Shown: positions 1 through 64,000 of the stretch, piece after piece
How positions within the stretch are numbered: position 1 is the stretch's first letter
Layout: every line of letters starts with the position of its first letter
NCBI GenBank assembly: GCA_902603625.1
Contig: CACKVM010000002.1
Location: forward strand, 1 to 64,000
Direction: 5' to 3'
DNA from: an uncultured Pelagibacteraceae bacterium
GTDB taxonomy: Bacteria; Pseudomonadota; Alphaproteobacteria; Pelagibacterales; Pelagibacteraceae
DNA: 64,000 bases
Notes under the pieces: generated by a model
Told to the model about the DNA's origin: nothing
Databases searched by the model: none
The model's input: only the letters and a program-made list of their open reading frames with translations
Translations under genes and position numbers: made by a program

Positions 1-368
1 ATTAATATATCCTTTTTTTGATTAATCTTATTTTCTAATAAAAGTGGAATATCTAAAATAACAATTTTTTTATTTTTGTTTTTTTTTAAAAATAAATTCA
101 TTTTTTTTCTTACTTCTAAGTGAACTACTTTAACTATTTTTGTTAAATTATATTTATTTCCTAAAATAGCATTAGTAATTTCTTTCTTATTTACTGGAAA
201 CGAGAAAATATATTTAGGTAAAGTACTTTTTAATTTTTTGTAAATTTTTTTATTATTTTTATATATTTTAGAAACCTCTAAATCAGCATTGAATACAGGG
301 TAACCAAAACATTTTGCTACGAAACTTTTTCCTGATCCAATACTGCCTAGAATTCCTACTCTTATCAT
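1..368 (-). CDS. coaE: dephospho-CoA kinase (3' part outside window)
   Basis: Translating the minus strand from the ATG at 366-368 gives MIRVGILGSIGSGKS, a Walker A P-loop, followed further on by an ILDIPLLLE stretch, both characteristic of dephospho-CoA kinase. The enzyme phosphorylates dephospho-CoA at the 3'-hydroxyl, the last step of coenzyme A synthesis. Only about 122 codons are visible of a family length near 195-200; the C-terminus lies left of the window. Its ATG overlaps the aroE stop as ATGA, so it is translationally coupled as the last visible gene of DUF299-maf-aroE-coaE. Confidence 0.9.
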   Translation of the reverse strand, partial: MIRVGILGSIGSGKSFVAKCFGYPVFNADLEVSKIYKNNKKIYKKLKSTLPKYIFSFPVNKKEITNAILGNKYNLTKIVKVVHLEVRKKMNLFLKKNKNKKIVILDIPLLLENKINQKKDIL

Positions 369-1159
369 CTATCTAAAAGTTTAATGACTTCACTATTTAT
401 TTCTGGTTCTATACCGTGCCATAATTTAAATGAGGCAAATGCTTGATAAATAAACATATATTTACCATTTTCTACTTTATTTTCCAGGTCTTTACCTGTT
501 TTAAGGAAGTGTGTCTCACTTGGATTGTAAATTACATCATAAAAAAATTTATTTTTTCCTACTTTAGAAAAATTAAGTTTAAGATTGTCTTCTTTTTTTA
601 AGCCGACACTGGTAGCATTAATAACAATATCAAATTCTGGAATTTCTCCCCAATCCACTATTATTAAATCTTCAAATAGTTTTTTTAAATAATTTGTGTT
701 CTCTTTAGTTCTATTACTAATTATTATTTTAGATACTTTCATTTTCTTAAGTGCATAAATTATTGATGATACGACGCCTCCTGATCCTAAAATAAGCACT
801 ATTTTATTTTTTAGGTCTATATTAAAATTCTTTATTCCCAACTCAAACCCTTTGATATCTGTATTGTAGCCAACTACTTTATTGTGTTCTAGACAAACAG
901 TATTAACTGATTGTGTGTCCTCAGCTTCCTCACTTAATTCATCTAAGTGTCTAATAATAGTTTTTTTAAAAGGAACTGTTACATTTATTCCATTAATTTC
1001 TTTTTTTTTGATTTGATTAATAATACTTGAAATCTCCTCCTCTTTTATTTCCTTTTTTTCATAAATTGCATTTATATTATTCTTTTTTATCCAATAGTTG
1101 TGTAATTGTGGTGAAAGAGAGTGTTTAATTGGATTTCCAATAACTATAAATTTTTTCAT
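365..1159 (-). CDS. aroE: shikimate dehydrogenase
   Basis: 264 residues, normal for AroE, which reduces 3-dehydroshikimate to shikimate with NADPH in aromatic amino acid synthesis. Visible motifs are the substrate-binding NPIKHSLSPQLHN near the N-terminus, the catalytic-lysine region NVTVPFKK, YNTDIKGF, and a nucleotide-binding GSGGVVSS loop. The start overlaps the maf stop and the end overlaps the coaE start, both as ATGA, so the three genes form one tight operon transcribed away from the putative origin. The maf-aroE-coaE order is common in alphaproteobacteria. Confidence 0.95.
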   Translation of the reverse strand: MKKFIVIGNPIKHSLSPQLHNYWIKKNNINAIYEKKEIKEEEISSIINQIKKKEINGINVTVPFKKTIIRHLDELSEEAEDTQSVNTVCLEHNKVVGYNTDIKGFELGIKNFNIDLKNKIVLILGSGGVVSSIIYALKKMKVSKIIISNRTKENTNYLKKLFEDLIIVDWGEIPEFDIVINATSVGLKKEDNLKLNFSKVGKNKFFYDVIYNPSETHFLKTGKDLENKVENGKYMFIYQAFASFKLWHGIEPEINSEVIKLLDR

Positions 1160-1743
1160 TTTATATCGTTTAAATATTCCTTAATTTTTTTTATTGGTAA
1201 GCCCATAATTGTATCTGCATCACCATCAATTTTTGAAAATAAATTTCTACCTTCCCCTTCTATTTGATAAACATTGTATGCATATAATTTTTCGTCAGAT
1301 ATTTTAGATAAATATAATTTTAAATCAGTTTCTGAAAAATTTTTCATAACCAATGAAGCTCTATCAGTATAATTCCACAACATAGAGCCATTTTTAGAAA
1401 TACAAACAGAGCTTATTAATAAATGCTCTTTACCGTTTAGTTTTTTTAAGATATCTAAAGCATCCTCCCTATTAATTGGTTTTGATATTAATTCTCCATT
1501 TAAATCTATAACACTATCAGCCCCCAAAACTAGTTTGTTATTTATTTTTAAACTTACTTTATTCGCCTTCAACTCTGCTAAGTTTTTTGATATTAAATCA
1601 GGTGAAGCTTTAATTTTTTTCAAACTTTCTTTTACAGGATCCTCGTCGACATTAGAAGGTTCGACTCTATTAGGAATATTGTGTTTATCTAATATATCTT
1701 TTCTTACCTTGCTTTTTGAGGCAAGAATTATTTCATTTAACAT
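1156..1743 (-). CDS. maf: Maf family nucleotide pyrophosphatase
   Basis: 195 residues with the Maf N-terminal signature LASKSKVRKDIL, the acidic catalytic stretch LGADSVIDL, and the conserved NGKEHLLISSV and DKLYAYN-like segments. Maf proteins hydrolyse non-canonical or modified nucleoside triphosphates to monophosphates and are linked to house-cleaning and septum control. The subtype (Maf or YceF) cannot be fixed by eye. The start lies 11 bases inside the 3' end of the DUF299 gene and the stop overlaps aroE. Confidence 0.9.
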   Translation of the reverse strand: MLNEIILASKSKVRKDILDKHNIPNRVEPSNVDEDPVKESLKKIKASPDLISKNLAELKANKVSLKINNKLVLGADSVIDLNGELISKPINREDALDILKKLNGKEHLLISSVCISKNGSMLWNYTDRASLVMKNFSETDLKLYLSKISDEKLYAYNVYQIEGEGRNLFSKIDGDADTIMGLPIKKIKEYLNDIK

Positions 1744-2560
1744 TGTTCAAATAGATTTCATGCATTTTAATTATTGATGCCGCTGTTTCTTCTACTGACT
1801 TTCTGGTTACATCAATTGAGGGCCATTTATATTTTTTAAATGTTTTTTTCGCCTCATCAATCTCTCTTTTTATATTGACCAGATTAGTATAATTTTTGTT
1901 TTCTGTCTCTCTTAAGGAGTTCATTCGGTTTTTCCTTAACTCTACTAATCTTTCTGGTTCTGTATTAAGTCCAATTACACAAGTTAACTTTGGATTATCT
2001 TTTAATTTTAAAGGTAAAGAATTTTCGTTTACTAGAGGTATATTTGAAGTTTTAAAACCTTTGTTAGCTAAATAGATTGAAGTTGGAGTTTTGCTTGTTC
2101 TGCTTACACCAATTAACACAATATCTGATTTATCTATTTCATTTACTAAATTTCCATCATCATGATTCATGGTAAATTGAATAGCTTCTATTCTTTCATA
2201 ATACTCGTCATTGAGTACATGTTGAGCACTTGGCTCATGAGACGCTTTTTGATTTAGAATTTTTGAAAAATTTAGAATTAAATTTCCTAAAACTCCAAAG
2301 CAAGGAATTTTCTTTTCATTGCTTTTATTAGCCAAATATTTTGCAAGATTATTGTCAACAATTGTATAAAGAATTACCGAATTATTATTTTTTTTTGCCT
2401 TTTCTAAAATTTTTAGAATTTGATTTTCAGTTCTAGTAAAAGAATAAGAATTAACATTATAATTAATATTTTTAAATTGTGCTTTAAGGGCTAAAAATAT
2501 TCTATCTAAAGTTTCACCTGTTGAATCAGAGATTAAATAAATTTGAAATGTATTACTCAT
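1733..2560 (-). CDS. pyruvate,phosphate dikinase / PEP synthase regulatory protein (DUF299)
   Basis: 275 residues. The N-terminal YLISDSTGETLDRIF and the P-loop-like GVSRTSKTPTSIYLANKG are diagnostic of the DUF299/PPSR family, bifunctional ADP-dependent kinase / Pi-dependent pyrophosphorylases that switch PPDK or PEP synthase off and on at a threonine. No ppdK or ppsA is in the window, so the partner is inferred. It is the first gene of the leftward operon and its ATG borders the AT-rich origin-like gap. In Caulobacter and Rickettsia the gene next to the origin opposite hemE belongs to this family. Confidence 0.92.
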   Translation of the reverse strand: MSNTFQIYLISDSTGETLDRIFLALKAQFKNINYNVNSYSFTRTENQILKILEKAKKNNNSVILYTIVDNNLAKYLANKSNEKKIPCFGVLGNLILNFSKILNQKASHEPSAQHVLNDEYYERIEAIQFTMNHDDGNLVNEIDKSDIVLIGVSRTSKTPTSIYLANKGFKTSNIPLVNENSLPLKLKDNPKLTCVIGLNTEPERLVELRKNRMNSLRETENKNYTNLVNIKREIDEAKKTFKKYKWPSIDVTRKSVEETAASIIKMHEIYLNNVK

Positions 2561-2644
2561 GAATAATTTGTTAATAAATTTTTATTATTTTAATAAATTT
2601 TGTATATTTAGATATTGTTTAATTAATGTTGTAAAATAAGAACT

Positions 2645-2653
2645 TTATTCACA
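2645..2653 (+). promoter_or_regulatory. DnaA box 1
   Basis: TTATTCACA, an exact match to the TTATNCACA DnaA consensus, inside the DUF299-hemE gap. Confidence 0.75.
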
Positions 2654-2781
2654 AAAATAAACAAATCTGACTAATAATACACCAAACTTAATAAATTAAA
2701 AAAAAGCTGCATTTTGAACAATATTAATTATCTTAATATCAGATAAACTGTTGATATAATGTTAATAAAATTTAATCAACG

Positions 2782-2790
2782 TTATTCACA
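2782..2790 (+). promoter_or_regulatory. DnaA box 2
   Basis: Second exact TTATTCACA in the same gap and orientation, about 40 bases before the hemE ATG. Besides initiation it could let DnaA influence hemE transcription. Confidence 0.75.
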
Positions 2791-2832
2791 AGCTATATTA
2801 ATACTAAAATTAAATATATTTATTAATTAATT

Positions 2833-3741
2833 ATGTCTCCTATCGAGGAAGTAATTTTAAACAAAAACGTTAATATAAATCCAATATGGATAATGAGACA
2901 AGCAGGTAGGTATTTACCTGAATTTAGAAAAATAAGGAAAGAAAACCCAGATTTTATTAAATTATGCCTTAACGAAAAGTTATCTACTGAGTTAACGCTA
3001 CAACCATTAATTAGGTATGATTTGGATGCAGCAATAATTTTTTCTGATATTTTAATGTTACCTTATGGATTAAATCAAAAAATAGAATTTATAAAAGGAA
3101 CTGGACCTATATTGGGCAACATAAATTTAGAAAATATTTCAAAATTAACTGAAAGTGATTTTATTAAAAAGGTAAATCCAGTTTATAAATTAATAAATTT
3201 GGTAAAAAATAATAAAATTACTAAAAACAAAACCACAATAGGATTTGTTGGAGCTCCATGGACCTTGTTAGTTTATATGTTAAATCAAGAATCACCTAAG
3301 AGTGGCTTAAAAAAAGATTTTTTTGGTGATGAAAATTTAATTAATAACATTTTAGCAATTATAGAAAGATTTTTAAAAATACATATCAAGCATCAAATAA
3401 ATAGTGGTGCACAGATCATTCAAATTTTTGATAGTTGGGCTGGTTTATTAGAAGAAAAAGATTTGCCAAATTATATTTACAAACCAACATCAAACTTAGC
3501 TGAGTATATTAAGTCCTTTAATGTTCCAGTTATATGTTTTCCAAGAAACATTAAAAACTACAAAGAATATTGTGATGTCGTTAATCCAAGTGTCATTTGT
3601 ATTGATTACAATACGGATCCAAAACAAATTTCCAGAAATATTAATATTCCTGTTCAAGGCGGGATGGATCCTAAAATCTTATTAACTGACAAGGAAAACT
3701 TAAAAAAAGAGGTAAATGAAAGAAATAGTATTAGATACTGA
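2833..3741 (+). CDS. hemE: uroporphyrinogen decarboxylase, C-terminally truncated
   Basis: 302 residues against a usual 340-350. HemE converts uroporphyrinogen III to coproporphyrinogen III in haem synthesis. The N-terminal signature MRQAGRYLPEFR, the substrate-binding Asp in IIFSDILMLPYG, the GFVGAPWTLLVYM segment and the late GGMDPKIL motif are intact. After LKKEV the frame turns into NERNSIRY and stops, so the last strand and helix and the conserved NLGHG motif are missing. The final 26 bases overlap dnaQ, which has its own Shine-Dalgarno. A DNA junction about 30 bases before the stop explains this better than a miscalled stop. Activity is doubtful. Confidence 0.85.
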   Translation: MSPIEEVILNKNVNINPIWIMRQAGRYLPEFRKIRKENPDFIKLCLNEKLSTELTLQPLIRYDLDAAIIFSDILMLPYGLNQKIEFIKGTGPILGNINLENISKLTESDFIKKVNPVYKLINLVKNNKITKNKTTIGFVGAPWTLLVYMLNQESPKSGLKKDFFGDENLINNILAIIERFLKIHIKHQINSGAQIIQIFDSWAGLLEEKDLPNYIYKPTSNLAEYIKSFNVPVICFPRNIKNYKEYCDVVNPSVICIDYNTDPKQISRNINIPVQGGMDPKILLTDKENLKKEVNERNSIRY

Positions 3742-4381
3742 AACTACAGGCATTTCAGCAAAAGAAGGGCACAGAATAGTTGAAATTGGTTGTATTGAAT
3801 TAGAAAATTTAATACCAACTAAAAAAAAATTTCACAGTTATTTAAATCCAGAAAGAAAAGTCTCAGAAAAGGCTTTAGAAGTTCATGGTTACACAGATGA
3901 TTTTTTATCTAATCAAAAAAAATTTAAAGAAGTAGTAGATGACTTTTTAAATTTCATTGATGGAAAAAAATTGATAATACATAATGCTAATTTTGATCTA
4001 GAGTTTTTAAATAAAGAACTTAAATTATTAGGCAAAGGAAAGATTAATAATGAAATTGTTGACACACTTGTTTTAGCTCGCGATAAATTTCCAGGTGCTT
4101 CAATAAGTCTGGATGCATTATGTAAAAGATATAGAATTGATAATTCAAAGAGAGTAAATCATACTGCTCTTATCGACTGTGATTTATTAGCGAAAGTATA
4201 TATTAATTTAATTGATCAAAAAGAACCATCATTAAACTTTCAAGCACAAGATGAAAAATCTCAAATTTTAGATAGAGAGAGTTTATTATATTTCAAAAAA
4301 ATAATTAAGCCTACTCCTCAGGAACTTAAAAAACATGAAGATTTTTTAAAAATAAATTTAAAAAAAAATTTTTTTAATTAA
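3716..4381 (+). CDS. dnaQ: DNA polymerase III epsilon subunit (3'-5' proofreading exonuclease)
   Basis: 221 residues with all exonuclease motifs in order: ExoI LDTETTG near residue 7, ExoII HNANFDLEF around residue 93, and ExoIII HTALIDCDLLAKVY (HxAxxD) around residue 150, as in DEDDh exonucleases. It proofreads replication errors in the Pol III core. The ATG at 3716 is preceded by GAGGT at good spacing, so this start holds although it lies inside the hemE frame. In many alphaproteobacteria dnaQ directly follows coaE on the same strand; here it follows a broken hemE. Its 3' end overlaps secB tail to tail by 8 bases. Confidence 0.95.
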   Translation: MKEIVLDTETTGISAKEGHRIVEIGCIELENLIPTKKKFHSYLNPERKVSEKALEVHGYTDDFLSNQKKFKEVVDDFLNFIDGKKLIIHNANFDLEFLNKELKLLGKGKINNEIVDTLVLARDKFPGASISLDALCKRYRIDNSKRVNHTALIDCDLLAKVYINLIDQKEPSLNFQAQDEKSQILDRESLLYFKKIIKPTPQELKKHEDFLKINLKKNFFN

Positions 4382-4799
4382 ATTTTTCGTTATACAATTT
4401 TGTAAAATCTATCTTTTTTTCCAGCTTAATTGATGGATGGCCAGAATTATGCATTAAATTTAAAAAAGCATTTTCTAATTCAGGATATATTTTATTAGGA
4501 ACATCACACAAGATTATTCTTTCCAAATCTTTCTTTTCTTTAATTTCTTCATTAATTCTTACTATTGATGCATAAACTATTTCGTAGTAGGATTTTTTTT
4601 CATTTGGTTCCTTATCCTCAAATTTCAAAGTAGTATTAATTTCAATTAATTTATTTTTTAAAGGCTTAGATGTGATGTCAATATTTAATTGATATTTTGA
4701 AATATTATCTTTAACAAATAAAAAAGTCTCTATATCGCGTGTTTCACTTGACATATCTTTAATATATTTTGCTAGGATTTTAAACTTTTCTGTCGTCAT
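4374..4799 (-). CDS. secB: SecB-like protein-export chaperone
   Basis: 141 residues. The opening KFKILAKYIKDMSSETRDIE matches the SecB pattern of an N-terminal YIKDxSFE-type strand. The middle fits the beta-rich core (LKNKLIEINTTLKF) and the helical end follows DVPNKIYPELENAFLNLMHNSG, equivalent to the PxxLFPYAR region. SecB keeps preproteins unfolded and hands them to SecA. The sequence is divergent, but its place between dnaQ and fxsA is the usual alphaproteobacterial one. Its start overlaps the end of fxsA by 20 bases. Confidence 0.8.
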   Translation of the reverse strand: MTTEKFKILAKYIKDMSSETRDIETFLFVKDNISKYQLNIDITSKPLKNKLIEINTTLKFEDKEPNEKKSYYEIVYASIVRINEEIKEKKDLERIILCDVPNKIYPELENAFLNLMHNSGHPSIKLEKKIDFTKLYNEKFN

Positions 4800-5205
4800 C
4801 TTCTTCTATTTCCTCAAATTCGCCTTCAATAAAATTTTTTTTGTTTGTTTGTTTTTCATTAAACTTTTTTGATAAATTTCCAAAAATTAATTTTCTACTC
4901 AATGGGAAAATTAATAAAAAACCTATTAAGTCAGTTGCAAAACCAGGAATTATCAAAAGAATGGCTGCAAAGGCTATTGCTGCGCTAGAAATAATTTCAT
5001 ACGCTGGAACTTCATTTTTAATTACTTGTACAAAACCAGATCTTATAGTGTTAATACCCTCGTATTTTGCGTAATAAACTCCTATAATTGCAGTAATAAA
5101 TATAAGCAAAACTGTGTTAAATGCTCCTATTTGAGAGCCAATCTTTATAAATAAGTAAATTTCTAAAGCAGGGATTAAAATTATTGATAAAAGGACTGTG
5201 TTCAT
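4780..5205 (-). CDS. fxsA: FxsA family cytoplasmic membrane protein
   Basis: 141 residues with about three hydrophobic segments: an N-terminal VLLSIILIPALEIYLFIKIG helix, one near residues 25-45, and a long one near 70-100 ending in IPGFATDLIGFLLIFPLSR. The PALEIYLFI and PGFATDLIGF signatures identify FxsA, a membrane protein known for overcoming phage T7 exclusion in E. coli when overproduced; its housekeeping role is unclear. The C-terminal tail is hydrophilic and acidic. It is operonic with secB. Confidence 0.88.
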   Translation of the reverse strand: MNTVLLSIILIPALEIYLFIKIGSQIGAFNTVLLIFITAIIGVYYAKYEGINTIRSGFVQVIKNEVPAYEIISSAAIAFAAILLIIPGFATDLIGFLLIFPLSRKLIFGNLSKKFNEKQTNKKNFIEGEFEEIEEDDDRKV

Positions 5206-5262
5206 TTGTCTTTAATGTAATTGTTAGTTGAAATATATCAACAGAGTAATTACATTCAGGCC

Positions 5263-5859
5263 ATGAACAGTAGCTTTGAATATATTGATATCATATTGTT
5301 AGCGATGATTGCTGGGTTCATTTTTTTAAGATTAAGGGGAATATTAGGAAAAAGAACAGGATTTGAGGGTAAATCTACATCGCAATTCGAAAATGTCATA
5401 AATAATGTTCAAGTAAAAAATACCAATATTGAGAATGGTGAATTTGACAAAAATGCACAAAAAGATTTTCTAAAAGGAGCAGAAATCGCTTATGAAACAA
5501 TTATAACTGACTTTAGTGATAACGATAATAAGTTAATTGCAAGTAAACCATTGTTGAGTAAAAAGATTTTTGATCAATTTAATGAGGCTCTAAAAGAAAG
5601 AGGTAAAAGAGGTCATTATGCAAACATTACTTTTATAGGTGTAAATTCTGCTAAAATAAAAGAGCATAAAAAAATTGATAAAATTTTAAGTGTTACAGTC
5701 GATTTCGTTGCAGAAGTAATTACTTGTATCAGAGACAAAGAAAATAATGTGATTTCTGGGGACCCTGAAAAAATTAAAAAAATTTATGATACATGGGTTT
5801 TTTCAAAAGACGTACGAAACAATAATCCGAATTGGCAATTAGTTGATACTTTAACATAA
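5263..5859 (+). CDS. Tim44/TimA-like domain protein, membrane anchored
   Basis: The ORF track starts at TTG 5221, but the ATG at 5263 gives MNSSFEYIDIILLAMIAGFIF, the typical family opening with one transmembrane helix followed by LRLRGILGKRTG, so I use it (198 codons). The C-terminal ~140 residues (GAEIAYETIITDF onward, ending in WVFSKDVRNNNPNWQLVDT) are a Tim44-like domain, a fold found in mitochondrial inner-membrane import and in alphaproteobacterial inner-membrane homologues. Its place between fxsA and smr is conserved in alphaproteobacteria. The exact function in bacteria is not settled. Confidence 0.85.
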   Translation: MNSSFEYIDIILLAMIAGFIFLRLRGILGKRTGFEGKSTSQFENVINNVQVKNTNIENGEFDKNAQKDFLKGAEIAYETIITDFSDNDNKLIASKPLLSKKIFDQFNEALKERGKRGHYANITFIGVNSAKIKEHKKIDKILSVTVDFVAEVITCIRDKENNVISGDPEKIKKIYDTWVFSKDVRNNNPNWQLVDTLT

Positions 5860-6276
5860 TTGAGCAATAAAATTTCAGATAAAGATAAAAAAGATTGGGA
5901 AAATTTTATAACAGATCAATCTAGATTAAATAATAAAGATTTAGATTCCTCAAAAAAAAATATTGTTAAAACAAAACGATATGATTTTCATGGTTATTCA
6001 TTAGATGAAGCAAATAAAAAAATTGATAGCTTGATTAAATCTGCATTTTCAGATGGAGTTCGTAAAATTATTGTCGTTACAGGAAAAGGACTTCACTCAG
6101 AAAATGAAAAAGATCCATATAAATCGAAAGATTTAAGTATACTTAAATATTCATTACCTGAGTATATTAATAATAATTTTGAATTAAGTAATTTAATAAA
6201 TGAGATTAAAGAAGCAAGTATTGAAGATGGAGGCTCAGGAGCTTTCTATATTTATCTTAAAAAAAAAATTAAATAA
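5860..6276 (+). CDS. Smr-domain protein
   Basis: 138 residues. The start is a TTG immediately after the Tim44-like stop, read as MSNKISDKDKKDWENF, which resembles the usual N-terminus of this family. The Smr domain follows: DFHGYSLDEAN (the DLHG motif), then KIIVVTGKGLHS (the TGKG motif), ending in DGGSGAFYIYLKKK. Smr domains are nicking endonuclease or RNA-binding modules. No MutS part is present, so this is the stand-alone SmrA type. It is coupled to the upstream gene with zero spacing. Confidence 0.85.
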   Translation: MSNKISDKDKKDWENFITDQSRLNNKDLDSSKKNIVKTKRYDFHGYSLDEANKKIDSLIKSAFSDGVRKIIVVTGKGLHSENEKDPYKSKDLSILKYSLPEYINNNFELSNLINEIKEASIEDGGSGAFYIYLKKKIK

Positions 6277-6286
6277 TTAATTTTAT

Positions 6287-7660
6287 TTATAATATAAATT
6301 TTGATAAGTCTGTATCTTTAACTAAATTATCAAGATTTTTCTCTATATAATTTTTATCAATTATAATTTTTTCACCTGCTCTATCTGTTGCAGTGAAACT
6401 AATTTCATCTAGAATTTTTTCAATAATAGTATGTAATCTTCTTGCACCAATATTTTCTACAGATGAATTAACTTCAGAAGCAATTTTCGCTATAGCATCT
6501 ATTCCATCATCAGAAAATTTAAGATCAACGTCTTCTGTCTTCAAAAGTGCAATATATTGTTTAATTAAGCTAAAATCTGGTTCCTTTAAAATTCTTTTAA
6601 AATCCTCACTTGTTAAAGCCTCTAACTCAACTCTTATTGGTAATCTACCTTGTAATTCAGGTAATAAGTCAGATGGTTTTGCAAGCTGAAAAGCCCCTGA
6701 AGCAATAAATAAAATATGATCAGTTTTTATTGGACCATACTTTGTGTTCACAGTAGTTCCTTCAATTAAAGGTAACAAATCTCTCTGTACACCTTCTCTA
6801 GAAACGTCACCACCAACCCTATCAGTTCTTCCTGAAATTTTATCTATTTCATCTAAAAACACTATCCCATTATTTTCAGTGGATATTTTCGCTGATTTAA
6901 TAATTTTATCTTGTTCAATTAATTTATCTGACTCATCGTTAATTAAAATTTCATGAGATTCTTTTACTGTCATTTTTCTTTTCTTTTCTTTAGCACCCAT
7001 TGATTTACCAAGCATTTCACCTATATTGATCATTCCAACATTAGCGCCTGGCATTCCTGGTATTTCAAACGATGTAGCGTTATTTCCTGAATCGCTAACT
7101 GCTATTTCTATCTCATTATTATCTAAATCACCATTTCTGAGTCTTTGTCTAAAACTTTCTCTAGTTGCTGCACTTGCTTTTTTACCAACTAGTGCATCCA
7201 AGACTTTTTCCTCTGCAAGCTTTTGAGCCTTTGCCTTTACCTCTTTTCTTTTTTTTACTTTCTCCATTGATATTGCAATTTCTACCAGGTCTCTAACTAT
7301 TTGTTCCACATCTCTTCCAACATAACCAACCTCAGTAAATCTTGTAGCTTCAACTTTCACAAATGGAGCTTCTGCAAGTTTAGATAATCTTCTAGAAATT
7401 TCTGTCTTACCTACTCCTGTTGGTCCAATCATTAAAATATTTTTTGGTAATACCTCATTTTTCATTTCACCTTCTAGAGCTTGTCTTCTCCATCTATTTC
7501 GTAAGGCTACAGCTACAGCTTTTTTAGCTTTATTTTGACCAACTACAAATCTATCTAGTTCAGAAACTATTTCTCTAGGTGATAATGAGCTTACTAATGA
7601 GGCTCCATCTTTCTTGTTTTTATCTTTTGGGTGTAATTGAGTTACGTTTGATTTATCCAT
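6287..7660 (-). CDS. hslU: ATP-dependent protease ATPase subunit HslU
   Basis: 457 residues, an AAA+ unfoldase that feeds the HslV peptidase. Visible are the opening [27 protein letters not shown], Walker [11 protein letters not shown], the pore motif GYVGRDVE, Walker [11 protein letters not shown], and the sensor/arginine region ending [12 protein letters not shown]. The C-terminus ends in DLSKFIL, which inserts into HslV. The ATG overlaps the hslV stop by one base (TAATG), so the pair is translationally coupled with hslV first. Confidence 0.97.
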
Positions 7661-8175
7661 TATATTTTTTCAACTTTGACATTTTCGTTTGTAAAAACAC
7701 AGATATCGGCTGCAACTTTTATAGCTTTCTTTGCAACTTCCTCTGCTGATATATTACTTTCCATTAAAACTTTCCCTGCAGCTAAAGCATAATTTCCACC
7801 AGAGCCAATGCCAATCACATCTCCTTCAGGTTCAAGAACATCACCAGTACCAGAAATTATATAACTATTTTTTTTATCACCAACTGCCATTAGTGCTTCT
7901 AATCTTCTTAAATATTTATCTGTTCTCCAGTCTTTAGCTAATTCAACAGCAGCCCTAGACAAGTTGCCAGCATGTTTTTCTAATTTTCCCTCTAATCTTT
8001 CAAACAATGTTAAGGCATCAGCTGTTGATCCAGCAAAACCAGCTACAACATCTCTCTTCTCAATTTTTCTGACCTTTGAGGCAGTACTTTTTACGACAGT
8101 GTTTCCCATACTCACTTGTCCGTCGCCAGCCACCACTACTTCATCGTTTTTTCTAACTAACACAATCGTTGTCAT
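7660..8175 (-). CDS. hslV: ATP-dependent protease proteolytic subunit HslV
   Basis: 171 residues beginning MTTIVLVRK. Removal of Met exposes the catalytic N-terminal threonine of this proteasome-like peptidase. [35 protein letters not shown] and [17 protein letters not shown] are family hallmarks. It is the first gene of the leftward hslVU operon and is divergent from hisB across a 91-base gap. In many alphaproteobacteria hslUV and the his genes also lie together. Confidence 0.97.
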
Positions 8176-8226
8176 AGCCTATACATGGATATTAAATTTG
8201 ATAGTTCAAGCCCAGGTTTAGTATTA

Positions 8227-8255
8227 TTGCCATAATCGAATAATATATGTATACC
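8227..8255 (+). promoter_or_regulatory. possible sigma70 promoter of hisB
   Basis: TTGCCA, 17 bases, then TATACC, ending 11 bases before the hisB ATG. It would give a very short leader. The match is moderate and AT-rich DNA gives chance hits. Confidence 0.3.
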
Positions 8256-8266
8256 TGTTTTTAATT

Positions 8267-8857
8267 ATGAAGCGTAAAGGTAAAATAAGTAGGAAAACAA
8301 AAGAAACAAGCATTAGTGTTGATTTAAACATTGACGGCAAAGGTAAATACAAAATTGACACAGGAATAGGTTTTTTAAACCATATGCTTGAACAACTATC
8401 AAAGCATTCTTCAATAGATATGAATATAAAAGCTAAAGGCGACACTCATATTGATTTACACCACACAACTGAGGATACAGGAATTGCTATTGGCGAAGCG
8501 TTAAAAAAAGCTTTAAATAAATCTGTTGGAATTAAAAGGTATGCTCATGCGATGATACCAATGGATGAAACTTTATCACGTGTAGCAATTGATATTTCAA
8601 ATAGACCTTATTTAATTTGGAAAGTAAATCTAAAAGTAGAAAAGCTCGGCGAGATGGACACTGAACTTTTTAAAGAATGGTTTCAAGCGTTTTCTCAAGC
8701 TGCTGGAATTACTCTACACGTTGAAAATATTTATGGGGACAATAGTCACCACATTATTGAGTCTTGTTATAAAGGATTAGCAAGATCATTAAGAACTGCT
8801 TTGGAAATAGATCCAAGGAATAAAAAAACAATTCCATCTACAAAAGGTTCTTTATAG
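8267..8857 (+). CDS. hisB: imidazoleglycerol-phosphate dehydratase
   Basis: 196 residues, the monofunctional HisB without a histidinol-phosphatase half. It dehydrates imidazoleglycerol phosphate in histidine synthesis. The metal-binding motifs are visible: [16 protein letters not shown] near residue 65 and [18 protein letters not shown] near residue 165, plus [12 protein letters not shown]. First gene of hisB-H-A-F-E, whose spacing ranges from -8 to +5 bases. hisG, hisD, hisC and hisI are not in the window. Confidence 0.97.
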
Positions 8858-8862
8858 ATTTA

Positions 8863-9489
8863 ATGAACGTTACAATTGTTGATTATAAATCGGGCAATAT
8901 AAGCTCGGTGATAAACTCTTTTGAGGAAGTTGCTAAGGACAAAGTGAATATCGAGGTTACTTCGGATTTAAATAAAATAAAATCAAGTGATAAAGTAGTT
9001 TTACCTGGGCAGGGCTCTTTTAAAAGTTGTGTAGAAGCACTAAATAATATTAATGGCCTTAAAGATATACTTAATGAATTCGCAATAACTAATAAAAAAC
9101 CTCTTCTTGGAATTTGTGTAGGTCTTCAAATGTTTGCCGACATCGGTTATGAAGAAACCGAAACAAAAGGATTAGGTTGGATTGCAGGCAAAGTCTCAAA
9201 AATAGATAATCAAAATGGAAAATTTAAGCTTCCTCATATTGGATGGAATCAAATCAATATTGTAAAAGATAGTAAAATTTTTAAGGATATAAAGGAAAAT
9301 TCTCATATGTATTTTGTTCACAGTTATGAATTTATTCCAGAAGATAAAAATGTGATATCAGCAACAACTGATTATTCATCAAATATTGTTTGTTCTGTTG
9401 AAAAAGAAAATATTTTTGGAACCCAATTTCACCCTGAAAAGAGTGACAAGATGGGACTTAAAATAATTGATAACTTTATAAATTTATAA
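8863..9489 (+). CDS. hisH: imidazole glycerol phosphate synthase, glutaminase subunit HisH
   Basis: 208 residues, class I glutamine amidotransferase. It opens NVTIVDYKSGNISSV, carries the nucleophile in LLGICVGLQMF, and ends with the catalytic His-Glu in FGTQFHPEKS. It makes ammonia for HisF, which is encoded two genes downstream. It follows hisB by five bases and precedes hisA by one. Confidence 0.97.
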   Translation: MNVTIVDYKSGNISSVINSFEEVAKDKVNIEVTSDLNKIKSSDKVVLPGQGSFKSCVEALNNINGLKDILNEFAITNKKPLLGICVGLQMFADIGYEETETKGLGWIAGKVSKIDNQNGKFKLPHIGWNQINIVKDSKIFKDIKENSHMYFVHSYEFIPEDKNVISATTDYSSNIVCSVEKENIFGTQFHPEKSDKMGLKIIDNFINL

Positions 9490-9490
9490 A

Positions 9491-10207
9491 ATGAAGATAT
9501 TTCCCGCAATAGATATTAAAGATAAAAAGTGTGTAAGATTAGTGAAAGGAGATTTTGACAACAAGACTGAGTATGACATGTCTCCAATAGAGCAAGCAGG
9601 AAAATATGAAGATCATGGATTTAAAAATTTACACATAGTTGATCTTGATGGGGCTTTAATTGGTGAAACAGTAAATTTAGATATTGTTCAGGATATAGTT
9701 GGTAAATTTAATTTAAAGATCGAGGTAGGTGGTGGTATTAGAAATACTGATAGTATTCAAAAATATATTGATGCTGGTGTTGAGAAAGTAATTTTGGGGA
9801 GTGCTGCTATTAAAGACAAAAATTTTTTAAAAGAATCGTGTGAAAAATTTCAAAATTATATTGCTCTAGGTTTAGATGCTAAAGACGGGTATCTGTCAGT
9901 ATCTGGATGGAAAGAAAGCTCTAACCAACTTGCTTTAGATTACTTAAAAGAAATTAACGACTATGGTGTTAGTAGATTAATTTATACTGATATTAATAAA
10001 GACGGTATGAAACAAAGTCCAAACTTTAATGAAACAATGAAAGTTGCTGAGATGTCAAAGTGCCCTGTAATTATATCAGGTGGTGTTTCATCGATACGTG
10101 ATATTAAAAAAGCAAAGAATTTGAAAAATATTGAAGGAATAATAGTTGGTAAAGCTATATATGATGGAGATATAAAATTAGAGGAATTAGTAAAAGAAGA
10201 TGCTTAA
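9491..10207 (+). CDS. hisA: phosphoribosylformimino-AICAR ribotide isomerase
   Basis: 238 residues, a TIM barrel. [19 protein letters not shown] carries the first catalytic Asp, [26 protein letters not shown] a phosphate-binding half, and [10 protein letters not shown] the second catalytic Asp. It performs the Amadori isomerisation of ProFAR. The last 8 bases overlap the start of hisF. Confidence 0.97.
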
Positions 10208-10955
10208 AAACAGAATAATACCTTGTTTAGATGTTAAAAATGGCCGAGTAGTTAAGGGTATAAATTTTGTTGATCTGAAAGATGCAGGAGACCCTGTCGA
10301 ACAAGCAAAAATTTATAGCGATGGTGGAGCAGATGAAATTTGTTTTTTAGATATTACAGCTTCAAATGAAAATAGAGATACTATTTATGATGTTGTGGAG
10401 AAAACTTCAAAAAAATGTTTTGTGCCATTAACTGTAGGAGGTGGTGTTAGAAGTGTTGATGATATAAACAAATTACTTAGCTGTGGGGCCGATAAAGTTT
10501 CCATAAACACAGCAGCAGTTGAGAATTCGAAAGTCGTTGTGGATAGTTCAAAAAAATTTGGGTCTCAATGTATTGTAGTTGCAATAGATGCTAAAAAAAA
10601 TGAAGATAAGTGGGAAGTTTTTACTCATGGAGGAAGAAATAATAGTGGGATTGATGCGTTGGAGTACGCTGAACAAATGGAAAAAAACGGTGCAGGGGAG
10701 CTATTAGTAACTTCTATGGATAGAGATGGAACACAAGTAGGTTATGATATTGATCTCATGTCAAAAATTTCATCTAAAGTAAATATCCCAGTTATTGCAT
10801 CTGGCGGGGTGGGTAATTTAGATCACATGGTGGACGGAATTAAATTAGGAAAAGCTAGTGCAGTTTTGGCAGCTTCTATATTTCACTATGGAAAATATTC
10901 GGTAAAAGAAGCCAAGGATTATTTGGACTCAAAAGGAATACCTGTTAGAATTTAA
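10200..10955 (+). CDS. hisF: imidazole glycerol phosphate synthase, cyclase subunit HisF
   Basis: 251 residues, a TIM barrel related to HisA. The signature [16 protein letters not shown] with catalytic Asp, the [25 protein letters not shown] phosphate site and SMDRDGT with the second Asp are clear. It combines PRFAR with ammonia from HisH to give IGP and AICAR; AICAR then enters purine synthesis through PurH, encoded at 17.9 kb. Confidence 0.97.
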
Positions 10956-10956
10956 A

Positions 10957-11229
10957 ATGCTTAATACTTTAGAAAGCTTATTTAATCTTGCAAGAGAAAG
11001 GAAAAAAACTCCTGTAGATGGTTCTTACACAAATAAATTACTTAGTGATAAATCTTTGAGCAAAGAAAAGGTCCTAGAAGAAATTAATGAACTTATTGAG
11101 GCAGTAGAAAAAAATTCAAATAAAATTCATGAAGCAGCTGATGTTTTTTATCATTTGATAATGTATCTAGAGGCTAATGATGTAAAAATTGAAGATGTAA
11201 TGGAAGAACTTAATAAAAGAAAAAAATGA
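10957..11229 (+). CDS. hisE: phosphoribosyl-ATP pyrophosphatase
   Basis: 90 residues, a MazG-like all-helical HisE. KLLSDKSLSKEKVLEEINELIEAVE and HEAADVFYHLIMYL contain the EExxE and ExxD metal motifs. It hydrolyses PR-ATP to PR-AMP. It starts one base after hisF and its stop overlaps the HIT gene as ATGA. No hisI cyclohydrolase is fused or adjacent. Confidence 0.93.
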   Translation: MLNTLESLFNLARERKKTPVDGSYTNKLLSDKSLSKEKVLEEINELIEAVEKNSNKIHEAADVFYHLIMYLEANDVKIEDVMEELNKRKK

Positions 11230-11591
11230 CTTATGATGATAATAATATTTTTGCTAAAATTTTAAGAGGCGAGATACCTTGTAAAAAAATTTATGAGGAC
11301 GAATATGTCTTATCTTTTCATGATATAAATCCACAAAAAAAAATTCATGCACTGGTCATACCTAAAGGAAAATATATTGACCTTGACGATTTTAGTCAAA
11401 ATGCCTCTCAAGAGGAAATAGTGGGTTTATTAAAGGGTATTAATCTTGTTGCAAAAAAACTTGGTATATCAGTAGACGGTGGTAAAGGTTATCGTGCTTT
11501 AGCTAATATATCTGAACACGGTGGTCAAGAAGTACCTCATTTACATTTTCACCTATTTGGAGGTGAAAAAGTTGGAAAGATGGTGGAGTGA
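11226..11591 (+). CDS. HIT family (HinT-like) purine nucleoside phosphoramidase
   Basis: 121 residues. The opening DNNIFAKILRGEIPCKKIYED and the histidine triad VPHLHFHLFGG near residue 105 define the HINT branch, which cleaves adenosine phosphoramidates. It is embedded at the end of the his operon with ATGA overlap upstream and GTGA overlap downstream. HIT genes often follow hisE in alphaproteobacteria. Confidence 0.93.
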   Translation: MTYDDNNIFAKILRGEIPCKKIYEDEYVLSFHDINPQKKIHALVIPKGKYIDLDDFSQNASQEEIVGLLKGINLVAKKLGISVDGGKGYRALANISEHGGQEVPHLHFHLFGGEKVGKMVE

Positions 11592-12094
11592 GCACTAAAG
11601 TCGAGAGAAATTACTTAGAGATCAATTCACTTAAAGACTTAAAAAAATCAAAATTTTCTCCAGATGATTGTTTAATTGATCTTAGTGATCCAACAGATTT
11701 TCAAATAAATAAGTTTTTTTATAAAAACATCGGTAAAGAACATCGATGGACGGATCGATTAGTTTGGACAGATAAACAGTGGATGGAATATATTTCTGAT
11801 CAAAAGGTTAAAACTTATATTCTTAAAAAAGCTGATGATATAGCTGGATATTTTGAACTTATTTTCCATAAGGAAAAAAATGAGACAGAAATTGCTTATC
11901 TTGGTTTGCTTAAAGAATATCAGAATAAAAAGTTAGGTTCATATTTACTTTCTTCAGCAATTAAAAAATCTTTTGAAGATAAATATATTAAAAGAGTATG
12001 GGTCCACACTTGTACTTTAGACCACAAAAATGCTTTGAATAATTACTTAGCAAGAGGTATGAAAATATTTAGGAAAGAGTCTATACAAATTTAG
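11588..12094 (+). CDS. GNAT family N-acetyltransferase
   Basis: 168 residues starting at GTG 11588, which overlaps the HIT stop. The acetyl-CoA-binding motif A appears as EIAYLGLLKEYQNKKLGSYLL around residues 100-120, followed by VWVHTCTLDHKNALNNYLARGM, a normal motif B. The substrate cannot be read from sequence. It is the last gene of the his transcript and meets lolA tail to tail with a 4-base overlap. Confidence 0.85.
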   Translation: MSTKVERNYLEINSLKDLKKSKFSPDDCLIDLSDPTDFQINKFFYKNIGKEHRWTDRLVWTDKQWMEYISDQKVKTYILKKADDIAGYFELIFHKEKNETEIAYLGLLKEYQNKKLGSYLLSSAIKKSFEDKYIKRVWVHTCTLDHKNALNNYLARGMKIFRKESIQI

Positions 12095-12642
12095 TTAATA
12101 GTAGGAAGTTTAAATATATTTTTTTTTAATATCATATTTTTTTTTACTGACGAAATATATGTAATGGCTAAATTTTGATATATATCTAAAGTTTGCCACC
12201 CTACTAAAGTATAGTTATCTTTATCAAAAAATATGTTTATTTCATTGTTATCTTTTAGAAGAGTGTAATTGACAAATTTATTGTCAATAATCCTTTCCTC
12301 CAAATTTTGAATTTGGTTTATTAAAAAGTTTTTATCAAGAATATATGTAAGAGGTGTCCTTTCGATAGGATATCTATAATAACTTCCATTTTTTGTAATT
12401 ATAACAAGAGATTTCCCGTTTGATACTAATATTTTATTTTTTGGTAAATTATAATCACAAAATATTTTTTTTGGATATTCTATAATGCATTCACCTTTTT
12501 CAATCTTACTATTTATATTTTGTTCAAATTTGAAACTTAAATTATTTATATTTGATAAATTTTTAATAATATTTTCTTTGATTGATCCTAAAGCAATTGA
12601 ATTATGAGATAATATAATGAAAATTAATAAAAATTTTTTCAT
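12091..12642 (-). CDS. lolA: LolA-like outer-membrane lipoprotein carrier
   Basis: 183 residues with an N-terminal signal peptide (MKKFLLIFIILSHNSIALGS). The mature part has the LolA fold pattern: SNINNLSFKFEQNI, GECIIEYPKKIFCDYN, KILVSNGKSLVIITK, then a beta-rich tail with LVGWQTLDIYQN. LolA ferries lipoproteins across the periplasm. It directly follows ftsK with a one-base overlap, the usual alphaproteobacterial arrangement. Confidence 0.87.
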   Translation of the reverse strand: MKKFLLIFIILSHNSIALGSIKENIIKNLSNINNLSFKFEQNINSKIEKGECIIEYPKKIFCDYNLPKNKILVSNGKSLVIITKNGSYYRYPIERTPLTYILDKNFLINQIQNLEERIIDNKFVNYTLLKDNNEINIFFDKDNYTLVGWQTLDIYQNLAITYISSVKKNMILKKNIFKLPTIN

Positions 12643-14729
12643 TAGAGAACGTCTCTTTTGCCAACATGATTAGCTTTACTAATTAATCCTTCCTCTTCCA
12701 TCATATCAATTATTCTTGCTGCTCTGTTATAGCCAATTTGTAATTTTCTTTGTAAAAATGAAGTAGATGCTTTTCCTTCTGTTTTTATAATTTCCACTGC
12801 CTTTTCATAAAGTTCATCTTTATCTCCATTATTTTTTGAACCATATTCAATTTCTTTTTCATCTGCAAAATTGAGAATTTCGTCTACGTAATCAGGTTCT
12901 TCTTGGGATCTAAGAAAGTTATTTATTGTCTCAATTTCATTATCAGAAACAAATGGTGCATGAATTCTTAAAATCCTATTAGCAGAAGACATATACAACA
13001 TATCACCTTTTCCTAGAAGTTGTTCAGCTCCTTGTTCACCTAAAATAGTTCTGCTATCAATTTTAGATGTAACTTGAAAAGAAATTCTAGTAGGAAAATT
13101 TGCTTTAATAGTGCCTGTTATAACATCTACACTTGGTCGCTGAGTGGCCATAATAATATGAATACCAGCTGCTCTTGCCATTTGAGATAATTTTTGAATA
13201 TAATTTTCAATTTCTTTACCAGCAACAAGCATCAAATCCGACATTTCATCAACTACAACTACTATATAGGGCATTGCTAATTTATGTTTTGAATTGTAAG
13301 AGTCTATATTCCTAACACCTTCTTTTGTCATCAATCTGTATCTACTTTCCATTTCTTTTACTACCCAACCGAGAACAGAAGCAGCTCTTTTAGCTTCAGT
13401 TATGACTGGACATAATAAATGTGGTATACCTTCATAAGTCGAGAGCTCTAACATTTTTGGATCAATTAAAATAAATTTGCATTTATCAGGAGTATGTCTA
13501 AACAACAGTGACAAAATAATAGTATTAATACAAACAGATTTTCCAGAGCCTGTAGTTCCAGCTATTAATAAATGGGGCATTGAAGCTAAATCAGTTACTA
13601 AAGGGACACCAGAAATATTTTTTCCTAATGCTATAGGTAATTTAATTTCTTTTTTTTTAAACTCTTTACTATTTAAAATTTCACTTAAATAAACATTTTC
13701 TCTTGTAGTGTTTGGTAATTCAATTCCAACAGTATTACTTCCTGGAATAGTCGAAATTCTTGCTGACTCCGAGCTGGTATTCCTTGCAATATCATCTGAT
13801 AAGTTAATAATTTTAGAAACTTTAACTCCTGCAGCTGGTTCAAATTCGTTTAATGTCACAACTGGACCATGACTAATTTTTTTGATATTACCATTTACAC
13901 CAAAATCTTTTAATATTCTTTCAAGAAATTCAGGGTCTTGATTTTCATCTTTTTTGGTTTTCCTTTCTTTTATTGATGGTATCTTTAATAATTCAAATGT
14001 AGGAAGATTAAATTTTAATTTTTCATTGTTTTTTAATTTGTCAGCCTTAATAAAAGGTAAGTCTTCTTGAATTAAATTTTTGATTTGATCTTGTGGAATG
14101 TACTCTGTAATAATTTCATTTTTGTCAGTATAAGTTGTATTTTCTCTTTTATTGAAAAGTGTTGAGAGTTTTTTTAATAATTTAAGAAAACTTTTTATTT
14201 TAAAATTTATGCTTTTTAAAAAAGATCCTATTGTCAAAACAATAAGAAGATAATAAGCTATGTTAATATTTAGATTAATTAAATTTCCAAATAAATTTTT
14301 ATTAAGATATGATCCAACAAATCCTCCATTTCCATTAATAAAAAGGGAAAAATTGTCATTATAAAAAAAACTAAAAAATAAAGATCCAAATAAAGAGCAA
14401 ATTATAATAAAAAAAACATTTTCTATTATTAAAAATATATTTTTACTCTTAAAAATATTTATCCCAGTGACGAATAAAGTTAGAGATATTAGATAAGATA
14501 TAATTCCAATAGATTGAAAAAATAAATCAGATGTATAACTTCCCTGAAAACCAAGTAAATTTTTGATTTCCGTATTTTGTGGAAATATGAAGTTTGGGTC
14601 TTCTGGAGAGTATGATGTTAATGAGATGATTAATAGTATTCCAGAGAATGATATAATTAAACCTAAAATTTCAATTAATCTATTAATCGTAAATTGAACA
14701 GTAATATTTGCTATATTTTTTATATTCAT
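12642..14729 (-). CDS. ftsK: DNA translocase FtsK
   Basis: 695 residues. About four transmembrane helices occupy residues ~15-175, a short linker follows (to ~260), then the motor: GVKVSKIINLSDDIARN, Walker A AGTTGSGKS at 390-398, Walker B IVVVVDEMSDLM, and ATQRPSVDVITGTIKANFP. A winged-helix gamma domain that reads KOPS sites ends the protein (residues ~635-695, EGKASTSFLQRKLQIGYNRAARIID). It pumps the terminus DNA through the septum and activates Xer recombination. It is upstream of lolA and divergent from the UbiH-like gene. Confidence 0.97.
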   Translation of the reverse strand: MNIKNIANITVQFTINRLIEILGLIISFSGILLIISLTSYSPEDPNFIFPQNTEIKNLLGFQGSYTSDLFFQSIGIISYLISLTLFVTGINIFKSKNIFLIIENVFFIIICSLFGSLFFSFFYNDNFSLFINGNGGFVGSYLNKNLFGNLINLNINIAYYLLIVLTIGSFLKSINFKIKSFLKLLKKLSTLFNKRENTTYTDKNEIITEYIPQDQIKNLIQEDLPFIKADKLKNNEKLKFNLPTFELLKIPSIKERKTKKDENQDPEFLERILKDFGVNGNIKKISHGPVVTLNEFEPAAGVKVSKIINLSDDIARNTSSESARISTIPGSNTVGIELPNTTRENVYLSEILNSKEFKKKEIKLPIALGKNISGVPLVTDLASMPHLLIAGTTGSGKSVCINTIILSLLFRHTPDKCKFILIDPKMLELSTYEGIPHLLCPVITEAKRAASVLGWVVKEMESRYRLMTKEGVRNIDSYNSKHKLAMPYIVVVVDEMSDLMLVAGKEIENYIQKLSQMARAAGIHIIMATQRPSVDVITGTIKANFPTRISFQVTSKIDSRTILGEQGAEQLLGKGDMLYMSSANRILRIHAPFVSDNEIETINNFLRSQEEPDYVDEILNFADEKEIEYGSKNNGDKDELYEKAVEIIKTEGKASTSFLQRKLQIGYNRAARIIDMMEEEGLISKANHVGKRDVL

Positions 14730-14790
14730 TTTAATGAATCAAATTTATCACTTTGTATCATCTAATTTTTATTGTTAAAATTAATTTGTT

Positions 14791-15873
14791 ATGAAAGTTT
14801 GTATTATTGGTGATGGCCTCGTTAGCCTATCTCTGGCTAATGTATTGATGAAAAAAGACTTGGAAATAGATATTTTAGTAAACACTAAAAAAAAAATTTA
14901 CAATAAAACAAGGACTATCGGTATTTCAAAATCTAATGTTGATTTTTTTAATGATGAGATAGTCAATATAAAAAAAATTTTATGGGAAATTAAAAAGATA
15001 AAAGTTCTTACAGAAAATTCATCGAATAAAGAAATTTTAAACTTTACGAATGATAATAAACAAATTTTTTCGATAATTAAAAACTATAAACTTAATGAAT
15101 TATTACTTAGAAATATAAAAAAAAGAAAAAATGTTAATTTTAAAAAAACAATTAATCTAGAAAATATTTTAAAGGAAAATTATAATTTAATTGTAAATTG
15201 TGACCCAAAACATGAAATTACAAATAAATATTTTTATAAAAAGATTAAAAAGAATTATAATAGTTATGCATACACCACAATTATAAATCATAAAAAAAAA
15301 GAAAAAAATAATATTGCATATCAAAATTTTACTAATGATGGGCCGATAGCTTTTTTACCAATTTCGAATTCTTCAACTTCAGTTATATATTCTTTACGAA
15401 GTAGAAATATAAATACCCAAAAACAAATAAAGAAATTGATTAAAAAATTTAACCCAAACTATCTAATTAAAAAAATAGATGATTGTGCAAGCTTTAGATT
15501 GAAATCATCAAATTTAAGAAAATATTATAAAAATAATATTCTTGCCTTTGGAGATTTGCTTCACAAAATACATCCTTTAGCAGGACAAGGATTTAATATG
15601 TCGCTAAGAGACATTAAGCTTTTATCAGAATTAATCGATAATAAACTAAATTTAGGTATGCAAATTGATAGTTCAGTTTGTTATGAATTTCAGCAAAATT
15701 CACAAGATCGAAATTATATTTTTGCGACGGGTATTGATTGGATTTATGAAATATTTAATTTTGAAAGTAAAACTAAATCTAAATTTATTAGTAAAACGAT
15801 CAATTTTATAGGTCAAAAAAAATTGATTAATTCTTTTTTTAAAAAATATGCAGATAATGGAATTAGAATCTAA
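14791..15873 (+). CDS. UbiH/COQ6 family FAD-dependent hydroxylase
   Basis: 360 residues. An N-terminal dinucleotide-binding GDGLVSLSLANVL and the late FAD motif LAFGDLLHKIHPLAGQGFNMSLRD mark the UbiH/UbiF/UbiL/COQ6 monooxygenases, which hydroxylate the ubiquinone ring. The middle is very Lys/Asn-rich and poorly conserved. Which ring position it modifies cannot be told from sequence. It has a 61-base divergent gap to ftsK and converges on the LON-domain gene with one base between them. Confidence 0.87.
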   Translation: MKVCIIGDGLVSLSLANVLMKKDLEIDILVNTKKKIYNKTRTIGISKSNVDFFNDEIVNIKKILWEIKKIKVLTENSSNKEILNFTNDNKQIFSIIKNYKLNELLLRNIKKRKNVNFKKTINLENILKENYNLIVNCDPKHEITNKYFYKKIKKNYNSYAYTTIINHKKKEKNNIAYQNFTNDGPIAFLPISNSSTSVIYSLRSRNINTQKQIKKLIKKFNPNYLIKKIDDCASFRLKSSNLRKYYKNNILAFGDLLHKIHPLAGQGFNMSLRDIKLLSELIDNKLNLGMQIDSSVCYEFQQNSQDRNYIFATGIDWIYEIFNFESKTKSKFISKTINFIGQKKLINSFFKKYADNGIRI

Positions 15874-15874
15874 A

Positions 15875-16525
15875 TTACTGTAAAGTTGTATTATTATACT
15901 CGTCGTAAGAATAAGTATTCAGAATTTCAGCAATTTTACTTTTTCTAACTGCTAAATTTTGCGCTTCTAATAAAACTTGTTTTTCCTCTAAACTAAAAGG
16001 AGAGGCCATAGCTAGAGCATTTATGGTTTCGTCTAAGCTTTGTTTTTCTAGGGCTTTCCAATTAATAATAAATCCTCTTTTTTCAAATAGAGATTTTAAA
16101 TCTTTAAAAATTAACTCAAGATCTGAAAATTTTAAATTTTCCTTTTTTTCGGTTAAATCATCTAAGAAATTTTCAAAACTTACTTCACAACTTCTATATT
16201 TTTTCTCATTTATTATTTCTTTAATTATTTTAAATCTCGCCACTCCCTTTAAATCAATTAAATATCTCCCATCGTCAGTTTCCTTAAAACTTGTAATTTT
16301 TCCTAAACATCCAATATCATGGAGTTTCTCTATAGTAGATTCTTGCTTGATAGTAATTTTTGGTTGGATCATTCCAATAAGTTTGTTTGACTTCATGCTA
16401 TCATTTATCATATCAATGTAACGTGGTTCAAAAATGTTGAGTGGAACAGAAGTTTTTGGAAATATTATAAAATTACTTAATGGAAATATTGGGATTTTAT
16501 TTGGTAATTCTTCTTTTTTTAACAT
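15875..16525 (-). CDS. LON N-terminal-domain (substrate-binding) protein
   Basis: I start at ATG 16525 (MLKKEELPNKIPIFPL) rather than at the GTG 15 bases upstream that opens the ORF-track entry, giving 216 residues. The protein matches the stand-alone Lon substrate-binding domain: FPLSNFIIFPKTSVPLNIFEPRY, then GMIQPK, LHDIGCLGKITSFKETDDGRYLIDLKGVARFKI. There is no ATPase or protease part. Alphaproteobacteria commonly carry such a protein; its function is not established. Its start is within 30 bases of the tRNA-Gly promoter on the other strand. Confidence 0.88.
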   Translation of the reverse strand: MLKKEELPNKIPIFPLSNFIIFPKTSVPLNIFEPRYIDMINDSMKSNKLIGMIQPKITIKQESTIEKLHDIGCLGKITSFKETDDGRYLIDLKGVARFKIIKEIINEKKYRSCEVSFENFLDDLTEKKENLKFSDLELIFKDLKSLFEKRGFIINWKALEKQSLDETINALAMASPFSLEEKQVLLEAQNLAVRKSKIAEILNTYSYDEYNNTTLQ

Positions 16526-16551
16526 GATTAAGTATAACACATTAATATAGC

Positions 16552-16580
16552 TTGAATCAAAAAAAAAGGCTTACTATAAT
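16552..16580 (+). promoter_or_regulatory. sigma70 promoter of tRNA-Gly
   Basis: TTGAAT (16552-16557), a 17-base spacer, then a perfect TATAAT (16575-16580), 8 bases before the mature tRNA 5' end. The TTG used as the start of the ORF-track entry at 16552 is this -35 element, not a start codon. Confidence 0.8.
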
Positions 16581-16588
16581 CTTAATAT

Positions 16589-16663
16589 GCGGGCATAGCT
16601 CAGTGGTAGAGCGTCTCGTTGCCAACGAGAAGGTCGAGGGTTCGACCCCCTTTGCCCGCTCCA
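16589..16663 (+). tRNA. tRNA-Gly(GCC), CCA encoded
   Basis: The acceptor stem GCGGGCA pairs with TGCCCGC. The D arm contains AGCTCAGTGGTAGAGC. The anticodon stem TCTCG/CGAGA encloses the loop TTGCCAA with anticodon GCC at 16621-16623. The T arm contains GAGGGTTCGACCCCC. Discriminator T is followed by genomic CCA. It reads GGC/GGT glycine codons. It lies between the LON-domain gene and the sulfotransferase gene and has its own strong promoter. Confidence 0.97.
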
Positions 16664-16677
16664 TAAAAAAAATTTAT

Positions 16678-17517
16678 ATGATTATTTGGATTGCATCTTA
16701 TCCTAAAAGTGGAAATACTTTCATTAGATCTTTCTTGTCCTCTTATTTTTTTTCAAAAAAAGGAAAATTTGACTTTAGCTTATTAATGAATATTCCTCAA
16801 TTTCCTTCAATAAGATTTTCCCAAAAAGATTTTTTGTCATTTAAGGATGCTGCTGAAAATTGGATACCCAATCAAAAATTTTTTTTTGACAAAAAAAAGA
16901 TTTTTTTTTTAAAAACTCATAACACTCTTAACAAATTTAATAATTTTGATTTTACGACAGAGAGTGAAACAGCTGGTGCCATTTACATAGTCAGAGATCC
17001 CAGAAATGTGATAACATCTATGTGCCATCATTACTCCTTCACACTAGAATATGCGTTGGAAAGAATGTTAGACCAAAACGCTTCATTATCTGAAAAAGCT
17101 AGTAATGGTGATTGTAGTAATTTTACATTTTTAGGTTCTTGGTCTGAACATTATAAATCTTGGAAAAATAATAAAAAGTTTAAAGTCTTATTTATTAAAT
17201 ATGAGGACTTAAAAAATAACAAAGAAGAGATTTTTATGGAAATGATAAATTTTATTAATCAATTATATGGTAATCCAAATAGCCAAATAGATGAAAATAA
17301 GTTTAATAATTCTTTAAGATCTACAAATTTTTCAAATTTAAAAAACAAAGAATTAAATGAAGGCTTTAGTGAAGGCTATATGTCAAGTGGAGGAAAAAAG
17401 ATTAATTTTTTCAACATGGGTTTTAAAAATAAATGGGAAAACTTTTTACCAAAAAATATAGTAGACATGATTGATAAAAAATTTAATATTGAATTGAAAG
17501 AATTAGGTTATAAATAA
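16678..17517 (+). CDS. P-loop sulfotransferase domain protein
   Basis: The listed ORF starts at 16552 and runs through the tRNA. The true start is ATG 16678, giving 279 residues opening MIIWIASYPKSGNTFIRSFL. YPKSGNTFIR is the 5'-phosphosulfate loop and IYIVRDPRNVITSMCHHY the 3'-phosphate-binding motif of PAPS-dependent sulfotransferases; WSEHYKSWKNN and FIKYEDL also fit. It probably sulfates a carbohydrate or small surface molecule; the acceptor is unknown. It lies 15 bases after the tRNA, so it may be expressed by read-through from the tRNA promoter. Confidence 0.87.
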   Translation: MIIWIASYPKSGNTFIRSFLSSYFFSKKGKFDFSLLMNIPQFPSIRFSQKDFLSFKDAAENWIPNQKFFFDKKKIFFLKTHNTLNKFNNFDFTTESETAGAIYIVRDPRNVITSMCHHYSFTLEYALERMLDQNASLSEKASNGDCSNFTFLGSWSEHYKSWKNNKKFKVLFIKYEDLKNNKEEIFMEMINFINQLYGNPNSQIDENKFNNSLRSTNFSNLKNKELNEGFSEGYMSSGGKKINFFNMGFKNKWENFLPKNIVDMIDKKFNIELKELGYK

Positions 17518-17525
17518 ATAAGTAT

Positions 17526-17870
17526 ATGAATGATTTAATAAATAAAAAATGTGTTCCTTGTGAGGGTGGGGTCATACCTTTTGATATTTCACAAATACAA
17601 AAATATCAAAAAAAAGTTGATGGCTGGGAAATTGTAAAAGGTGATAAACAAATTTATTTTTTGGAAAAAAAATTTGATTTTAAAAACTTTCAAGAAAGTC
17701 AAGATTTTATCAATAAAGTTGGTGAAATTTCAGAAAATGAGGGACATCATCCTGACATAAATTTTGGCTGGGGTTATGCTAAAATAAATATTACTACTCA
17801 TGCCATTAAAGGTTTGTCAGAAAATGATTTTATTTTAGCTGCTAAAATTGACGAAATTCTTAATGTCTAA
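17526..17870 (+). CDS. pterin-4a-carbinolamine dehydratase family protein
   Basis: 114 residues, the usual length. EISENEGHHPDINFGWGYAKINITTHAIKGLSENDF contains the [EDKH]xxHHP active-site motif of PCD/DCoH. The family recycles pterin cofactor after aromatic hydroxylation. No phenylalanine hydroxylase is in the window, and many bacteria carry orphan copies possibly linked to molybdopterin. It starts 8 bases after the sulfotransferase and overlaps purH tail to tail by 11 bases. Confidence 0.9.
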   Translation: MNDLINKKCVPCEGGVIPFDISQIQKYQKKVDGWEIVKGDKQIYFLEKKFDFKNFQESQDFINKVGEISENEGHHPDINFGWGYAKINITTHAIKGLSENDFILAAKIDEILNV

Positions 17871-19395
17871 AATGCCTTGTTTTCGAAAATAATAAAACTG
17901 TATTTGTATCATTTGCAAATTTAATTATTTCTTTATCTCTGATTGATCCCTTGGGTTGAACTACAGCTTGCACACCGGATTGAACAAGTTTTTCTATTCC
18001 ATCAACGAATGGAAAAAAAGCATCAGATGCTGCAACAATATCCTTAGATGATTTCATAAATTTATTCATTTTATCTATTGCAATTTGGCTGCTATCCAAT
18101 CTACTTGGTTGTCCTGATCCAATTCCTATTGTTGTTTTATTAGAGGCTAAAACAACAGCATTAGATTTAACGTATTTGCATACATTGAAAGCAAACACTA
18201 AATCGTCAAATTGTGATTTGGATGGTTTTCTTTTGGATACAACCTTAAAATCTTTTTTTTTAAATATTTTTGTATCTTCAGATTGTACTAACATATTCCT
18301 ATTTACAGAAGTATATTTTAAAACTTCAGACAGTACATAGTGTTCGGCATTTATTAACCTTAAATTTTTTTTCTTTTTTAATATTTTCAAAGCACTATTA
18401 TCAAAACCATTTGCAATAATCACTTCTAAAAACATTTTATTTAGTTCAGTTGCGATTGTTTTGGTAATTTTAAAATTACAAGAAACTATTCCGCCGTATG
18501 CACTTATTGGATCACATGAAAGTGCAAACTTAAAACTATTTAAATTATTTTTTAATGATGAAACACCACAAGGATTAGCATGTTTTAAAATTACAGTGCC
18601 AATATTTTTTGGAAAAGATTTTGAAATTGTAAGAGCTGAAAAAATATCATTCAAATTATTGTAGCTCAGTTTTTTTCCGTGAATTTGGTGAATATCCAAA
18701 ATATTATTTTTTGAGTAAACTGCACTCTCTTGATGAGGGTTTTCACCGTATCTAAGTTTTGAAATTAAATTACCATAAATAATCTTTTTATGAGGAAAAT
18801 TAATATTATCAATTTTATTAAAATAATTAGAAATTACTGCATCATAATATGCTGTTTCAGCAAATGCTATTTGAGACATTTTTTTTCTAAATTTAAGAGT
18901 GGTAAAACCTTTATTATTTTTTATTTGTTCTATTAGTTCATTATATTGAGAATTAGATGTTATTACTGTAACATCATTGTAATTTTTTGCAGCAGCCCTA
19001 ACCATTGTTGGACCACCAATATCTATTTGGCTTAAAATTTCATTATGATTTGAGGTTTTTTTTAAGGTTTTCTCAAAAGGATAAAAATTTACGATTACAA
19101 GATCAATGTCATCAAAATTATTTTTGATAAGATCTTTACGGTGACTTTTTTTATTTCTTTGGTTTAAAATTCCAGCATAAATTTTTGGATGTAAAGTTTT
19201 TACCCTTCCATCTAATATTTCAGGTGATTTTGTATAATTTGAAACTTCGGTACATCGGAATTTTAATTTTTTTATTTCTTTGTAAGTCCCACCAGAACTT
19301 ATAATTTGGATTTTATTTTTTTTTAAAATTTGAAGGAGCGGTTTTAAATTTTCTTTATTTGAAACAGAAATTAATGCTTTTTTAATTTTTTTCAT
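17860..19395 (-). CDS. purH: bifunctional AICAR transformylase / IMP cyclohydrolase
   Basis: 511 residues. The N-terminal MGS-like cyclohydrolase (KKALISVSNKENLKPLL, SSGGTYKEI, LDGRVKTLHPKIYAGIL) precedes the transformylase with LRYGENPHQESAVY, the catalytic Lys-His in VILKHANPCGVSS, and SAYGGIVSCN. It performs the last two steps to IMP. Its substrate AICAR is also the by-product of HisF in this window. It overlaps the heparinase-like gene by one base, in the order rpe, heparinase-like, purH. Confidence 0.97.
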   Translation of the reverse strand: MKKIKKALISVSNKENLKPLLQILKKNKIQIISSGGTYKEIKKLKFRCTEVSNYTKSPEILDGRVKTLHPKIYAGILNQRNKKSHRKDLIKNNFDDIDLVIVNFYPFEKTLKKTSNHNEILSQIDIGGPTMVRAAAKNYNDVTVITSNSQYNELIEQIKNNKGFTTLKFRKKMSQIAFAETAYYDAVISNYFNKIDNINFPHKKIIYGNLISKLRYGENPHQESAVYSKNNILDIHQIHGKKLSYNNLNDIFSALTISKSFPKNIGTVILKHANPCGVSSLKNNLNSFKFALSCDPISAYGGIVSCNFKITKTIATELNKMFLEVIIANGFDNSALKILKKKKNLRLINAEHYVLSEVLKYTSVNRNMLVQSEDTKIFKKKDFKVVSKRKPSKSQFDDLVFAFNVCKYVKSNAVVLASNKTTIGIGSGQPSRLDSSQIAIDKMNKFMKSSKDIVAASDAFFPFVDGIEKLVQSGVQAVVQPKGSIRDKEIIKFANDTNTVLLFSKTRHFRH

Positions 19396-21026
19396 TAAAT
19401 TTTACTTAGCTCCCAAGATATGCTTTCCTCAGTTGTATTAGTAATTCCACTAATAAAAATATTTTGATTTTGTGTATATGAATTTTTTTTGCCAAAATAA
19501 AGTCCTTTATCAATATTGATTTCAAATTTTTCGCAACTAAATTTCCAACCCTGGTCATCTAATTCAATTAATATAGTTTTATTGTCTTGTGTCTTCATTA
19601 ATTTTACATTTGGTTCCAAGTGAAATCTCAACTCAAATTTTATATTTAAATTATTTTTTCTATTCAAGATTTTATCATTCCCTACAAACTTATATTTTTT
19701 TGGAAAAAATTCTATTTGTCTCTCATAAATTGTATTATATCTTCTTAAATATCCATCGTGCGAAGCATTAATTTTCCAGTAATTCTTTTCAAATATTAAA
19801 TTTTTTTTTAATATTTTTATCCCGCCATTAATTAAAAAACCTTTATTATTTCTTTTTTCAAAGCGACACGAGGAATTATCGTCAATAATCAATACACTAT
19901 GTGTAGCTGTTGACTTTGATAATTTTTTTAGATCAACATTTTTATAACCAAAATATCCACAATTGCTTATAAGTTTTTTTCCATCAGAATTTATTTCAAA
20001 TGATAATGCTCCAGCTTGGTAGTCTTTAGAAAATCTTGATAAAGGAGATGGACCAGCATCCATTACTAATGATATCTTTTTACCATTAAGAATTATATAA
20101 CCTCCAAATTCTTTTTCTTCATTCTTAAATTTATAATCAAATCTTTTTAAATAATTATCAAAATCGTGATTGTTAGAAATATTATTTCCATTCATTAAAA
20201 TATCAAATTGAGTGTTTTGCCAGACAAAAGCGTAACCCTGTCCTAAATAGTAAATTGTTTCGTTTATTTCATCTGGTATCTCAATTTGTGATTCTTTGAA
20301 CCACTCTCTTATAAGAATAAAATATTTTAAGTAGAAAATTAATTGTTTAATATTCCTAGATTTTGGAAAACCATAATTATCAAAACTTGATTTGATAATT
20401 TTTTTCAACAGACTCAAGCCGTATTCTAGATAATTTTTTTGATCTTTGTAGCAAAGACCAACCAAGATGATAGCCGCACATCCAATTATTTTATCATCTA
20501 AGTCTTTTGATTTATTAATTTCGTTAACTAAATGATTTGTTTGTTTCTGTATCATTAAATTATATTTTTTTTGGTAACTTTCGTCACTTTCATCAAAAGT
20601 TAGATTATAATTTGAAAGCCATGCTATAATTCTTTTTGAGGTAATATCAAATTCCCAGCTTTTAGAATTATATTTAAAGTTTTTATCTATCCAATCAGAT
20701 ATGATTTTATGTATATTTTTTTTTGATGACTTTAAATCTAATTTAAAAAACCAATAAAAATTATTAAGCTTTTTAAAATCTCTAGAATTTATATTTTTGT
20801 TTGTCCACAAGTTTTCAATTGAAATATCGTTTATATTTATCTTTTTTGTTTGATAATTTATTAAAGATGAGAGTAAATGTGGACTAGGTTTATAAATTAG
20901 CTCATTAAATCTGATATTAGATATTTTCTTATCATAATAATTTGAATTAAGATAAATATTTCTAAATTTAGAATAAAAAGTCTTATAGAATTGATACAGG
21001 AAATTTAATAAATTTCTTAAAATCAT
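19395..21026 (-). CDS. heparinase II/III-like protein
   Basis: 543 residues. A helical N-terminal half (WFFKLDLKSSKKNIHKIISDWI, SWEFDITSKRIIAWLSNYNLTF) is followed by a beta-rich half with LVMDAGPSPLSRFSKDYQAGALSFEI and SKSTATHSVLIIDDNSSCRF, the pattern of the Heparinase_II_III family. No signal peptide is evident. The gene is conserved beside purH in alphaproteobacteria although these cells do not eat heparin, so a role in a cell-surface polysaccharide is more likely (inference). It starts 5 bases after rpe on the same strand. Confidence 0.82.
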   Translation of the reverse strand: MILRNLLNFLYQFYKTFYSKFRNIYLNSNYYDKKISNIRFNELIYKPSPHLLSSLINYQTKKININDISIENLWTNKNINSRDFKKLNNFYWFFKLDLKSSKKNIHKIISDWIDKNFKYNSKSWEFDITSKRIIAWLSNYNLTFDESDESYQKKYNLMIQKQTNHLVNEINKSKDLDDKIIGCAAIILVGLCYKDQKNYLEYGLSLLKKIIKSSFDNYGFPKSRNIKQLIFYLKYFILIREWFKESQIEIPDEINETIYYLGQGYAFVWQNTQFDILMNGNNISNNHDFDNYLKRFDYKFKNEEKEFGGYIILNGKKISLVMDAGPSPLSRFSKDYQAGALSFEINSDGKKLISNCGYFGYKNVDLKKLSKSTATHSVLIIDDNSSCRFEKRNNKGFLINGGIKILKKNLIFEKNYWKINASHDGYLRRYNTIYERQIEFFPKKYKFVGNDKILNRKNNLNIKFELRFHLEPNVKLMKTQDNKTILIELDDQGWKFSCEKFEINIDKGLYFGKKNSYTQNQNIFISGITNTTEESISWELSKI

Positions 21027-21030
21027 TTAT

Positions 21031-21690
21031 TTAATGAGATTTAAGTAAATGAATATTCTTTTTTATATCTCCGTTGTTACTTTTAAATATTGTAGTTCCA
21101 GAAACTAAAATATTAGCACCTGCATTAATGGCTATTTTTGAATTTTCAAAATTAATTCCACCATCAATTTCAATATCAAAATCTATGTTTTTGCTTTCCT
21201 GTATTTTTTTTAATTCTTTTATCTTATCTAATACTTCTGGCATAAACTTTTGTCCCCCAAAACCAGGATTTACACTCATAATTAAAACTAAATCAATTCG
21301 ATCTAATAAATCTTTGATTACATCAATTTTCGTCTCAGGATTTAAAGATACCCCAACCTTCTTTTTTAATTTTTTTATTTTGTTTATTGAGTCTATCAAA
21401 CTACTTGTTGCCTCAGGATGAATGGTAATAATATCCGCACCTGCTTCTGAGTAAGCATCTATGTATTTATGAACTGGTGATATCATTAAATGAACATCAA
21501 ATATCATTGAAGATTTATCTTTTAATGCTTTAATTACAGGAGGGCCAATTGTTAAATTAGGAACAAAATGCCCATCCATGACGTCCACATGGATCATATC
21601 AGCACCAGCATCTTCCAGTCTTTTAATTTCTTTTCCAAGCTGACCAAAATCAGCTGATAATATTGATGGTGAAATTTGTATTTTTTTCAT
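21031..21690 (-). CDS. rpe: ribulose-phosphate 3-epimerase
   Basis: 219 residues, a TIM barrel. ISPSILSADFGQLGKEI, HVDVMDGHFVPNLTIGPPVIKAL with metal-binding His and catalytic Asp, DVHLM, MSVNPGFGGQKF and IEIDGGINFEN are all present. It interconverts ribulose 5-phosphate and xylulose 5-phosphate in the pentose phosphate pathway. First gene of rpe / heparinase-like / purH. Confidence 0.97.
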   Translation of the reverse strand: MKKIQISPSILSADFGQLGKEIKRLEDAGADMIHVDVMDGHFVPNLTIGPPVIKALKDKSSMIFDVHLMISPVHKYIDAYSEAGADIITIHPEATSSLIDSINKIKKLKKKVGVSLNPETKIDVIKDLLDRIDLVLIMSVNPGFGGQKFMPEVLDKIKELKKIQESKNIDFDIEIDGGINFENSKIAINAGANILVSGTTIFKSNNGDIKKNIHLLKSH

Positions 21691-21718
21691 TGATAACTAG
21701 ATTTACTAGTATCAATTT

Positions 21719-22075
21719 TTAAAATTTAATTGAATTAAAAAATTGGTAAATTTGTCTCGAAATTTCACTTTCTAAAGGAAAAGATAGCATACCCATTACA
21801 GAATAACCTAAAACCCATGGCATTAGGTAAAATCTTATCATAAAAAAAAACCATGCTACATATAAGGGAACTAGTGGTTGAATTATAAATTTTGGAGTCA
21901 AAGGTTTGAAAATATTAATCAAGGGATTAGTAAATTTAACAAATACTTTCATAAAAAAAAATTGAGAGTCTTCTCTTTGGAAGATGTTCATCGCGACTCT
22001 TCCAATCAAAGTCCACATAATTACTCCAAGAATATAATCAATTATATAAACTAAGGGGTGAAAGTTAGCTGACAT
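21719..22075 (-). CDS. small membrane protein, possibly YggT-related
   Basis: 118 residues with hydrophobic segments near residues 8-28 and 70-98. VYIIDYILGVIMWTLIGRVAMNIF, then FVKFTNPLINIFKPLTPKFI, resembles a YggT repeat (helix, then a TDPILxPIR-like segment), but I cannot confirm the family. It lies between rpe and the symporter, on the same strand as both, and directly downstream of the symporter terminator, so it needs its own promoter or read-through. Confidence 0.65.
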   Translation of the reverse strand: MSANFHPLVYIIDYILGVIMWTLIGRVAMNIFQREDSQFFFMKVFVKFTNPLINIFKPLTPKFIIQPLVPLYVAWFFFMIRFYLMPWVLGYSVMGMLSFPLESEISRQIYQFFNSIKF

Positions 22076-22108
22076 TCAAAATTTATATTGGAAAAATTAA
22101 GAAATTAA

Positions 22109-22132
22109 AAGGGGCGAAATTAATCGCCCCTT
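22109..22132 (-). terminator. GC-rich hairpin terminator of the symporter operon
   Basis: On the minus strand AAGGGGCGA, a six-base loop, then TCGCCCCTT form a perfect nine-pair stem 12 bases after the symporter stop. The following tract is T-rich rather than pure T. A GC stem stands out strongly in this AT-rich sequence. Confidence 0.8.
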
Positions 22133-22144
22133 AAATAAGATTAT

Positions 22145-23959
22145 TTAATGTTGTTTACCTAGGATCGATTTACCTGACGGTACACGAACCTCATCAACCA
22201 TTTTTTGTGTTGCAGCATTAGGCTCTGCAGTAATTAAACTTACTACTACCATAGATACTAAGCTGACTGCTGAACCAAAGATACCAAACGTTAACTGCGT
22301 AATACCCAAGAATCCACTTCCGCCGTTTCTTACCCAAATTAGGTAACCAGCACCAGAAATTAATCCTAAAGCCATACCAGCTATAGCACCTTCTCTGTTA
22401 GCTCTCTTCCACCATACACCAAGTACAAGTGGGAAGAACAATCCAGACATCGCAAAGTCAAAAGCCCAGATTACTGAACCTAAGATACCTTGGATCTCCA
22501 TTGCTGCAATAGTTGCTCCAGCAAAACCAATTACTACAAGTAATACCCTTGCAACAACTAGTCGTTTTGCAGTTTCTGCTTTTGGATCAATGATCTTGTA
22601 GTACAAGTCATGAGATAAAGCATTTGCAATCGCTAGAATCAAACCATCCGCTGTAGACATAGCAGCAGCCATACCTCCAGCAGCAACTAGACCTGAGATT
22701 ACATATGGTAATCCAGCTATTTCTGGAGTTGCTAACACAACGGCTTTACCACCCATGAAAAACTCGTTTAATTCAAGAGTTCCATTTCCGTTAAAGTCGC
22801 TTACAAACATTAAGTTTGCTTGGTTCCAGTTTTGATACCAATCTATCGCTTGAACTTCTGCAATCGATTTACCGATAATACCAGTTGGTAATGACGGATC
22901 AATCAATGACAATTTAGACAGTGTAGCTAACATTGGAGCAGAAGAATAAAGTAGGAAGATAAAGAATAATGACCAACCTACTGATTTTCTAGCTGCTTTT
23001 ACACTTGGAGTAGTGAAATATCTCATCATCACGTGCGGTAATGAAGCTGTTCCCATCATCATCGCTAGTGCTAATGAAATAAATGCCCAAGGTGTAGCGT
23101 TAACCGCTGAGTGAGCTTTAGTTATTCCAGCTAAGCCTTTAGGTACTTCCTTTAGATTTTCAGCTGAGTTTTTTACAAAACCAAACTGAGCTTCTAATTC
23201 AGCAATTCTAGAAACTTCATCAGCTAACATAAAGTGTGGGAAGAAACCCGCACCCATTTTGTTACTGATCCAGAATACCGGAAGTAAATAAGCTATAATT
23301 AGTACAATGTACTGTGCTACCTGTGTCCAAGTTACTCCTCTCATACCACCTAACATAGAACATAATAAGATACTTATTAGTCCAACATAAACTGCGTATT
23401 GGAATGGAATATCAAGAGCAACAGATGCAATTGTTCCTGTAGCGTTAATCTGTGCAGTCACATAAGTAAATGAAGCAACAGTTAAAACTATTACTGCCAT
23501 TAACCTAGATAAATTACCACCGTATCTTGTACCAATAAAATCTGGAACTGTGTAACAGCCAAATTTTCTTAAGTATGGTGCTAATAAAGATGCAACTAAC
23601 ACATATCCACCAGTCCAACCTACAAGTAGTGCCATATAACCGTAACCTTTAAAGTAAATACCACCTGCCATCGCAACAAACGATGCACCAGACATCCAGT
23701 CTGCTGCTGTTGCCATTCCGTTGAACACGGTAGGTACTTGTCTTCCAGCTACGTAATACGCATCTGCTTGAGCTGTACGTGATAGATAACCAATTATCGC
23801 GTAGATGGCTACTGTAAAGGCTACGAAACAAATTCCGATAGCTTTAGCTGACATACCCATCTGTTCAGCAATTGCCATAATGATTATGAAAGCTAAAAAT
23901 CCACCTGTATAGATTCCATAAACTTTAGGCAAGTTGTCTATAAAATTACCTTTTAACAT
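22145..23959 (-). CDS. sodium:solute symporter large subunit (SSS family, ActP/VC_2705-like)
   Basis: 604 residues with about 13 transmembrane helices. YYVAGRQVPTVFNGMATAADWMSGASFVAMAG and ALVAAGGMAAAMSTADGLILAI-type segments (GLVAAGGMAAAMSTADG) mark SSS carriers of the acetate-permease-like subgroup. The DUF4212 small subunit immediately upstream and acetyl-CoA synthetase 1 kb away suggest acetate or a similar monocarboxylate (inference). A 12-residue EF-hand-type loop, DFNGNGTLELNE, sits at residues 388-399 between helices. Codon use is less AT-biased than that of its neighbours, which suggests high expression. Confidence 0.9.
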   Translation of the reverse strand: MLKGNFIDNLPKVYGIYTGGFLAFIIIMAIAEQMGMSAKAIGICFVAFTVAIYAIIGYLSRTAQADAYYVAGRQVPTVFNGMATAADWMSGASFVAMAGGIYFKGYGYMALLVGWTGGYVLVASLLAPYLRKFGCYTVPDFIGTRYGGNLSRLMAVIVLTVASFTYVTAQINATGTIASVALDIPFQYAVYVGLISILLCSMLGGMRGVTWTQVAQYIVLIIAYLLPVFWISNKMGAGFFPHFMLADEVSRIAELEAQFGFVKNSAENLKEVPKGLAGITKAHSAVNATPWAFISLALAMMMGTASLPHVMMRYFTTPSVKAARKSVGWSLFFIFLLYSSAPMLATLSKLSLIDPSLPTGIIGKSIAEVQAIDWYQNWNQANLMFVSDFNGNGTLELNEFFMGGKAVVLATPEIAGLPYVISGLVAAGGMAAAMSTADGLILAIANALSHDLYYKIIDPKAETAKRLVVARVLLVVIGFAGATIAAMEIQGILGSVIWAFDFAMSGLFFPLVLGVWWKRANREGAIAGMALGLISGAGYLIWVRNGGSGFLGITQLTFGIFGSAVSLVSMVVVSLITAEPNAATQKMVDEVRVPSGKSILGKQH

Positions 23960-24219
23960 TAGTCGTCTCCTCTTTCACTGAAGCCGAATTCTTCATCAAT
24001 TTTTTCTTGTCTATTCGCAAACCAGAAAATTAAGATTACGAAAATTCCAAGAGAACCTTGACAAGTGAACCAATAAGTTAACGGGTATCCAAATGGACCT
24101 GTTACTTCGTTCATTTCTGCTCCGAAAAGGAAGATGCCAATTGAGAATACAAACCAGATTGCCAACGTTACCATTAACAATCCCCTGGTTTTTTCCCAGT
24201 GTTGTGCTTGTTTTGACAT
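23959..24219 (-). CDS. sodium/substrate symporter small subunit (DUF4212)
   Basis: 86 residues with two transmembrane helices. HWEKTRGLLMVTLAIWFVFSIGIFLF and FGYPLTYWFTCQGSLGIFVILIFWFANRQ are typical DUF4212. The family is always encoded just before a VC_2705-type SSS carrier. The stop overlaps the large-subunit ATG as TAATG. A good Shine-Dalgarno (AGAGAGGT) precedes its ATG. Confidence 0.92.
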   Translation of the reverse strand: MSKQAQHWEKTRGLLMVTLAIWFVFSIGIFLFGAEMNEVTGPFGYPLTYWFTCQGSLGIFVILIFWFANRQEKIDEEFGFSERGDD

Positions 24220-24343
24220 TTATACCTCTCTCTTTTAGTTATAACTGGCCGAAACCATAACCATTATGAAAAAGATTTAAAGTGTTAAAATTGTACAAAA
24301 AAAGTGGTTTTTTGAGGTATAATTCAGATAATTAGCTGATTTT

Positions 24344-24967
24344 ATGGCAAAATATAAATTAACTTGGAAAGATCTAACTTGGAGAGATTTTAAGATTTAT
24401 TTATTTGCATTATTTAAAGCTTTTATTCCTAAACAAAAAATAAGTGATTTAAACCAGCTTGAAAACTTTATTCAAACGAAATCAGCATGGGTAACACAAG
24501 TAACACTTTATGGTTATCTAAAAACTAGGATGGGGACACGATATGTTCTTCATTTTGAGAATGATGAATTTATGAAGTCAGTAAATACAGCTAAGTGGAA
24601 TATTTATGCAGATGCTCTTCAAGACCTTACATTTTATACTTTTTCGTATTTATATGTAAATTTTGATTATCGAGATACCAATAAAGCAAAAGATATTTTT
24701 TTTAATATTCTAGATGATGAAACTTCTAATAAGATGCCGTTAGATATAATTGATAAAAATAAAAAAATTTTTACAGAAAGATTTCAAAATTTAGATTGGA
24801 AGAGTTACTGTAATAGTCTTCCATTTAATTCGAGTGCATTATCCTTATACAAGTGGTCACCTATTGCTGAAAATTTAAAAGAACTCGATCGTAAAATTGT
24901 ATTAAATTCAGCAATATTGAAATGGGATATTATTAAAAAAGAATTTAAAGAAAGAATAAAGTTTTAA
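24344..24967 (+). CDS. conserved hypothetical protein
   Basis: 207 residues, no signal peptide and no clear membrane helix. [28 protein letters not shown] followed by [18 protein letters not shown] resembles an uncharacterised alphaproteobacterial family that I recognise only as a conserved protein; some databases call relatives 'esterase' without clear reason. A TATAAT at 24318-24323 could be its -10 box, but no good -35 is at the right distance. It is divergent from the symporter and overlaps acs tail to tail by 4 bases. Confidence 0.75.
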
Positions 24968-27042
24968 ATATTTTTTCTGTTTTCAACTAAACTGCTTACA
25001 ACACTCGGATCTGCCAACGTCGTAGTATCTCCTAATTGTCCGTGTTCATTAGCTGCAATTTTTCTTAAAATTCTTCTCATAATTTTACCAGATCTTGTTT
25101 TTGGAAGGCCAGGAGTAAAATGAATTAAATCTGGTGTGGCAAGGGGTCCAATCTGTTTTCTTACCCAGAGTTTTAGATCTCTTTCAAGCTCTCCAGTTTC
25201 TTGTTCGCCTGCATTTAGAGTCACATAACAATACAATCCATTTCCTTTAATGTCATGTGGGTAACCTACTACTGCAGCCTCTGCAACTTTTGGATGAGCA
25301 ACGAACGCACTTTCAATTTCTGCAGTTCCTAGGTTATGACCAGATACTATAATTACATCATCTACTCTTCCAGTAATCCAATAATATCCGTCTTTGTCTC
25401 TTCTACAACCATCCCCTGTAAAATATTTACCATTGAATTGTGAGAAATATGTATCAATAAATCTTTGATGGTCTCCATAGACTGTTCTCATTTGACCTGG
25501 CCATGACTGAGAGATACAAAGCCTACCTTCTCCGGCACCTCTAATTTCTTTTCCATCTTTATCAACTAAAACAGGTTTAATTCCATAAAAAGGTTTAGTT
25601 GCGGAACCAGGTTTTAAAGGGATCGCTCCCGTTTGAGGTGCAATCATTATTCCACCTGTTTCTGTTTGCCACCATGTATCAACTATAGGACATTTAGAGT
25701 CACCAACAACTTTGTAATACCACATCCAAGCTTCGGGATTAATTGGTTCACCTACTGTTCCCAATAATTTTAAAGATTTTCTTGAAGTCTTATTAACTGG
25801 ACCATCTCCCTCTCTCATTAAAGCTCTAATAGCCGTTGGAGCAGTGTAAAAAATATTTACTTTATATTTGTCTACTATTTGCCACCACCTTGAACTATCT
25901 GGATAATTTGGAACACCTTCAAACATTATCGTTGTCGCTCCATTGGCAAGAGGTCCATAAATTATATAGCTGTGTCCTGTCACCCAACCTATATCTGCTG
26001 TGCACCAGTAAATATCTTTTGGTTTATAATTAAAAATGTATTGATGAGTCATTGATGCATAAACCATGTATCCACCAGTAGTATGTAATACTCCTTTAGG
26101 TTTACCTGTAGATCCAGAGGTATAAAGAATAAACATTGGATCTTCAGCATTCATTTCTTCAGGTTCACATTCATTAGAAACATCTTTAATTAAATCATGA
26201 TACCAAATATCTCTATTTTCATTCCAATCAATTTCATTTCCAGTTCTTTTTACAACAATGCATTTTTTTACATTTGGACAACTTAATAATGCTTCGTCAG
26301 TTATTGCTTTTAGAGGTATTTTTTTACCACCCCTAAGACCTTCGTCTGCAGTTATAATAAATTCAGACTCGCAATCATTTACTCTTCCCGAAATAGATTC
26401 TGCCGAAAAACCTCCAAAAATAATTGAGTGTACCGCTCCTATCCTTACGCATGCTAACATTAGAACAGCAAGTTCTGGTATCATTGTTAAATAAATTGTT
26501 ACTCTATCTCCTTTTTGAATTCCTAATTTTTTTAAACCATTAGCAGCTCTTGATACCTTTTGATGAAGTTGTTTATATGTAATTCTTTGGTTATCTTTTG
26601 GATCATCCCCAACCCAAATGATTGCAGTTTTATCTTTTTTATCTTTTAAATGTCTATCAATACAATTCGCTGAAGCATTCAAAGTTCCATCTTCGAACCA
26701 TTTAATCCTTACCTCTTTTGAACTGTATTTTACATCCTTAATTTTTTTGTATGGTTTTATCCAAGTGATCCTTTTTCCTTCTTTTTTCCAAAATCCTTCA
26801 TTATTTTTAATCGATTCATTATATTTTTTTTGATATTGGTTTTTATCTGCAATACTAGTTTTTACCCACTGGGGTTTGGTCTTAATTATTAACTCGGATG
26901 GTTCATTTTTTTTATCAATTTTTTTTTTATTTTTTTTTATCTTTCTTTTTCTTCCTTTGGAGATATTTTTTGTTCTTTTTTTAATCACTCTTTTTTTAGA
27001 GGATCTTTTTATTACTTTTCTTTTTTTCTTTTTTTTTGGCAT
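24964..27042 (-). CDS. acs: acetyl-CoA synthetase with a Lys/Arg-rich N-terminal tail
   Basis: 692 residues, about 40 more than usual. The AMP-forming ligase is complete: [54 protein letters not shown], and the acetylation-controlled lysine in [18 protein letters not shown] near the C-terminus. It activates acetate to acetyl-CoA, in line with the symporter nearby. The first 47 residues include 28 Lys or Arg, and no downstream start codon in frame would remove them, so the tail appears genuine. It is encoded by A-rich DNA and could bind nucleic acid or membranes, or simply be a disordered extension. Confidence 0.95.
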
Positions 27043-27058
27043 TTTATTTTATTTATAA

Positions 27059-27472
27059 TCAAATCTTACTCATGTTATTTAAAATTTTCCAGCTTTTAGA
27101 GTCTATTGGCATTACAGATAATCTGCTTTGTTTTATCAAGGGTATTTGACCTAATTTCTTGTTTTTTTTAATCTCGCTCAATGAAATCGGTTTATCAAAT
27201 TTTTTGAGAAATTTAACTGTAATCGCAACAAAACGCCCAGATTGATCTGTTGCATCTGGGTAGGCTTCTTTTATGACTTTTACTATTCCAACAATTTCTT
27301 TTCCAATATTTGAATGATAAAAAAAACATAAGTCACCTTTTTTCATGGATTTGAGATTTTTAGCAGCTTGATAATTTCTTACACCGTCCCAAGCAGCTCC
27401 TTTGATCCCAGCTTGTTTTTGTTGATCAATAGACCAAACATTCGGCTCTGATTTAATTAACCAATATCGCAT
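27059..27472 (-). CDS. EVE-domain protein
   Basis: 137 residues: RYWLIKSEPNVWSIDQQ, WDGVRNYQAAKNLKSMKKGDLCFFYHSN and GIVKVIKEAYPDATD are the classic EVE (DUF55) landmarks. EVE domains share the PUA/YTH fold and bind modified bases in nucleic acids. In alphaproteobacteria the gene often lies close to acs and tsaD, as here. It is upstream of acs on the same strand with 16 bases between them. Confidence 0.9.
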   Translation of the reverse strand: MRYWLIKSEPNVWSIDQQKQAGIKGAAWDGVRNYQAAKNLKSMKKGDLCFFYHSNIGKEIVGIVKVIKEAYPDATDQSGRFVAITVKFLKKFDKPISLSEIKKNKKLGQIPLIKQSRLSVMPIDSKSWKILNNMSKI

Positions 27473-27577
27473 TATTTTATAAATTTATAATCTCTTTTTA
27501 GTCTTAATGAAATTATATTTTAGACGAACATTAGAATAGTATTTTACTATGCTATTATAAATATATAATTATAAAAA

Positions 27578-28720
27578 ATGAATATTTTAATTTGGGCTCC
27601 ATTTATCCAAAAAGTTGGCACAACCTCAAATGTTCAAAATTTGATTAGTTCTTTTATAAAATTTTCAAAAAAAGATAATTTTAAAATTGATCTAATTAAT
27701 GTTTTTGGTGAATGGGATAATTATGAATTTAGAGATATTAGAGTAAATAAAATTAAATTATTAAATTTTAAGTTTCTAAAAGAAAGTAAAAAAAATGGTT
27801 TTTTAAGAAGTCGAATTTATACGATATTAATTATAATTCTTTCAATATTTCCATTGATAAAGATATTAAATAAAAAAAAATATGATTTTTTATTTGCTCA
27901 CTTGATAACTTCCTTACCGATTTTTTTATTAAACTTTATTAATAAAGATATTAAATTAATACTTAATATTGCAGGGTTTCCTAAGTTAACTTTACTAAGA
28001 TCTTTCTTTTGGAAATTAAATCAAAAAAAAATTTATAATATAATTTGTCCTTCCCAAGAAACGAAAAATCTTTTGAAAGAAAAAAATATTTTTAATGAGA
28101 AAAAACTTTTTGTAATTAAAGACCCACATATTAGCGCAAGGGGTATTGTTAAAAAGAAAAACTATGTTGACGATGAAAAATATATTTCAAAAAATAAAAT
28201 AATTTCGATTGGTCGTTTAACTAAACAAAAAAATTATATTTTTTTATTAGAGGCATTTAAAAAAATTCTAGGTTTAAAAAAAGACCTTGAATTGATAATA
28301 ATTGGTGATGGAGAACAAAAAAAAATCATAGAAAAAAAAATACACGATTTAGGAATTTCAAGTCATGTTACATTAAAAGGTTATCAGAAAAATGTTTATA
28401 AGTATTTAAATAAATCACTTTGTTATTTTTCAACATCTCTTTGGGAAGGACCGGATTTAGCTATGCTTGATGCAGCATTTTTAAATGTTCCAATAATCTG
28501 TAGTGATTGTAAGAGTGGCAGAAAGGAATTTATAGAAAACAATAAAAGGGGTTACATATTTGAAACTAATAATATGAACTCATTAATAGATGCCTTTAAG
28601 AAATTTTTTGATGAAGATGAAGTAAAATTAAAAAGGATAATAATTGAGTCAAAAAAAGAAGTAAAAAATTTTACTCAATTTAGATTTTATCTAAATTTAA
28701 TGAAAATTCTTAAAAATTAA
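27578..28720 (+). CDS. glycosyltransferase, GT4 (GT1 superfamily) type
   Basis: 380 residues. The C-terminal half carries IISIGRLTKQKNYIFLLEAFKKI, LIIIGDGEQKKIIEKKI, HVTLKGYQKNVYKYL and SLWEGPDLAMLDAAFLNVPIICSDCKSGRKEFI, the GT-B donor site with the E(x7)E-like region. The N-terminal half has one strongly hydrophobic segment near residue 75-100. It likely transfers a sugar in envelope polysaccharide synthesis; donor and acceptor are unknown. It sits alone between EVE and tsaD and is very AT-rich. It overlaps tsaD tail to tail by 4 bases. Confidence 0.87.
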   Translation: MNILIWAPFIQKVGTTSNVQNLISSFIKFSKKDNFKIDLINVFGEWDNYEFRDIRVNKIKLLNFKFLKESKKNGFLRSRIYTILIIILSIFPLIKILNKKKYDFLFAHLITSLPIFLLNFINKDIKLILNIAGFPKLTLLRSFFWKLNQKKIYNIICPSQETKNLLKEKNIFNEKKLFVIKDPHISARGIVKKKNYVDDEKYISKNKIISIGRLTKQKNYIFLLEAFKKILGLKKDLELIIIGDGEQKKIIEKKIHDLGISSHVTLKGYQKNVYKYLNKSLCYFSTSLWEGPDLAMLDAAFLNVPIICSDCKSGRKEFIENNKRGYIFETNNMNSLIDAFKKFFDEDEVKLKRIIIESKKEVKNFTQFRFYLNLMKILKN

Positions 28721-29790
28721 AATTTTACACCTGCTCCTTTTAAATAAGAAGCATTTTCATCCAGCTGCCATCTTGGTTTTGCTGGATGATCAAAATTATT
28801 TAATTCTTTTAATTTATATTTTTCTAGACCAACCAATGCAATCATAGCAGCATTATCACCGCAAAATTCAATCGGAGGAAAAATACTTTTAAATTTTTTT
28901 TCATTACACAAATTTGTTAACATTGATCTTATATTTCTATTAGCAGCTACACCTCCAGCAACTACAAATATTTTTTTCTCTACTATATTTTCTTTTTCGA
29001 ATTTACTAAATGCAATTGTTGTTTTTTTATATAAAATTTCTTCTATAGTTTTTTGGAATGAGGCAGCGAGATCAAATTTATCTTGTTCCGTTTCAATTGA
29101 TTTTGAAATTTTTAAAATCGAAGTTTTAAGACCAGCAAAAGAAAGATTACACCCACCTTTGTTAAATATCGGTTTAGGCAAATTATACCGATTGGAATTA
29201 CCTTTTTTTGCAAGAATTTCTATTTGTGGACCACCTGGAAATTCTATTCCTAAAATTTTAGCCGTTTTGTCAAAAGCTTCTCCTAAAGCATCGTCAATAG
29301 TAGTACCTAACCTTTTGTATTTTCCTAGACCTAGAACACTCAAAAATTGTGAATGACCACCTGAAATTAACAAAAGTAAGTAAGGAAAATTTAAAGATGA
29401 ATTTAGTTTTGGACTTAACGCATGACCTTCAAGATGATTAACAGCTACAAAAGGAATATTTAATGTTGAGGCAAATGATTTAGCAAAACTTAATCCAACA
29501 GATAAACAAACTATTAATCCTGGACCAGCGGTAGATGCTACAGCATCAATTTCCTCAATTTTTTTTCCACTATCATCAATTGCCTTTTGAACAATCCAAT
29601 CAATTTTTTCAATATGCGATCTTGCTGCCAATTCTGGAACAACTCCTCCGAATTCTTTATGTACATTTTCTTGACTAGAAACTACGTTCGATAATACTAT
29701 TGGTATTCCTTGCTCATTTTCAGAGATAATTGATGCAGCTGTTTCATCACAGCTAGATTCAATCCCTAGAATTATAGGCTTTTTGGTCAT
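28717..29790 (-). CDS. tsaD: tRNA N6-threonylcarbamoyladenosine transferase TsaD
   Basis: 357 residues. ILGIESSCDETAASII, the iron-binding NHLEGHALSPKL, LLLISGGHSQFL, AFDKTAKILG and AGGVAANRNIRSML are all family hallmarks. It transfers threonylcarbamoyl to A37 of ANN-decoding tRNAs together with TsaB and TsaE, not seen here. It is divergent from hemC across 39 bases, a conserved alphaproteobacterial pairing. Confidence 0.97.
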   Translation of the reverse strand: MTKKPIILGIESSCDETAASIISENEQGIPIVLSNVVSSQENVHKEFGGVVPELAARSHIEKIDWIVQKAIDDSGKKIEEIDAVASTAGPGLIVCLSVGLSFAKSFASTLNIPFVAVNHLEGHALSPKLNSSLNFPYLLLLISGGHSQFLSVLGLGKYKRLGTTIDDALGEAFDKTAKILGIEFPGGPQIEILAKKGNSNRYNLPKPIFNKGGCNLSFAGLKTSILKISKSIETEQDKFDLAASFQKTIEEILYKKTTIAFSKFEKENIVEKKIFVVAGGVAANRNIRSMLTNLCNEKKFKSIFPPIEFCGDNAAMIALVGLEKYKLKELNNFDHPAKPRWQLDENASYLKGAGVKF

Positions 29791-29829
29791 ACAAATAGTT
29801 TTTATAAATAGTACTATCTGTTTACAAGT

Positions 29830-30750
29830 ATGAAAAAAAAGAAAATAGTTATAGGGTCAAGAGGAAGTAAATTAGCATTAATTTATGCTCAAAAAGTTAA
29901 AAATGAGATCACTAAAAACCCTAAATTTAAAAATATTCAAATACACATAAAGAAAATTGTTACAAAAGGTGATAAAATAAAGGATATTAGATTATCTGAT
30001 ATAGGTGGAAAAGGCCTTTTTTCAAAAAATATAGAGCACAATTTATTGAAAAACAAAATTGATATTGCCGTTCATGCATTAAAGGATATGCCAGCTATAG
30101 AAACAAAAGGACTTTCTACGTGTTCATTTCTTACCCGAAATGATCCAAGAGAAATTTTAATAAGCAATAATCAAAAAAAATTAAATGAGTTAAAAAAAAA
30201 TTCAATAATTGGAACATCTTCTTTTAGGAGAGAATTTCAGATTAAAAATATAAAAAAAGGATTGATTTGTAAAATTATCAGAGGAAATGTTGACACAAGA
30301 TTAGAAAAACTAAAAAAGGGTTTTTATGATGCTATTATTCTTTCATGTGCTGGTTTAAAATTGTTGAATTTAGAGGACAAAATTACTCAAACATTTTCTG
30401 TAAAAAAAATTATACCAAGTGCAGGTCAAGGGATAATAGCTATGCAATGCAGAGAAAATGACTTGGAGATTTTCAATTTATTAAAGACTATTAATGATAA
30501 AAAGACATATATTTGTGCAAAAGCCGAAAGAAACGTTTTAAAAATTTTAGAAGGAAGCTGTGAGACAGCTGTCGGTGTTCATGCTTCTTTAAAAAAAGAT
30601 AGAATTACGATTGAAGCAGAACTTTTTTCTCTGGATGGATCAAAAAGATACTATGAAAAGAGGACGAGAAATAAAAAAGACTTCTTTAAATTAAGTAAAG
30701 AAATTGGAAAAATTCTTAAAACAAAATCACAAGGACTTTATAGAAAATAA
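29830..30750 (+). CDS. hemC: hydroxymethylbilane synthase (porphobilinogen deaminase)
   Basis: 306 residues. IGSRGSKLALIYAQKV, IGGKGLFSKNIEHNLL, HALKDMPAI with the catalytic Asp, GTSSFRRE, IRGNVDTRLEKL, and the dipyrromethane-cofactor cysteine in LEGSCETAVGVHA are present. It polymerises four porphobilinogens to hydroxymethylbilane. Followed by hemD one base later, so haem steps 3 and 4 are co-expressed; hemE (step 5) is at the other end of the window. Confidence 0.97.
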   Translation: MKKKKIVIGSRGSKLALIYAQKVKNEITKNPKFKNIQIHIKKIVTKGDKIKDIRLSDIGGKGLFSKNIEHNLLKNKIDIAVHALKDMPAIETKGLSTCSFLTRNDPREILISNNQKKLNELKKNSIIGTSSFRREFQIKNIKKGLICKIIRGNVDTRLEKLKKGFYDAIILSCAGLKLLNLEDKITQTFSVKKIIPSAGQGIIAMQCRENDLEIFNLLKTINDKKTYICAKAERNVLKILEGSCETAVGVHASLKKDRITIEAELFSLDGSKRYYEKRTRNKKDFFKLSKEIGKILKTKSQGLYRK

Positions 30751-30751
30751 A

Positions 30752-31447
30752 ATGCATATATTATTAACAAGACCATTAGAGGACAGTATAGAATTGATAA
30801 CAAAATTTAAAAAACTTGGTCATACAGTTTCTCATTTACCTTTACTTGATATTGAAAAAGTCAATTATGATGAAAACCTTGGTAGTTTTAGTGGTATAAT
30901 TTTTACAAGTGCCAACGCTATAAGGTTTTTAAATTTAAAGCATATTGATAAAAATATAAAATGTTTTTGTGTTGGATTAGCAACTGAAAAAATGGCAAAA
31001 AGTGTCGGTTTTCAGGATATAATTTGTGCCGAAGGAAATGTAAGAAATTTAAAAGAATTAATTATTCAAAACTTTAATACTTCTGAAGGGAATTTAATTT
31101 ATGTTAGCGGGGAAATGGTCACTATTGATTTAGATCAACAACTTATTGAGGAGGGTTATTCTATAAAAAGGATAATTAATTATAAGACAAAACATAATGT
31201 TATTTTTGATACAAAATTTGTAGAAAAACTTAAACTCAATATTCCTGAAATTGTTTATGTTTATTCCCAAAATAGTGCTATGAGTTTCATAAATTTTATT
31301 AAAAATGAGAAAATTGAAAGCCTATGGATGGATACTAATTTAATGTGTTTAGGTGAGAAAACTTCATCAATATTGAATGAAATTAAATGGAAAAAAATCT
31401 TTCTTTTTAATCCTGGTGATGAAGAGTTTTTATTATATAAAATTTAA
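30752..31447 (+). CDS. hemD: uroporphyrinogen-III synthase
   Basis: The listed ORF starts inside hemC; I choose ATG 30752, one base after the hemC stop, giving 231 residues opening MHILLTRPLEDSIEL. LLTRP, LPLLDIEKV, IIFTSANAIRFL, CVGLATEKMAKSVGF, and VYSQNSAMSFINFI follow the loosely conserved HemD pattern. It closes hydroxymethylbilane with inversion of ring D. HemD is poorly conserved, so position after hemC is an important support. Confidence 0.88.
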   Translation: MHILLTRPLEDSIELITKFKKLGHTVSHLPLLDIEKVNYDENLGSFSGIIFTSANAIRFLNLKHIDKNIKCFCVGLATEKMAKSVGFQDIICAEGNVRNLKELIIQNFNTSEGNLIYVSGEMVTIDLDQQLIEEGYSIKRIINYKTKHNVIFDTKFVEKLKLNIPEIVYVYSQNSAMSFINFIKNEKIESLWMDTNLMCLGEKTSSILNEIKWKKIFLFNPGDEEFLLYKI

Positions 31448-31449
31448 TT

Positions 31450-32535
31450 ATGGATATAGTTGACAATTTTTCAGAAATATTTTTATCAGTTTGGAATAAA
31501 GGCATATTAGGTGTCGATATATTTCAAATATTAATTGGAATTTTAATCTTTTTAATTTTTCTAATTTTTAGAGGTATTATTAGCAAACTAATTATTAAAA
31601 AATTAGAAATAATTTCAAAAAAAACTACAAATAAATTAGATGATACATTTGTAAATTCACTCGTTGGGCCTGCAAGATTTTTTCCAATTGTTATTGGTTT
31701 TTTTATTGCAAGTTATTACATGACATTTTCCATAGAAGGTAGAGAAATAGTTGATACAATTAATAGAACATTAATTACAATTCTGATTTTTTGGATTATT
31801 CATCAAATTATTGAGCCGATCTCTTATATTTTAAGCGGCTTAGATAAATTATTAACAAGGGAATTAATTGGTTGGATAATAAAATCATTAAAAATTTTGA
31901 TTTTTATTTTAGGTTTGGCAGCTGTTCTTGAACTGTGGGGTATTAAAATTGGACCCATAATTGCTGGACTTGGATTATTTGGAGTTGCTGTTGCATTGGG
32001 GGCACAAGATTTGTTTAAGAATTTAATTTCTGGTATTTTGGTTTTAGTAGAAAAAAGATTCAAAATCGGAGATTGGATACTTGTTGATGGAATTATCGAG
32101 GGAATAGTTGAAAAAATTGGTTTTAGATCGACTACAATTAGAAAATTTGATAAATCCCTAGCAATCATTCCAAATTTTCAATTTGCTGAAAATGCTGTTG
32201 TAAATGTTAGTGAAACTTCAAACTGGTTAATTAGCTGGATTATTACTTTACAATATGACACTACAGTTGACCAATTGAAAACAATTAGAGATCAAATTGA
32301 GGATCATATTAAAAAAAGTGAGGATTTTAACACAAGCGTAGGTGTAGCGGTAAGGGTAGATAAATTTTCTGATAGTTCTATAGACATGTATGTTAGATGT
32401 TTTACAAAGTCAGATAGTTGGAATGAATGGCTTTCAGTAAAAGAAAATCTTGCTATAGCAATTAAAAAGATTGTAGAAAATAATAAAGCATCATTTGCAT
32501 TCCCAAGCCAATCTATTTATGTTGAAAAAAAATGA
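31450..32535 (+). CDS. MscS-type small-conductance mechanosensitive channel
   Basis: 361 residues. About five hydrophobic segments in the first 190 residues are followed by the MscS core: GPIIAGLGLFGVAVALGAQDLFKNLISGILVLVEKRFKIGDWI (pore helix and beta domain) and a C-terminal alpha/beta domain. It should release solutes on osmotic downshift. It starts 2 bases after hemD and its stop overlaps yggT, so it is probably transcribed with hemCD. Confidence 0.92.
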   Translation: MDIVDNFSEIFLSVWNKGILGVDIFQILIGILIFLIFLIFRGIISKLIIKKLEIISKKTTNKLDDTFVNSLVGPARFFPIVIGFFIASYYMTFSIEGREIVDTINRTLITILIFWIIHQIIEPISYILSGLDKLLTRELIGWIIKSLKILIFILGLAAVLELWGIKIGPIIAGLGLFGVAVALGAQDLFKNLISGILVLVEKRFKIGDWILVDGIIEGIVEKIGFRSTTIRKFDKSLAIIPNFQFAENAVVNVSETSNWLISWIITLQYDTTVDQLKTIRDQIEDHIKKSEDFNTSVGVAVRVDKFSDSSIDMYVRCFTKSDSWNEWLSVKENLAIAIKKIVENNKASFAFPSQSIYVEKK

Positions 32536-32822
32536 TAGCAATATTTTATTTAGCTCTCCAAATTTTAAAAATTTATTCTTATGTAGTTATAGCAAATGTT
32601 ATCATCAGTTGGTTAATTGCATTTAATGTTCTGAATACTCATAATAGATTTGTTTACTCAATTTTAGAACTTACATATAGACTTACAGATCCTATTTTAA
32701 ATAAAATTAGAAAATTTTTACCCAATTTAGGATCTTTGGATATTTCACCAATAATACTTCTTTTATTGATTTGGTTTATAGAAATGTGTATGAAACTGTA
32801 CATTGCGCCAATGATTTTTTAA
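32532..32822 (+). CDS. YggT family membrane protein
   Basis: 96 residues with two hydrophobic helices. ILKIYSYVVIANVIISWLIAFNV and LTYRLTDPILNKIRKFLPNLGSLDISPIILLLLIWF match the YggT repeat (xSWxxxFN, TDPxLxPIRxxxPxxGxxDxSP). YggT proteins are linked to osmotic tolerance and envelope organisation. It overlaps mscS by 4 bases, a suggestive pairing. Confidence 0.9.
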   Translation: MIAIFYLALQILKIYSYVVIANVIISWLIAFNVLNTHNRFVYSILELTYRLTDPILNKIRKFLPNLGSLDISPIILLLLIWFIEMCMKLYIAPMIF

Positions 32823-32828
32823 AATATT

Positions 32829-33674
32829 ATGATTTTAATTGATGGAAAAAAAGCTGCCGCTGAATTGAGAGAAGAGTTAAAGAAGGAGGTCTCTCAATTA
32901 AAAATAAAATATAACAAAGTACCAGGATTAACTGTTATTCTTATTGGGGATCTTACTCCAAGTCAAATATATGTAAAAAATAAAGAAAAATCAGCTATAG
33001 AAGTGGGATTAAAATCTGATGTAATCAGATATTCAGACACTGTAGAGGAAAAAACAGTATTAGAAAAAATTAATGAACTCAATAAAGATGAGAGTGTTTC
33101 AGGTATTTTAGTCCAACTTCCTTTACCAAAACATATAGACAAACAAAAAGTTATAGAGGCAATAAATCCTTTAAAGGACGTAGATGGGTTCCATCCTATG
33201 AATGTTGGAAATCTCTCCTCTGGATATAAAAGCTCGATTCCATGCACACCTTTAGGGTGTTATCTTTTGATTAAAAAAATTGAACCAAATTTGAGTGGAA
33301 AGAAAGCTGTTGTTGTTGGTAGATCAAATTTAAATGGAAAACCGATGACACAACTTCTTTTGAAAGAAAACTGCACTGTAACGATTACTCATTCAAAAAC
33401 TAAAGATTTAAAAGCTGAATGTCTTGAAGCTGATATAATTGTTGCAGCAGTTGGTATACCAGAGTTGGTAAGAGGAGATTGGGTTAAAAACGATGCAATA
33501 GTAATAGATGTAGGAATTAATAAAACAGACAAAGGAATAGTGGGTGATGTAAATTTCGATGAAGTTTCAAAAAATGCAAAAGCTCTTACACCAGTTCCGG
33601 GTGGTGTAGGACCAATGACAATCGCTTGTTTATTAAAAAATACTATAGAGTGTTTCAAAAGATCGCAAGTTTAA
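32829..33674 (+). CDS. folD: bifunctional methylenetetrahydrofolate dehydrogenase / cyclohydrolase
   Basis: 281 residues. SQIYVKNKEKSAIEVGL with the catalytic lysine, ILVQLPLPKHID, DVDGFHPMNVG, the nucleotide-binding VVGRSNLNGKPMTQLL and the C-terminal LTPVPGGVGPMTIACLL are diagnostic. FolD interconverts methylene-, methenyl- and 10-formyl-tetrahydrofolate, the last being the PurH substrate. It starts 6 bases after yggT. Confidence 0.97.
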   Translation: MILIDGKKAAAELREELKKEVSQLKIKYNKVPGLTVILIGDLTPSQIYVKNKEKSAIEVGLKSDVIRYSDTVEEKTVLEKINELNKDESVSGILVQLPLPKHIDKQKVIEAINPLKDVDGFHPMNVGNLSSGYKSSIPCTPLGCYLLIKKIEPNLSGKKAVVVGRSNLNGKPMTQLLLKENCTVTITHSKTKDLKAECLEADIIVAAVGIPELVRGDWVKNDAIVIDVGINKTDKGIVGDVNFDEVSKNAKALTPVPGGVGPMTIACLLKNTIECFKRSQV

Positions 33675-33712
33675 TATTTAAATCTTTTAATTTAATCTGT
33701 TAACTTATTGAT

Positions 33713-33916
33713 ATGAAAAAACCTAAGTATCCTTATAGAATTGGTATAATATTTTTATTACTTACTTTTCCTACAATAGGTGCAACGCAGTTAGGTTGGT
33801 ATTTACATGATATGCAAACGGGATTTGATTATGGTATGATAGTAGGGACGATATCTGTGGTATATGCCGCATATCTTTTATATGAAAAAAAATGGAGAGA
33901 AGAAGACGAAGATTAA
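33713..33916 (+). CDS. small two-helix membrane protein
   Basis: 67 residues with hydrophobic segments at about residues 9-28 and 40-58 and an acidic tail KKWREEDED. I recognise no family. It is 38 bases after folD and 3 bases before the SHOCT gene, so probably cotranscribed with the latter. Confidence 0.7.
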   Translation: MKKPKYPYRIGIIFLLLTFPTIGATQLGWYLHDMQTGFDYGMIVGTISVVYAAYLLYEKKWREEDED

Positions 33917-33919
33917 TCT

Positions 33920-34189
33920 ATGGAAAAAATAATTTTTTTTAGTTTAGTAATTCCAATTTTTGCTTTTGTTTTATATCTGGGCGGCAGGGCAATTATGAGT
34001 GGTTTCAGTGCTAAAGAGGCAAATAAATCTCATAAAGATCAGTTAGATAAAGATGATTATGATGCAACCACTATTAACGACAACAACAATTTAAGCGATG
34101 AACTTGCAAAATTAAATGATTTACGTGAGAAAGGAATTTTAACACAAGAAGAATTTGATAAAGCAAAAAATAAATTACTAAATCAATAA
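33920..34189 (+). CDS. SHOCT-domain small membrane protein
   Basis: 89 residues: an N-terminal membrane helix (FFSLVIPIFAFVLYLGGRAIM), an acidic linker, then a C-terminal SHOCT motif, LAKLNDLREKGILTQEEFDKAKNKLL. SHOCT is a short oligomerisation or membrane-associated module. The partner is unknown; the preceding 67-residue membrane protein is the obvious candidate. It converges on the sugar dehydrogenase gene. Confidence 0.8.
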   Translation: MEKIIFFSLVIPIFAFVLYLGGRAIMSGFSAKEANKSHKDQLDKDDYDATTINDNNNLSDELAKLNDLREKGILTQEEFDKAKNKLLNQ

Positions 34190-34191
34190 AA

Positions 34192-35262
34192 TTATTTTTT
34201 CATTTTCTCCATTATCCATAAGCTATCCCCTCCTAAAAAAAAAATTTTACCATTATCTGGATGGACTTGAATATCTCTTATTCTTCCAATTTTACCTTTA
34301 AAAATTATATCCTCTTTTATATTGGACAAGTCGTCAAAAATTAATTTTCTTAAAGATTGATCTTTCAGAGATGTTACAAGAGCATGCCCATTCCATTCAC
34401 TAAACTCTTTACCTTTATAAATTGTTATGGCACTCGTTGCTATAGATGGGACCCAATATTGTATCGCCTTTGTGAAGCCCGGCTTCCACTTAGGACCGAT
34501 AGGAATACCTGAATAGTTTGTGCCTCCCCAACCTAAAATTTTCCATCCGTAATTTTCACCCTTTTTTACCTCACCAAACCAATCTCCACCCCTTGCTCCA
34601 TGGTTACTTATGTAAATTTTTTTATCGAATGGAGATAAAGTTAAACCTTGAGGATTTCTGATACCTATTTGATAAATTTCAGGTAACCAATCTGATTTAC
34701 CCTGAAATTTTGGATTATCTTTTGGAATACTTCCATCAATATTTATTCTAATAATACTGCCTGGATGCTTTGTAGGATCTTGTGCAATCATACCTTGACC
34801 TCGCTCACCAGCAGACGCAAATAGATAATTACCTTTAATTGCTAACCTTGATCCAAAATGATAACCAGAATCAATTGGTGGGTTAGCCTGAAAAATATTT
34901 TTAAATATTAAATTTTTTTTATCAAATTTTGATTTTGCTATTGAAGTACTTGTTTTCCAATCCCCTCTATTTTCGGTATAAGAAACATAGACAAAATTAT
35001 CTTTAAAAAGAATATCTAATAAACCACCCTGCCCGTGCTCTAAAAAGTTAAGATTGTGATTTACCGAAGAAATTTTATTAGTACTCAGATCTATTAATTT
35101 AATTTTTCCGCTTTTTTCAGTAATTAATAATTCTGTATTACTAATAAAAGTAGATCCCCATGGACCCTTTAAATTTACAATCTTTTTAAAAGTTAAATTT
35201 CCTGCAAATGAATAATTTATGCAAAGTATAAACAAAAATAATGTAACAAATGTTCTTTTCAC
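34192..35262 (-). CDS. PQQ-dependent sugar dehydrogenase-like periplasmic protein (GSDH/YliI family)
   Basis: The listed ORF begins inside the SDR gene. The GTG at 35262, two bases beyond the SDR stop, gives 356 residues with a good signal peptide (VKRTFVTLFLFILCINYSFA, cleaved before GN). The beta-propeller shows LKGPWGSTFISNTELLITEKSGKI, HGQGGLLDILF, GSRLAIKGNYLFASAGERG, YQIGIRNPQGLTLSP and GENYGWKILGWGG, as in soluble aldose dehydrogenases that use PQQ. Substrate unknown. It is transcribed with the upstream SDR. Confidence 0.88.
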   Translation of the reverse strand: MKRTFVTLFLFILCINYSFAGNLTFKKIVNLKGPWGSTFISNTELLITEKSGKIKLIDLSTNKISSVNHNLNFLEHGQGGLLDILFKDNFVYVSYTENRGDWKTSTSIAKSKFDKKNLIFKNIFQANPPIDSGYHFGSRLAIKGNYLFASAGERGQGMIAQDPTKHPGSIIRINIDGSIPKDNPKFQGKSDWLPEIYQIGIRNPQGLTLSPFDKKIYISNHGARGGDWFGEVKKGENYGWKILGWGGTNYSGIPIGPKWKPGFTKAIQYWVPSIATSAITIYKGKEFSEWNGHALVTSLKDQSLRKLIFDDLSNIKEDIIFKGKIGRIRDIQVHPDNGKIFFLGGDSLWIMEKMKK

Positions 35263-35263
35263 C

Positions 35264-35974
35264 TTAAGAAAGTTTTGATCTACCACCATCAACAGCTATG
35301 ACTTGACCTGTTACCCAAGAACTATCATCAGTAATAAGAAATTTAGCAAGAGCGGCAGAATCTTTACCTTGACCTAATCTTTTTAATGGATGAGCTTTAG
35401 CTATTCCATCTGCTAATGCTTTATTTTTTAGCATTGGCTCAGCGATTTTTGAATTAGTCAAACTAGGTGCAATACAGTTTACTCTAATATTAGGAGCGAA
35501 TTCTGCAGCCAAAGAAACTGTCAAACCTTCCACCGCAGCTTTTGTTGATGCAATTATAGCATGGTTTGTAAAACCTCTTTGAGCAGCAACTGTAGAAAAT
35601 AGAACTACTGAACCTTTATTTTTTTTTAAACTATCCTGATAGTTCTTAATAACTTCGACTGCTGAATATAGATTTAATTTCATACATTTGTTAAAATCTT
35701 GCTCATTAACCATTCTTAAAGGCTTTAAATCTATTGAACCTACACAATATGCAATACCTTTTATATCTGAAATATCATTTTTGACCTTTTCTACAAATCC
35801 ATCTTGTAAAACATCAACTATAGTAAATGCACAACCTAATTTTTCAGAAATAATTTTGGTTTCATTTTCACTTCTACCGACTAAATGAACTGAATTTCCT
35901 GAATTTACTAATTGTTCGGCTAAACTAGATCCGATTGATCCTGTCGCACCAAAAATAAGATATTTTTCTGACAT
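35264..35974 (-). CDS. short-chain dehydrogenase/reductase
   Basis: 236 residues. The opening YLIFGATGSIGSSLAEQLV is the cofactor glycine motif, YCVGSIDLKPL takes the NNAG position, and the SxxxYxxxK site appears as STVAAQRGFTNHAIIASTKAAVEGL, where the usual tyrosine is replaced by His or Ile in HAIIASTKAA. VNCIAPSL and VTGQVIAVDGGRS are typical. The tyrosine loss makes catalysis uncertain. SDRs of this kind are often encoded beside FeS-BCP photolyases, as here. Confidence 0.88.
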   Translation of the reverse strand: MSEKYLIFGATGSIGSSLAEQLVNSGNSVHLVGRSENETKIISEKLGCAFTIVDVLQDGFVEKVKNDISDIKGIAYCVGSIDLKPLRMVNEQDFNKCMKLNLYSAVEVIKNYQDSLKKNKGSVVLFSTVAAQRGFTNHAIIASTKAAVEGLTVSLAAEFAPNIRVNCIAPSLTNSKIAEPMLKNKALADGIAKAHPLKRLGQGKDSAALAKFLITDDSSWVTGQVIAVDGGRSKLS

Positions 35975-36001
35975 AAAAAATTTTATTAGTTATATTTAAC
36001 T

Positions 36002-37492
36002 ATGAAGTTATTTTTTATACTGGGCAATCAATTATTTCCATCAAAATACTTAGACCGCTTCAAAAAAGACCACCTATTTTTTATGGCAGAAGATTACCAA
36101 TTATGTACTTATGAAAAACATCATAAACACAAGATTCTTCTCTTTTTATCATCGATGCGTTCACATGCGGAAACCCTTAAAAAAGATAAGTTTAAATTAG
36201 AGTATTTTAAAATTGAGGGTAAAGAGTTTAAAGATGACTATTTAAAGAAATTAAAAAAAATAATTAATTCAAAAAAAATAAAAGAGATTTCAAGTTTTGA
36301 AATTGAGGACAAATTTTTTGAAAAAAAAATTGATCAATTCACTAAAAAAGAAAAAATTAAATGGAATATTGTTCAAACTCCAATGTTTTTAAACACAAGA
36401 GATGAATTCAAACAATATCTATCTAAATCAAAAAAACCTTTTATGGCGACTTTTTATAAAGATGTCAGAAAAAAATCAGGTATATTAATGAGTTCGGATG
36501 GAAATCCTATTGGAGGTAAATGGAGTTTTGATGAAGATAATAGAAACAAGTTACCAAAAAATATTTCTATTCCAAAGTTTCCTAAAATTAATGAAACAAA
36601 TCATACTAAAAATTTAAAACCTATTATTGAAAAATTATTTAAAGATCATCCAGGAACAACCAAAAATTTTTGGTTTGCCACAGAATATAATGATGTGGTC
36701 AAATTATTGAATTTTTTCATTAAAGAAAAATCTAATTTATTTGGTGATTATGAAGACGCAGTGGATCAAAAAGATAATATCTTATTTCACAGCGCATTAA
36801 GTCCTTATATTAACCTTGGTTTAATTACACCTGAATTTATTATAAAAAAAGTTTTAGATTTCCATAAGAGTAAAAAAATCAAGTTAAATTCTTTAGAAGG
36901 CTATGTTCGTCAAGTTATAGGATGGAGAGAATTTATGAGAGGAATTTATCAAAGTTACTCAAACGAAATGGAAACTGGAAATTTTTTCAAACAAAATCGT
37001 AAAATGAAAAAGTCATGGTATGATGGAACAACAGGTTTACCTCCATTAGATTATGCAATTAAAAATGCTTTAAATTTTGGATGGTCTCATCACATCGAAA
37101 GATTAATGATTTTATCAAACATCATGAATCTTTGTGAGATCAAACCTACAATTGTTTACAAATGGTTTATGGAAATGTTTGTAGACTCATCTGATTGGGT
37201 AATGGTGCCTAATGTTTATGGTATGGGATTATTTAGTGACGGAGGAATATTTGCTACGAAACCATATATCTGTGGATCAAGCTACTTTATGAAAATGATG
37301 GATTTTAAAAAAGGTGATTGGTGCAACATAATGGATGGATTGTATTGGAGGTTTATTGATAGAAATAGAAAATTTTTTTTGAAAAACCCTAGGTTATCTA
37401 TGATGGTAAGAATTTTTGATAAAATGAAAAGCGATAGAAAAAAATTAATTCTTCTTGCTGCAGAAAAATTTATTAAGCAAAACACAATTTAG
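36002..37492 (+). CDS. cryptochrome/photolyase-related protein (FeS-BCP / DPRP type)
   Basis: 496 residues. The N-terminal [11 protein letters not shown] and [20 protein letters not shown] are the antenna-type alpha/beta domain of the deoxyribodipyrimidine photolyase-related family. The FAD domain follows with [46 protein letters not shown] and [19 protein letters not shown]. Relatives repair (6-4) photoproducts or sense blue light and hold a 4Fe-4S cluster. Here only three C-terminal cysteines (378, 424, 441) are present. The stop overlaps the DUF2256 start by one base. Confidence 0.9.
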
Positions 37493-37623
37493 TGAAAAAA
37501 GAAAATCTTCCCTTTAAAATCTGTATAGTTTGTAAAAAACCTTTTACTTGGCGAAGAAAATGGAAGTTAAATTGGGAAAGAGTTAAGTATTGCTCAAAGA
37601 GATGTTCTAACAAAAAAATATGA
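37492..37623 (+). CDS. DUF2256 zinc-ribbon-like mini-protein (absent from ORF track)
   Basis: 43 codons from GTG 37492 (TAGTG overlap with the photolyase gene) to TGA 37621. The product opens [20 protein letters not shown] and ends [16 protein letters not shown]. The CxxC...CxxxC spacing and the P-x-K-x-C-x-x-C-x-x-PFTWR-K-W pattern match DUF2256, a family typically next to FeS-BCP photolyases. The four cysteines probably bind zinc. It is coupled at both ends (ATGA with the next gene). Confidence 0.85.
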
Positions 37624-38147
37624 AACTAGGTAAATACAAATGGAAAAGTAGAGTCTTACTTGTTTCTACACCAAATTATAAAGATAGAATTTATCTAGAG
37701 ACGAAAAAAATATATCAAGATGAAATAAAAAATTTTCATAAAAGATCTGTAAAATTAATTTGTAAAATTAATAAGCAGGAAAAATCTTCTATAAATCTAA
37801 TTGGTTTTGACGGAAAATCTAAAAAGATAATGGATAAACTTAATTATAAAATAGTGTTTAAAATCATTGATAAAATGCCACTAAGTAGAAAATCTAGACC
37901 TATAAATTTATCACTTTATTCAGATTATAATCCTAAAACCACTACTCAAGGTTTGGGATTTAAAAACAGGGAAAAAGCTCTTTACACAATTAAAACCATT
38001 AAAAATCGTTCATTTAAGTATCAGGTGAATGTCATCGCAACCATGTTGGGTAGAGCAAAGAACCATCCTCACAAAACTAGGGATATGGAGGATGCGATAA
38101 AAATATTTAGTGATTGGATGAAAAAATATAAAAGTAAAAAAAGATGA
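37620..38147 (+). CDS. DUF4174-like domain fused to a conserved C-terminal domain
   Basis: 175 residues. The first ~95 ([15 protein letters not shown], then [12 protein letters not shown] and [12 protein letters not shown]) follow the thioredoxin-like DUF4174 pattern. The rest, ISLYSDYNP-like and rich in conserved [18 protein letters not shown] and [22 protein letters not shown], is a separate domain I know from uncharacterised proteins near photolyase genes. The ATG overlaps the DUF2256 stop (ATGA), so photolyase, DUF2256 and this gene are one transcript. The function is unknown. Confidence 0.75.
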
Positions 38148-39598
38148 ATATTAAAATAAACAAATTTTTAATAAAAATAGTAGTTTTATTTTTTTTATTT
38201 ACCCCAAATGGTCTGTATGCTGATTTTTTTGAGGATATTACAAATCAAATTGTTGATAATCCCAAAAGACTTAGTTACGGAGTTTCTGTAACGGACGTAA
38301 ATCAAGATGGAAATTTCGATTTTATAGTCACAGGTTTTGGTTATCTTAATTTAGCTTTATCTTACGAGGACGGAAAATTAATTAATATTGTAAAACAAAA
38401 AAAATTTACAGATAAGTTTAGAAGAACAATTGGTGTAGCTGCATGCGATATAGATAAAGATGGATACGAAGAAATATATTTTCTTAACACCGACACTTAT
38501 AGTGGTGCAAAAAAATATTCAGATAGACTTATAGATCTAGAAAATAATAATTATATAGATTTATTTGAAATCGAAAAAAATCAGAGAGACCTTAATTTAA
38601 CATCAGGCAGATCAGTTGTTTGTGTCGACAGAAAAGGCGATGGAAACTATGGGGTTTATGTTGCTAATTATGGAGGACCAACAAGATTTTACGAATATGA
38701 TAATGACATAATAGTCGATAAATCTGCCCAATTAAATCTTGCAGAGATTACTGGTGGTCGAGCAGTCGTAGCTGGACATATTATTTCTGATAAGATTGAT
38801 GTGTTTGCAGCTAATGAGAGAGGAGCAAATTTTCTTTATGAGAATAATAATGGAATTTTTCAAGATGTAGCATTTGACTACAGAATAGATGATGCAATCC
38901 AAAATGGGAGAGGTACAGCTTTATCAGACATATATTATCGAGGTAGATTAGATATTTTGAGTGGTAATTGGCTTGGATACCATAGAGCCTGGGTTTTGGA
39001 AAAAAACGAATTTAAAGATATAGGAAACAAAGATTTTGATAAACCTTCTAGAATAAGAACAATTATTTCAGCAGATTTTGATAACGATGGTTTTGATGAA
39101 GTTTTTATGAACAATATAGCAGAGCCGAACAAATTATTTCGTATTAAAGATAATGGAAAATTTGAACAGATAACTTTTCAAGTTGGTCTCGAAGCTAGTG
39201 GGTATGGAACTGGAGCAGCAGTTGCAGACATTGATAATGATGGAGTTTTAGAATTGTTAGTTGCTCGTGGTGAAAGTAAAGAACAACCATTAACTTTGTA
39301 TAAAGCAAAAGTAAACAAAGAAAATAAATATCTAAGAATTAAACCTTTAAATAAATATGGTGCTCCAGCGAGAGGTGCTACGGTAACATTGATGACTAAT
39401 AAAAGAAAGCATTCCAAAACCATTGATGCAGGATCTGGTTACTTATGTCAAATGGAGCCTGTGGCACATTATGGAATTAGAAAAAATGAAAAAAATTTTA
39501 AAGTAGAGATTAAATGGACTAATGGGTCAAAAGAATTGTTTGATATAAGTGAGTTAAATCAAACAATTACTATAAAGCAAAATGAAAAAAATTTTTAA
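38144..39598 (+). CDS. secreted FG-GAP/VCBS repeat protein with ASPIC/UnbV domain (CRTAC1-like)
   Basis: 484 residues: a signal peptide ending near GLYADFF, then about six beta-propeller repeats with calcium-type loops (DVNQDGNFDF, DIDKDGYEEI, DFDNDGFDEV, DIDNDGVLEL), and a C-terminal ASPIC/UnbV domain (NKYGAPARGATVTLM, IDAGSGYLCQMEPVAHYGI, VEIKWTNGS). Such proteins are extracytoplasmic adhesion or scaffold proteins of unknown exact role. It overlaps the upstream gene by 4 bases and the downstream Cys-rich gene by 17, so the latter is probably its partner. Confidence 0.9.
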   Translation: MNIKINKFLIKIVVLFFLFTPNGLYADFFEDITNQIVDNPKRLSYGVSVTDVNQDGNFDFIVTGFGYLNLALSYEDGKLINIVKQKKFTDKFRRTIGVAACDIDKDGYEEIYFLNTDTYSGAKKYSDRLIDLENNNYIDLFEIEKNQRDLNLTSGRSVVCVDRKGDGNYGVYVANYGGPTRFYEYDNDIIVDKSAQLNLAEITGGRAVVAGHIISDKIDVFAANERGANFLYENNNGIFQDVAFDYRIDDAIQNGRGTALSDIYYRGRLDILSGNWLGYHRAWVLEKNEFKDIGNKDFDKPSRIRTIISADFDNDGFDEVFMNNIAEPNKLFRIKDNGKFEQITFQVGLEASGYGTGAAVADIDNDGVLELLVARGESKEQPLTLYKAKVNKENKYLRIKPLNKYGAPARGATVTLMTNKRKHSKTIDAGSGYLCQMEPVAHYGIRKNEKNFKVEIKWTNGSKELFDISELNQTITIKQNEKNF

Positions 39599-40271
39599 TA
39601 TATCTTTGATTATATTTTTAATATTATTTCAGCTTACATCATTTGCTGGAGAAAAAAATTATCATAAGGAGCTTATTACTGATTGGTCAAGAATATTTCC
39701 TGATAAAAATAGAAATGCAGCAGGACCCAAGTTTTTCAAATATATTATAGGTAAAAAAATCACGTATAAAGATTTTATTGAATTTAATAAATTATACTGC
39801 GCAGTTTCTGGATCTTTGATTGATCCAAATAGCGACTCAGAATTTTTATTTATTGAAGAAACTAAAACTCAAAAAAAAATTTGTGGAAATTATTATAGAT
39901 GCTGCGTTCCATGTTCATGTGATCTTATGAAGTATTCTGAAACTCAAAAAATGAAGTATGAATTTAAAGATGGCTTTAAAGAATTTTATGTTTTAACAAT
40001 AAAAAATCCTTGCAGTAAACAGGATTTTCCAAACAGGGTAAATAAAGATTATTTTTGCGATGGAAAAAAAATTAATAAATCAGAGGTGTATAGTCTTGAT
40101 GATCGTATAGTTATAGGTTTGTTGCATAATGGAAAAAGTTGTGAAAAGGATGAGATAGATTTTGTTAAAAGCCACCAAGTTACTGGTAGTTATTGTGAGC
40201 TAAGAAACAATACACCTTTAGAAAATTTAGATGCTGGTATGGGAGATATATTCATTAAACTGGCGAGATAA
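39582..40271 (+). CDS. secreted cysteine-rich protein of unknown function
   Basis: 229 residues with a clear signal peptide (FNISLIIFLILFQLTSFAG). The mature part holds ten cysteines, five of them in CGNYYRCCVPCSC, with others in LYC, NPC, FCD, SCE and YCE contexts. The pattern suggests disulfides or a metal site rather than haem, as no CxxCH is seen. No family is recognised. The 17-base overlap with the CRTAC1-like gene indicates coupled synthesis of two exported proteins. Confidence 0.75.
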   Translation: MKKIFNISLIIFLILFQLTSFAGEKNYHKELITDWSRIFPDKNRNAAGPKFFKYIIGKKITYKDFIEFNKLYCAVSGSLIDPNSDSEFLFIEETKTQKKICGNYYRCCVPCSCDLMKYSETQKMKYEFKDGFKEFYVLTIKNPCSKQDFPNRVNKDYFCDGKKINKSEVYSLDDRIVIGLLHNGKSCEKDEIDFVKSHQVTGSYCELRNNTPLENLDAGMGDIFIKLAR

Positions 40272-40345
40272 TTTAAAAAAATTTTTATTTTTTTTACTCA
40301 GTAAATTATTGTTTATAAAATTTAACTCGGTTAAAATATTAACTA

Positions 40346-41065
40346 TTGAACATACTTATTTTACAACATATTAAAATTGAAGATCCAGGTTACATAAAGG
40401 ATCTAATGTTGGATGATGGTTTAAATCTTACAACAGTCGAACTTGATGAAGGTGAGAAAATCCCAACTGATTTAACAAGGTATGATGGAATGTTTTGCAT
40501 GGGTGGGCCGATGGATACTTATATGGAAAAAGAGTATCCCTGGTTGGTTGAAGAAAAAAAAAGAATCAAAGAATTTGTAGTTGATCTAAAAAAACCTTAT
40601 TTGGGTTTCTGCTTAGGCTGTCAGTTATTAGGTGAGGTAGTTGGTGGCAAAGTCGTAAAATCAAACCCAGCAGAGATTGGTATAATGGATATAAATTTTA
40701 CTAATAATAAAAAAGAAGATAATTTATTTTCAAAATTCCCAAATAATATCAAAAGTTTACAATGGCATTCTTATGAGGTTCAAGGAATTGATAATAATCC
40801 TGACATTACTTTATTAGCATCATCACCAGTAACTAAATTTCAAATTTTTAAATATCAAGATCACGCTTATGGGATTCAATTTCACATCGAAATTAAAGAT
40901 TCAACAGTTAATGAGTGGGGTTGTGTGCCAGAATACAAAAAAGCTCTTGAAGATCAACTTGGAGATGGTGCTTTAGAGAAATTTGATCAATCTGCTAAAG
41001 ATAATATGAAAGATATGAATAATTATTCAAAAATTTTATATAACAATTTCAAAAAACTCTTATGA
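40346..41065 (+). CDS. type 1 glutamine amidotransferase domain protein
   Basis: 239 residues starting at TTG 40346, the only start giving the natural opening MNILILQHIKIEDPG. The nucleophile elbow GFCLGCQLLGEVVGG and the His-Glu pair in YGIQFHIEIK complete the GATase class I triad; GMFCMGGPMDTY is the oxyanion strand. It resembles the GuaA-like stand-alone amidotransferases that often accompany amine or purine metabolism; the acceptor is unknown. Its stop overlaps the ArfA-like gene as ATGA. Confidence 0.88.
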   Translation: MNILILQHIKIEDPGYIKDLMLDDGLNLTTVELDEGEKIPTDLTRYDGMFCMGGPMDTYMEKEYPWLVEEKKRIKEFVVDLKKPYLGFCLGCQLLGEVVGGKVVKSNPAEIGIMDINFTNNKKEDNLFSKFPNNIKSLQWHSYEVQGIDNNPDITLLASSPVTKFQIFKYQDHAYGIQFHIEIKDSTVNEWGCVPEYKKALEDQLGDGALEKFDQSAKDNMKDMNNYSKILYNNFKKLL

Positions 41066-41211
41066 GTAAAAAAAGAAAAAAATTGAAAAAGAAAAATCCA
41101 ATAGCGAAATTATTAAGTTCACCAATGTTAAGAAATAAAATAGTAAAAAATAAAAAAAAAATCTATAATAGAAAAAATTCAAGTTGGAAAGTGAGTAAAG
41201 AATATGAATAA
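41062..41211 (+). CDS. ArfA-like ribosome-rescue mini-protein (absent from ORF track)
   Basis: 49 codons from ATG 41062, overlapping the amidotransferase stop as ATGA, to TAA 41209. The product opens MSKKRKKLKKKNPIAKLLSS, continues PMLRNKIVKNKKKIYNRKN, and is very basic. The N-x-I-x-x-L-L-x-x-P-x-x-R-x-x-(V/I)-x-K-N-K-K spacing matches the core of ArfA (DUF331), which recruits RF2 to ribosomes stalled without a stop codon. The glycine-rich GKGSY part of ArfA is not conserved. Gene reality is likely given the overlaps at both ends; the ArfA assignment is moderate. Confidence 0.55.
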   Translation: MSKKRKKLKKKNPIAKLLSSPMLRNKIVKNKKKIYNRKNSSWKVSKEYE

Positions 41212-41425
41212 TAAAATTTTTGAATGGGCAGGGGTGATTACCGCAATATTATACTCATTATTTGTAGCTATGAATATCGGAATCGAATTTTTTGGTTTTT
41301 GTTTGTTACTTATATCTGCAATCTTAATTGGAATCTGGGCTTACAGGGGTGGTCATAGAGGAATATTGTTTTTACAATTCTTTTATGCAACAGCTGGAAT
41401 TATAGGAATGTTTAGGTGGTTTTAA
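41204..41425 (+). CDS. small membrane protein
   Basis: 73 residues with two or three hydrophobic helices: FEWAGVITAILYSLFVAMNIGIEFFGFCLLLISAILIGIWAY, then GILFLQFFYATAGIIGMFRWF. The helix-loop pattern ending in GxxRW is reminiscent of PnuC/YgjV-like small proteins, but I cannot confirm it. Its start overlaps the ArfA-like gene by 8 bases and its end meets the next gene tail to tail. Confidence 0.7.
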   Translation: MNNKIFEWAGVITAILYSLFVAMNIGIEFFGFCLLLISAILIGIWAYRGGHRGILFLQFFYATAGIIGMFRWF

Positions 41426-42561
41426 TTAAAAGTTGTAACTATTTTAGGAATATAATTCTTAAAATTAAAAAAACCTTTATTACAATATTGCCAAGAAAAT
41501 TGATCAAGTTTTCTATATAAAAAATCTAATTTTAAATTATTTAAATTTAAATAATCCAAGTTTTCACCAACAGTTGGATATAAAGCAATAATTCCTTCAT
41601 TTATGTTTTTAATTTCACTTATATCTATTAATTCATAATCAATAGAATTATTTTTTAATCTCTGAATTTGGTCTTGAATTAAACGTGATTTAAATTTAAT
41701 AACTTTCTCACTTAGTTTGATAGATCTATTTTCATTTTTATTGGAAATTATATAAATTTTTTTAAATTTATTATTTTGAAAATCAGAAGTTTCAAATGAT
41801 AGATTATTTTCGAAAATTAAAAGGTTTCTATCATTTATATTTTGATTACTAAAATCTTGTTTAACAATTGGATAAGTTTTTTCCGAAATTTTAGGGGGAG
41901 CGTTCTCGTTTAATTTGATTTTATTATATCTATTATTAGTGAATTTTTTAATATTCCACTCATTTGCCAAATAATGTTTTCCTTGTGTTTGGATTCCAGC
42001 TACCCATCTCCAGCCAAGAGTATTTGAAGCAGCGTCGCCATCGTAAAGATGTTGCATAAAAAATTCCGCACCTAATTGCCATGGTAATTCCAAAGTGAAT
42101 ATCCAAATACTAGCGAACCACATTCTAGTATGATTATGTAAATAGTTATTTTCTTTAAGTTCTACTACCCATTGATCAAAGCATTCAATATTAGTTTTTC
42201 CATCAATCGCATTTTTATAATTTTGTTTATCTTTAAACTCTTTTCGAATTTTGTTTAGCTCAACTAAGTAATCTGTCCAAACATTAGGTCGTAATTCTAA
42301 CCAACCTTTCCAATACGTTCGCCATAAAACTTCTTGAATAAATTTTTCATTTTTTGAAAAAGAATATTTATTTAATGATTTTATTATCACCTCTTTCTCA
42401 TTAATTACTCCATGGGAGATATATGGAGATAAACAAGAAGTGTTTGATCTATTATTAGGCCCATAATCAAAATTTCTTAGTTTTGAATATTCTGAGAGAT
42501 TCTTTTCAACAAAATTATCCAATTTCTCAATAGCTTTTGCCCTTGACGCATCAAAATTCAT
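41422..42561 (-). CDS. photolyase-like FAD-binding protein with reversed domain order
   Basis: 379 residues. The protein starts directly in the photolyase FAD domain: NTSCLSPYISHGVINEKEVI, FIQEVLWRTYWKGWLELRP, NNYLHNHTRMWFASIWIF, and GDAASNTLGWRWVAGIQTQGKHYLANE lie in the first ~220 residues. The usual N-terminal antenna domain is missing. Instead residues ~245-379 form an alpha/beta segment (NLLIFENNLSFE, KIYIISNK, LKNNSIDYELIDISEI). FAD-only relatives occur in marine alphaproteobacteria and are uncharacterised. Repair or sensing are both possible. It lies 5 bases after argG on the same strand. Confidence 0.85.
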   Translation of the reverse strand: MNFDASRAKAIEKLDNFVEKNLSEYSKLRNFDYGPNNRSNTSCLSPYISHGVINEKEVIIKSLNKYSFSKNEKFIQEVLWRTYWKGWLELRPNVWTDYLVELNKIRKEFKDKQNYKNAIDGKTNIECFDQWVVELKENNYLHNHTRMWFASIWIFTLELPWQLGAEFFMQHLYDGDAASNTLGWRWVAGIQTQGKHYLANEWNIKKFTNNRYNKIKLNENAPPKISEKTYPIVKQDFSNQNINDRNLLIFENNLSFETSDFQNNKFKKIYIISNKNENRSIKLSEKVIKFKSRLIQDQIQRLKNNSIDYELIDISEIKNINEGIIALYPTVGENLDYLNLNNLKLDFLYRKLDQFSWQYCNKGFFNFKNYIPKIVTTFN

Positions 42562-42566
42562 AATAC

Positions 42567-43754
42567 CTAGTATCTTAATTTTTTTTTGTGATAATTGATA
42601 AATCTTTCTATGTTTGACTTATTAAAAGTTTTATTTTCCTCAAAAGAAACTTTTTTTAAAGAGTAAGCAGAACTATTTGTTTGTCTAGACTCAATTATGA
42701 CATTGCCTTTATAAAGTTTGAGTTTGATTGATCCATTAACTTTACCTCTTTTAAGATCTACAATTTTTTGAAGTTTTAATCTTTCTTTTGAATACCAATA
42801 ACCATTATAAATAAGTTTAGCGTATCTTGGCATAATCAAATCTTTTTTATGCATAGTTTCTTTATCTAATGTTACAGATTCTACAGCTCTGTGAGCAATG
42901 ACCAATAAAGTTCCACCTGGTGTTTCATATACTCCTCTTGATTTTATTCCAATAAATCTATTTTCAACCAAGTCTACTCTTCCAATCCCATTTTTTCCTG
43001 CTAAGTAATTTAGTTTTGCTAATAATTTTGATGGAGTTAATTTTTTTCCATTAAGACCAATTGGATTACTATTCTTAAAATTAATTGTTACGAATGTAGG
43101 TTTATTAGGTGCTTTTTCAGGAGAAACTGTTCTTTGAAAAATAAATTCTGGTGCAGATTTTCTTGGATTTTCTAAAACTTTTCCTTCAGTTGAAGTATGA
43201 AACAAATTATCATCTATTGAAAAAGGAGGTGCTCCTTTTTTATCTTTAGGAATAGACATTCCTCTTTTCTTTGCATAACTTATAAGATCAGTTCTTGATT
43301 TTAATTTCCAAATTCTCCAAGGAGCGATGATTTTAATGTCAGGTCCAAAATAATGATAACCTAATTCAAATCTAATTTGATCATTCCCTTTTCCTGTTGA
43401 ACCATGTGAAACAGCATAAGCTTTTAATTTTTTAGCTACTCTGATTTGATCTTTTGCAATTAGTGGTCTAGCGATCGAAGTTCCAAGTAAATAAACACCC
43501 TCATAAATAGCGTGTCCTCTTATCATTGGGAATACATAATCTTTAACGAACACATCTTTTAAGTCCTTGATTATAATTTTTTGAACACCAAGTTTTTTTG
43601 CATTTTTGATTATTTTTTTTTTATCAAAATTTTGACCAATATCTGCAGTATAACAAATAACTTCTGCATTATAGTTTTCCTGAAGCCATTTTAAAATTAT
43701 TGAAGTGTCTAAACCTCCAGAATAAGCTAAAACAATCTTCTTCTTTAATTCCAT
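42567..43754 (-). CDS. argG: argininosuccinate synthase
   Basis: 395 residues. VLAYSGGLDTSIILKWL is the ATP pyrophosphatase loop; GHAIYEGVYLLGTSIARPLIA, SHGSTGKGNDQIRFELGY and IGRVDLVENRFIGIKSRGVYETPGG are the citrulline/aspartate sites. It joins citrulline and aspartate in arginine synthesis. No other arg gene is near. It lies 3 bases after the IalB-like gene. Confidence 0.97.
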   Translation of the reverse strand: MELKKKIVLAYSGGLDTSIILKWLQENYNAEVICYTADIGQNFDKKKIIKNAKKLGVQKIIIKDLKDVFVKDYVFPMIRGHAIYEGVYLLGTSIARPLIAKDQIRVAKKLKAYAVSHGSTGKGNDQIRFELGYHYFGPDIKIIAPWRIWKLKSRTDLISYAKKRGMSIPKDKKGAPPFSIDDNLFHTSTEGKVLENPRKSAPEFIFQRTVSPEKAPNKPTFVTINFKNSNPIGLNGKKLTPSKLLAKLNYLAGKNGIGRVDLVENRFIGIKSRGVYETPGGTLLVIAHRAVESVTLDKETMHKKDLIMPRYAKLIYNGYWYSKERLKLQKIVDLKRGKVNGSIKLKLYKGNVIIESRQTNSSAYSLKKVSFEENKTFNKSNIERFINYHKKKLRY

Positions 43755-43757
43755 TAA

Positions 43758-44270
43758 TTAACTACATGCAGTTTTTGCAGTTTTGTATGCTTTAGTAAAA
43801 CCTAAAAGCGAGTAGTGATCAATTGTTTGAGAACCTTTTTGATTGTATCCTGTAATCATAATACGTGAACCTTTTTTCATTATTTTTATCATTTTTCTCT
43901 CTATTTTATTATCTGCTATCCATGCAAAACCTTGTTGCATAATATCAAACTTAATTTTATTTTTTCCAGATTGAGCTATTACAGAATTATTTTTATTAAA
44001 TTCATATCCAGGACTAGCACTTATTTCATCAGAAATTTTCTCATTTGGTCTAAAGGTTACAAACAATTTTGCTTCTCTTTTATTTGACTTAGGTGATTGC
44101 AAAACAGGAGATGATTGGGCAAAACAAATTTTACCATTTGCTTCAATGTAAACCATTGTTTGCCAATCTTTAAATTTTCCAATTTCTTTCAGATCTTCTC
44201 CCTTTGACGGGGTAAATGAGAACAATGTAAAAACAAAATAAATTAATATACTTTTTTTAATTATGGACAT
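43758..44270 (-). CDS. invasion-associated locus B (IalB) family exported protein
   Basis: 170 residues with an N-terminal signal peptide (ILIYFVFTLFSFTPSKGED). The mature part runs GKFKDWQTMVYIEANGKICFAQSSP, KLFVTFRP, FDIMQQGFAWIADN, and ends HYSLLGFTKAYKTAKTAC, the IalB layout with a cysteine near each end that likely pair. Despite the name, IalB-like proteins are general periplasmic proteins of alphaproteobacteria. Its start overlaps the aldo/keto reductase 3' end by 10 bases. Confidence 0.87.
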   Translation of the reverse strand: MSIIKKSILIYFVFTLFSFTPSKGEDLKEIGKFKDWQTMVYIEANGKICFAQSSPVLQSPKSNKREAKLFVTFRPNEKISDEISASPGYEFNKNNSVIAQSGKNKIKFDIMQQGFAWIADNKIERKMIKIMKKGSRIMITGYNQKGSQTIDHYSLLGFTKAYKTAKTACS

Positions 44271-45298
44271 GGGTTGGGATAAATTTTTTGTACTTCGTTA
44301 ATTTCATCAATAATTTCATCAGATAATTTTATATTTACACTTTCTATATCTGTTTTCAACTGATCCATTGTCGTAGCTCCAATTATTATACTTGTAACAA
44401 ATGGCTGTACTTCACAGAATTTTAAACTCATTTGTGCAAAGTTTAATCCATGCTTATTTGCTATCTCATTATATCTTTCAATTGCTAATTGACCATTTTC
44501 GGTTTTATATCTGTTAAATTGATCACCAAATAATTTCATTCTTGATTTTTTTGGTAATTTTCCATTTCTGTACTTACCTGACAAATAACCAAAAGCTAAA
44601 GGAGAATATGCCAAAAGTCCACTTTCTTCTCTAATAGAGATTTCAGCGAGTCCAACCTCATAAGTTCTATTTAATAAACTATAAGGATTTTGAACTGACA
44701 TTACCCGAGGAAGATTTTTTAATTTTGAGATTTCTAAAAATTTTGATAGACCCCACGCTGTCTCATTTGAGAGTCCTATATATCTAATTTTACCATTTTT
44801 AATTATTTTATTAAGGGAATTAAGAATATCTTCAAATTTGTTCCAATTATCATCATCTTTGTGTCGATATCCAAGTTTTCCAAAAAAATTACTTTTTCTT
44901 TCTGGCCAGTGCAATTGATAAAGATCAATATAGTCTGTTTTCAATCTTTTTAAGCTTTCATTGACAGCATCATTTAAATTTTTTTCGTCATATTGATTAC
45001 CTCCACCTCGTATCCAATCTAAACCAGGTCCAGCAATTTTTGTTGCTAGAATCACTTCATTTCTTTTTTTTGTTTTTTGAAACCAATTTCCTATTACTTC
45101 CTCTGTTTTACCATAAGTATTTTCTTTTGGCGGAATTGCATATAGCTCTGCAGTATCCCAAAAATTCACTCCTTGATTTAAAGCATAATCCATTTGTTCG
45201 AAACCTTCTGCTTCAGTATTTTGTTCGCCCCAAGTCATTGTACCGAGACAAATTGTACTTACCTCAAGTGAGGTATTTCCTAATTTTTTGTAATTCAT
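44261..45298 (-). CDS. aldo/keto reductase (Tas-like)
   Basis: 345 residues. LGNTSLEVSTICLGTMTWGEQNTEAE opens it; NFWDTAELYAIPPKENTYGKTEEVIG, ILATKIAGPG and DLYQLHWPERK carry the AKR tetrad region, and IIIGATTMDQLKTDIES the cofactor end. The MTWGEQNT and LYAIPPKE pieces point to the Tas branch. The substrate is unknown. Divergent from the Bax-inhibitor-1 gene across 78 bases. Confidence 0.92.
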   Translation of the reverse strand: MNYKKLGNTSLEVSTICLGTMTWGEQNTEAEGFEQMDYALNQGVNFWDTAELYAIPPKENTYGKTEEVIGNWFQKTKKRNEVILATKIAGPGLDWIRGGGNQYDEKNLNDAVNESLKRLKTDYIDLYQLHWPERKSNFFGKLGYRHKDDDNWNKFEDILNSLNKIIKNGKIRYIGLSNETAWGLSKFLEISKLKNLPRVMSVQNPYSLLNRTYEVGLAEISIREESGLLAYSPLAFGYLSGKYRNGKLPKKSRMKLFGDQFNRYKTENGQLAIERYNEIANKHGLNFAQMSLKFCEVQPFVTSIIIGATTMDQLKTDIESVNIKLSDEIIDEINEVQKIYPNPCP

Positions 45299-45376
45299 TT
45301 AGGTTTTTGAGTTATTTTTTATTAATCTTTTAAGGTATCTTGAATAATTAGTAAAAGACTATATATCTATTTCATA

Positions 45377-46141
45377 ATGGAATTTAATAAAAAAGGAATA
45401 TTAGCTAGAGCAAAAGAAACTGCGCAAAAAACAGCTGCAGTGACAGATGAGGGCTTAAGAGCCTACATGTTAAAAGTATATAACTACATGGCAACTGGAA
45501 TACTATTGACTGGTATAATAGCTCTCATAACTTTTAAGATGTCAGTCGTTACAAATGATTTAGGATCTATTGTAGGTTTAACCCAAGTTGGTAATGCAAT
45601 TTACATGTCTGGATTAAAATGGCTAGTAATGTTAGCTCCCTTAGGAATAGTATTTTACATGAGTTTCGGAATAAACAAGATGGGTGCATCTAAAGCACAA
45701 ATGACATTTTGGGTTTTTGCCGCTTTAATGGGCTTATCATTATCATCAATTTTATTAGTCTACACTGGTATGAGTGTAACAAGGGTATTTTTCATATGTT
45801 CAGCTACTTTTGGTGCAATGAGTATCTATGGTTATACAACTAAAAGAGATTTAACTAAGTTGGGATCTTTTTTAATGATGGGACTGATCGGTATTATTAT
45901 TGCTTCTATTGTTAATATATTTATGAAATCCTCAATGATGTATTTTGTAATTTCTATATTAGGTGTTTTAATTTTTGTTGGTCTTACAGCGTATGATACT
46001 CAAAAAATAAAAAATATGTACACAGCAACTGATACTGGAGAATTAATAGGTAAAAAAGCTGTTATGGGAGCACTAACTCTTTACCTAGATTTTATTAATT
46101 TATTTATTATGCTTTTAAGACTTTTTGGTCAAAGAAGATAA
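45377..46141 (+). CDS. Bax inhibitor-1 / YccA family membrane protein
   Basis: 254 residues with seven hydrophobic helices after a charged N-terminus. LRAYMLKVYNYMATGILLTGIIAL, FSMSFGINKM-like YMSFGINKMGASKAQM, and VGLTAYDTQKIKNMY followed by ALTLYLDFINLFIMLLRLFGQRR are standard for bacterial BI-1/TMBIM proteins, which act as pH-sensitive ion leaks or protease regulators. It stands alone with convergent DUF2794. Confidence 0.92.
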   Translation: MEFNKKGILARAKETAQKTAAVTDEGLRAYMLKVYNYMATGILLTGIIALITFKMSVVTNDLGSIVGLTQVGNAIYMSGLKWLVMLAPLGIVFYMSFGINKMGASKAQMTFWVFAALMGLSLSSILLVYTGMSVTRVFFICSATFGAMSIYGYTTKRDLTKLGSFLMMGLIGIIIASIVNIFMKSSMMYFVISILGVLIFVGLTAYDTQKIKNMYTATDTGELIGKKAVMGALTLYLDFINLFIMLLRLFGQRR

Positions 46142-46148
46142 TTTCTTT

Positions 46149-46487
46149 CTACAATTTTTTCCAATTAATACTTTTCAGAAGCAATTTAAGATCGAAAGAA
46201 TTTTTTAATACTTTTCCATTAGTGTCAGTAATTAAATACTTTAGATTTTTATTTTTTGGTTTAAAATTTTTACATATTTTATAAAGTGCATTCTCAGCTG
46301 CATTTTTGAATACACTAAAACCTACCTGTTTACTTGAAATACTTAAACCATAATCTTTCCAAGACCCTTCGGAGACCATTTTTGCATAAAGATTTAAAAT
46401 TATTTTTAATTCCTCTTTTTCAAAAAAATTTCTTTCCTCTGTTTTTTTATTAATATTATCTATTACTAATCTTAAGTTGTTATTCAT
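46149..46487 (-). CDS. DUF2794 family protein
   Basis: 112 residues. FFEKEELKIILNLYAKMVSEGSWKDYGLSI, GFSVFKNAAENALYKICKNF and the end DTNGKVLKNSFDLKLLLKSINWK fit DUF2794, an uncharacterised alphaproteobacterial family. It overlaps yciB by 8 bases and follows it on the same strand. Confidence 0.82.
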   Translation of the reverse strand: MNNNLRLVIDNINKKTEERNFFEKEELKIILNLYAKMVSEGSWKDYGLSISSKQVGFSVFKNAAENALYKICKNFKPKNKNLKYLITDTNGKVLKNSFDLKLLLKSINWKKL

Positions 46488-47031
46488 CTATTTTATATTT
46501 GTTTATTAATCCTATTTGAAAAGCAGTAAAGATAAATGTAATCGGCAATAAACCCCAAACTTTAAAGTTAACCCAGAATTCTTCTGATTGTGTACGCCAA
46601 ACCAATTCATTTAATATTGCCAATCCAAAGAAAAAATATATCCATCTTTTGTTAAGAATTTCCCACCCTTCATTTGTTAATAGGACAGATTTTCCCATTA
46701 TTTTTTTTAAAATTGGTTCTTCACTAAAATATTTTCCAAATATTAGAGTTACACCAAATAAAATATTTATAATTGTGGGTTTAATAAAAATAAAAACAGG
46801 ATTATCAAAATATAACGTTAATCCTCCAAATAAAGTTATTAGTATTCCACTAATTAATGGGATTTTAGGAATTTTCTTTTCTAAAAACCAGACTACAACC
46901 AATGCTATTATTGTCGCAACTATAAAAGGTGGAATAGCTACTTTTAAATTTTTTTCACTCTCATAATAAAAGTAAAAAAAAATAATTAATGGTCCAAAAT
47001 CGGTAAGAAACTTTAAAAAAGATTTGTTCAC
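46480..47031 (-). CDS. yciB: intracellular septation protein A family (YciB/IspZ)
   Basis: 183 residues with five to six transmembrane helices. FLKFLTDFGPLIIFFYFYY, PLISGILITLFGGLTLYFDNPVFIFIKPTIINILFGVTLIFG and LNKRWIYFFFGLAILNELVWR are the family signature. YciB helps envelope and septum integrity. In alphaproteobacteria it commonly lies near ccm genes, as here (ccmC starts 570 bases away on the other strand). Confidence 0.95.
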   Translation of the reverse strand: MNKSFLKFLTDFGPLIIFFYFYYESEKNLKVAIPPFIVATIIALVVVWFLEKKIPKIPLISGILITLFGGLTLYFDNPVFIFIKPTIINILFGVTLIFGKYFSEEPILKKIMGKSVLLTNEGWEILNKRWIYFFFGLAILNELVWRTQSEEFWVNFKVWGLLPITFIFTAFQIGLINKYKIDE

Positions 47032-47119
47032 TTATTAAATATTAACATAAATAATATTTATTCAGAAATTATAAATTTTTCTTATTGATTTTTATATTTA
47101 AATACCCATACTAAACCTA

Positions 47120-47440
47120 ATGGCAATACAAAAAGCTAAATTTTCTATTGGAGATATAGTAAAGCATAAACACTTTGAGTTTAGAGGCGTAATTTATGAT
47201 GTTGACTTTGAATTCAATAATTCTGAGGAATGGTATCAATCAATACCTAAAAACGTAAGACCCAGAAAAGACCAACCTTTTTATCATTTGTTAGCTGAAA
47301 ATGATGAAATTACGTATGAGGCATATGTTTCAGAACAAAATCTTTTAACAGATGACTCAGAGGAACCGATTAAACATCCATTAATTGAAGAAATATTTTC
47401 AGGAAAAAGAGGATCTAGTTATTTTAAGCCATCAAATTAA
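47120..47440 (+). CDS. hspQ: HspQ / hemimethylated-DNA-binding family protein
   Basis: 106 residues: KFSIGDIVKHKHFEFRGVIYDVDFEFNNSEEWYQSIP, then QPFYHLLAENDEITYEAYVSEQNLL, match YccV/HspQ. E. coli HspQ is a Lon activator and was first described as binding hemimethylated DNA. The C-terminal tail (EEIFSGKRGSSYFKP) is normal. Divergent from yciB across 88 bases. Confidence 0.9.
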   Translation: MAIQKAKFSIGDIVKHKHFEFRGVIYDVDFEFNNSEEWYQSIPKNVRPRKDQPFYHLLAENDEITYEAYVSEQNLLTDDSEEPIKHPLIEEIFSGKRGSSYFKPSN

Positions 47441-47597
47441 GATTCATTTTTTTAACACAATTGCTTCAAAACTTAGACATATGAAATTCGTATGATTACT
47501 CAGTATCTGGTCAAGAGTGTTAAATTTTATCCCATTATTATCTCCCTCTACATTCTTGATCAGATAAATTTTTCGTAATACAACCCTTCTATAAATT

Positions 47598-48305
47598 ATG
47601 ATGAAAATATTTGAACCAAATAAAATTTTTTTATTTACATCTAAAGCACCAAAATATGTAATGTTCTTATTTGTAATAGTTTTATCTATTGGACTTATTG
47701 AAGCTCTCATTTTCTCGCCAGAGGATTATAAACAAAGCCATTCAGTTCGAATAATGTATGTGCATGTACCAGCAGCATGGATTTCATTAGGTATTTTTTC
47801 ATCAATAACTTTACTCTCTATAAGTGGATTTATTTTTCGAAATAAGTATTTATTTATATTTGCAAAAAGTTTGGCTCCATCTGGATTGGTATTAAATATT
47901 ATTGCATTAGTTACAGGCTCTATTTGGGGCAGACCAACGTGGGGCACTTGGTGGGCTTGGGATGCCAGAATAACCTCGATGCTAATCTTAGCATTATTTT
48001 ATTTAATGTATTTAGTTGCATGGAGAATATATGAAGATAAAGATAAGGTTTTAAAAATTACAACTTTTATAACTATTCTGGGAATTGTAAATATACCTAT
48101 AATAAAATATTCTGTTGATTGGTGGAACACACTTCATCAACCTGCTTCAATTAACATTTTATCAAAATCTTCGATACATTCTTCAATGATGTTTCCGCTA
48201 ATGATTATGACTGCGGCATTTACACTATTTTCATTGTTAATTTTTTTGATGAAATATAATACAGAAATGATAAAAATTAAAAATAAGGGTTTAGATAGGT
48301 TATGA
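47598..48305 (+). CDS. ccmC: haem exporter / cytochrome c biogenesis protein CcmC
   Basis: 235 residues with six helices. The periplasmic haem-handling motif WGRPTWGTWWAWDARITSML and the histidines in VHVPAAW and TLHQPASI are present. CcmC loads haem onto CcmE. The next gene overlaps by 4 bases. The ABC subunits ccmA and ccmB, usually just upstream, are not here. The 157-base gap before it holds no gene I trust. Confidence 0.96.
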   Translation: MMKIFEPNKIFLFTSKAPKYVMFLFVIVLSIGLIEALIFSPEDYKQSHSVRIMYVHVPAAWISLGIFSSITLLSISGFIFRNKYLFIFAKSLAPSGLVLNIIALVTGSIWGRPTWGTWWAWDARITSMLILALFYLMYLVAWRIYEDKDKVLKITTFITILGIVNIPIIKYSVDWWNTLHQPASINILSKSSIHSSMMFPLMIMTAAFTLFSLLIFLMKYNTEMIKIKNKGLDRL

Positions 48306-48520
48306 TAACAAATTTATTTTATATGAGTGGATACGGAACATATGTTTGGTCTGCATTTATTTTTACCTTTTTTAGTTTTTCGATTTTATACTTGGTCATA
48401 AGAGTTCAATATGTGAGAGAGAAGAATAAATTTATTTCTAAATTTGGGGCTTTAGACCCTAAGAAAGCCGAAATTGCAAAATCACAAAATATTAATAGAG
48501 AAATTTTATCTACAAACTAA
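48302..48520 (+). CDS. ccmD: cytochrome c biogenesis protein CcmD
   Basis: 72 residues with one central helix (YVWSAFIFTFFSFSILYLVI) preceded by MSGYGTY, the weakly conserved CcmD pattern, and a charged tail. CcmD helps release holo-CcmE. The identification rests on size, topology and position between ccmC and ccmE. Confidence 0.85.
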   Translation: MITNLFYMSGYGTYVWSAFIFTFFSFSILYLVIRVQYVREKNKFISKFGALDPKKAEIAKSQNINREILSTN

Positions 48521-48539
48521 AATTATTAACTTTTGAACC

Positions 48540-48962
48540 ATGTATGGTCGAAAAGTTAAGTTAAGATTTTTTTTTATTATTTTACTATTAATTACTTTAA
48601 CTCTATCTATCTTTCTTATTCTAAAATCTCTTGAGGAAAATGTAGTTTATTTTAAATCTCCTACCGATGTTCAATTAATTTATGAAAATAAAAATGAAAA
48701 AATAAGAATAGGTGGAATGGTTAAAAAAGACTCATTAGAAATTACTAAAAAAGAAGTAAAGTTCATAATAACTGATTTTAAAAATGAGATTAATGTGACT
48801 TACTCAGGTGTTGTACCCAATCTTTTTTCCGAAGGGAAAGGAGTAGTTGCTGAAGGATTTTTAAAAGACAAGAATTTTTTTCAAGCTTCAAAGATTCTAG
48901 CTAAACATGATGAAAATTATATGCCCCCAGAAGTTAAAGAGGCTTTAGGAGAAAATAAATGA
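48540..48962 (+). CDS. ccmE: cytochrome c maturation haem chaperone CcmE
   Basis: 140 residues: N-terminal anchor helix, then an OB-fold with [34 protein letters not shown] and the haem-attaching [13 protein letters not shown], where the His forms the covalent bond. It carries haem from CcmC to CcmF. Overlaps ccmF by 4 bases. Confidence 0.96.
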
Positions 48963-50836
48963 TTTACAGTACCTTAGGCTACTATTCTTTAATATTTGGT
49001 TTAGTTATTTCATTACCTTTATTTTTTTTTTCAACTAAAAATTTTAAGAATCAATATCCTTTAGACTTCAAAATCATAATATTTTCTTTTATTCAATTAA
49101 TTTTAGTTATTATAAGTTTTCTAGGGCTTATACTTTCATTTGTTTACTCTGATTTTAGTAATGAAACTGTTTTTAATAACTCCCACACTACAAAACCTTT
49201 ATTTTATAAAATAACTGGCACCTGGGGTAATCATGAAGGAAGCTTATTATTATGGTTATTAGTTTTAACATTATTTATTTTTATTTTTCTAATTAAATCG
49301 GAAGGATTGCTTAAAAAATATAGAATATTAACTTTATTATTTCAGCAAATAATTATTATAGGTTTTTTTGTCTTTTTAATTAAATCATCAAATCCTTTTA
49401 ATTATTTAATCCCTGCACCAAAAGAAGGATTAGGTCTTAATCCAATTTTACAAGACCCAGCTTTAGCCATTCATCCTCCAATATTATATTTAGGTTATGT
49501 TGGATCCTCAATTATTTTTTCGAGCGTTCTAGCTGCAACAACTTTGAATTATATTTCAAACACATGGGCAACTCACATAAAAAAATGGGTTTTGTTGTCA
49601 TGGGTTTTTTTAACATTAGGAATTTTACTTGGTTCTATATGGGCTTATTATGAATTAGGATGGGGTGGATTTTGGTTTTGGGATCCTGTTGAAAATGTAT
49701 CTTTAATGCCATGGCTTGCTTTAACTACATTGTTACATTGTATTTTAGTATTAGAAAAAAGATATCAGCTAAAATCATGGGTAATAATTTTATCTATCTC
49801 AACTTTTGCATTAAGTATGTGTGGAACCTTTTTAGTAAGATCTGGAATTTTAAACTCCATTCATACATTTGCAAATGATCCAGAGAGAGGTTTATATATA
49901 TTAACTTTTTTATTTATATTAATTCTTATTTCTTTATTAATTTTCTTTATCTTTCATAAAGAAGATAAACATAAGTTTAATTCCTTTTTTTTATTTAGTA
50001 AGGAAACAGCCATAGTAATTAATAATTGGTTTATGATGTATTTCTTAGCAGTCGTTTTAATTGGAACTGTATATCCAATTTTCTTGGAGGTTATATCGTC
50101 AGAAAATATTTCAGTTGGCCCACCATTTTACAACAAGTTAATAATTCCTTTTCTTATCCCTTTTTTAATTTTTATGGCAATAGGACCTCAACTAAGATGG
50201 ATTAAGACAAGACTTGAAAAAAAGCTAAATTTAATCTTATTATTTGTTATTTCTTTATTAGTTTCTTTTTTTATTATTAGAAATTTAGATATTAATTTTT
50301 TAATCAATACAGTTTTAATAGGAAGTGCGCTGTACCTTTTTTTTATAACAATAAGAGATTTTATTTTAAAAAAAAATATTAATATTTCTCAAAATATAGC
50401 GCATTTTGGCTTTAGTTTATTTATTTTAAGTATTCTTTTTAATAATTTTTTTTCAAGTGAGGTTATCACAAATTTAAAAGTTGGTGAGAAGTTTAATAAC
50501 GATAGATATGAAATTTTTTTTAAAGATTTAAAAAAGTTTGAAAAAAAAAATTATGTGTCCTTCGTAGGTAAATTCTCTATTAAAGAAAATAATAAAGAGT
50601 CAAACATGGAACCTGAATTAAGAATTTACAATCAGCCAAATATAATTACAAGTGAAGCTGATATTAAAACTTCTTTTTTATCTGATAAGTTTATCACCAT
50701 TAATACAGTAAATAATAAAGAATATTTTAATGTTAGATATCAAGTTAAACCTTTCATGATTTGGATTTGGCTGTCAGTACTATTAATTAGCTTAGGAGGA
50801 GTCATAAGTTTATTTAAAAAATATTATGAAAAATAA
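48959..50836 (+). CDS. ccmF: cytochrome c haem lyase subunit CcmF
   Basis: 625 residues with about 14 helices. [35 protein letters not shown] and the tryptophan-rich [19 protein letters not shown] are the CcmF/CcsA core. Together with CcmH it ligates haem to apocytochrome c. It overlaps ccmG by 11 bases. Confidence 0.97.
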
Positions 50837-51350
50837 AATACTTTCTTTTTTGTCAATTTTAATTTTGATTTTTGTTTTTACAACATTTTATAAAGGTTTA
50901 GAAAAATCAAATATTTATGAACCACAAAATAGTTTAAAAAAAATACCTGAATTTTCTATGATGACTTTTTTTGAAAGTAAGGAAATTTATTCAAAAGATA
51001 TATTTAGAGATAATGATTTTTACTTAATAAATATTTGGGCCTCTTGGTGTGTGCCTTGTAGAGATGAACATCAATTTTTAGTTAGCTTAAGTAAAAATAA
51101 TCGTTTAGAAATTATTGGTATAAACTATAAAGATAATTATAAAAATGCAGAGAGATTTTTAATTGAATTGGGAAATCCCTACTCAAAAATTTTAGTAGAT
51201 AAGGATGGAACAAAAGCTATTGAATGGGGTGCAATAGGAGTACCAGAAACCTTTTTGGTCTATGAAAATAAAATTTTAAAAAAGATCATTGGTCCACTTA
51301 ATTCTGAATTAGCTGAAGAAATTGAACGTATAGTAAATGAAAAAATTTAG
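50826..51350 (+). CDS. ccmG: thiol:disulfide interchange protein CcmG/DsbE
   Basis: 174 residues: N-terminal anchor, then a thioredoxin fold with IWASWCVPCRDEHQFL (CxxC), VDKDGTKAIEWGAIGVPETFLV containing the cis-proline GVPE. It keeps the CxxCH cysteines of apocytochrome c reduced. It overlaps ccmH by 14 bases. Confidence 0.95.
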   Translation: MKNKILSFLSILILIFVFTTFYKGLEKSNIYEPQNSLKKIPEFSMMTFFESKEIYSKDIFRDNDFYLINIWASWCVPCRDEHQFLVSLSKNNRLEIIGINYKDNYKNAERFLIELGNPYSKILVDKDGTKAIEWGAIGVPETFLVYENKILKKIIGPLNSELAEEIERIVNEKI

Positions 51351-51702
51351 TTTGTTTATAATTATTTTACTATCGTTGAATATTAATTCATCCCAAGCTG
51401 ATGAAATAGAATTACAAAACAAAATTACCAAAAACTTAAGATGTTTAATTTGTCAAGGTCAATCAGTTTTCGACTCAGATTCTGATTTTGCTAATAGTCT
51501 TAAAATTGTAGTTAGAAACAAAATCGATGAGGGTTTTACAGAAAATGAAATTAATGATTTTTTGATTCAAAAATATGGAGAGTGGATTTTATATGATCCT
51601 AAATTTAACAAAAATACTTATTTATTGTGGCTTTTACCTCTATTGATCTTCTTACTAGGTGGTGCAATAATATTTAAAAAATTAATAAAAATTAATAAAT
51701 AA
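51337..51702 (+). CDS. ccmH: cytochrome c biogenesis protein CcmH (short form)
   Basis: 121 residues: signal peptide, KNLRCLICQGQSVFDSDSDFA with the thiol pair, IQKYGEWILYDP, and a C-terminal helix. This is the short CcmH without the TPR/CcmI extension found in E. coli. It passes electrons from CcmG to the apocytochrome. Last ccm gene; no ccmI follows. Confidence 0.95.
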   Translation: MKKFSLFIIILLSLNINSSQADEIELQNKITKNLRCLICQGQSVFDSDSDFANSLKIVVRNKIDEGFTENEINDFLIQKYGEWILYDPKFNKNTYLLWLLPLLIFLLGGAIIFKKLIKINK

Positions 51703-51706
51703 ATTA

Positions 51707-52228
51707 ATGAGAAAAATATTTTTTTTAAAAAAGATTTCCATAACTTTAATTCTTATATTTAGTATAAGTAACTTAACAACAGCAGATGAGAATAATAATG
51801 GACATCAAATAAATTTTTTTACTGGAAATTTTGATTTTAGTGATGATAAACAGAGTGCGTATTTATTTGGTTTTCAACATCAAGATGAAAATTTAAATAG
51901 AGATACATTTTTAGGAAATGTATCTCCAATTACAGGAGGATTTATCACAGAAAACTCTGCAGCATATATTTATACGGGCATTGAGTGGAATATGGAAATG
52001 AGTGATAAAATGGCTTTTACACCAAGTTTTGCCCCTGGTTTTTATCATGAAGGCGATGGGAAAGATTTGGGACATGTTTTGGAATTTAAATCTGAAGTGC
52101 AAATTTCTTATGCAACCTCTGAAAATTCAAGCATTGGCGTATCATATAACCATGTATCAAATGCCAGTTTAGGAGATAAAAATCCTGGGGCAAATAGTTA
52201 TATGTTTAATTTTATTAAAAACTTCTAA
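51707..52228 (+). CDS. acyloxyacyl hydrolase (PagL-like lipid A 3-O-deacylase)
   Basis: 173 residues with a signal peptide (ISITLILIFSISNLTTAD). The mature barrel ends VSYNHVSNASLGDKNPGANSY, the PagL active-site pattern with His-x-SNA and a conserved NPG, and FAPGFYHEGDGKDLGHVLEFKSE carries the acidic partner segment. PagL removes the 3-O acyl chain of lipid A in the outer membrane. It starts 4 bases after ccmH, so it may ride on the ccm transcript without functional linkage. Confidence 0.82.
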   Translation: MRKIFFLKKISITLILIFSISNLTTADENNNGHQINFFTGNFDFSDDKQSAYLFGFQHQDENLNRDTFLGNVSPITGGFITENSAAYIYTGIEWNMEMSDKMAFTPSFAPGFYHEGDGKDLGHVLEFKSEVQISYATSENSSIGVSYNHVSNASLGDKNPGANSYMFNFIKNF

Positions 52229-52237
52229 CATAAAGTA

Positions 52238-53389
52238 ATGAATTTAAAAGATTGTCACAATTTTAGTGATTTTAGAAAATTAGCTGAAAGAAAATTACCC
52301 TCACCTATATTTCATTACATTGATGGAGCCGCAGATGATGAAATCACCTATGTTAGAAACACAAGTGCTTTTGATGATGTAGATTTAGTTCCAAATGTGT
52401 TAAGAGGTGTGGAGAATGTTGATTTATCTACTACAATTTTTGGAAAAAAATTAGACTTACCTTTTTATTTGTCTCCAACAGCTCTTCAAAGACTTTTTCA
52501 TTATGATGGTGAAAGAGCAGTTGGAAAAGCAGCACAAAAATTTAATACAATGTTTGGTGTCTCTGCCTTAGCTACAGTTAGTGTTGAAGAAATTTCTTCA
52601 ATGATTGATACACCTAAAATGTTTCAATTTTATTTTCATAAAGATAGAGGTTTGAATGACTCTTGTTTGGAAAGAGCAAAAGCAGCAAAATTTGATGTTA
52701 TGGCATTAACTGTAGACACAATAACAGGTGGTAATCGTGAAAGAGATTTAAGAACTGGATTTACTTCTCCACCTAAACTAACTTTATCAAGTTTATTTAG
52801 TTTTGCTACAAAACCAATGTGGGGGATAAATTATTTAACAAAAGGTAAATTTGAATTACCTCATCTTCAAGATTACGTAAAAGAGGGGACAAGCACGAAT
52901 ACATCTATAGGAAATTATTTTTCTACTATGTTAGATCAATCAATGAATTGGAAAGACGCAGAAAAACTTTGTTCTCAATGGGGAGGCCATTTTGCTCTCA
53001 AAGGAATTATGAGTGTTGAGGATGCTAAAAAAGCTGTAGATATTGGCTGTACTGGCATAATGGTTTCTAATCATGGAGGAAGACAACTTGACGGCTCCAG
53101 ATCTCCTTTTGATCAACTTGCTGAAATAGTTGATGCAGTTGGTGATAAATTAGATGTTATCTGTGAAGGAGGAATCCATAGAGGTACACATATGTTAAAA
53201 GCCTTATCATTAGGTGCAAAGGCTTGCTCAGGGGGAAGACTTTATCTTTACGCATTAGCAGCGGCCGGCCAGGCAGGTGTTGAAAGAGCTTTAGAAAAAT
53301 ATAAATCTGAATTAATTCGAGATATGAAACTGATGGGATGCACTAAAATAAGTGATCTAAGTAGAAGTAACCTAAGGTTTAGAAGATAG
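52238..53389 (+). CDS. FMN-dependent alpha-hydroxy-acid oxidase/dehydrogenase, copy 1
   Basis: 383 residues, a TIM barrel of the lactate/glycolate/mandelate family. PSPIFHYIDGAADDEIT, LTVDTITGGNRERDLRTGF, ALKGIMSVEDA and VSNHGGRQLDGSRSPF (catalytic His, substrate Arg) are intact. The FMN-phosphate loop reads CEGGIHRGTH where the family and copy 2 have DGGxRRGTH. It oxidises an L-2-hydroxy acid to the 2-oxo acid; lactate or glycolate are the likely options. The stop overlaps copy 2 (TAGTG). Confidence 0.92.
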   Translation: MNLKDCHNFSDFRKLAERKLPSPIFHYIDGAADDEITYVRNTSAFDDVDLVPNVLRGVENVDLSTTIFGKKLDLPFYLSPTALQRLFHYDGERAVGKAAQKFNTMFGVSALATVSVEEISSMIDTPKMFQFYFHKDRGLNDSCLERAKAAKFDVMALTVDTITGGNRERDLRTGFTSPPKLTLSSLFSFATKPMWGINYLTKGKFELPHLQDYVKEGTSTNTSIGNYFSTMLDQSMNWKDAEKLCSQWGGHFALKGIMSVEDAKKAVDIGCTGIMVSNHGGRQLDGSRSPFDQLAEIVDAVGDKLDVICEGGIHRGTHMLKALSLGAKACSGGRLYLYALAAAGQAGVERALEKYKSELIRDMKLMGCTKISDLSRSNLRFRR

Positions 53390-54540
53390 TGAGTTTGAAA
53401 GACTGTCACAATTTTAATGACTTCAGAGAATTAGCTAAAAAAAAATTACCTTCACCTATTTTTCATTATATTGATGGTGGCTCTGATGATGAAACTACTC
53501 TTAGAAGAAACACAGATTCGTTCAATGATTGTGATTTGATTCCAAACGTTTTAGCAAATGTAGGTAAACCAGATTTATCAACTAATTTATTTGGAAGAAA
53601 AATAGACATGCCAATTTTTCTTTCTCCAGCTGCGATGCAAAGACTTTATCATACTGATGGTGATAAAGCTTCAGCAAGAGCAGCAGAAAAATTTGGAATT
53701 TTTTATAGTATGTCATCTATGAGTAATAACTCTATTGAGGAAATATCAAATATTTCTAGTGGTCCAAAGTTATTTCAATTATATGTTCATAAAGATAAAT
53801 CAATAACTGATGATTTAATTGACAGATCAAGAAGGTCAGGATTTGATGCAATGTGTTTGACAGTAGATACTTTGGTTGCAGGTAATAGGGAAAAAGATCA
53901 TAGAACGGGTTTCACTACTCCACCAAAACTTACATTCCAAAGTTTAATGAGTTTTGTAAAGAGACCAAGCTGGGTATTTAATTATCTAACTGGAAAAAAA
54001 TTTGAGCTTTCAAATGTTAAAAAAAAAACAGATAAAGGCACCAATATTGCTAAGTCAGTAATTGAATACATTAATGAGCAGTACGATCCACTAATGGGAT
54101 GGAAAGATGCAGAGTACTGTGCAAAAAAATGGAATGGACCTTTTGCACTTAAAGGAGTTATGTCAGTCGAAGATGCAAAAAAAGCTGTGGATATTGGCTG
54201 TACGGCTATCATGATATCAAATCACGGTGGTCGACAACTTGATGGATCACGATCACCCTTTGATCAAGTCAAAGCAATATCTGATGCTGTAGGCGATAAA
54301 TTGGAAATCATTTTAGACGGAGGAGTGAGAAGAGGAACTCACGTGTTAAAAGCCATTGCAGCTGGTGCAAAAGCTTGTAGTTTTGGAAAAATGTTTTTGT
54401 TCTCTTTGGCCGCAGGAGGCCAACAAGGAGTAGAACATTTACTAAAAAATATGCAAGATGAGATAAATAGAAACATGGTTTTAATGGGATGTAGAAATTT
54501 AAAAGAGTTGAATAGTTCAAAATTAATCTATAGAAAATAG
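53389..54540 (+). CDS. FMN-dependent alpha-hydroxy-acid oxidase/dehydrogenase, copy 2
   Basis: 383 residues, exactly the length of copy 1 and clearly paralogous over the whole length, starting at GTG 53389. LTVDTLVAGNREKDHRTGF, LKGVMSVEDAKKAVDIG, ISNHGGRQLDGSRSPF and the canonical LDGGVRRGTHVLKAI are present. The position usually G-R-x-x-LY reads GKMFLFS. Differences from copy 1 in the FMN loop and barrel end suggest different substrates. Next gene 10 bases downstream with a strong Shine-Dalgarno. Confidence 0.92.
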   Translation: MSLKDCHNFNDFRELAKKKLPSPIFHYIDGGSDDETTLRRNTDSFNDCDLIPNVLANVGKPDLSTNLFGRKIDMPIFLSPAAMQRLYHTDGDKASARAAEKFGIFYSMSSMSNNSIEEISNISSGPKLFQLYVHKDKSITDDLIDRSRRSGFDAMCLTVDTLVAGNREKDHRTGFTTPPKLTFQSLMSFVKRPSWVFNYLTGKKFELSNVKKKTDKGTNIAKSVIEYINEQYDPLMGWKDAEYCAKKWNGPFALKGVMSVEDAKKAVDIGCTAIMISNHGGRQLDGSRSPFDQVKAISDAVGDKLEIILDGGVRRGTHVLKAIAAGAKACSFGKMFLFSLAAGGQQGVEHLLKNMQDEINRNMVLMGCRNLKELNSSKLIYRK

Positions 54541-54550
54541 AGGGGGAAAT

Positions 54551-55717
54551 ATGAAATTAGCAAAAAGTTTAGAAAGATTAGGAACCGAATCTGCATTTAC
54601 TGTTCTAGCGGAGGCTAAAAAATTAGAAGCTCAAGGAAAACCTATGATCCACTTGGGATTAGGACAACCAGATTTTAAAACTCCAAAACATGTTGTTGAA
54701 GCAGCTAAGAAAGCCTTAGATGATGGACACCATGGATATGTTATGTCTAACGGTATTCCCGAATGCCGACAAGCTGTAACTAGATGGATTAAAAAACGTT
54801 ACAACGTCGATGTAGATTTTGAAAGAATTATTATCATGCCTGGTGGAAAGCCAACAATGCATTATGCTATACAATGTTTTGGTGAACCAGGTGCAGAGAT
54901 TATACACCCGACACCAGCTTTTCCAATTTATGAATCGATGATAAATTATACAGGCTCAAAATCTGTTACTTATGACTTAACAGAGGACAAAGATTTAAAA
55001 TTTAATCCTGATAAAATATTATCTTTAATTACAGATAAGACCCGATTGTTAATATTAATTAATCCAAATAACCCTACAGGAAGTTTTGTCGATAAAAGAG
55101 ATATTGATTTTTTAGCTGATGGTCTCAAAAAACATCCTCATGTAACAATTTTAAGTGACGAAATTTATAGTAGGCAAATTTTTGATGGTAAAGAGATGCC
55201 CTCATTTTTTAATTATCCTGAGTTAAGAGAAAGGTTAATAGTATTAGAAGGATGGAGTAAAGCTTATTCAATGACAGGGTGGAGACTTGGTTGGAGTTTT
55301 TGGCCTCATCATTTAGTTGAACATGTAAATAAATTATTAATTAATAGTGTTTCTTGTGTTAACGCAGCGGCTCAATTTGCTGGTATCGCTGCATTAGACG
55401 GACCAGATGACTCAATTGATCTAATGATGGAAAAATTTACTCAAAGAAGAGATTTAATTCATAAAGGTTTAAATGACTTACCAGGTGTTGAATGTAGTTT
55501 ACCTGGAGGGGCTTTTTATGCATTTCCTAAAGTGATCGGTACAGGTATGAATGGTGCAGAGTTTGCAAGAAAGGCTATGCATGAAGCAGGAGTAGCAATA
55601 GTTCCTGGGTCAGCTTTTGGTGAAACTTGCCAAAATTATGTGAGGTTTAGTTTTGCTGCATCAAGAGATAATATTTCACAAGCATTGGAAAATATAAAGA
55701 AAATGCTATCTAAATAA
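54551..55717 (+). CDS. PLP-dependent aminotransferase (class I/II, aspartate-aminotransferase-like)
   Basis: 388 residues. PMIHLGLGQPDFKTPKHVVEAA, the PNNPTGS loop, SDEIYSRQIF, and the Schiff-base lysine in LEGWSKAYSMTGWRLGW are hallmarks of fold-type I. AGGGGG stands directly upstream as ribosome site. Between hydroxy-acid oxidases and a TRAP transporter it may transaminate the 2-oxo acid produced (inference). The exact amino donor is unknown. Confidence 0.92.
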   Translation: MKLAKSLERLGTESAFTVLAEAKKLEAQGKPMIHLGLGQPDFKTPKHVVEAAKKALDDGHHGYVMSNGIPECRQAVTRWIKKRYNVDVDFERIIIMPGGKPTMHYAIQCFGEPGAEIIHPTPAFPIYESMINYTGSKSVTYDLTEDKDLKFNPDKILSLITDKTRLLILINPNNPTGSFVDKRDIDFLADGLKKHPHVTILSDEIYSRQIFDGKEMPSFFNYPELRERLIVLEGWSKAYSMTGWRLGWSFWPHHLVEHVNKLLINSVSCVNAAAQFAGIAALDGPDDSIDLMMEKFTQRRDLIHKGLNDLPGVECSLPGGAFYAFPKVIGTGMNGAEFARKAMHEAGVAIVPGSAFGETCQNYVRFSFAASRDNISQALENIKKMLSK

Positions 55718-55756
55718 GGTATATTTTTTTAGTATTATTTATTAATATCACTTCTT

Positions 55757-57130
55757 ATGAACGATCAAGTACAAGCTGAGCTAAAAAAAATTTTTAATGG
55801 AAGATTTTCAACTTCTGTATCCACAAGAACAAATTATGCCAGAGGTGAAGACACTTATGATCCAATTTTATCAGAAGCTGTTGTATTTCCAGAAACAAAT
55901 CAGGAGGTTTCACAAATATTAAGACTATGTAATGAACATAAAATTCCTGTAGTACCATTTGGTACAGGTACCTCTTTAGAGGGTAATGTGGTTGGTAATG
56001 AAAAAGGAATAACCATAAGCCTTGAAAAAATGAATAAAATTTTAAGTGTTAATGCTGAGGACTTCGATTGTAGGGTACAAGCCTGTGTTACAAAAGAACA
56101 ATTAAATGAATATCTTAGAGAGGATGGTGTCTTTTTTCCAATTGATCCAGGTGCTAATGCTGCGATCGGAGGTATGGCTTCCACATCGGCTTCAGGAACA
56201 ATGGCGGTTAAATACGGCACTATGAAAACTGTAATTACTGGTTTGACTGTTGTTTTGCCTAATGGAGATATTATTAACACAGGAGGAAGAACGAAAAAAA
56301 CCTCAGCGGGTTATAATCTAACTAATTTATTTATTGGTTCTGAAGGAACTTTAGGAGTTATAACGGAAGTTCAATTAAGACTTTCTCCCATACCAGAGAG
56401 TATAATGTCAGCTGTCTGTCACTTCCCAACTTTAGAAAAAGCAGTTCAAACTGCGCAACAAGTTATTCAATATGGGGTCCCAATCGCAAGAATCGAAATG
56501 TTAAATAAAGACCAAATGGGAATAAGTATAAATTATTCAAAATTAAAAGATATTGAGGAAACGCCAACATTATTTTTTGAATTTCATGGATCAGAATTAT
56601 CTAATAATGAAAATATCAAAATAGTCGAGGAAATATCTAAAGATAATAATGGAAGCTCTTTTAAATGGGCAAAAGATTTAGAGGAAAGAAATAAACTCTG
56701 GCAAGCAAGATGGGACGTTTACTATTCTGTAAAAGCTTTGATAAATAATGGAAGAGTTTATTCAACAGATGTGTGTTTACCTATCTCAAATATAACAGAA
56801 TGTGTAAATTATGCAGAGGAACAAGCAAAAAAGTTTGGACTTAGAGCTCCAATGGTGGGCCACTTAGGAGATGGAAATTTTCATGTATTGTTACCATTTG
56901 ATCCTGAAAAAAAGGAAATGTATAAAAAGATAAGAGAATTTAACGATTTATTAATAAAAAAGGCTTTAGAACTTAAAGGAACGATTACAGGAGAACATGG
57001 TGTAGGCCTTCATAAAAAAGAATATCTTTTAAAAGAGCATGGAGACAACATCCCTGTTATGAAATTAATTAAAAGAAGCATTGATCAAAACAATATAATG
57101 AATCCAGGTAAAATATTTGATCTTAATTAA
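55757..57130 (+). CDS. FAD-linked oxidase, D-lactate dehydrogenase / GlcD type
   Basis: 457 residues. The FAD loop VPFGTGTSLEGNVVGNEKGITI, ASTSASGTMAVKYGTMKTVITGL, FIGSEGTLGVITEVQLRLSPIPE, and the C-terminal GHLGDGNFHVLL and GTITGEHGVGLHKKEYL match D-2-hydroxy-acid dehydrogenases (D-lactate dehydrogenase cytochrome or glycolate oxidase GlcD). The oxidase partner subunits GlcE and GlcF are absent, favouring the single-subunit D-lactate type. Confidence 0.9.
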   Translation: MNDQVQAELKKIFNGRFSTSVSTRTNYARGEDTYDPILSEAVVFPETNQEVSQILRLCNEHKIPVVPFGTGTSLEGNVVGNEKGITISLEKMNKILSVNAEDFDCRVQACVTKEQLNEYLREDGVFFPIDPGANAAIGGMASTSASGTMAVKYGTMKTVITGLTVVLPNGDIINTGGRTKKTSAGYNLTNLFIGSEGTLGVITEVQLRLSPIPESIMSAVCHFPTLEKAVQTAQQVIQYGVPIARIEMLNKDQMGISINYSKLKDIEETPTLFFEFHGSELSNNENIKIVEEISKDNNGSSFKWAKDLEERNKLWQARWDVYYSVKALINNGRVYSTDVCLPISNITECVNYAEEQAKKFGLRAPMVGHLGDGNFHVLLPFDPEKKEMYKKIREFNDLLIKKALELKGTITGEHGVGLHKKEYLLKEHGDNIPVMKLIKRSIDQNNIMNPGKIFDLN

Positions 57131-57142
57131 AAAAAATATTTT

Positions 57143-58096
57143 ATGAAAAAAATTTTGATTACGAGAAAATTAATCAAAGAAAGTGAAGATAAAGCTTCAA
57201 AAACATTTGACCCAATATTTAATTCTAATGATGAGTTATATTCACAATCAAAAGTTATAGAGATGAGTCAAGGTTGTGACGGTATACTATCCTCTTTAAC
57301 TGATAAGATGGATAAAGAGACTATTGATAAGTTACCAGATACAATAAAAATTATTTCAAATTTTGCAGTTGGTTTTGGAAATATAGATTTGGAAGCAGCA
57401 AAAAAAAGAGGAATTGCAGTTACTAATACACCTGAAGTTTTATCAGACGCAACAGCTGAGATTGGTATTCTTTTAATATTAGGAGCTTGTAGAAGGGCTG
57501 CAGAAGGAATTGAGTCTGCCAGAGAGGGTGGATGGAAATGGTCTGCAGATTATCTGATTGGTAAACAATTAACCGGAACAAGGCTTGGAGTTTTAGGAAT
57601 GGGCAGAATTGGACAGAAAATTGCAAGGATTGCAAAATCATTAGGAATGATTATTCACTATCATAACCGGTCAAAACTGAGCGCGGAAAAAGAGCAAGGT
57701 GCCATTTATCATGATAATTTGAAAAGTCTTTTTTCAGTATCAGATGTTTTATCTATTTGTTGTCCAGCAACAAAAGAGACTGAAAATATGATAAACAAAG
57801 AGACAGTTGAGTATTTCCCTAAAGGTGCAGTAATCACTAATGTTGCAAGAGGTGATATAGTTGATGATGATGCATTGATCGATGCACTTAATAGAAGAAA
57901 AATTTATGCTGCGGGACTTGATGTTTATAAGAATGAGCCAAATTTAAATCCAGGATACTTAAAGATTAAGTCAGCCTTTATTTTACCCCACTTAGGCAGC
58001 GCAACTAAAGATACCAGAATTGCTATGGCAAACCTTGCGATAGACAATATTGACGAGTTCTTTAAGACAGGAAATTGTGCAAATAAAGTAAATTAA
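57143..58096 (+). CDS. D-isomer 2-hydroxy-acid dehydrogenase (glyoxylate/hydroxypyruvate reductase-like)
   Basis: 317 residues. IKIISNFAVGFGNIDLEAAKKRGIAVTNTP, the NAD motif VLGMGRIGQKIARIAKSLGM, TNVARGDIVDDDALIDAL with catalytic Arg, and LPHLGSATKDTRIAMANLA with the catalytic His mark the GRHPR/GyaR group. It would reduce glyoxylate or hydroxypyruvate. It closes a five-gene block of 2-hydroxy/2-oxo acid enzymes. Confidence 0.93.
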   Translation: MKKILITRKLIKESEDKASKTFDPIFNSNDELYSQSKVIEMSQGCDGILSSLTDKMDKETIDKLPDTIKIISNFAVGFGNIDLEAAKKRGIAVTNTPEVLSDATAEIGILLILGACRRAAEGIESAREGGWKWSADYLIGKQLTGTRLGVLGMGRIGQKIARIAKSLGMIIHYHNRSKLSAEKEQGAIYHDNLKSLFSVSDVLSICCPATKETENMINKETVEYFPKGAVITNVARGDIVDDDALIDALNRRKIYAAGLDVYKNEPNLNPGYLKIKSAFILPHLGSATKDTRIAMANLAIDNIDEFFKTGNCANKVN

Positions 58097-58214
58097 TTCT
58101 ACTTCAGATTGAAATTTTATTAAATTCTGCGACATCTGCTCCGTTTTTTGGAAAGACTCTAAACTGATTCTGTGTTTAAATTGATCGAGTTAATTAACTT
58201 TAATAGGAGTAATA

Positions 58215-59372
58215 ATGACAAAAGAAAATAAATCATTGAAGGTAAAAACATCTTCAAGACGTAAGTTCTTTAAAACTGCTGCTAAAGCTGGTGCTGTAGC
58301 TGCAGCTGCTGTTGCAATGCCAAACATAGCAACTGCAGGCGGTCATAAAACTTTAAAGATGCAAGCTGCATGGCCAAGTGGAGCAAACATCTTTTTTGAA
58401 ATGGCCGGAGACTACTGCAAAATGGTAGATGAGATGTCTGGAGGTACACTTAAGATTGATCTTCAACCAGTTGGAGCAGTCGTAAAGACTTCAGAAATCG
58501 GACAAGCAGTAAGTTCTGGTGTAGTAGATATGGGTCACTGGGTGACTGCATATTGGTATGGTAAAAATCCTGCTGCATCATTATTTGGAACTGGTCCTTC
58601 ATACGGTATGTCATCTCAAGAAGTTATGGGATGGATGGAGTATGGTGGAGGAAGAAAACTGTATGATGAAACTCTTGCAAAAGTAGGTTTCGATTACATT
58701 GGTTTTTTCCATATGCCTATGCCAGCACAGCCTTTTGGTTGGTTCAAAAAGAACGTAACAAAAGTATCTGATGTTAAAGGTATGAAGTACAGAACAGTTG
58801 GTCTAGCGACTAACGTTTTGACTGCAATGGGAATGGTAGTTAGACAATTACCAGGTGGTGAAATTCAGCCAGCTATGAAAACTGGTTTGATTGAAGCTGC
58901 TGAGTTTAACAACCCAACTTCAGACTCTCAATTTGGTATGCAAGACGTTTCTAAGCATTATCACTTAGGAAGCTTCCACCAATCTCAAGAGATGTTTGAG
59001 ATCCCAGTTAACAAAAAAACATATAATAGTTTATCACCTGCGCACCAAGCGATATTGAAAAATGCTGCTTATGCTGCAAACAGTGATAACTACTTTAAAG
59101 CTTTAGTAAGATACTCAGCTGACTTAGCTAAGTTGATGAATGAGCATAAAGTAAATGTTTACCAAACTTCAGATGAGATTTTGGCTCAACAATTAAAAGG
59201 TTGGGACAAAGTAATTGGTGACTTTAATAAGAAAGATCCTTTCTTTAAGAAAGTTGTTGATTCTCAAAAAGCTTATGCGAAGAGAGTAATGAAGTACTTG
59301 CTGATGAATCAGCCTAATTACAAACTTGCATATGAAAATGAGTTTGGTCCAATTGGAAAAGTTAAGATATAA
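58215..59372 (+). CDS. TRAP transporter periplasmic binding protein, DctP family (TakP-like)
   Basis: 385 residues. A twin-arginine signal (SSRRKFFKTAAKAG followed by an alanine-rich helix, cut near ATAGG) precedes a TRAP binding protein: TLKIDLQPVGAVVKTSEIGQAVSSGVVDMG, VKGMKYRTVGLATNVLTAMG, VRQLPGGEIQPAMKTGLIEAAEFNNP. This layout resembles the 2-oxo-acid-binding TakP / mannitol-chloroaromatic subgroup. AGGAG lies 8 bases before the ATG. Codon use is richer in C and G than its neighbours, as expected for an abundant protein, and a terminator follows. Confidence 0.93.
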   Translation: MTKENKSLKVKTSSRRKFFKTAAKAGAVAAAAVAMPNIATAGGHKTLKMQAAWPSGANIFFEMAGDYCKMVDEMSGGTLKIDLQPVGAVVKTSEIGQAVSSGVVDMGHWVTAYWYGKNPAASLFGTGPSYGMSSQEVMGWMEYGGGRKLYDETLAKVGFDYIGFFHMPMPAQPFGWFKKNVTKVSDVKGMKYRTVGLATNVLTAMGMVVRQLPGGEIQPAMKTGLIEAAEFNNPTSDSQFGMQDVSKHYHLGSFHQSQEMFEIPVNKKTYNSLSPAHQAILKNAAYAANSDNYFKALVRYSADLAKLMNEHKVNVYQTSDEILAQQLKGWDKVIGDFNKKDPFFKKVVDSQKAYAKRVMKYLLMNQPNYKLAYENEFGPIGKVKI

Positions 59373-59395
59373 TTAACTTTTATAAATTTTAATGA

Positions 59396-59417
59396 GGGGG
59401 CTTCGGCCCCCTTTTTT
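59396..59417 (+). terminator. intrinsic terminator between dctP and dctQ
   Basis: GGGGGC, TTCG loop, GCCCCC, then TTTTTT: a textbook six-pair stem with a stable UUCG tetraloop, 23 bases after the dctP stop. It should stop most transcripts and let only a fraction continue into dctQM. Confidence 0.92.
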
Positions 59418-59457
59418 ATTTGATTAATTCAAGACAATTCAATAAGAGTCTATATTT

Positions 59458-60051
59458 ATGATGAGATCTTATATAAAATTCGCTGATCGTTTGAGTGTCT
59501 CGATGGGTAAAGCATTCTCGTGGTGTATAGTAATTTTGATGGGCGGAACATGCTATGAAGTTTTTATGGCGTATGCTTTGAATGCCCCAACCTTGTGGAA
59601 TTTCGATTTTAGTCTTCAGATGTACGGTGCAATTTTTATGATGGCAGGAGCTTATACTTTATGCACCGAAGCGCATGTTAGAGGAGATGTTATATACAGA
59701 TTATTTTCTCAGAGAACGCAAGCTTGGATAGATGTTGTTTTATATTTTATTTTCTTCTTCCCTGGCGTCATTGCTTTAGCTTTTTATGGTTATGAATATG
59801 CAGCATTAGCATGGAAAATTAAAGAAACAAGTTGGAATAGCCCTGCACAAATTCAAATTTATATGGCAAAATCTTTAATACCATTATCTGGAGCACTTTT
59901 AACACTTCAAGGAATTGGTGAGGTATTTAGATGTATCATTTGTATTCAAACAGGTAGTTGGCCTGAAAGAGGAACAGAGCGTGATGCTGAGGAAACTGAA
60001 AAAGTATTAATGAGAACTTCACAAGAAGGTAATAAAGAAGATGTTATTTAG
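59458..60051 (+). CDS. TRAP transporter small permease, DctQ
   Basis: 197 residues with four helices. LSVSMGKAFSWCIVILMGGTCYEVFMAY, FDFSLQMYGAIFMMAGAYTLCTEAHVRGDVIYRLF and SLIPLSGALLTLQGIGEVFRC fit DctQ of the mannitol/chloroaromatic type. Its 3' end overlaps dctM by 11 bases. An ATG also follows at codon 2, so the start could be three bases later. Confidence 0.92.
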   Translation: MMRSYIKFADRLSVSMGKAFSWCIVILMGGTCYEVFMAYALNAPTLWNFDFSLQMYGAIFMMAGAYTLCTEAHVRGDVIYRLFSQRTQAWIDVVLYFIFFFPGVIALAFYGYEYAALAWKIKETSWNSPAQIQIYMAKSLIPLSGALLTLQGIGEVFRCIICIQTGSWPERGTERDAEETEKVLMRTSQEGNKEDVI

Positions 60052-61402
60052 TCTAACAAATCCTGAAGTAGCAATTATGATGATGGGAATATTTCTATTT
60101 GCAGTCTTATTAGGTTTTCCTATTGCTTTCACGTTAATGGCGATGGGTCTTGGTTTTGGATATTATGCTTACTTTGATCCGACTAAGATGGAGCATCTGT
60201 TTGATAACAGGATTTTCCAACTCTTTGTTCAAAATACCTACACTGTAATGGACAACAATGTGTTGACCGCAGTCCCCCTCTTCTTGTTTATGGGATATTT
60301 AGTTGAAAGAGCTGGAATTGTTGCAAAATTATTTTTTGCAATAAGATTAGCATCTCACAAACTTCCAGCTTCAATGGCAGTTGCTGCACTAATTACTTGT
60401 GCGCTATTCTCAACTGCTACAGGTATTATAGGAGCTGTAGTAACTTTAATGGGCCTTCTTGCTTGGCCAGCAATGATTAAAGCTGGTTATGATAAAAAAT
60501 TTGCATCTGGAATTATTTGTTCAGGAGGTTGTCTAGGAATTTTGATACCACCTAGTATTATGTTAATCGTCTATTCTGTAATTGCTCAATTATCCCCTTT
60601 AAGATTATTTGCAGCTGCAATTTTCCCAGGATTAATGCTAGCAGGACTTTATATAGGTTATGCAGTATTTAGGGCTTGGATGAATCCCTCAATAGCACCT
60701 AAACCTGCAGCAGAGGAAATTCCTCCTCCTGCAGTAATTATGAAAGAAGTTTTAGTTTCTTTCTTACCTTTATTCTCATTAATCATCTTAGTTTTGGGAA
60801 CAATACTTGCAGGTATAGCAACCCCAGCAGAGGCAGCCGCTGTTGGTGCATTTGGCTCATTAGTGCTTTCATATTTTTATAAAACACTTAAATGGAAAAA
60901 TTTTAAAGAGTCAGTTTTTCTTACAGCAAAAACAACAGCCATGATTATGTGGTTGTTCATTGGTTCTTGGACATTTGCCTCAGTATTTTCATACTTGGGT
61001 GGTCACGAAGTTTTTGAGCATTTTTTCAAATCCTTAAATTTACAGCCTTGGCAGTTTTTAGTTATTACCCAATTAATTATATTTTTATTGGGATGGCCCC
61101 TAGAATGGACTGAAATATTAATCATATTTGTACCGATATTTTTACCATTAGTTGAATTTTTTGGAGTTAATCCATATTTTTTTGCAATGTTAATCGCATT
61201 AAATTTACAAACCTCATTTCTGACACCCCCCATGGCAATGTCAGCTTATTATTTGAAAGGAGTTCAATCAAAGAACGTTGAGCTTATGGAAATTTTTGGA
61301 GGGATAATGCCTTTCTTAGGAATTGTAATTTTAGCGATGGTTCTGATGTATTTATTCCCAGGAATAGCACTTTGGTTACCAGAGACATTATTTGCAAATT
61401 AA
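60041..61402 (+). CDS. TRAP transporter large permease, DctM
   Basis: 453 residues with about 12 helices. FAVLLGFPIAFTLMAMGLGF, VPLFLFMGYLVERAGI, CALFSTATGIIGAVVTLMGL, CSGGCLGILIPPSIMLIVYSVIAQ and GIATPAEAAAVGAFGSLVLS are DctM signatures. It is the ion-coupled translocator. Overlap with dctQ ensures paired synthesis. It uses Na+ or H+, which cannot be told here; Na+ is usual in marine bacteria. Confidence 0.95.
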   Translation: MLFSLTNPEVAIMMMGIFLFAVLLGFPIAFTLMAMGLGFGYYAYFDPTKMEHLFDNRIFQLFVQNTYTVMDNNVLTAVPLFLFMGYLVERAGIVAKLFFAIRLASHKLPASMAVAALITCALFSTATGIIGAVVTLMGLLAWPAMIKAGYDKKFASGIICSGGCLGILIPPSIMLIVYSVIAQLSPLRLFAAAIFPGLMLAGLYIGYAVFRAWMNPSIAPKPAAEEIPPPAVIMKEVLVSFLPLFSLIILVLGTILAGIATPAEAAAVGAFGSLVLSYFYKTLKWKNFKESVFLTAKTTAMIMWLFIGSWTFASVFSYLGGHEVFEHFFKSLNLQPWQFLVITQLIIFLLGWPLEWTEILIIFVPIFLPLVEFFGVNPYFFAMLIALNLQTSFLTPPMAMSAYYLKGVQSKNVELMEIFGGIMPFLGIVILAMVLMYLFPGIALWLPETLFAN

Positions 61403-61408
61403 TTTTGA

Positions 61409-62737
61409 ATGACAGATATATTTTCATTAAGTCTTGAGGAACTAGCAAAAAAGATAAATGGTGCTCAGCTTACATCAGTCGAAGTTTGTGAAAAATATAT
61501 TGAAAGAATAAATAAGTTTGAAAAAGATGTAAAAGCCTGGGCACATTTTGATAAAAAAGTTTTATTAGAAAAAGCAACCGAAGCTGATGATCATAGAAGA
61601 TCAGGAAAACCAGTAGGACCACTGCATGGAGTGCCGATAGCAGTTAAAGATATCATAGGAACTGTTGATATGCCTACTGAGTGTGGAACTGTAATTAGAA
61701 AAGGAAAATCGTATTCTCAAAATGCTGAAATAATTGATTTGCTTCATGCATCAGGAGCAATTGTCATGGGTAAAACAGCAACCTCAGAACTTGCCTACTT
61801 AGGACCCCCAGCCACAACTAATCCACATGATAAAACTAGAACACCAGGTGGTTCATCAAGTGGATCAGCAGCTTCGGTTGCTTCTTTTATGGCACCGGCT
61901 TCTATTGGTTCTCAAACAGGAGGATCTGTAATAAGACCAGCGTCTTATTGTGGTGTAGTTGGTTATAAACCAAGTTATGGACTTATTTCTAGAAATGGAG
62001 TTTTAAGAACCTCATACAGCTTAGATCAAATTGGAATGTTTGGTCGTAAAGTTGAAGATGTAGCTATGTTAGCAAAGGTATTGATAAAGAAAGATAAATA
62101 TGATCCAGCTACGATTCATTACTCTACAGAAAATATTTTAACTGAAACTAAGAAAGGTCCAATTTTTGAGCCTAAGTTTATTTTTTATAAAACTGATCAT
62201 TGGAAAATAATTGATAAAAAATCACGAGAATCTTTTGAATATTTTATTAAATCTTTTAAAAAAAATATTGAGATATTTGACACTCCCTCATATTTTAAGG
62301 ATATACACAAATATCATAAAATTATTCATGAAACAGACTTGGCTAATAATTTTTCTGTTTATTTTAAAAAATTTAAAAATAAACTTTCAAAGTATATGCA
62401 AGATGCTATTTCAAATGGAAATAAGTACACTGCAAAGGAATATGCTGAGGCAATTGATTTTATGAAAAGAAGTTATGAGTCTTATGAGGAAGTATTTGAA
62501 GACTATCATGGAGTACTATCTCCATCTAGTCCTGGTGTTGCGCCTAAAGGATTAAAGAGCACTGGAACAGCAGAATTTAACAAAGTCTGGTCGTATCTAG
62601 GTACCCCCTGTATATCACTGCCTTTACTTGAGGGTGAAAATAATCTACCATTAGGAGTTCAATTAATTGGCAACAAATATGATGATCATAGATTTTTAGG
62701 TGTTGCTAATTGGCTTGAGAAGGAGTGTCAGGAATAA
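61409..62737 (+). CDS. amidase signature family hydrolase
   Basis: 442 residues. The Lys of the triad lies in GVPIAVKDIIGTVDMPTECG, the cis-Ser and nucleophile in TPGGSSSGSAASVASFMAPASIGSQTGGSVIRPASYCG. The C-terminal half (LGTPCISLPLL, LPLGVQLIGNKYDDHRFL) is normal. It could be a general amidase or an ureidomalonase/allophanate-like hydrolase. GatA is less likely because no gatB or gatC neighbour is seen. Starts 6 bases after dctM and probably processes an imported amide (inference). Confidence 0.9.
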   Translation: MTDIFSLSLEELAKKINGAQLTSVEVCEKYIERINKFEKDVKAWAHFDKKVLLEKATEADDHRRSGKPVGPLHGVPIAVKDIIGTVDMPTECGTVIRKGKSYSQNAEIIDLLHASGAIVMGKTATSELAYLGPPATTNPHDKTRTPGGSSSGSAASVASFMAPASIGSQTGGSVIRPASYCGVVGYKPSYGLISRNGVLRTSYSLDQIGMFGRKVEDVAMLAKVLIKKDKYDPATIHYSTENILTETKKGPIFEPKFIFYKTDHWKIIDKKSRESFEYFIKSFKKNIEIFDTPSYFKDIHKYHKIIHETDLANNFSVYFKKFKNKLSKYMQDAISNGNKYTAKEYAEAIDFMKRSYESYEEVFEDYHGVLSPSSPGVAPKGLKSTGTAEFNKVWSYLGTPCISLPLLEGENNLPLGVQLIGNKYDDHRFLGVANWLEKECQE

Positions 62738-62741
62738 TCGT

Positions 62742-62918
62742 ATGAATAAAATAACAACAATAATAGGTTTGTCATTTGCTGTTTTCTTTTTAATTGGTCT
62801 AGCGACCACTCTTACTAGATCAATGATGATTGGTTTTTTAGACGTAATACCGGTTTATTTGTTAATGGGTGCTGCCATCATAATGATGATTTACGAAGCC
62901 TTCTTTGATAAAAGTTAA
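62742..62918 (+). CDS. small two-helix membrane protein
   Basis: The ORF track starts inside the amidase; ATG 62742, 4 bases after its stop, gives 58 residues opening MNKITTIIGLSFAVFF. Two hydrophobic helices (IIGLSFAVFFLIGLATTLT and VIPVYLLMGAAIIMMIYEAFF). No family recognised. Followed 11 bases later by the DMT permease. Confidence 0.65.
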   Translation: MNKITTIIGLSFAVFFLIGLATTLTRSMMIGFLDVIPVYLLMGAAIIMMIYEAFFDKS

Positions 62919-62929
62919 TTTATCGTAAA

Positions 62930-63836
62930 TTGAATAACTCAAAGAAAAACTTTTTTTCATTTTCATTGTTATTTATTCAGCCAATTTTTATGGCTAGTAA
63001 TCTTGTTGTAGCAAGAGGGGGCGTTGAGTTTGTACCTCCAATATCGTTAGCTTTTTGGAGATGGACACTAGTTTTTTTGATATTATTACCTTTTACATAC
63101 ATAACATTAAAAAAAAATTTTAAGACTATTAAAAAAGAATATAAAAAATTATTTTTTTTAGGCTCAATGGGATGTGGAGTATGCGGAGCCTTTCCATTTT
63201 TGGCAGGCGAAACAACAACTGTAACAAATATGGGAATTATTTATACATCTTCGCCTGTGTTCATAATTTTGATTTCATACTTTTTTTTTCATGAAAATAT
63301 AAATTTCACAAAAATAATTGGATTAATCGTATGTTTAATAGGTGTCTTTACAATCATTATAAAAGGAGATTTAAATTTATTAATTAGTTTGCAATTTACA
63401 ATTGGTGATTTATGGATGTTAGCTGCTGCTATTGGATGGGCATTATATTCAATTTATTTATTTTACTGGAATTCAGAACTTAAAATTTTTGAAAGATTTA
63501 CTTTAATATCATTTTTTGGAGCTTTAAGTTTATTACCATTTTATATTGGTGAAGAAATATTCTACAAACAGACAGCTTTTATACCTGAATTTTATTTCTG
63601 GGTAATTTTTGCTGCTATTTCACCAGGAATAATTGCTTTTACACTTTACACTTTTGCTCAAAAAAAAATTAGGTGCATCTTTAACGGGTTTCACTCTTTA
63701 TGTTTTTACAGTCTATGGAGCGATTTATGGTTATTTTTTATTTGACGAAAAATTTGAAAATTATCATTTCATAGGAACAATTCTAGTATTTTTTGGAATA
63801 TACTTAGCAAAGAAAAAAAATGTTAAAAAAGTCTAG
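62930..63836 (+). pseudogene. DMT/EamA family permease interrupted by a one-base frameshift
   Basis: The reading starts at TTG 62930 (MNNSKKNFFSFSLLFIQPIF) and has EamA features: SNLVVARGGVEFVPPISLAFWRWTLVFLILLPF, TNMGIIYTSSPVFIILISYFFF, DLWMLAAAIGWALYSIYLFY. At a run of nine A (63660-63668) frame 1 drifts into IRCIFNGFHS, while the other frame continues perfectly as LGASLTGFTLYVFTVYGAIYGYFLFDEKF to a stop at 63836. Eight A would restore a ~301-residue protein with ten helices. A sequencing or assembly indel is as likely as a real mutation. Substrate unknown. Confidence 0.85.
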
Positions 63837-64000
63837 GAATATTTTGTTGTTATTTTTTCAAATAATTATTTTTGTTTACTTTTTAATCTTAGTTTTTTTA
63901 TATTTTTATCAGAGAAGTTTATTATATCATCCTAATGAAAATAATTATTCTGGCGATCAAATATCGGTACCTATTGAAAAAGTAAAAATTAATACAGAGG
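63820..64000 (+). CDS. alpha/beta hydrolase, N-terminal part (runs off window)
   Basis: ATG 63820 overlaps the DMT gene end by 17 bases. About 60 residues are visible: a membrane anchor (NILLLFFQIIIFVYFLILVFLYFYQ) followed by RSLLYHPNENN and VPIEKVKINTE, the opening typical of membrane-anchored serine hydrolases of the ABHD13/17-like group (QRSLLYxP). The catalytic domain lies beyond the window, so this rests on the N-terminal pattern only. Confidence 0.65.
   Translation, partial: MLKKSRNILLLFFQIIIFVYFLILVFLYFYQRSLLYHPNENNYSGDQISVPIEKVKINTE

Follow-up and report, generated by a model that had tools for sequence, protein, structure and literature searches.

Where does replication of the chromosome begin in SAR11 bacteria? 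Our literature search found no description of a mapped SAR11 oriC, but a precedent for its location exists within the class, as the origin lies between hemE and the gene for DUF299 in Caulobacter and Rickettsia (PMC1914354). The same two genes flank a 272-bp non-coding gap (positions 2561-2832) in the window, i.e., the whole stretch of 64,000 nucleotides that was analysed (contig C2, 1-64000), and an earlier note had proposed this gap as a candidate chromosome origin. Judging from its sequence and from that of its relatives, we consider it very probable that the gap serves as the origin (oriC) of a SAR11 chromosome and that it belongs to the alphaproteobacterial hemE/DUF299 type. The proposal is supported by the conservation of the spacer, its independence from the flanking genes, a cluster of DnaA boxes, an array of DnaA-trio-like triplets and the GC skew of two related genomes.

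The gap and its flanking genes

The left boundary of the gap is the gene of a DUF299/COG1806/PpsR-type kinase-pyrophosphorylase (1733-2560, minus strand; PF03618, 3e-89), whose start codon ends at 2560. The right boundary is hemE (2833-3741, plus strand; PF01208, 7e-70), a frame of 302 amino acids that scores below the TIGR01464 cut-off, and both genes are divergently oriented around the gap. All the named relatives of the flanking protein are Pelagibacteraceae or Pelagibacterales (SAR11). The AT-rich gap had been described with exact coordinates, and its GC content is 14.7%, compared with 28.9% for the whole window; in fact, only 0.1% of the 272-bp stretches of the window are equally AT-rich. 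No other real intergenic gap of the window is as large: a single stretch exceeds it in length (41066-41421, 356 bp), and this was rejected as a rival large spacer because it contains two small ORFs. Rfam and tRNA scans of the gap gave no match.

The surroundings of the locus show one irregularity. The homology of hemE stops near 3714, dnaQ starts at 3716, and coaE is truncated at base 1 of the window. In near relatives, hemE encodes about 333 amino acids and is followed by hemH, and in the relative G003 dnaQ, secB, fxsA, tim44, smr and hslUV are found beyond coaE, on the DUF299 side. Relative to the order in G003, the block that abuts dnaQ in the window (coaE-DUF299-ori-hemE) is inverted. As the genome (788,680 bp in 48 contigs, 67.6% complete) is fragmented and resembles a single-cell assembly, the junction near 3714 probably reflects an inverted amplification chimera rather than a real inversion, and it does not touch the origin itself. 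A search for hemH (ferrochelatase, PF00762) in the window's genome gave no match, which may be due to missing sequence, given the incompleteness of this genome.

DnaA-box sites in the gap

Origins of the hemE/COG1806 type are recognised, among other features, by their position beside hemE and/or COG1806/DUF299, an AT content above the genome average and a cluster of DnaA boxes (TTATNCACA), and these three are found in the gap. Two copies of TTATTCACA, box 1 (2645-2653) and box 2 (2782-2790), lie on the plus strand, in agreement with the two perfect boxes in the same orientation that had been reported, and they are the only matches to TTATNCACA in the 64-kb window. This motif is not enriched across the window as a whole (2 found, 4.0 expected); inside the gap, the two matches compare with 0.03 expected, and only 1 of 2000 dinucleotide shuffles reaches this number.

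The earlier note had described the gap as having few boxes. The count has to be raised to four box-like sites, as it had missed two near-boxes on the minus strand, both in the drifted form TTATTAACA, one proximal to DUF299 (2569-2577) and the other at 2760-2768. When the degenerate motif TTATYMACA is used, the gap contains 4 sites versus 0.09 expected, a number that none of 2000 dinucleotide shuffles attains. There are 106 TTATYMACA sites in the 788,680-bp genome and, among the 100 places listed, no other has four of them within 300 bp, which makes the gap the densest cluster of boxes in this listing.

Conservation of the spacer across SAR11

The length of the spacer is 261-286 bp in all of the 119 DUF299|hemE loci that were read, which comprise the window, 38 diverged species and 80 near relatives (the window and the latter form a near set of 81 sequences). 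Conservation was scored as information content (IC) against an AT-rich background. The best conserved elements of the spacer are the DUF299-proximal box (IC 1.07, compared with a spacer mean of 0.49), box 1 (1.04) and box 2 (1.10), and the site at 2760-2768 reaches 0.79. Box 2 is the most conserved element of all, and positions 2780-2799 are the top 20-bp segment in the diverse set.

The sequence of the sites varies among relatives. Within the near set (window included), box 2 is identical in 75 of the 81 sequences, and box 1 reads TTATTAACA in 67 of them. Most relatives read TGTTAATAA or TGTTTATAA on the plus strand at the DUF299-proximal site, and the variants of box 2 found elsewhere are TTAT[CT][ACT]ACA and TAATNNACA. 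In the diverged set, the sites corresponding to boxes 1 and 2 take forms close to TTATNMACA and TAATNMACA. The box-2 position of G003 has no exact TTATYMACA and reads ATATTCACA. TTATYMACA occurs 2.16 times per spacer in the 38 diverged species versus 0.08 expected, and TTATNAACA occurs 2.50 times versus 0.14 in shuffles, an enrichment of about 18-fold. We regard TTATNAACA as a putative weak DnaA site.

The spacer also persists where one of its usual neighbours is missing. In the sister family (f2), PF03618 (DUF299) had no match in any listed genome (e.g., L231-L237), and five spacers of 275-281 bp were read between maf and hemE. In the sister genus (g2), hemE has a different chromosomal location, and the spacer between DUF299 and a gene that, by its sequence, we take to be rho is 353 bp long and contains three TTATAAACA sites. 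As the spacer is found without DUF299 (maf|hemE) or without hemE (DUF299|rho), it is not just a promoter gap. The gap could still be thought of as containing only the divergent promoters of DUF299 and hemE, with its boxes acting as regulatory DnaA sites, because promoters are expected between divergent genes and DnaA is also a transcription factor in other bacteria. We regard this explanation as very unlikely: spacer length and box-like sites have been kept in the absence of DUF299 and after hemE moved, and the GC skew turns at the gap in two relatives (G003 and G001, see below).

Two further observations concern the genes themselves. DUF299, a regulator of PEP synthase/PPDK, has apparently been lost from the whole sister family f2. 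In g2 (L083, L084, L239, L240), the only hemE found belongs to a different gene cluster, with a hemH-like gene after it, and rho now adjoins the origin; the URO-D score of this hemE is weaker (188-190 bits versus 254-306 in the other genomes searched), and a replacement of hemE is possible.

GC skew in related genomes

A cumulative GC-skew analysis had been suggested as a check. As the 48 contigs of the window's genome cannot be ordered, the skew was computed in relatives, where the outcome was mixed. The genome of G003 (1,199,990 bp) was fully read and has the gap at about 67 kb and dnaA at 130.6 kb. Its raw cumulative GC skew has its minimum at 97.9 kb and its maximum at 675 kb, 8 kb from the antipode of the gap (667 kb). 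A strand-corrected GC3-skew fit places the best origin at 65 kb, or at 60 kb on a coarser grid, i.e., 2-7 kb from the gap, with a wide bootstrap that extends from 30 to 300 kb, falls most often at 60-75 kb and has another mode near 150 kb. In G001, a g2 genome of which one third was sampled, the best fit is at 140 kb and the gap at 141.5 kb. In G011 (sampled), the near-flat optimum of 320-450 kb is broad but compatible with the gap at 336 kb. In G015 (sampled) the origin could not be localised (best fit 90-130 kb versus the gap at 605 kb), although the chromosome arms still differ in the expected direction. A TA3-skew fit did not track the orientation of the GC3 origin. The skew thus supports the gap in G003 and G001, does so weakly in G011 and gives no support in G015. 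To the extent that it could be applied, the refuting criterion set by the earlier note did not overturn the proposal.

These data also bear on whether the origin might be elsewhere, e.g., beside dnaA, which is about 64 kb away in relatives. Many bacteria have their oriC at dnaA, and the raw minimum of G003 falls between the gap and this gene. By contrast, the strand-corrected fit favours 60-65 kb and, in the window's own genome, where dnaA occupies positions 797-2224 of contig C4, the nearest TTATYMACA among the places listed is at 6869. An origin outside the gap is the least probable of the explanations that we considered, even below that of a mere promoter region.

A putative DNA-opening element

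A basal unwinding system (BUS) consists of a DnaA box separated by no more than 16 bp from a series of trinucleotides whose middle base, an adenine on the other strand, is conserved (PMC8287927). A comparable arrangement follows box 2. The linker AGCT (2791-2794, plus strand), whose length of 4 nt fits all the groups shown, leads to a DnaA-trio-like array, ATA TTA ATA CTA AAA TTA (2795-2812, plus strand), with a conserved in-phase NTA that reads 3′-NAT-5′ on the opposite strand. If at least three trios with a conserved middle base are demanded within 16 bp of a DnaA box, the window offers TTATTCACA, 4 nt and ATA TTA ATA CTA. Additionally, the array is located on the 40-bp stretch with the lowest stability in the whole window (2794-2833), a predicted DNA unwinding element with a nearest-neighbour energy of -34.4 kcal/mol versus a mean of -47.2 kcal/mol.

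Counterparts of the array are found in other groups: ATA CTA ATA ATA in many other g1 species, CTA ATA ACA AAA CTA in g2, and CAA CTA CTA CTA CTA in f2 genomes, with CTACTACTACTA in two of the latter. In 46 spacers outside the near set, the first five triplets at linker 4 contain a mean of 3.46 NTA, versus at most 0.41 at out-of-phase linkers and 0.93 (maximum 1.30) in mononucleotide shuffles, figures to be read bearing in mind that the f2 and g2 anchors were placed by hand, that this kind of shuffle is a weak null and that the species are related rather than independent. A permissive single-sequence BUS scan of the window was not significant (22% of shuffles match) and rarely picks the box-2 site; therefore, the claim for trios is a comparative one. 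On this comparative basis, it is likely, with some reserve, that the origin is opened by DnaA-trios.

The weak result of the single-sequence scan would also be expected if the origin did not use trios at all, the NTA array being due to AT-richness or to the hemE promoter and melting taking place elsewhere in the spacer. The lower conservation of the trio columns with respect to the boxes (0.59 versus 1.1) points in the same direction, as does G003, in whose gap the least stable 40-bp stretch (at 66,995) lies 5′ of the box-2 position and is not the genome minimum. Against this reading, the phase of the array and its 4-nt distance have been kept across the genera examined, CTACTACTACTA occurs in f2 and the array persists in g2, where hemE is absent from the locus. 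An origin without trio opening is thus rather unlikely, although it deserves more weight than the alternatives discussed above.

Outside SAR11, inspection by eye of many alphaproteobacterial spacers (L301-L329) revealed a CACAGG-type box followed, on the hemE side, by CTA/CCA/CAA triplets. This combination may represent a class-wide unwinding element; an exact scan for CTA arrays in non-SAR11 loci gave one weak match only.

Control sites and the DnaA protein

Neither the CtrA motif TTAA-N7-TTAA nor GANTC is present in the gap. CtrA sites are a variable rather than a defining feature, being absent from some accepted hemE/COG1806-type origins (PMC1914354), and their absence is expected here, since Pelagibacter is reported to lack a ctrA ortholog (PMC2877005). 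The earlier note was right in seeing no clear CtrA pairs, but the lack of these sites need not mean that the origin itself was streamlined. Regarding CcrM in SAR11, the sentence in PMC3973325 is ambiguous as printed. One possible IHF site, a match to the weak motif WATCAN5WTR, was observed (2744-2756, minus strand), and a stricter form of the motif had no match in the gap. Given the lack of CtrA and GANTC sites and the reported absence of ctrA, a DnaA-centred control would be the simplest reading.

The DnaA encoded on contig C4 (L069) keeps RPRQ and RDHTT, the motifs that contact the DnaA box. Domain IV (PF08299) scores 95-101 bits in this genus versus about 100-112 in sister genera and f2, and in the members of this genus (L069, L071-L078) the residues preceding RDHTT are SN or AN rather than GG or TG. 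A co-variation of the recognition helix with the drift to TTATNAACA was considered and rejected, as both contact motifs are intact and the comparison showed no clear correlation.

The following mechanism can be proposed, from the binding of DnaA and the unwinding of the duplex to initiation and the way in which it is controlled. DnaA would bind box 2 (TTATTCACA, 2782) and, either with less strength or in a cooperative manner, box 1 and the two TTATTAACA sites of the opposite strand. A filament of DnaA would grow from box 2 toward hemE, over the 4-nt linker and onto the single-stranded trios (2795-2812), so that the very weak duplex at 2794-2833 would open and the helicase could be loaded. The timing of initiation would depend mainly on DnaA, as expected for a gap without CtrA or GANTC sites.

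Comparison with known origins

Among 30 loci of other alphaproteobacterial families, DUF299 and hemE are adjacent in 24, and the distance between the motifs of both proteins is 356 bp here versus 411-1151 bp in those 24 loci; therefore, the gap is an ordinary-type origin in compact form. The description of the origin as minimal fits this distance. Like Caulobacter Cori and the oriC of Rickettsia prowazekii, the locus combines the same boundary genes, an AT-rich spacer with DnaA boxes and a GC-skew switch (observed in relatives). By contrast, the SAR11 spacer is shorter and without GANTC, and its DnaA sites include the drifted TTATTAACA. Cori also differs in its five CtrA sites, of which the SAR11 gap has none, and in having G-boxes and W-boxes instead (PMC4468827).

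The reduced origins of Wolbachia, Ehrlichia and Anaplasma resemble the gap in having two to four DnaA boxes and few or no CtrA sites (PMC1914354). The Wolbachia origin has hemE as a boundary (PMC1914354), as here, but a CBS-domain gene takes the place of DUF299 on the other side. Those origins of the three genera whose lengths were read measure at least 385 bp versus the 272 bp of the gap.

With the BUS of Bacillus subtilis oriC and its predicted homologues, the locus shares a DnaA box, a short linker, trinucleotide repeats and very weak DNA. The window trios have T in the middle on the plus strand (A on the trio strand), and f2 relatives carry CTACTACTACTA. However, most of the putative trios of the window are ATA/TTA and not of the GAT type, a GC-rich linker is lacking and a second tandem box is at best degenerate.

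Implications for SAR11

This kind of origin was already known in the class, but in SAR11 the DnaA sites have drifted from their usual form and a putative DNA-opening element has been kept throughout the order. As a tentative model, somewhat short of an even chance, the SAR11 origin may have lost CtrA control, its DnaA sites drifting to a mainly weak class (TTATNAACA) as selection maintained an anchor box and a DnaA-trio array, which would make it a DnaA-only origin. The locus provides a natural example of an alphaproteobacterial origin without CtrA sites, and its box-linker-trio module is short, conserved and directly testable with purified DnaA. Furthermore, the growth of SAR11 in the ocean is estimated from origin-to-terminus coverage and, thus, an origin resolved to the base and across the order would serve as a sequence-defined anchor for such estimates. 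If the model is correct, some of the most abundant cells of the ocean would replicate from a DnaA-only origin.
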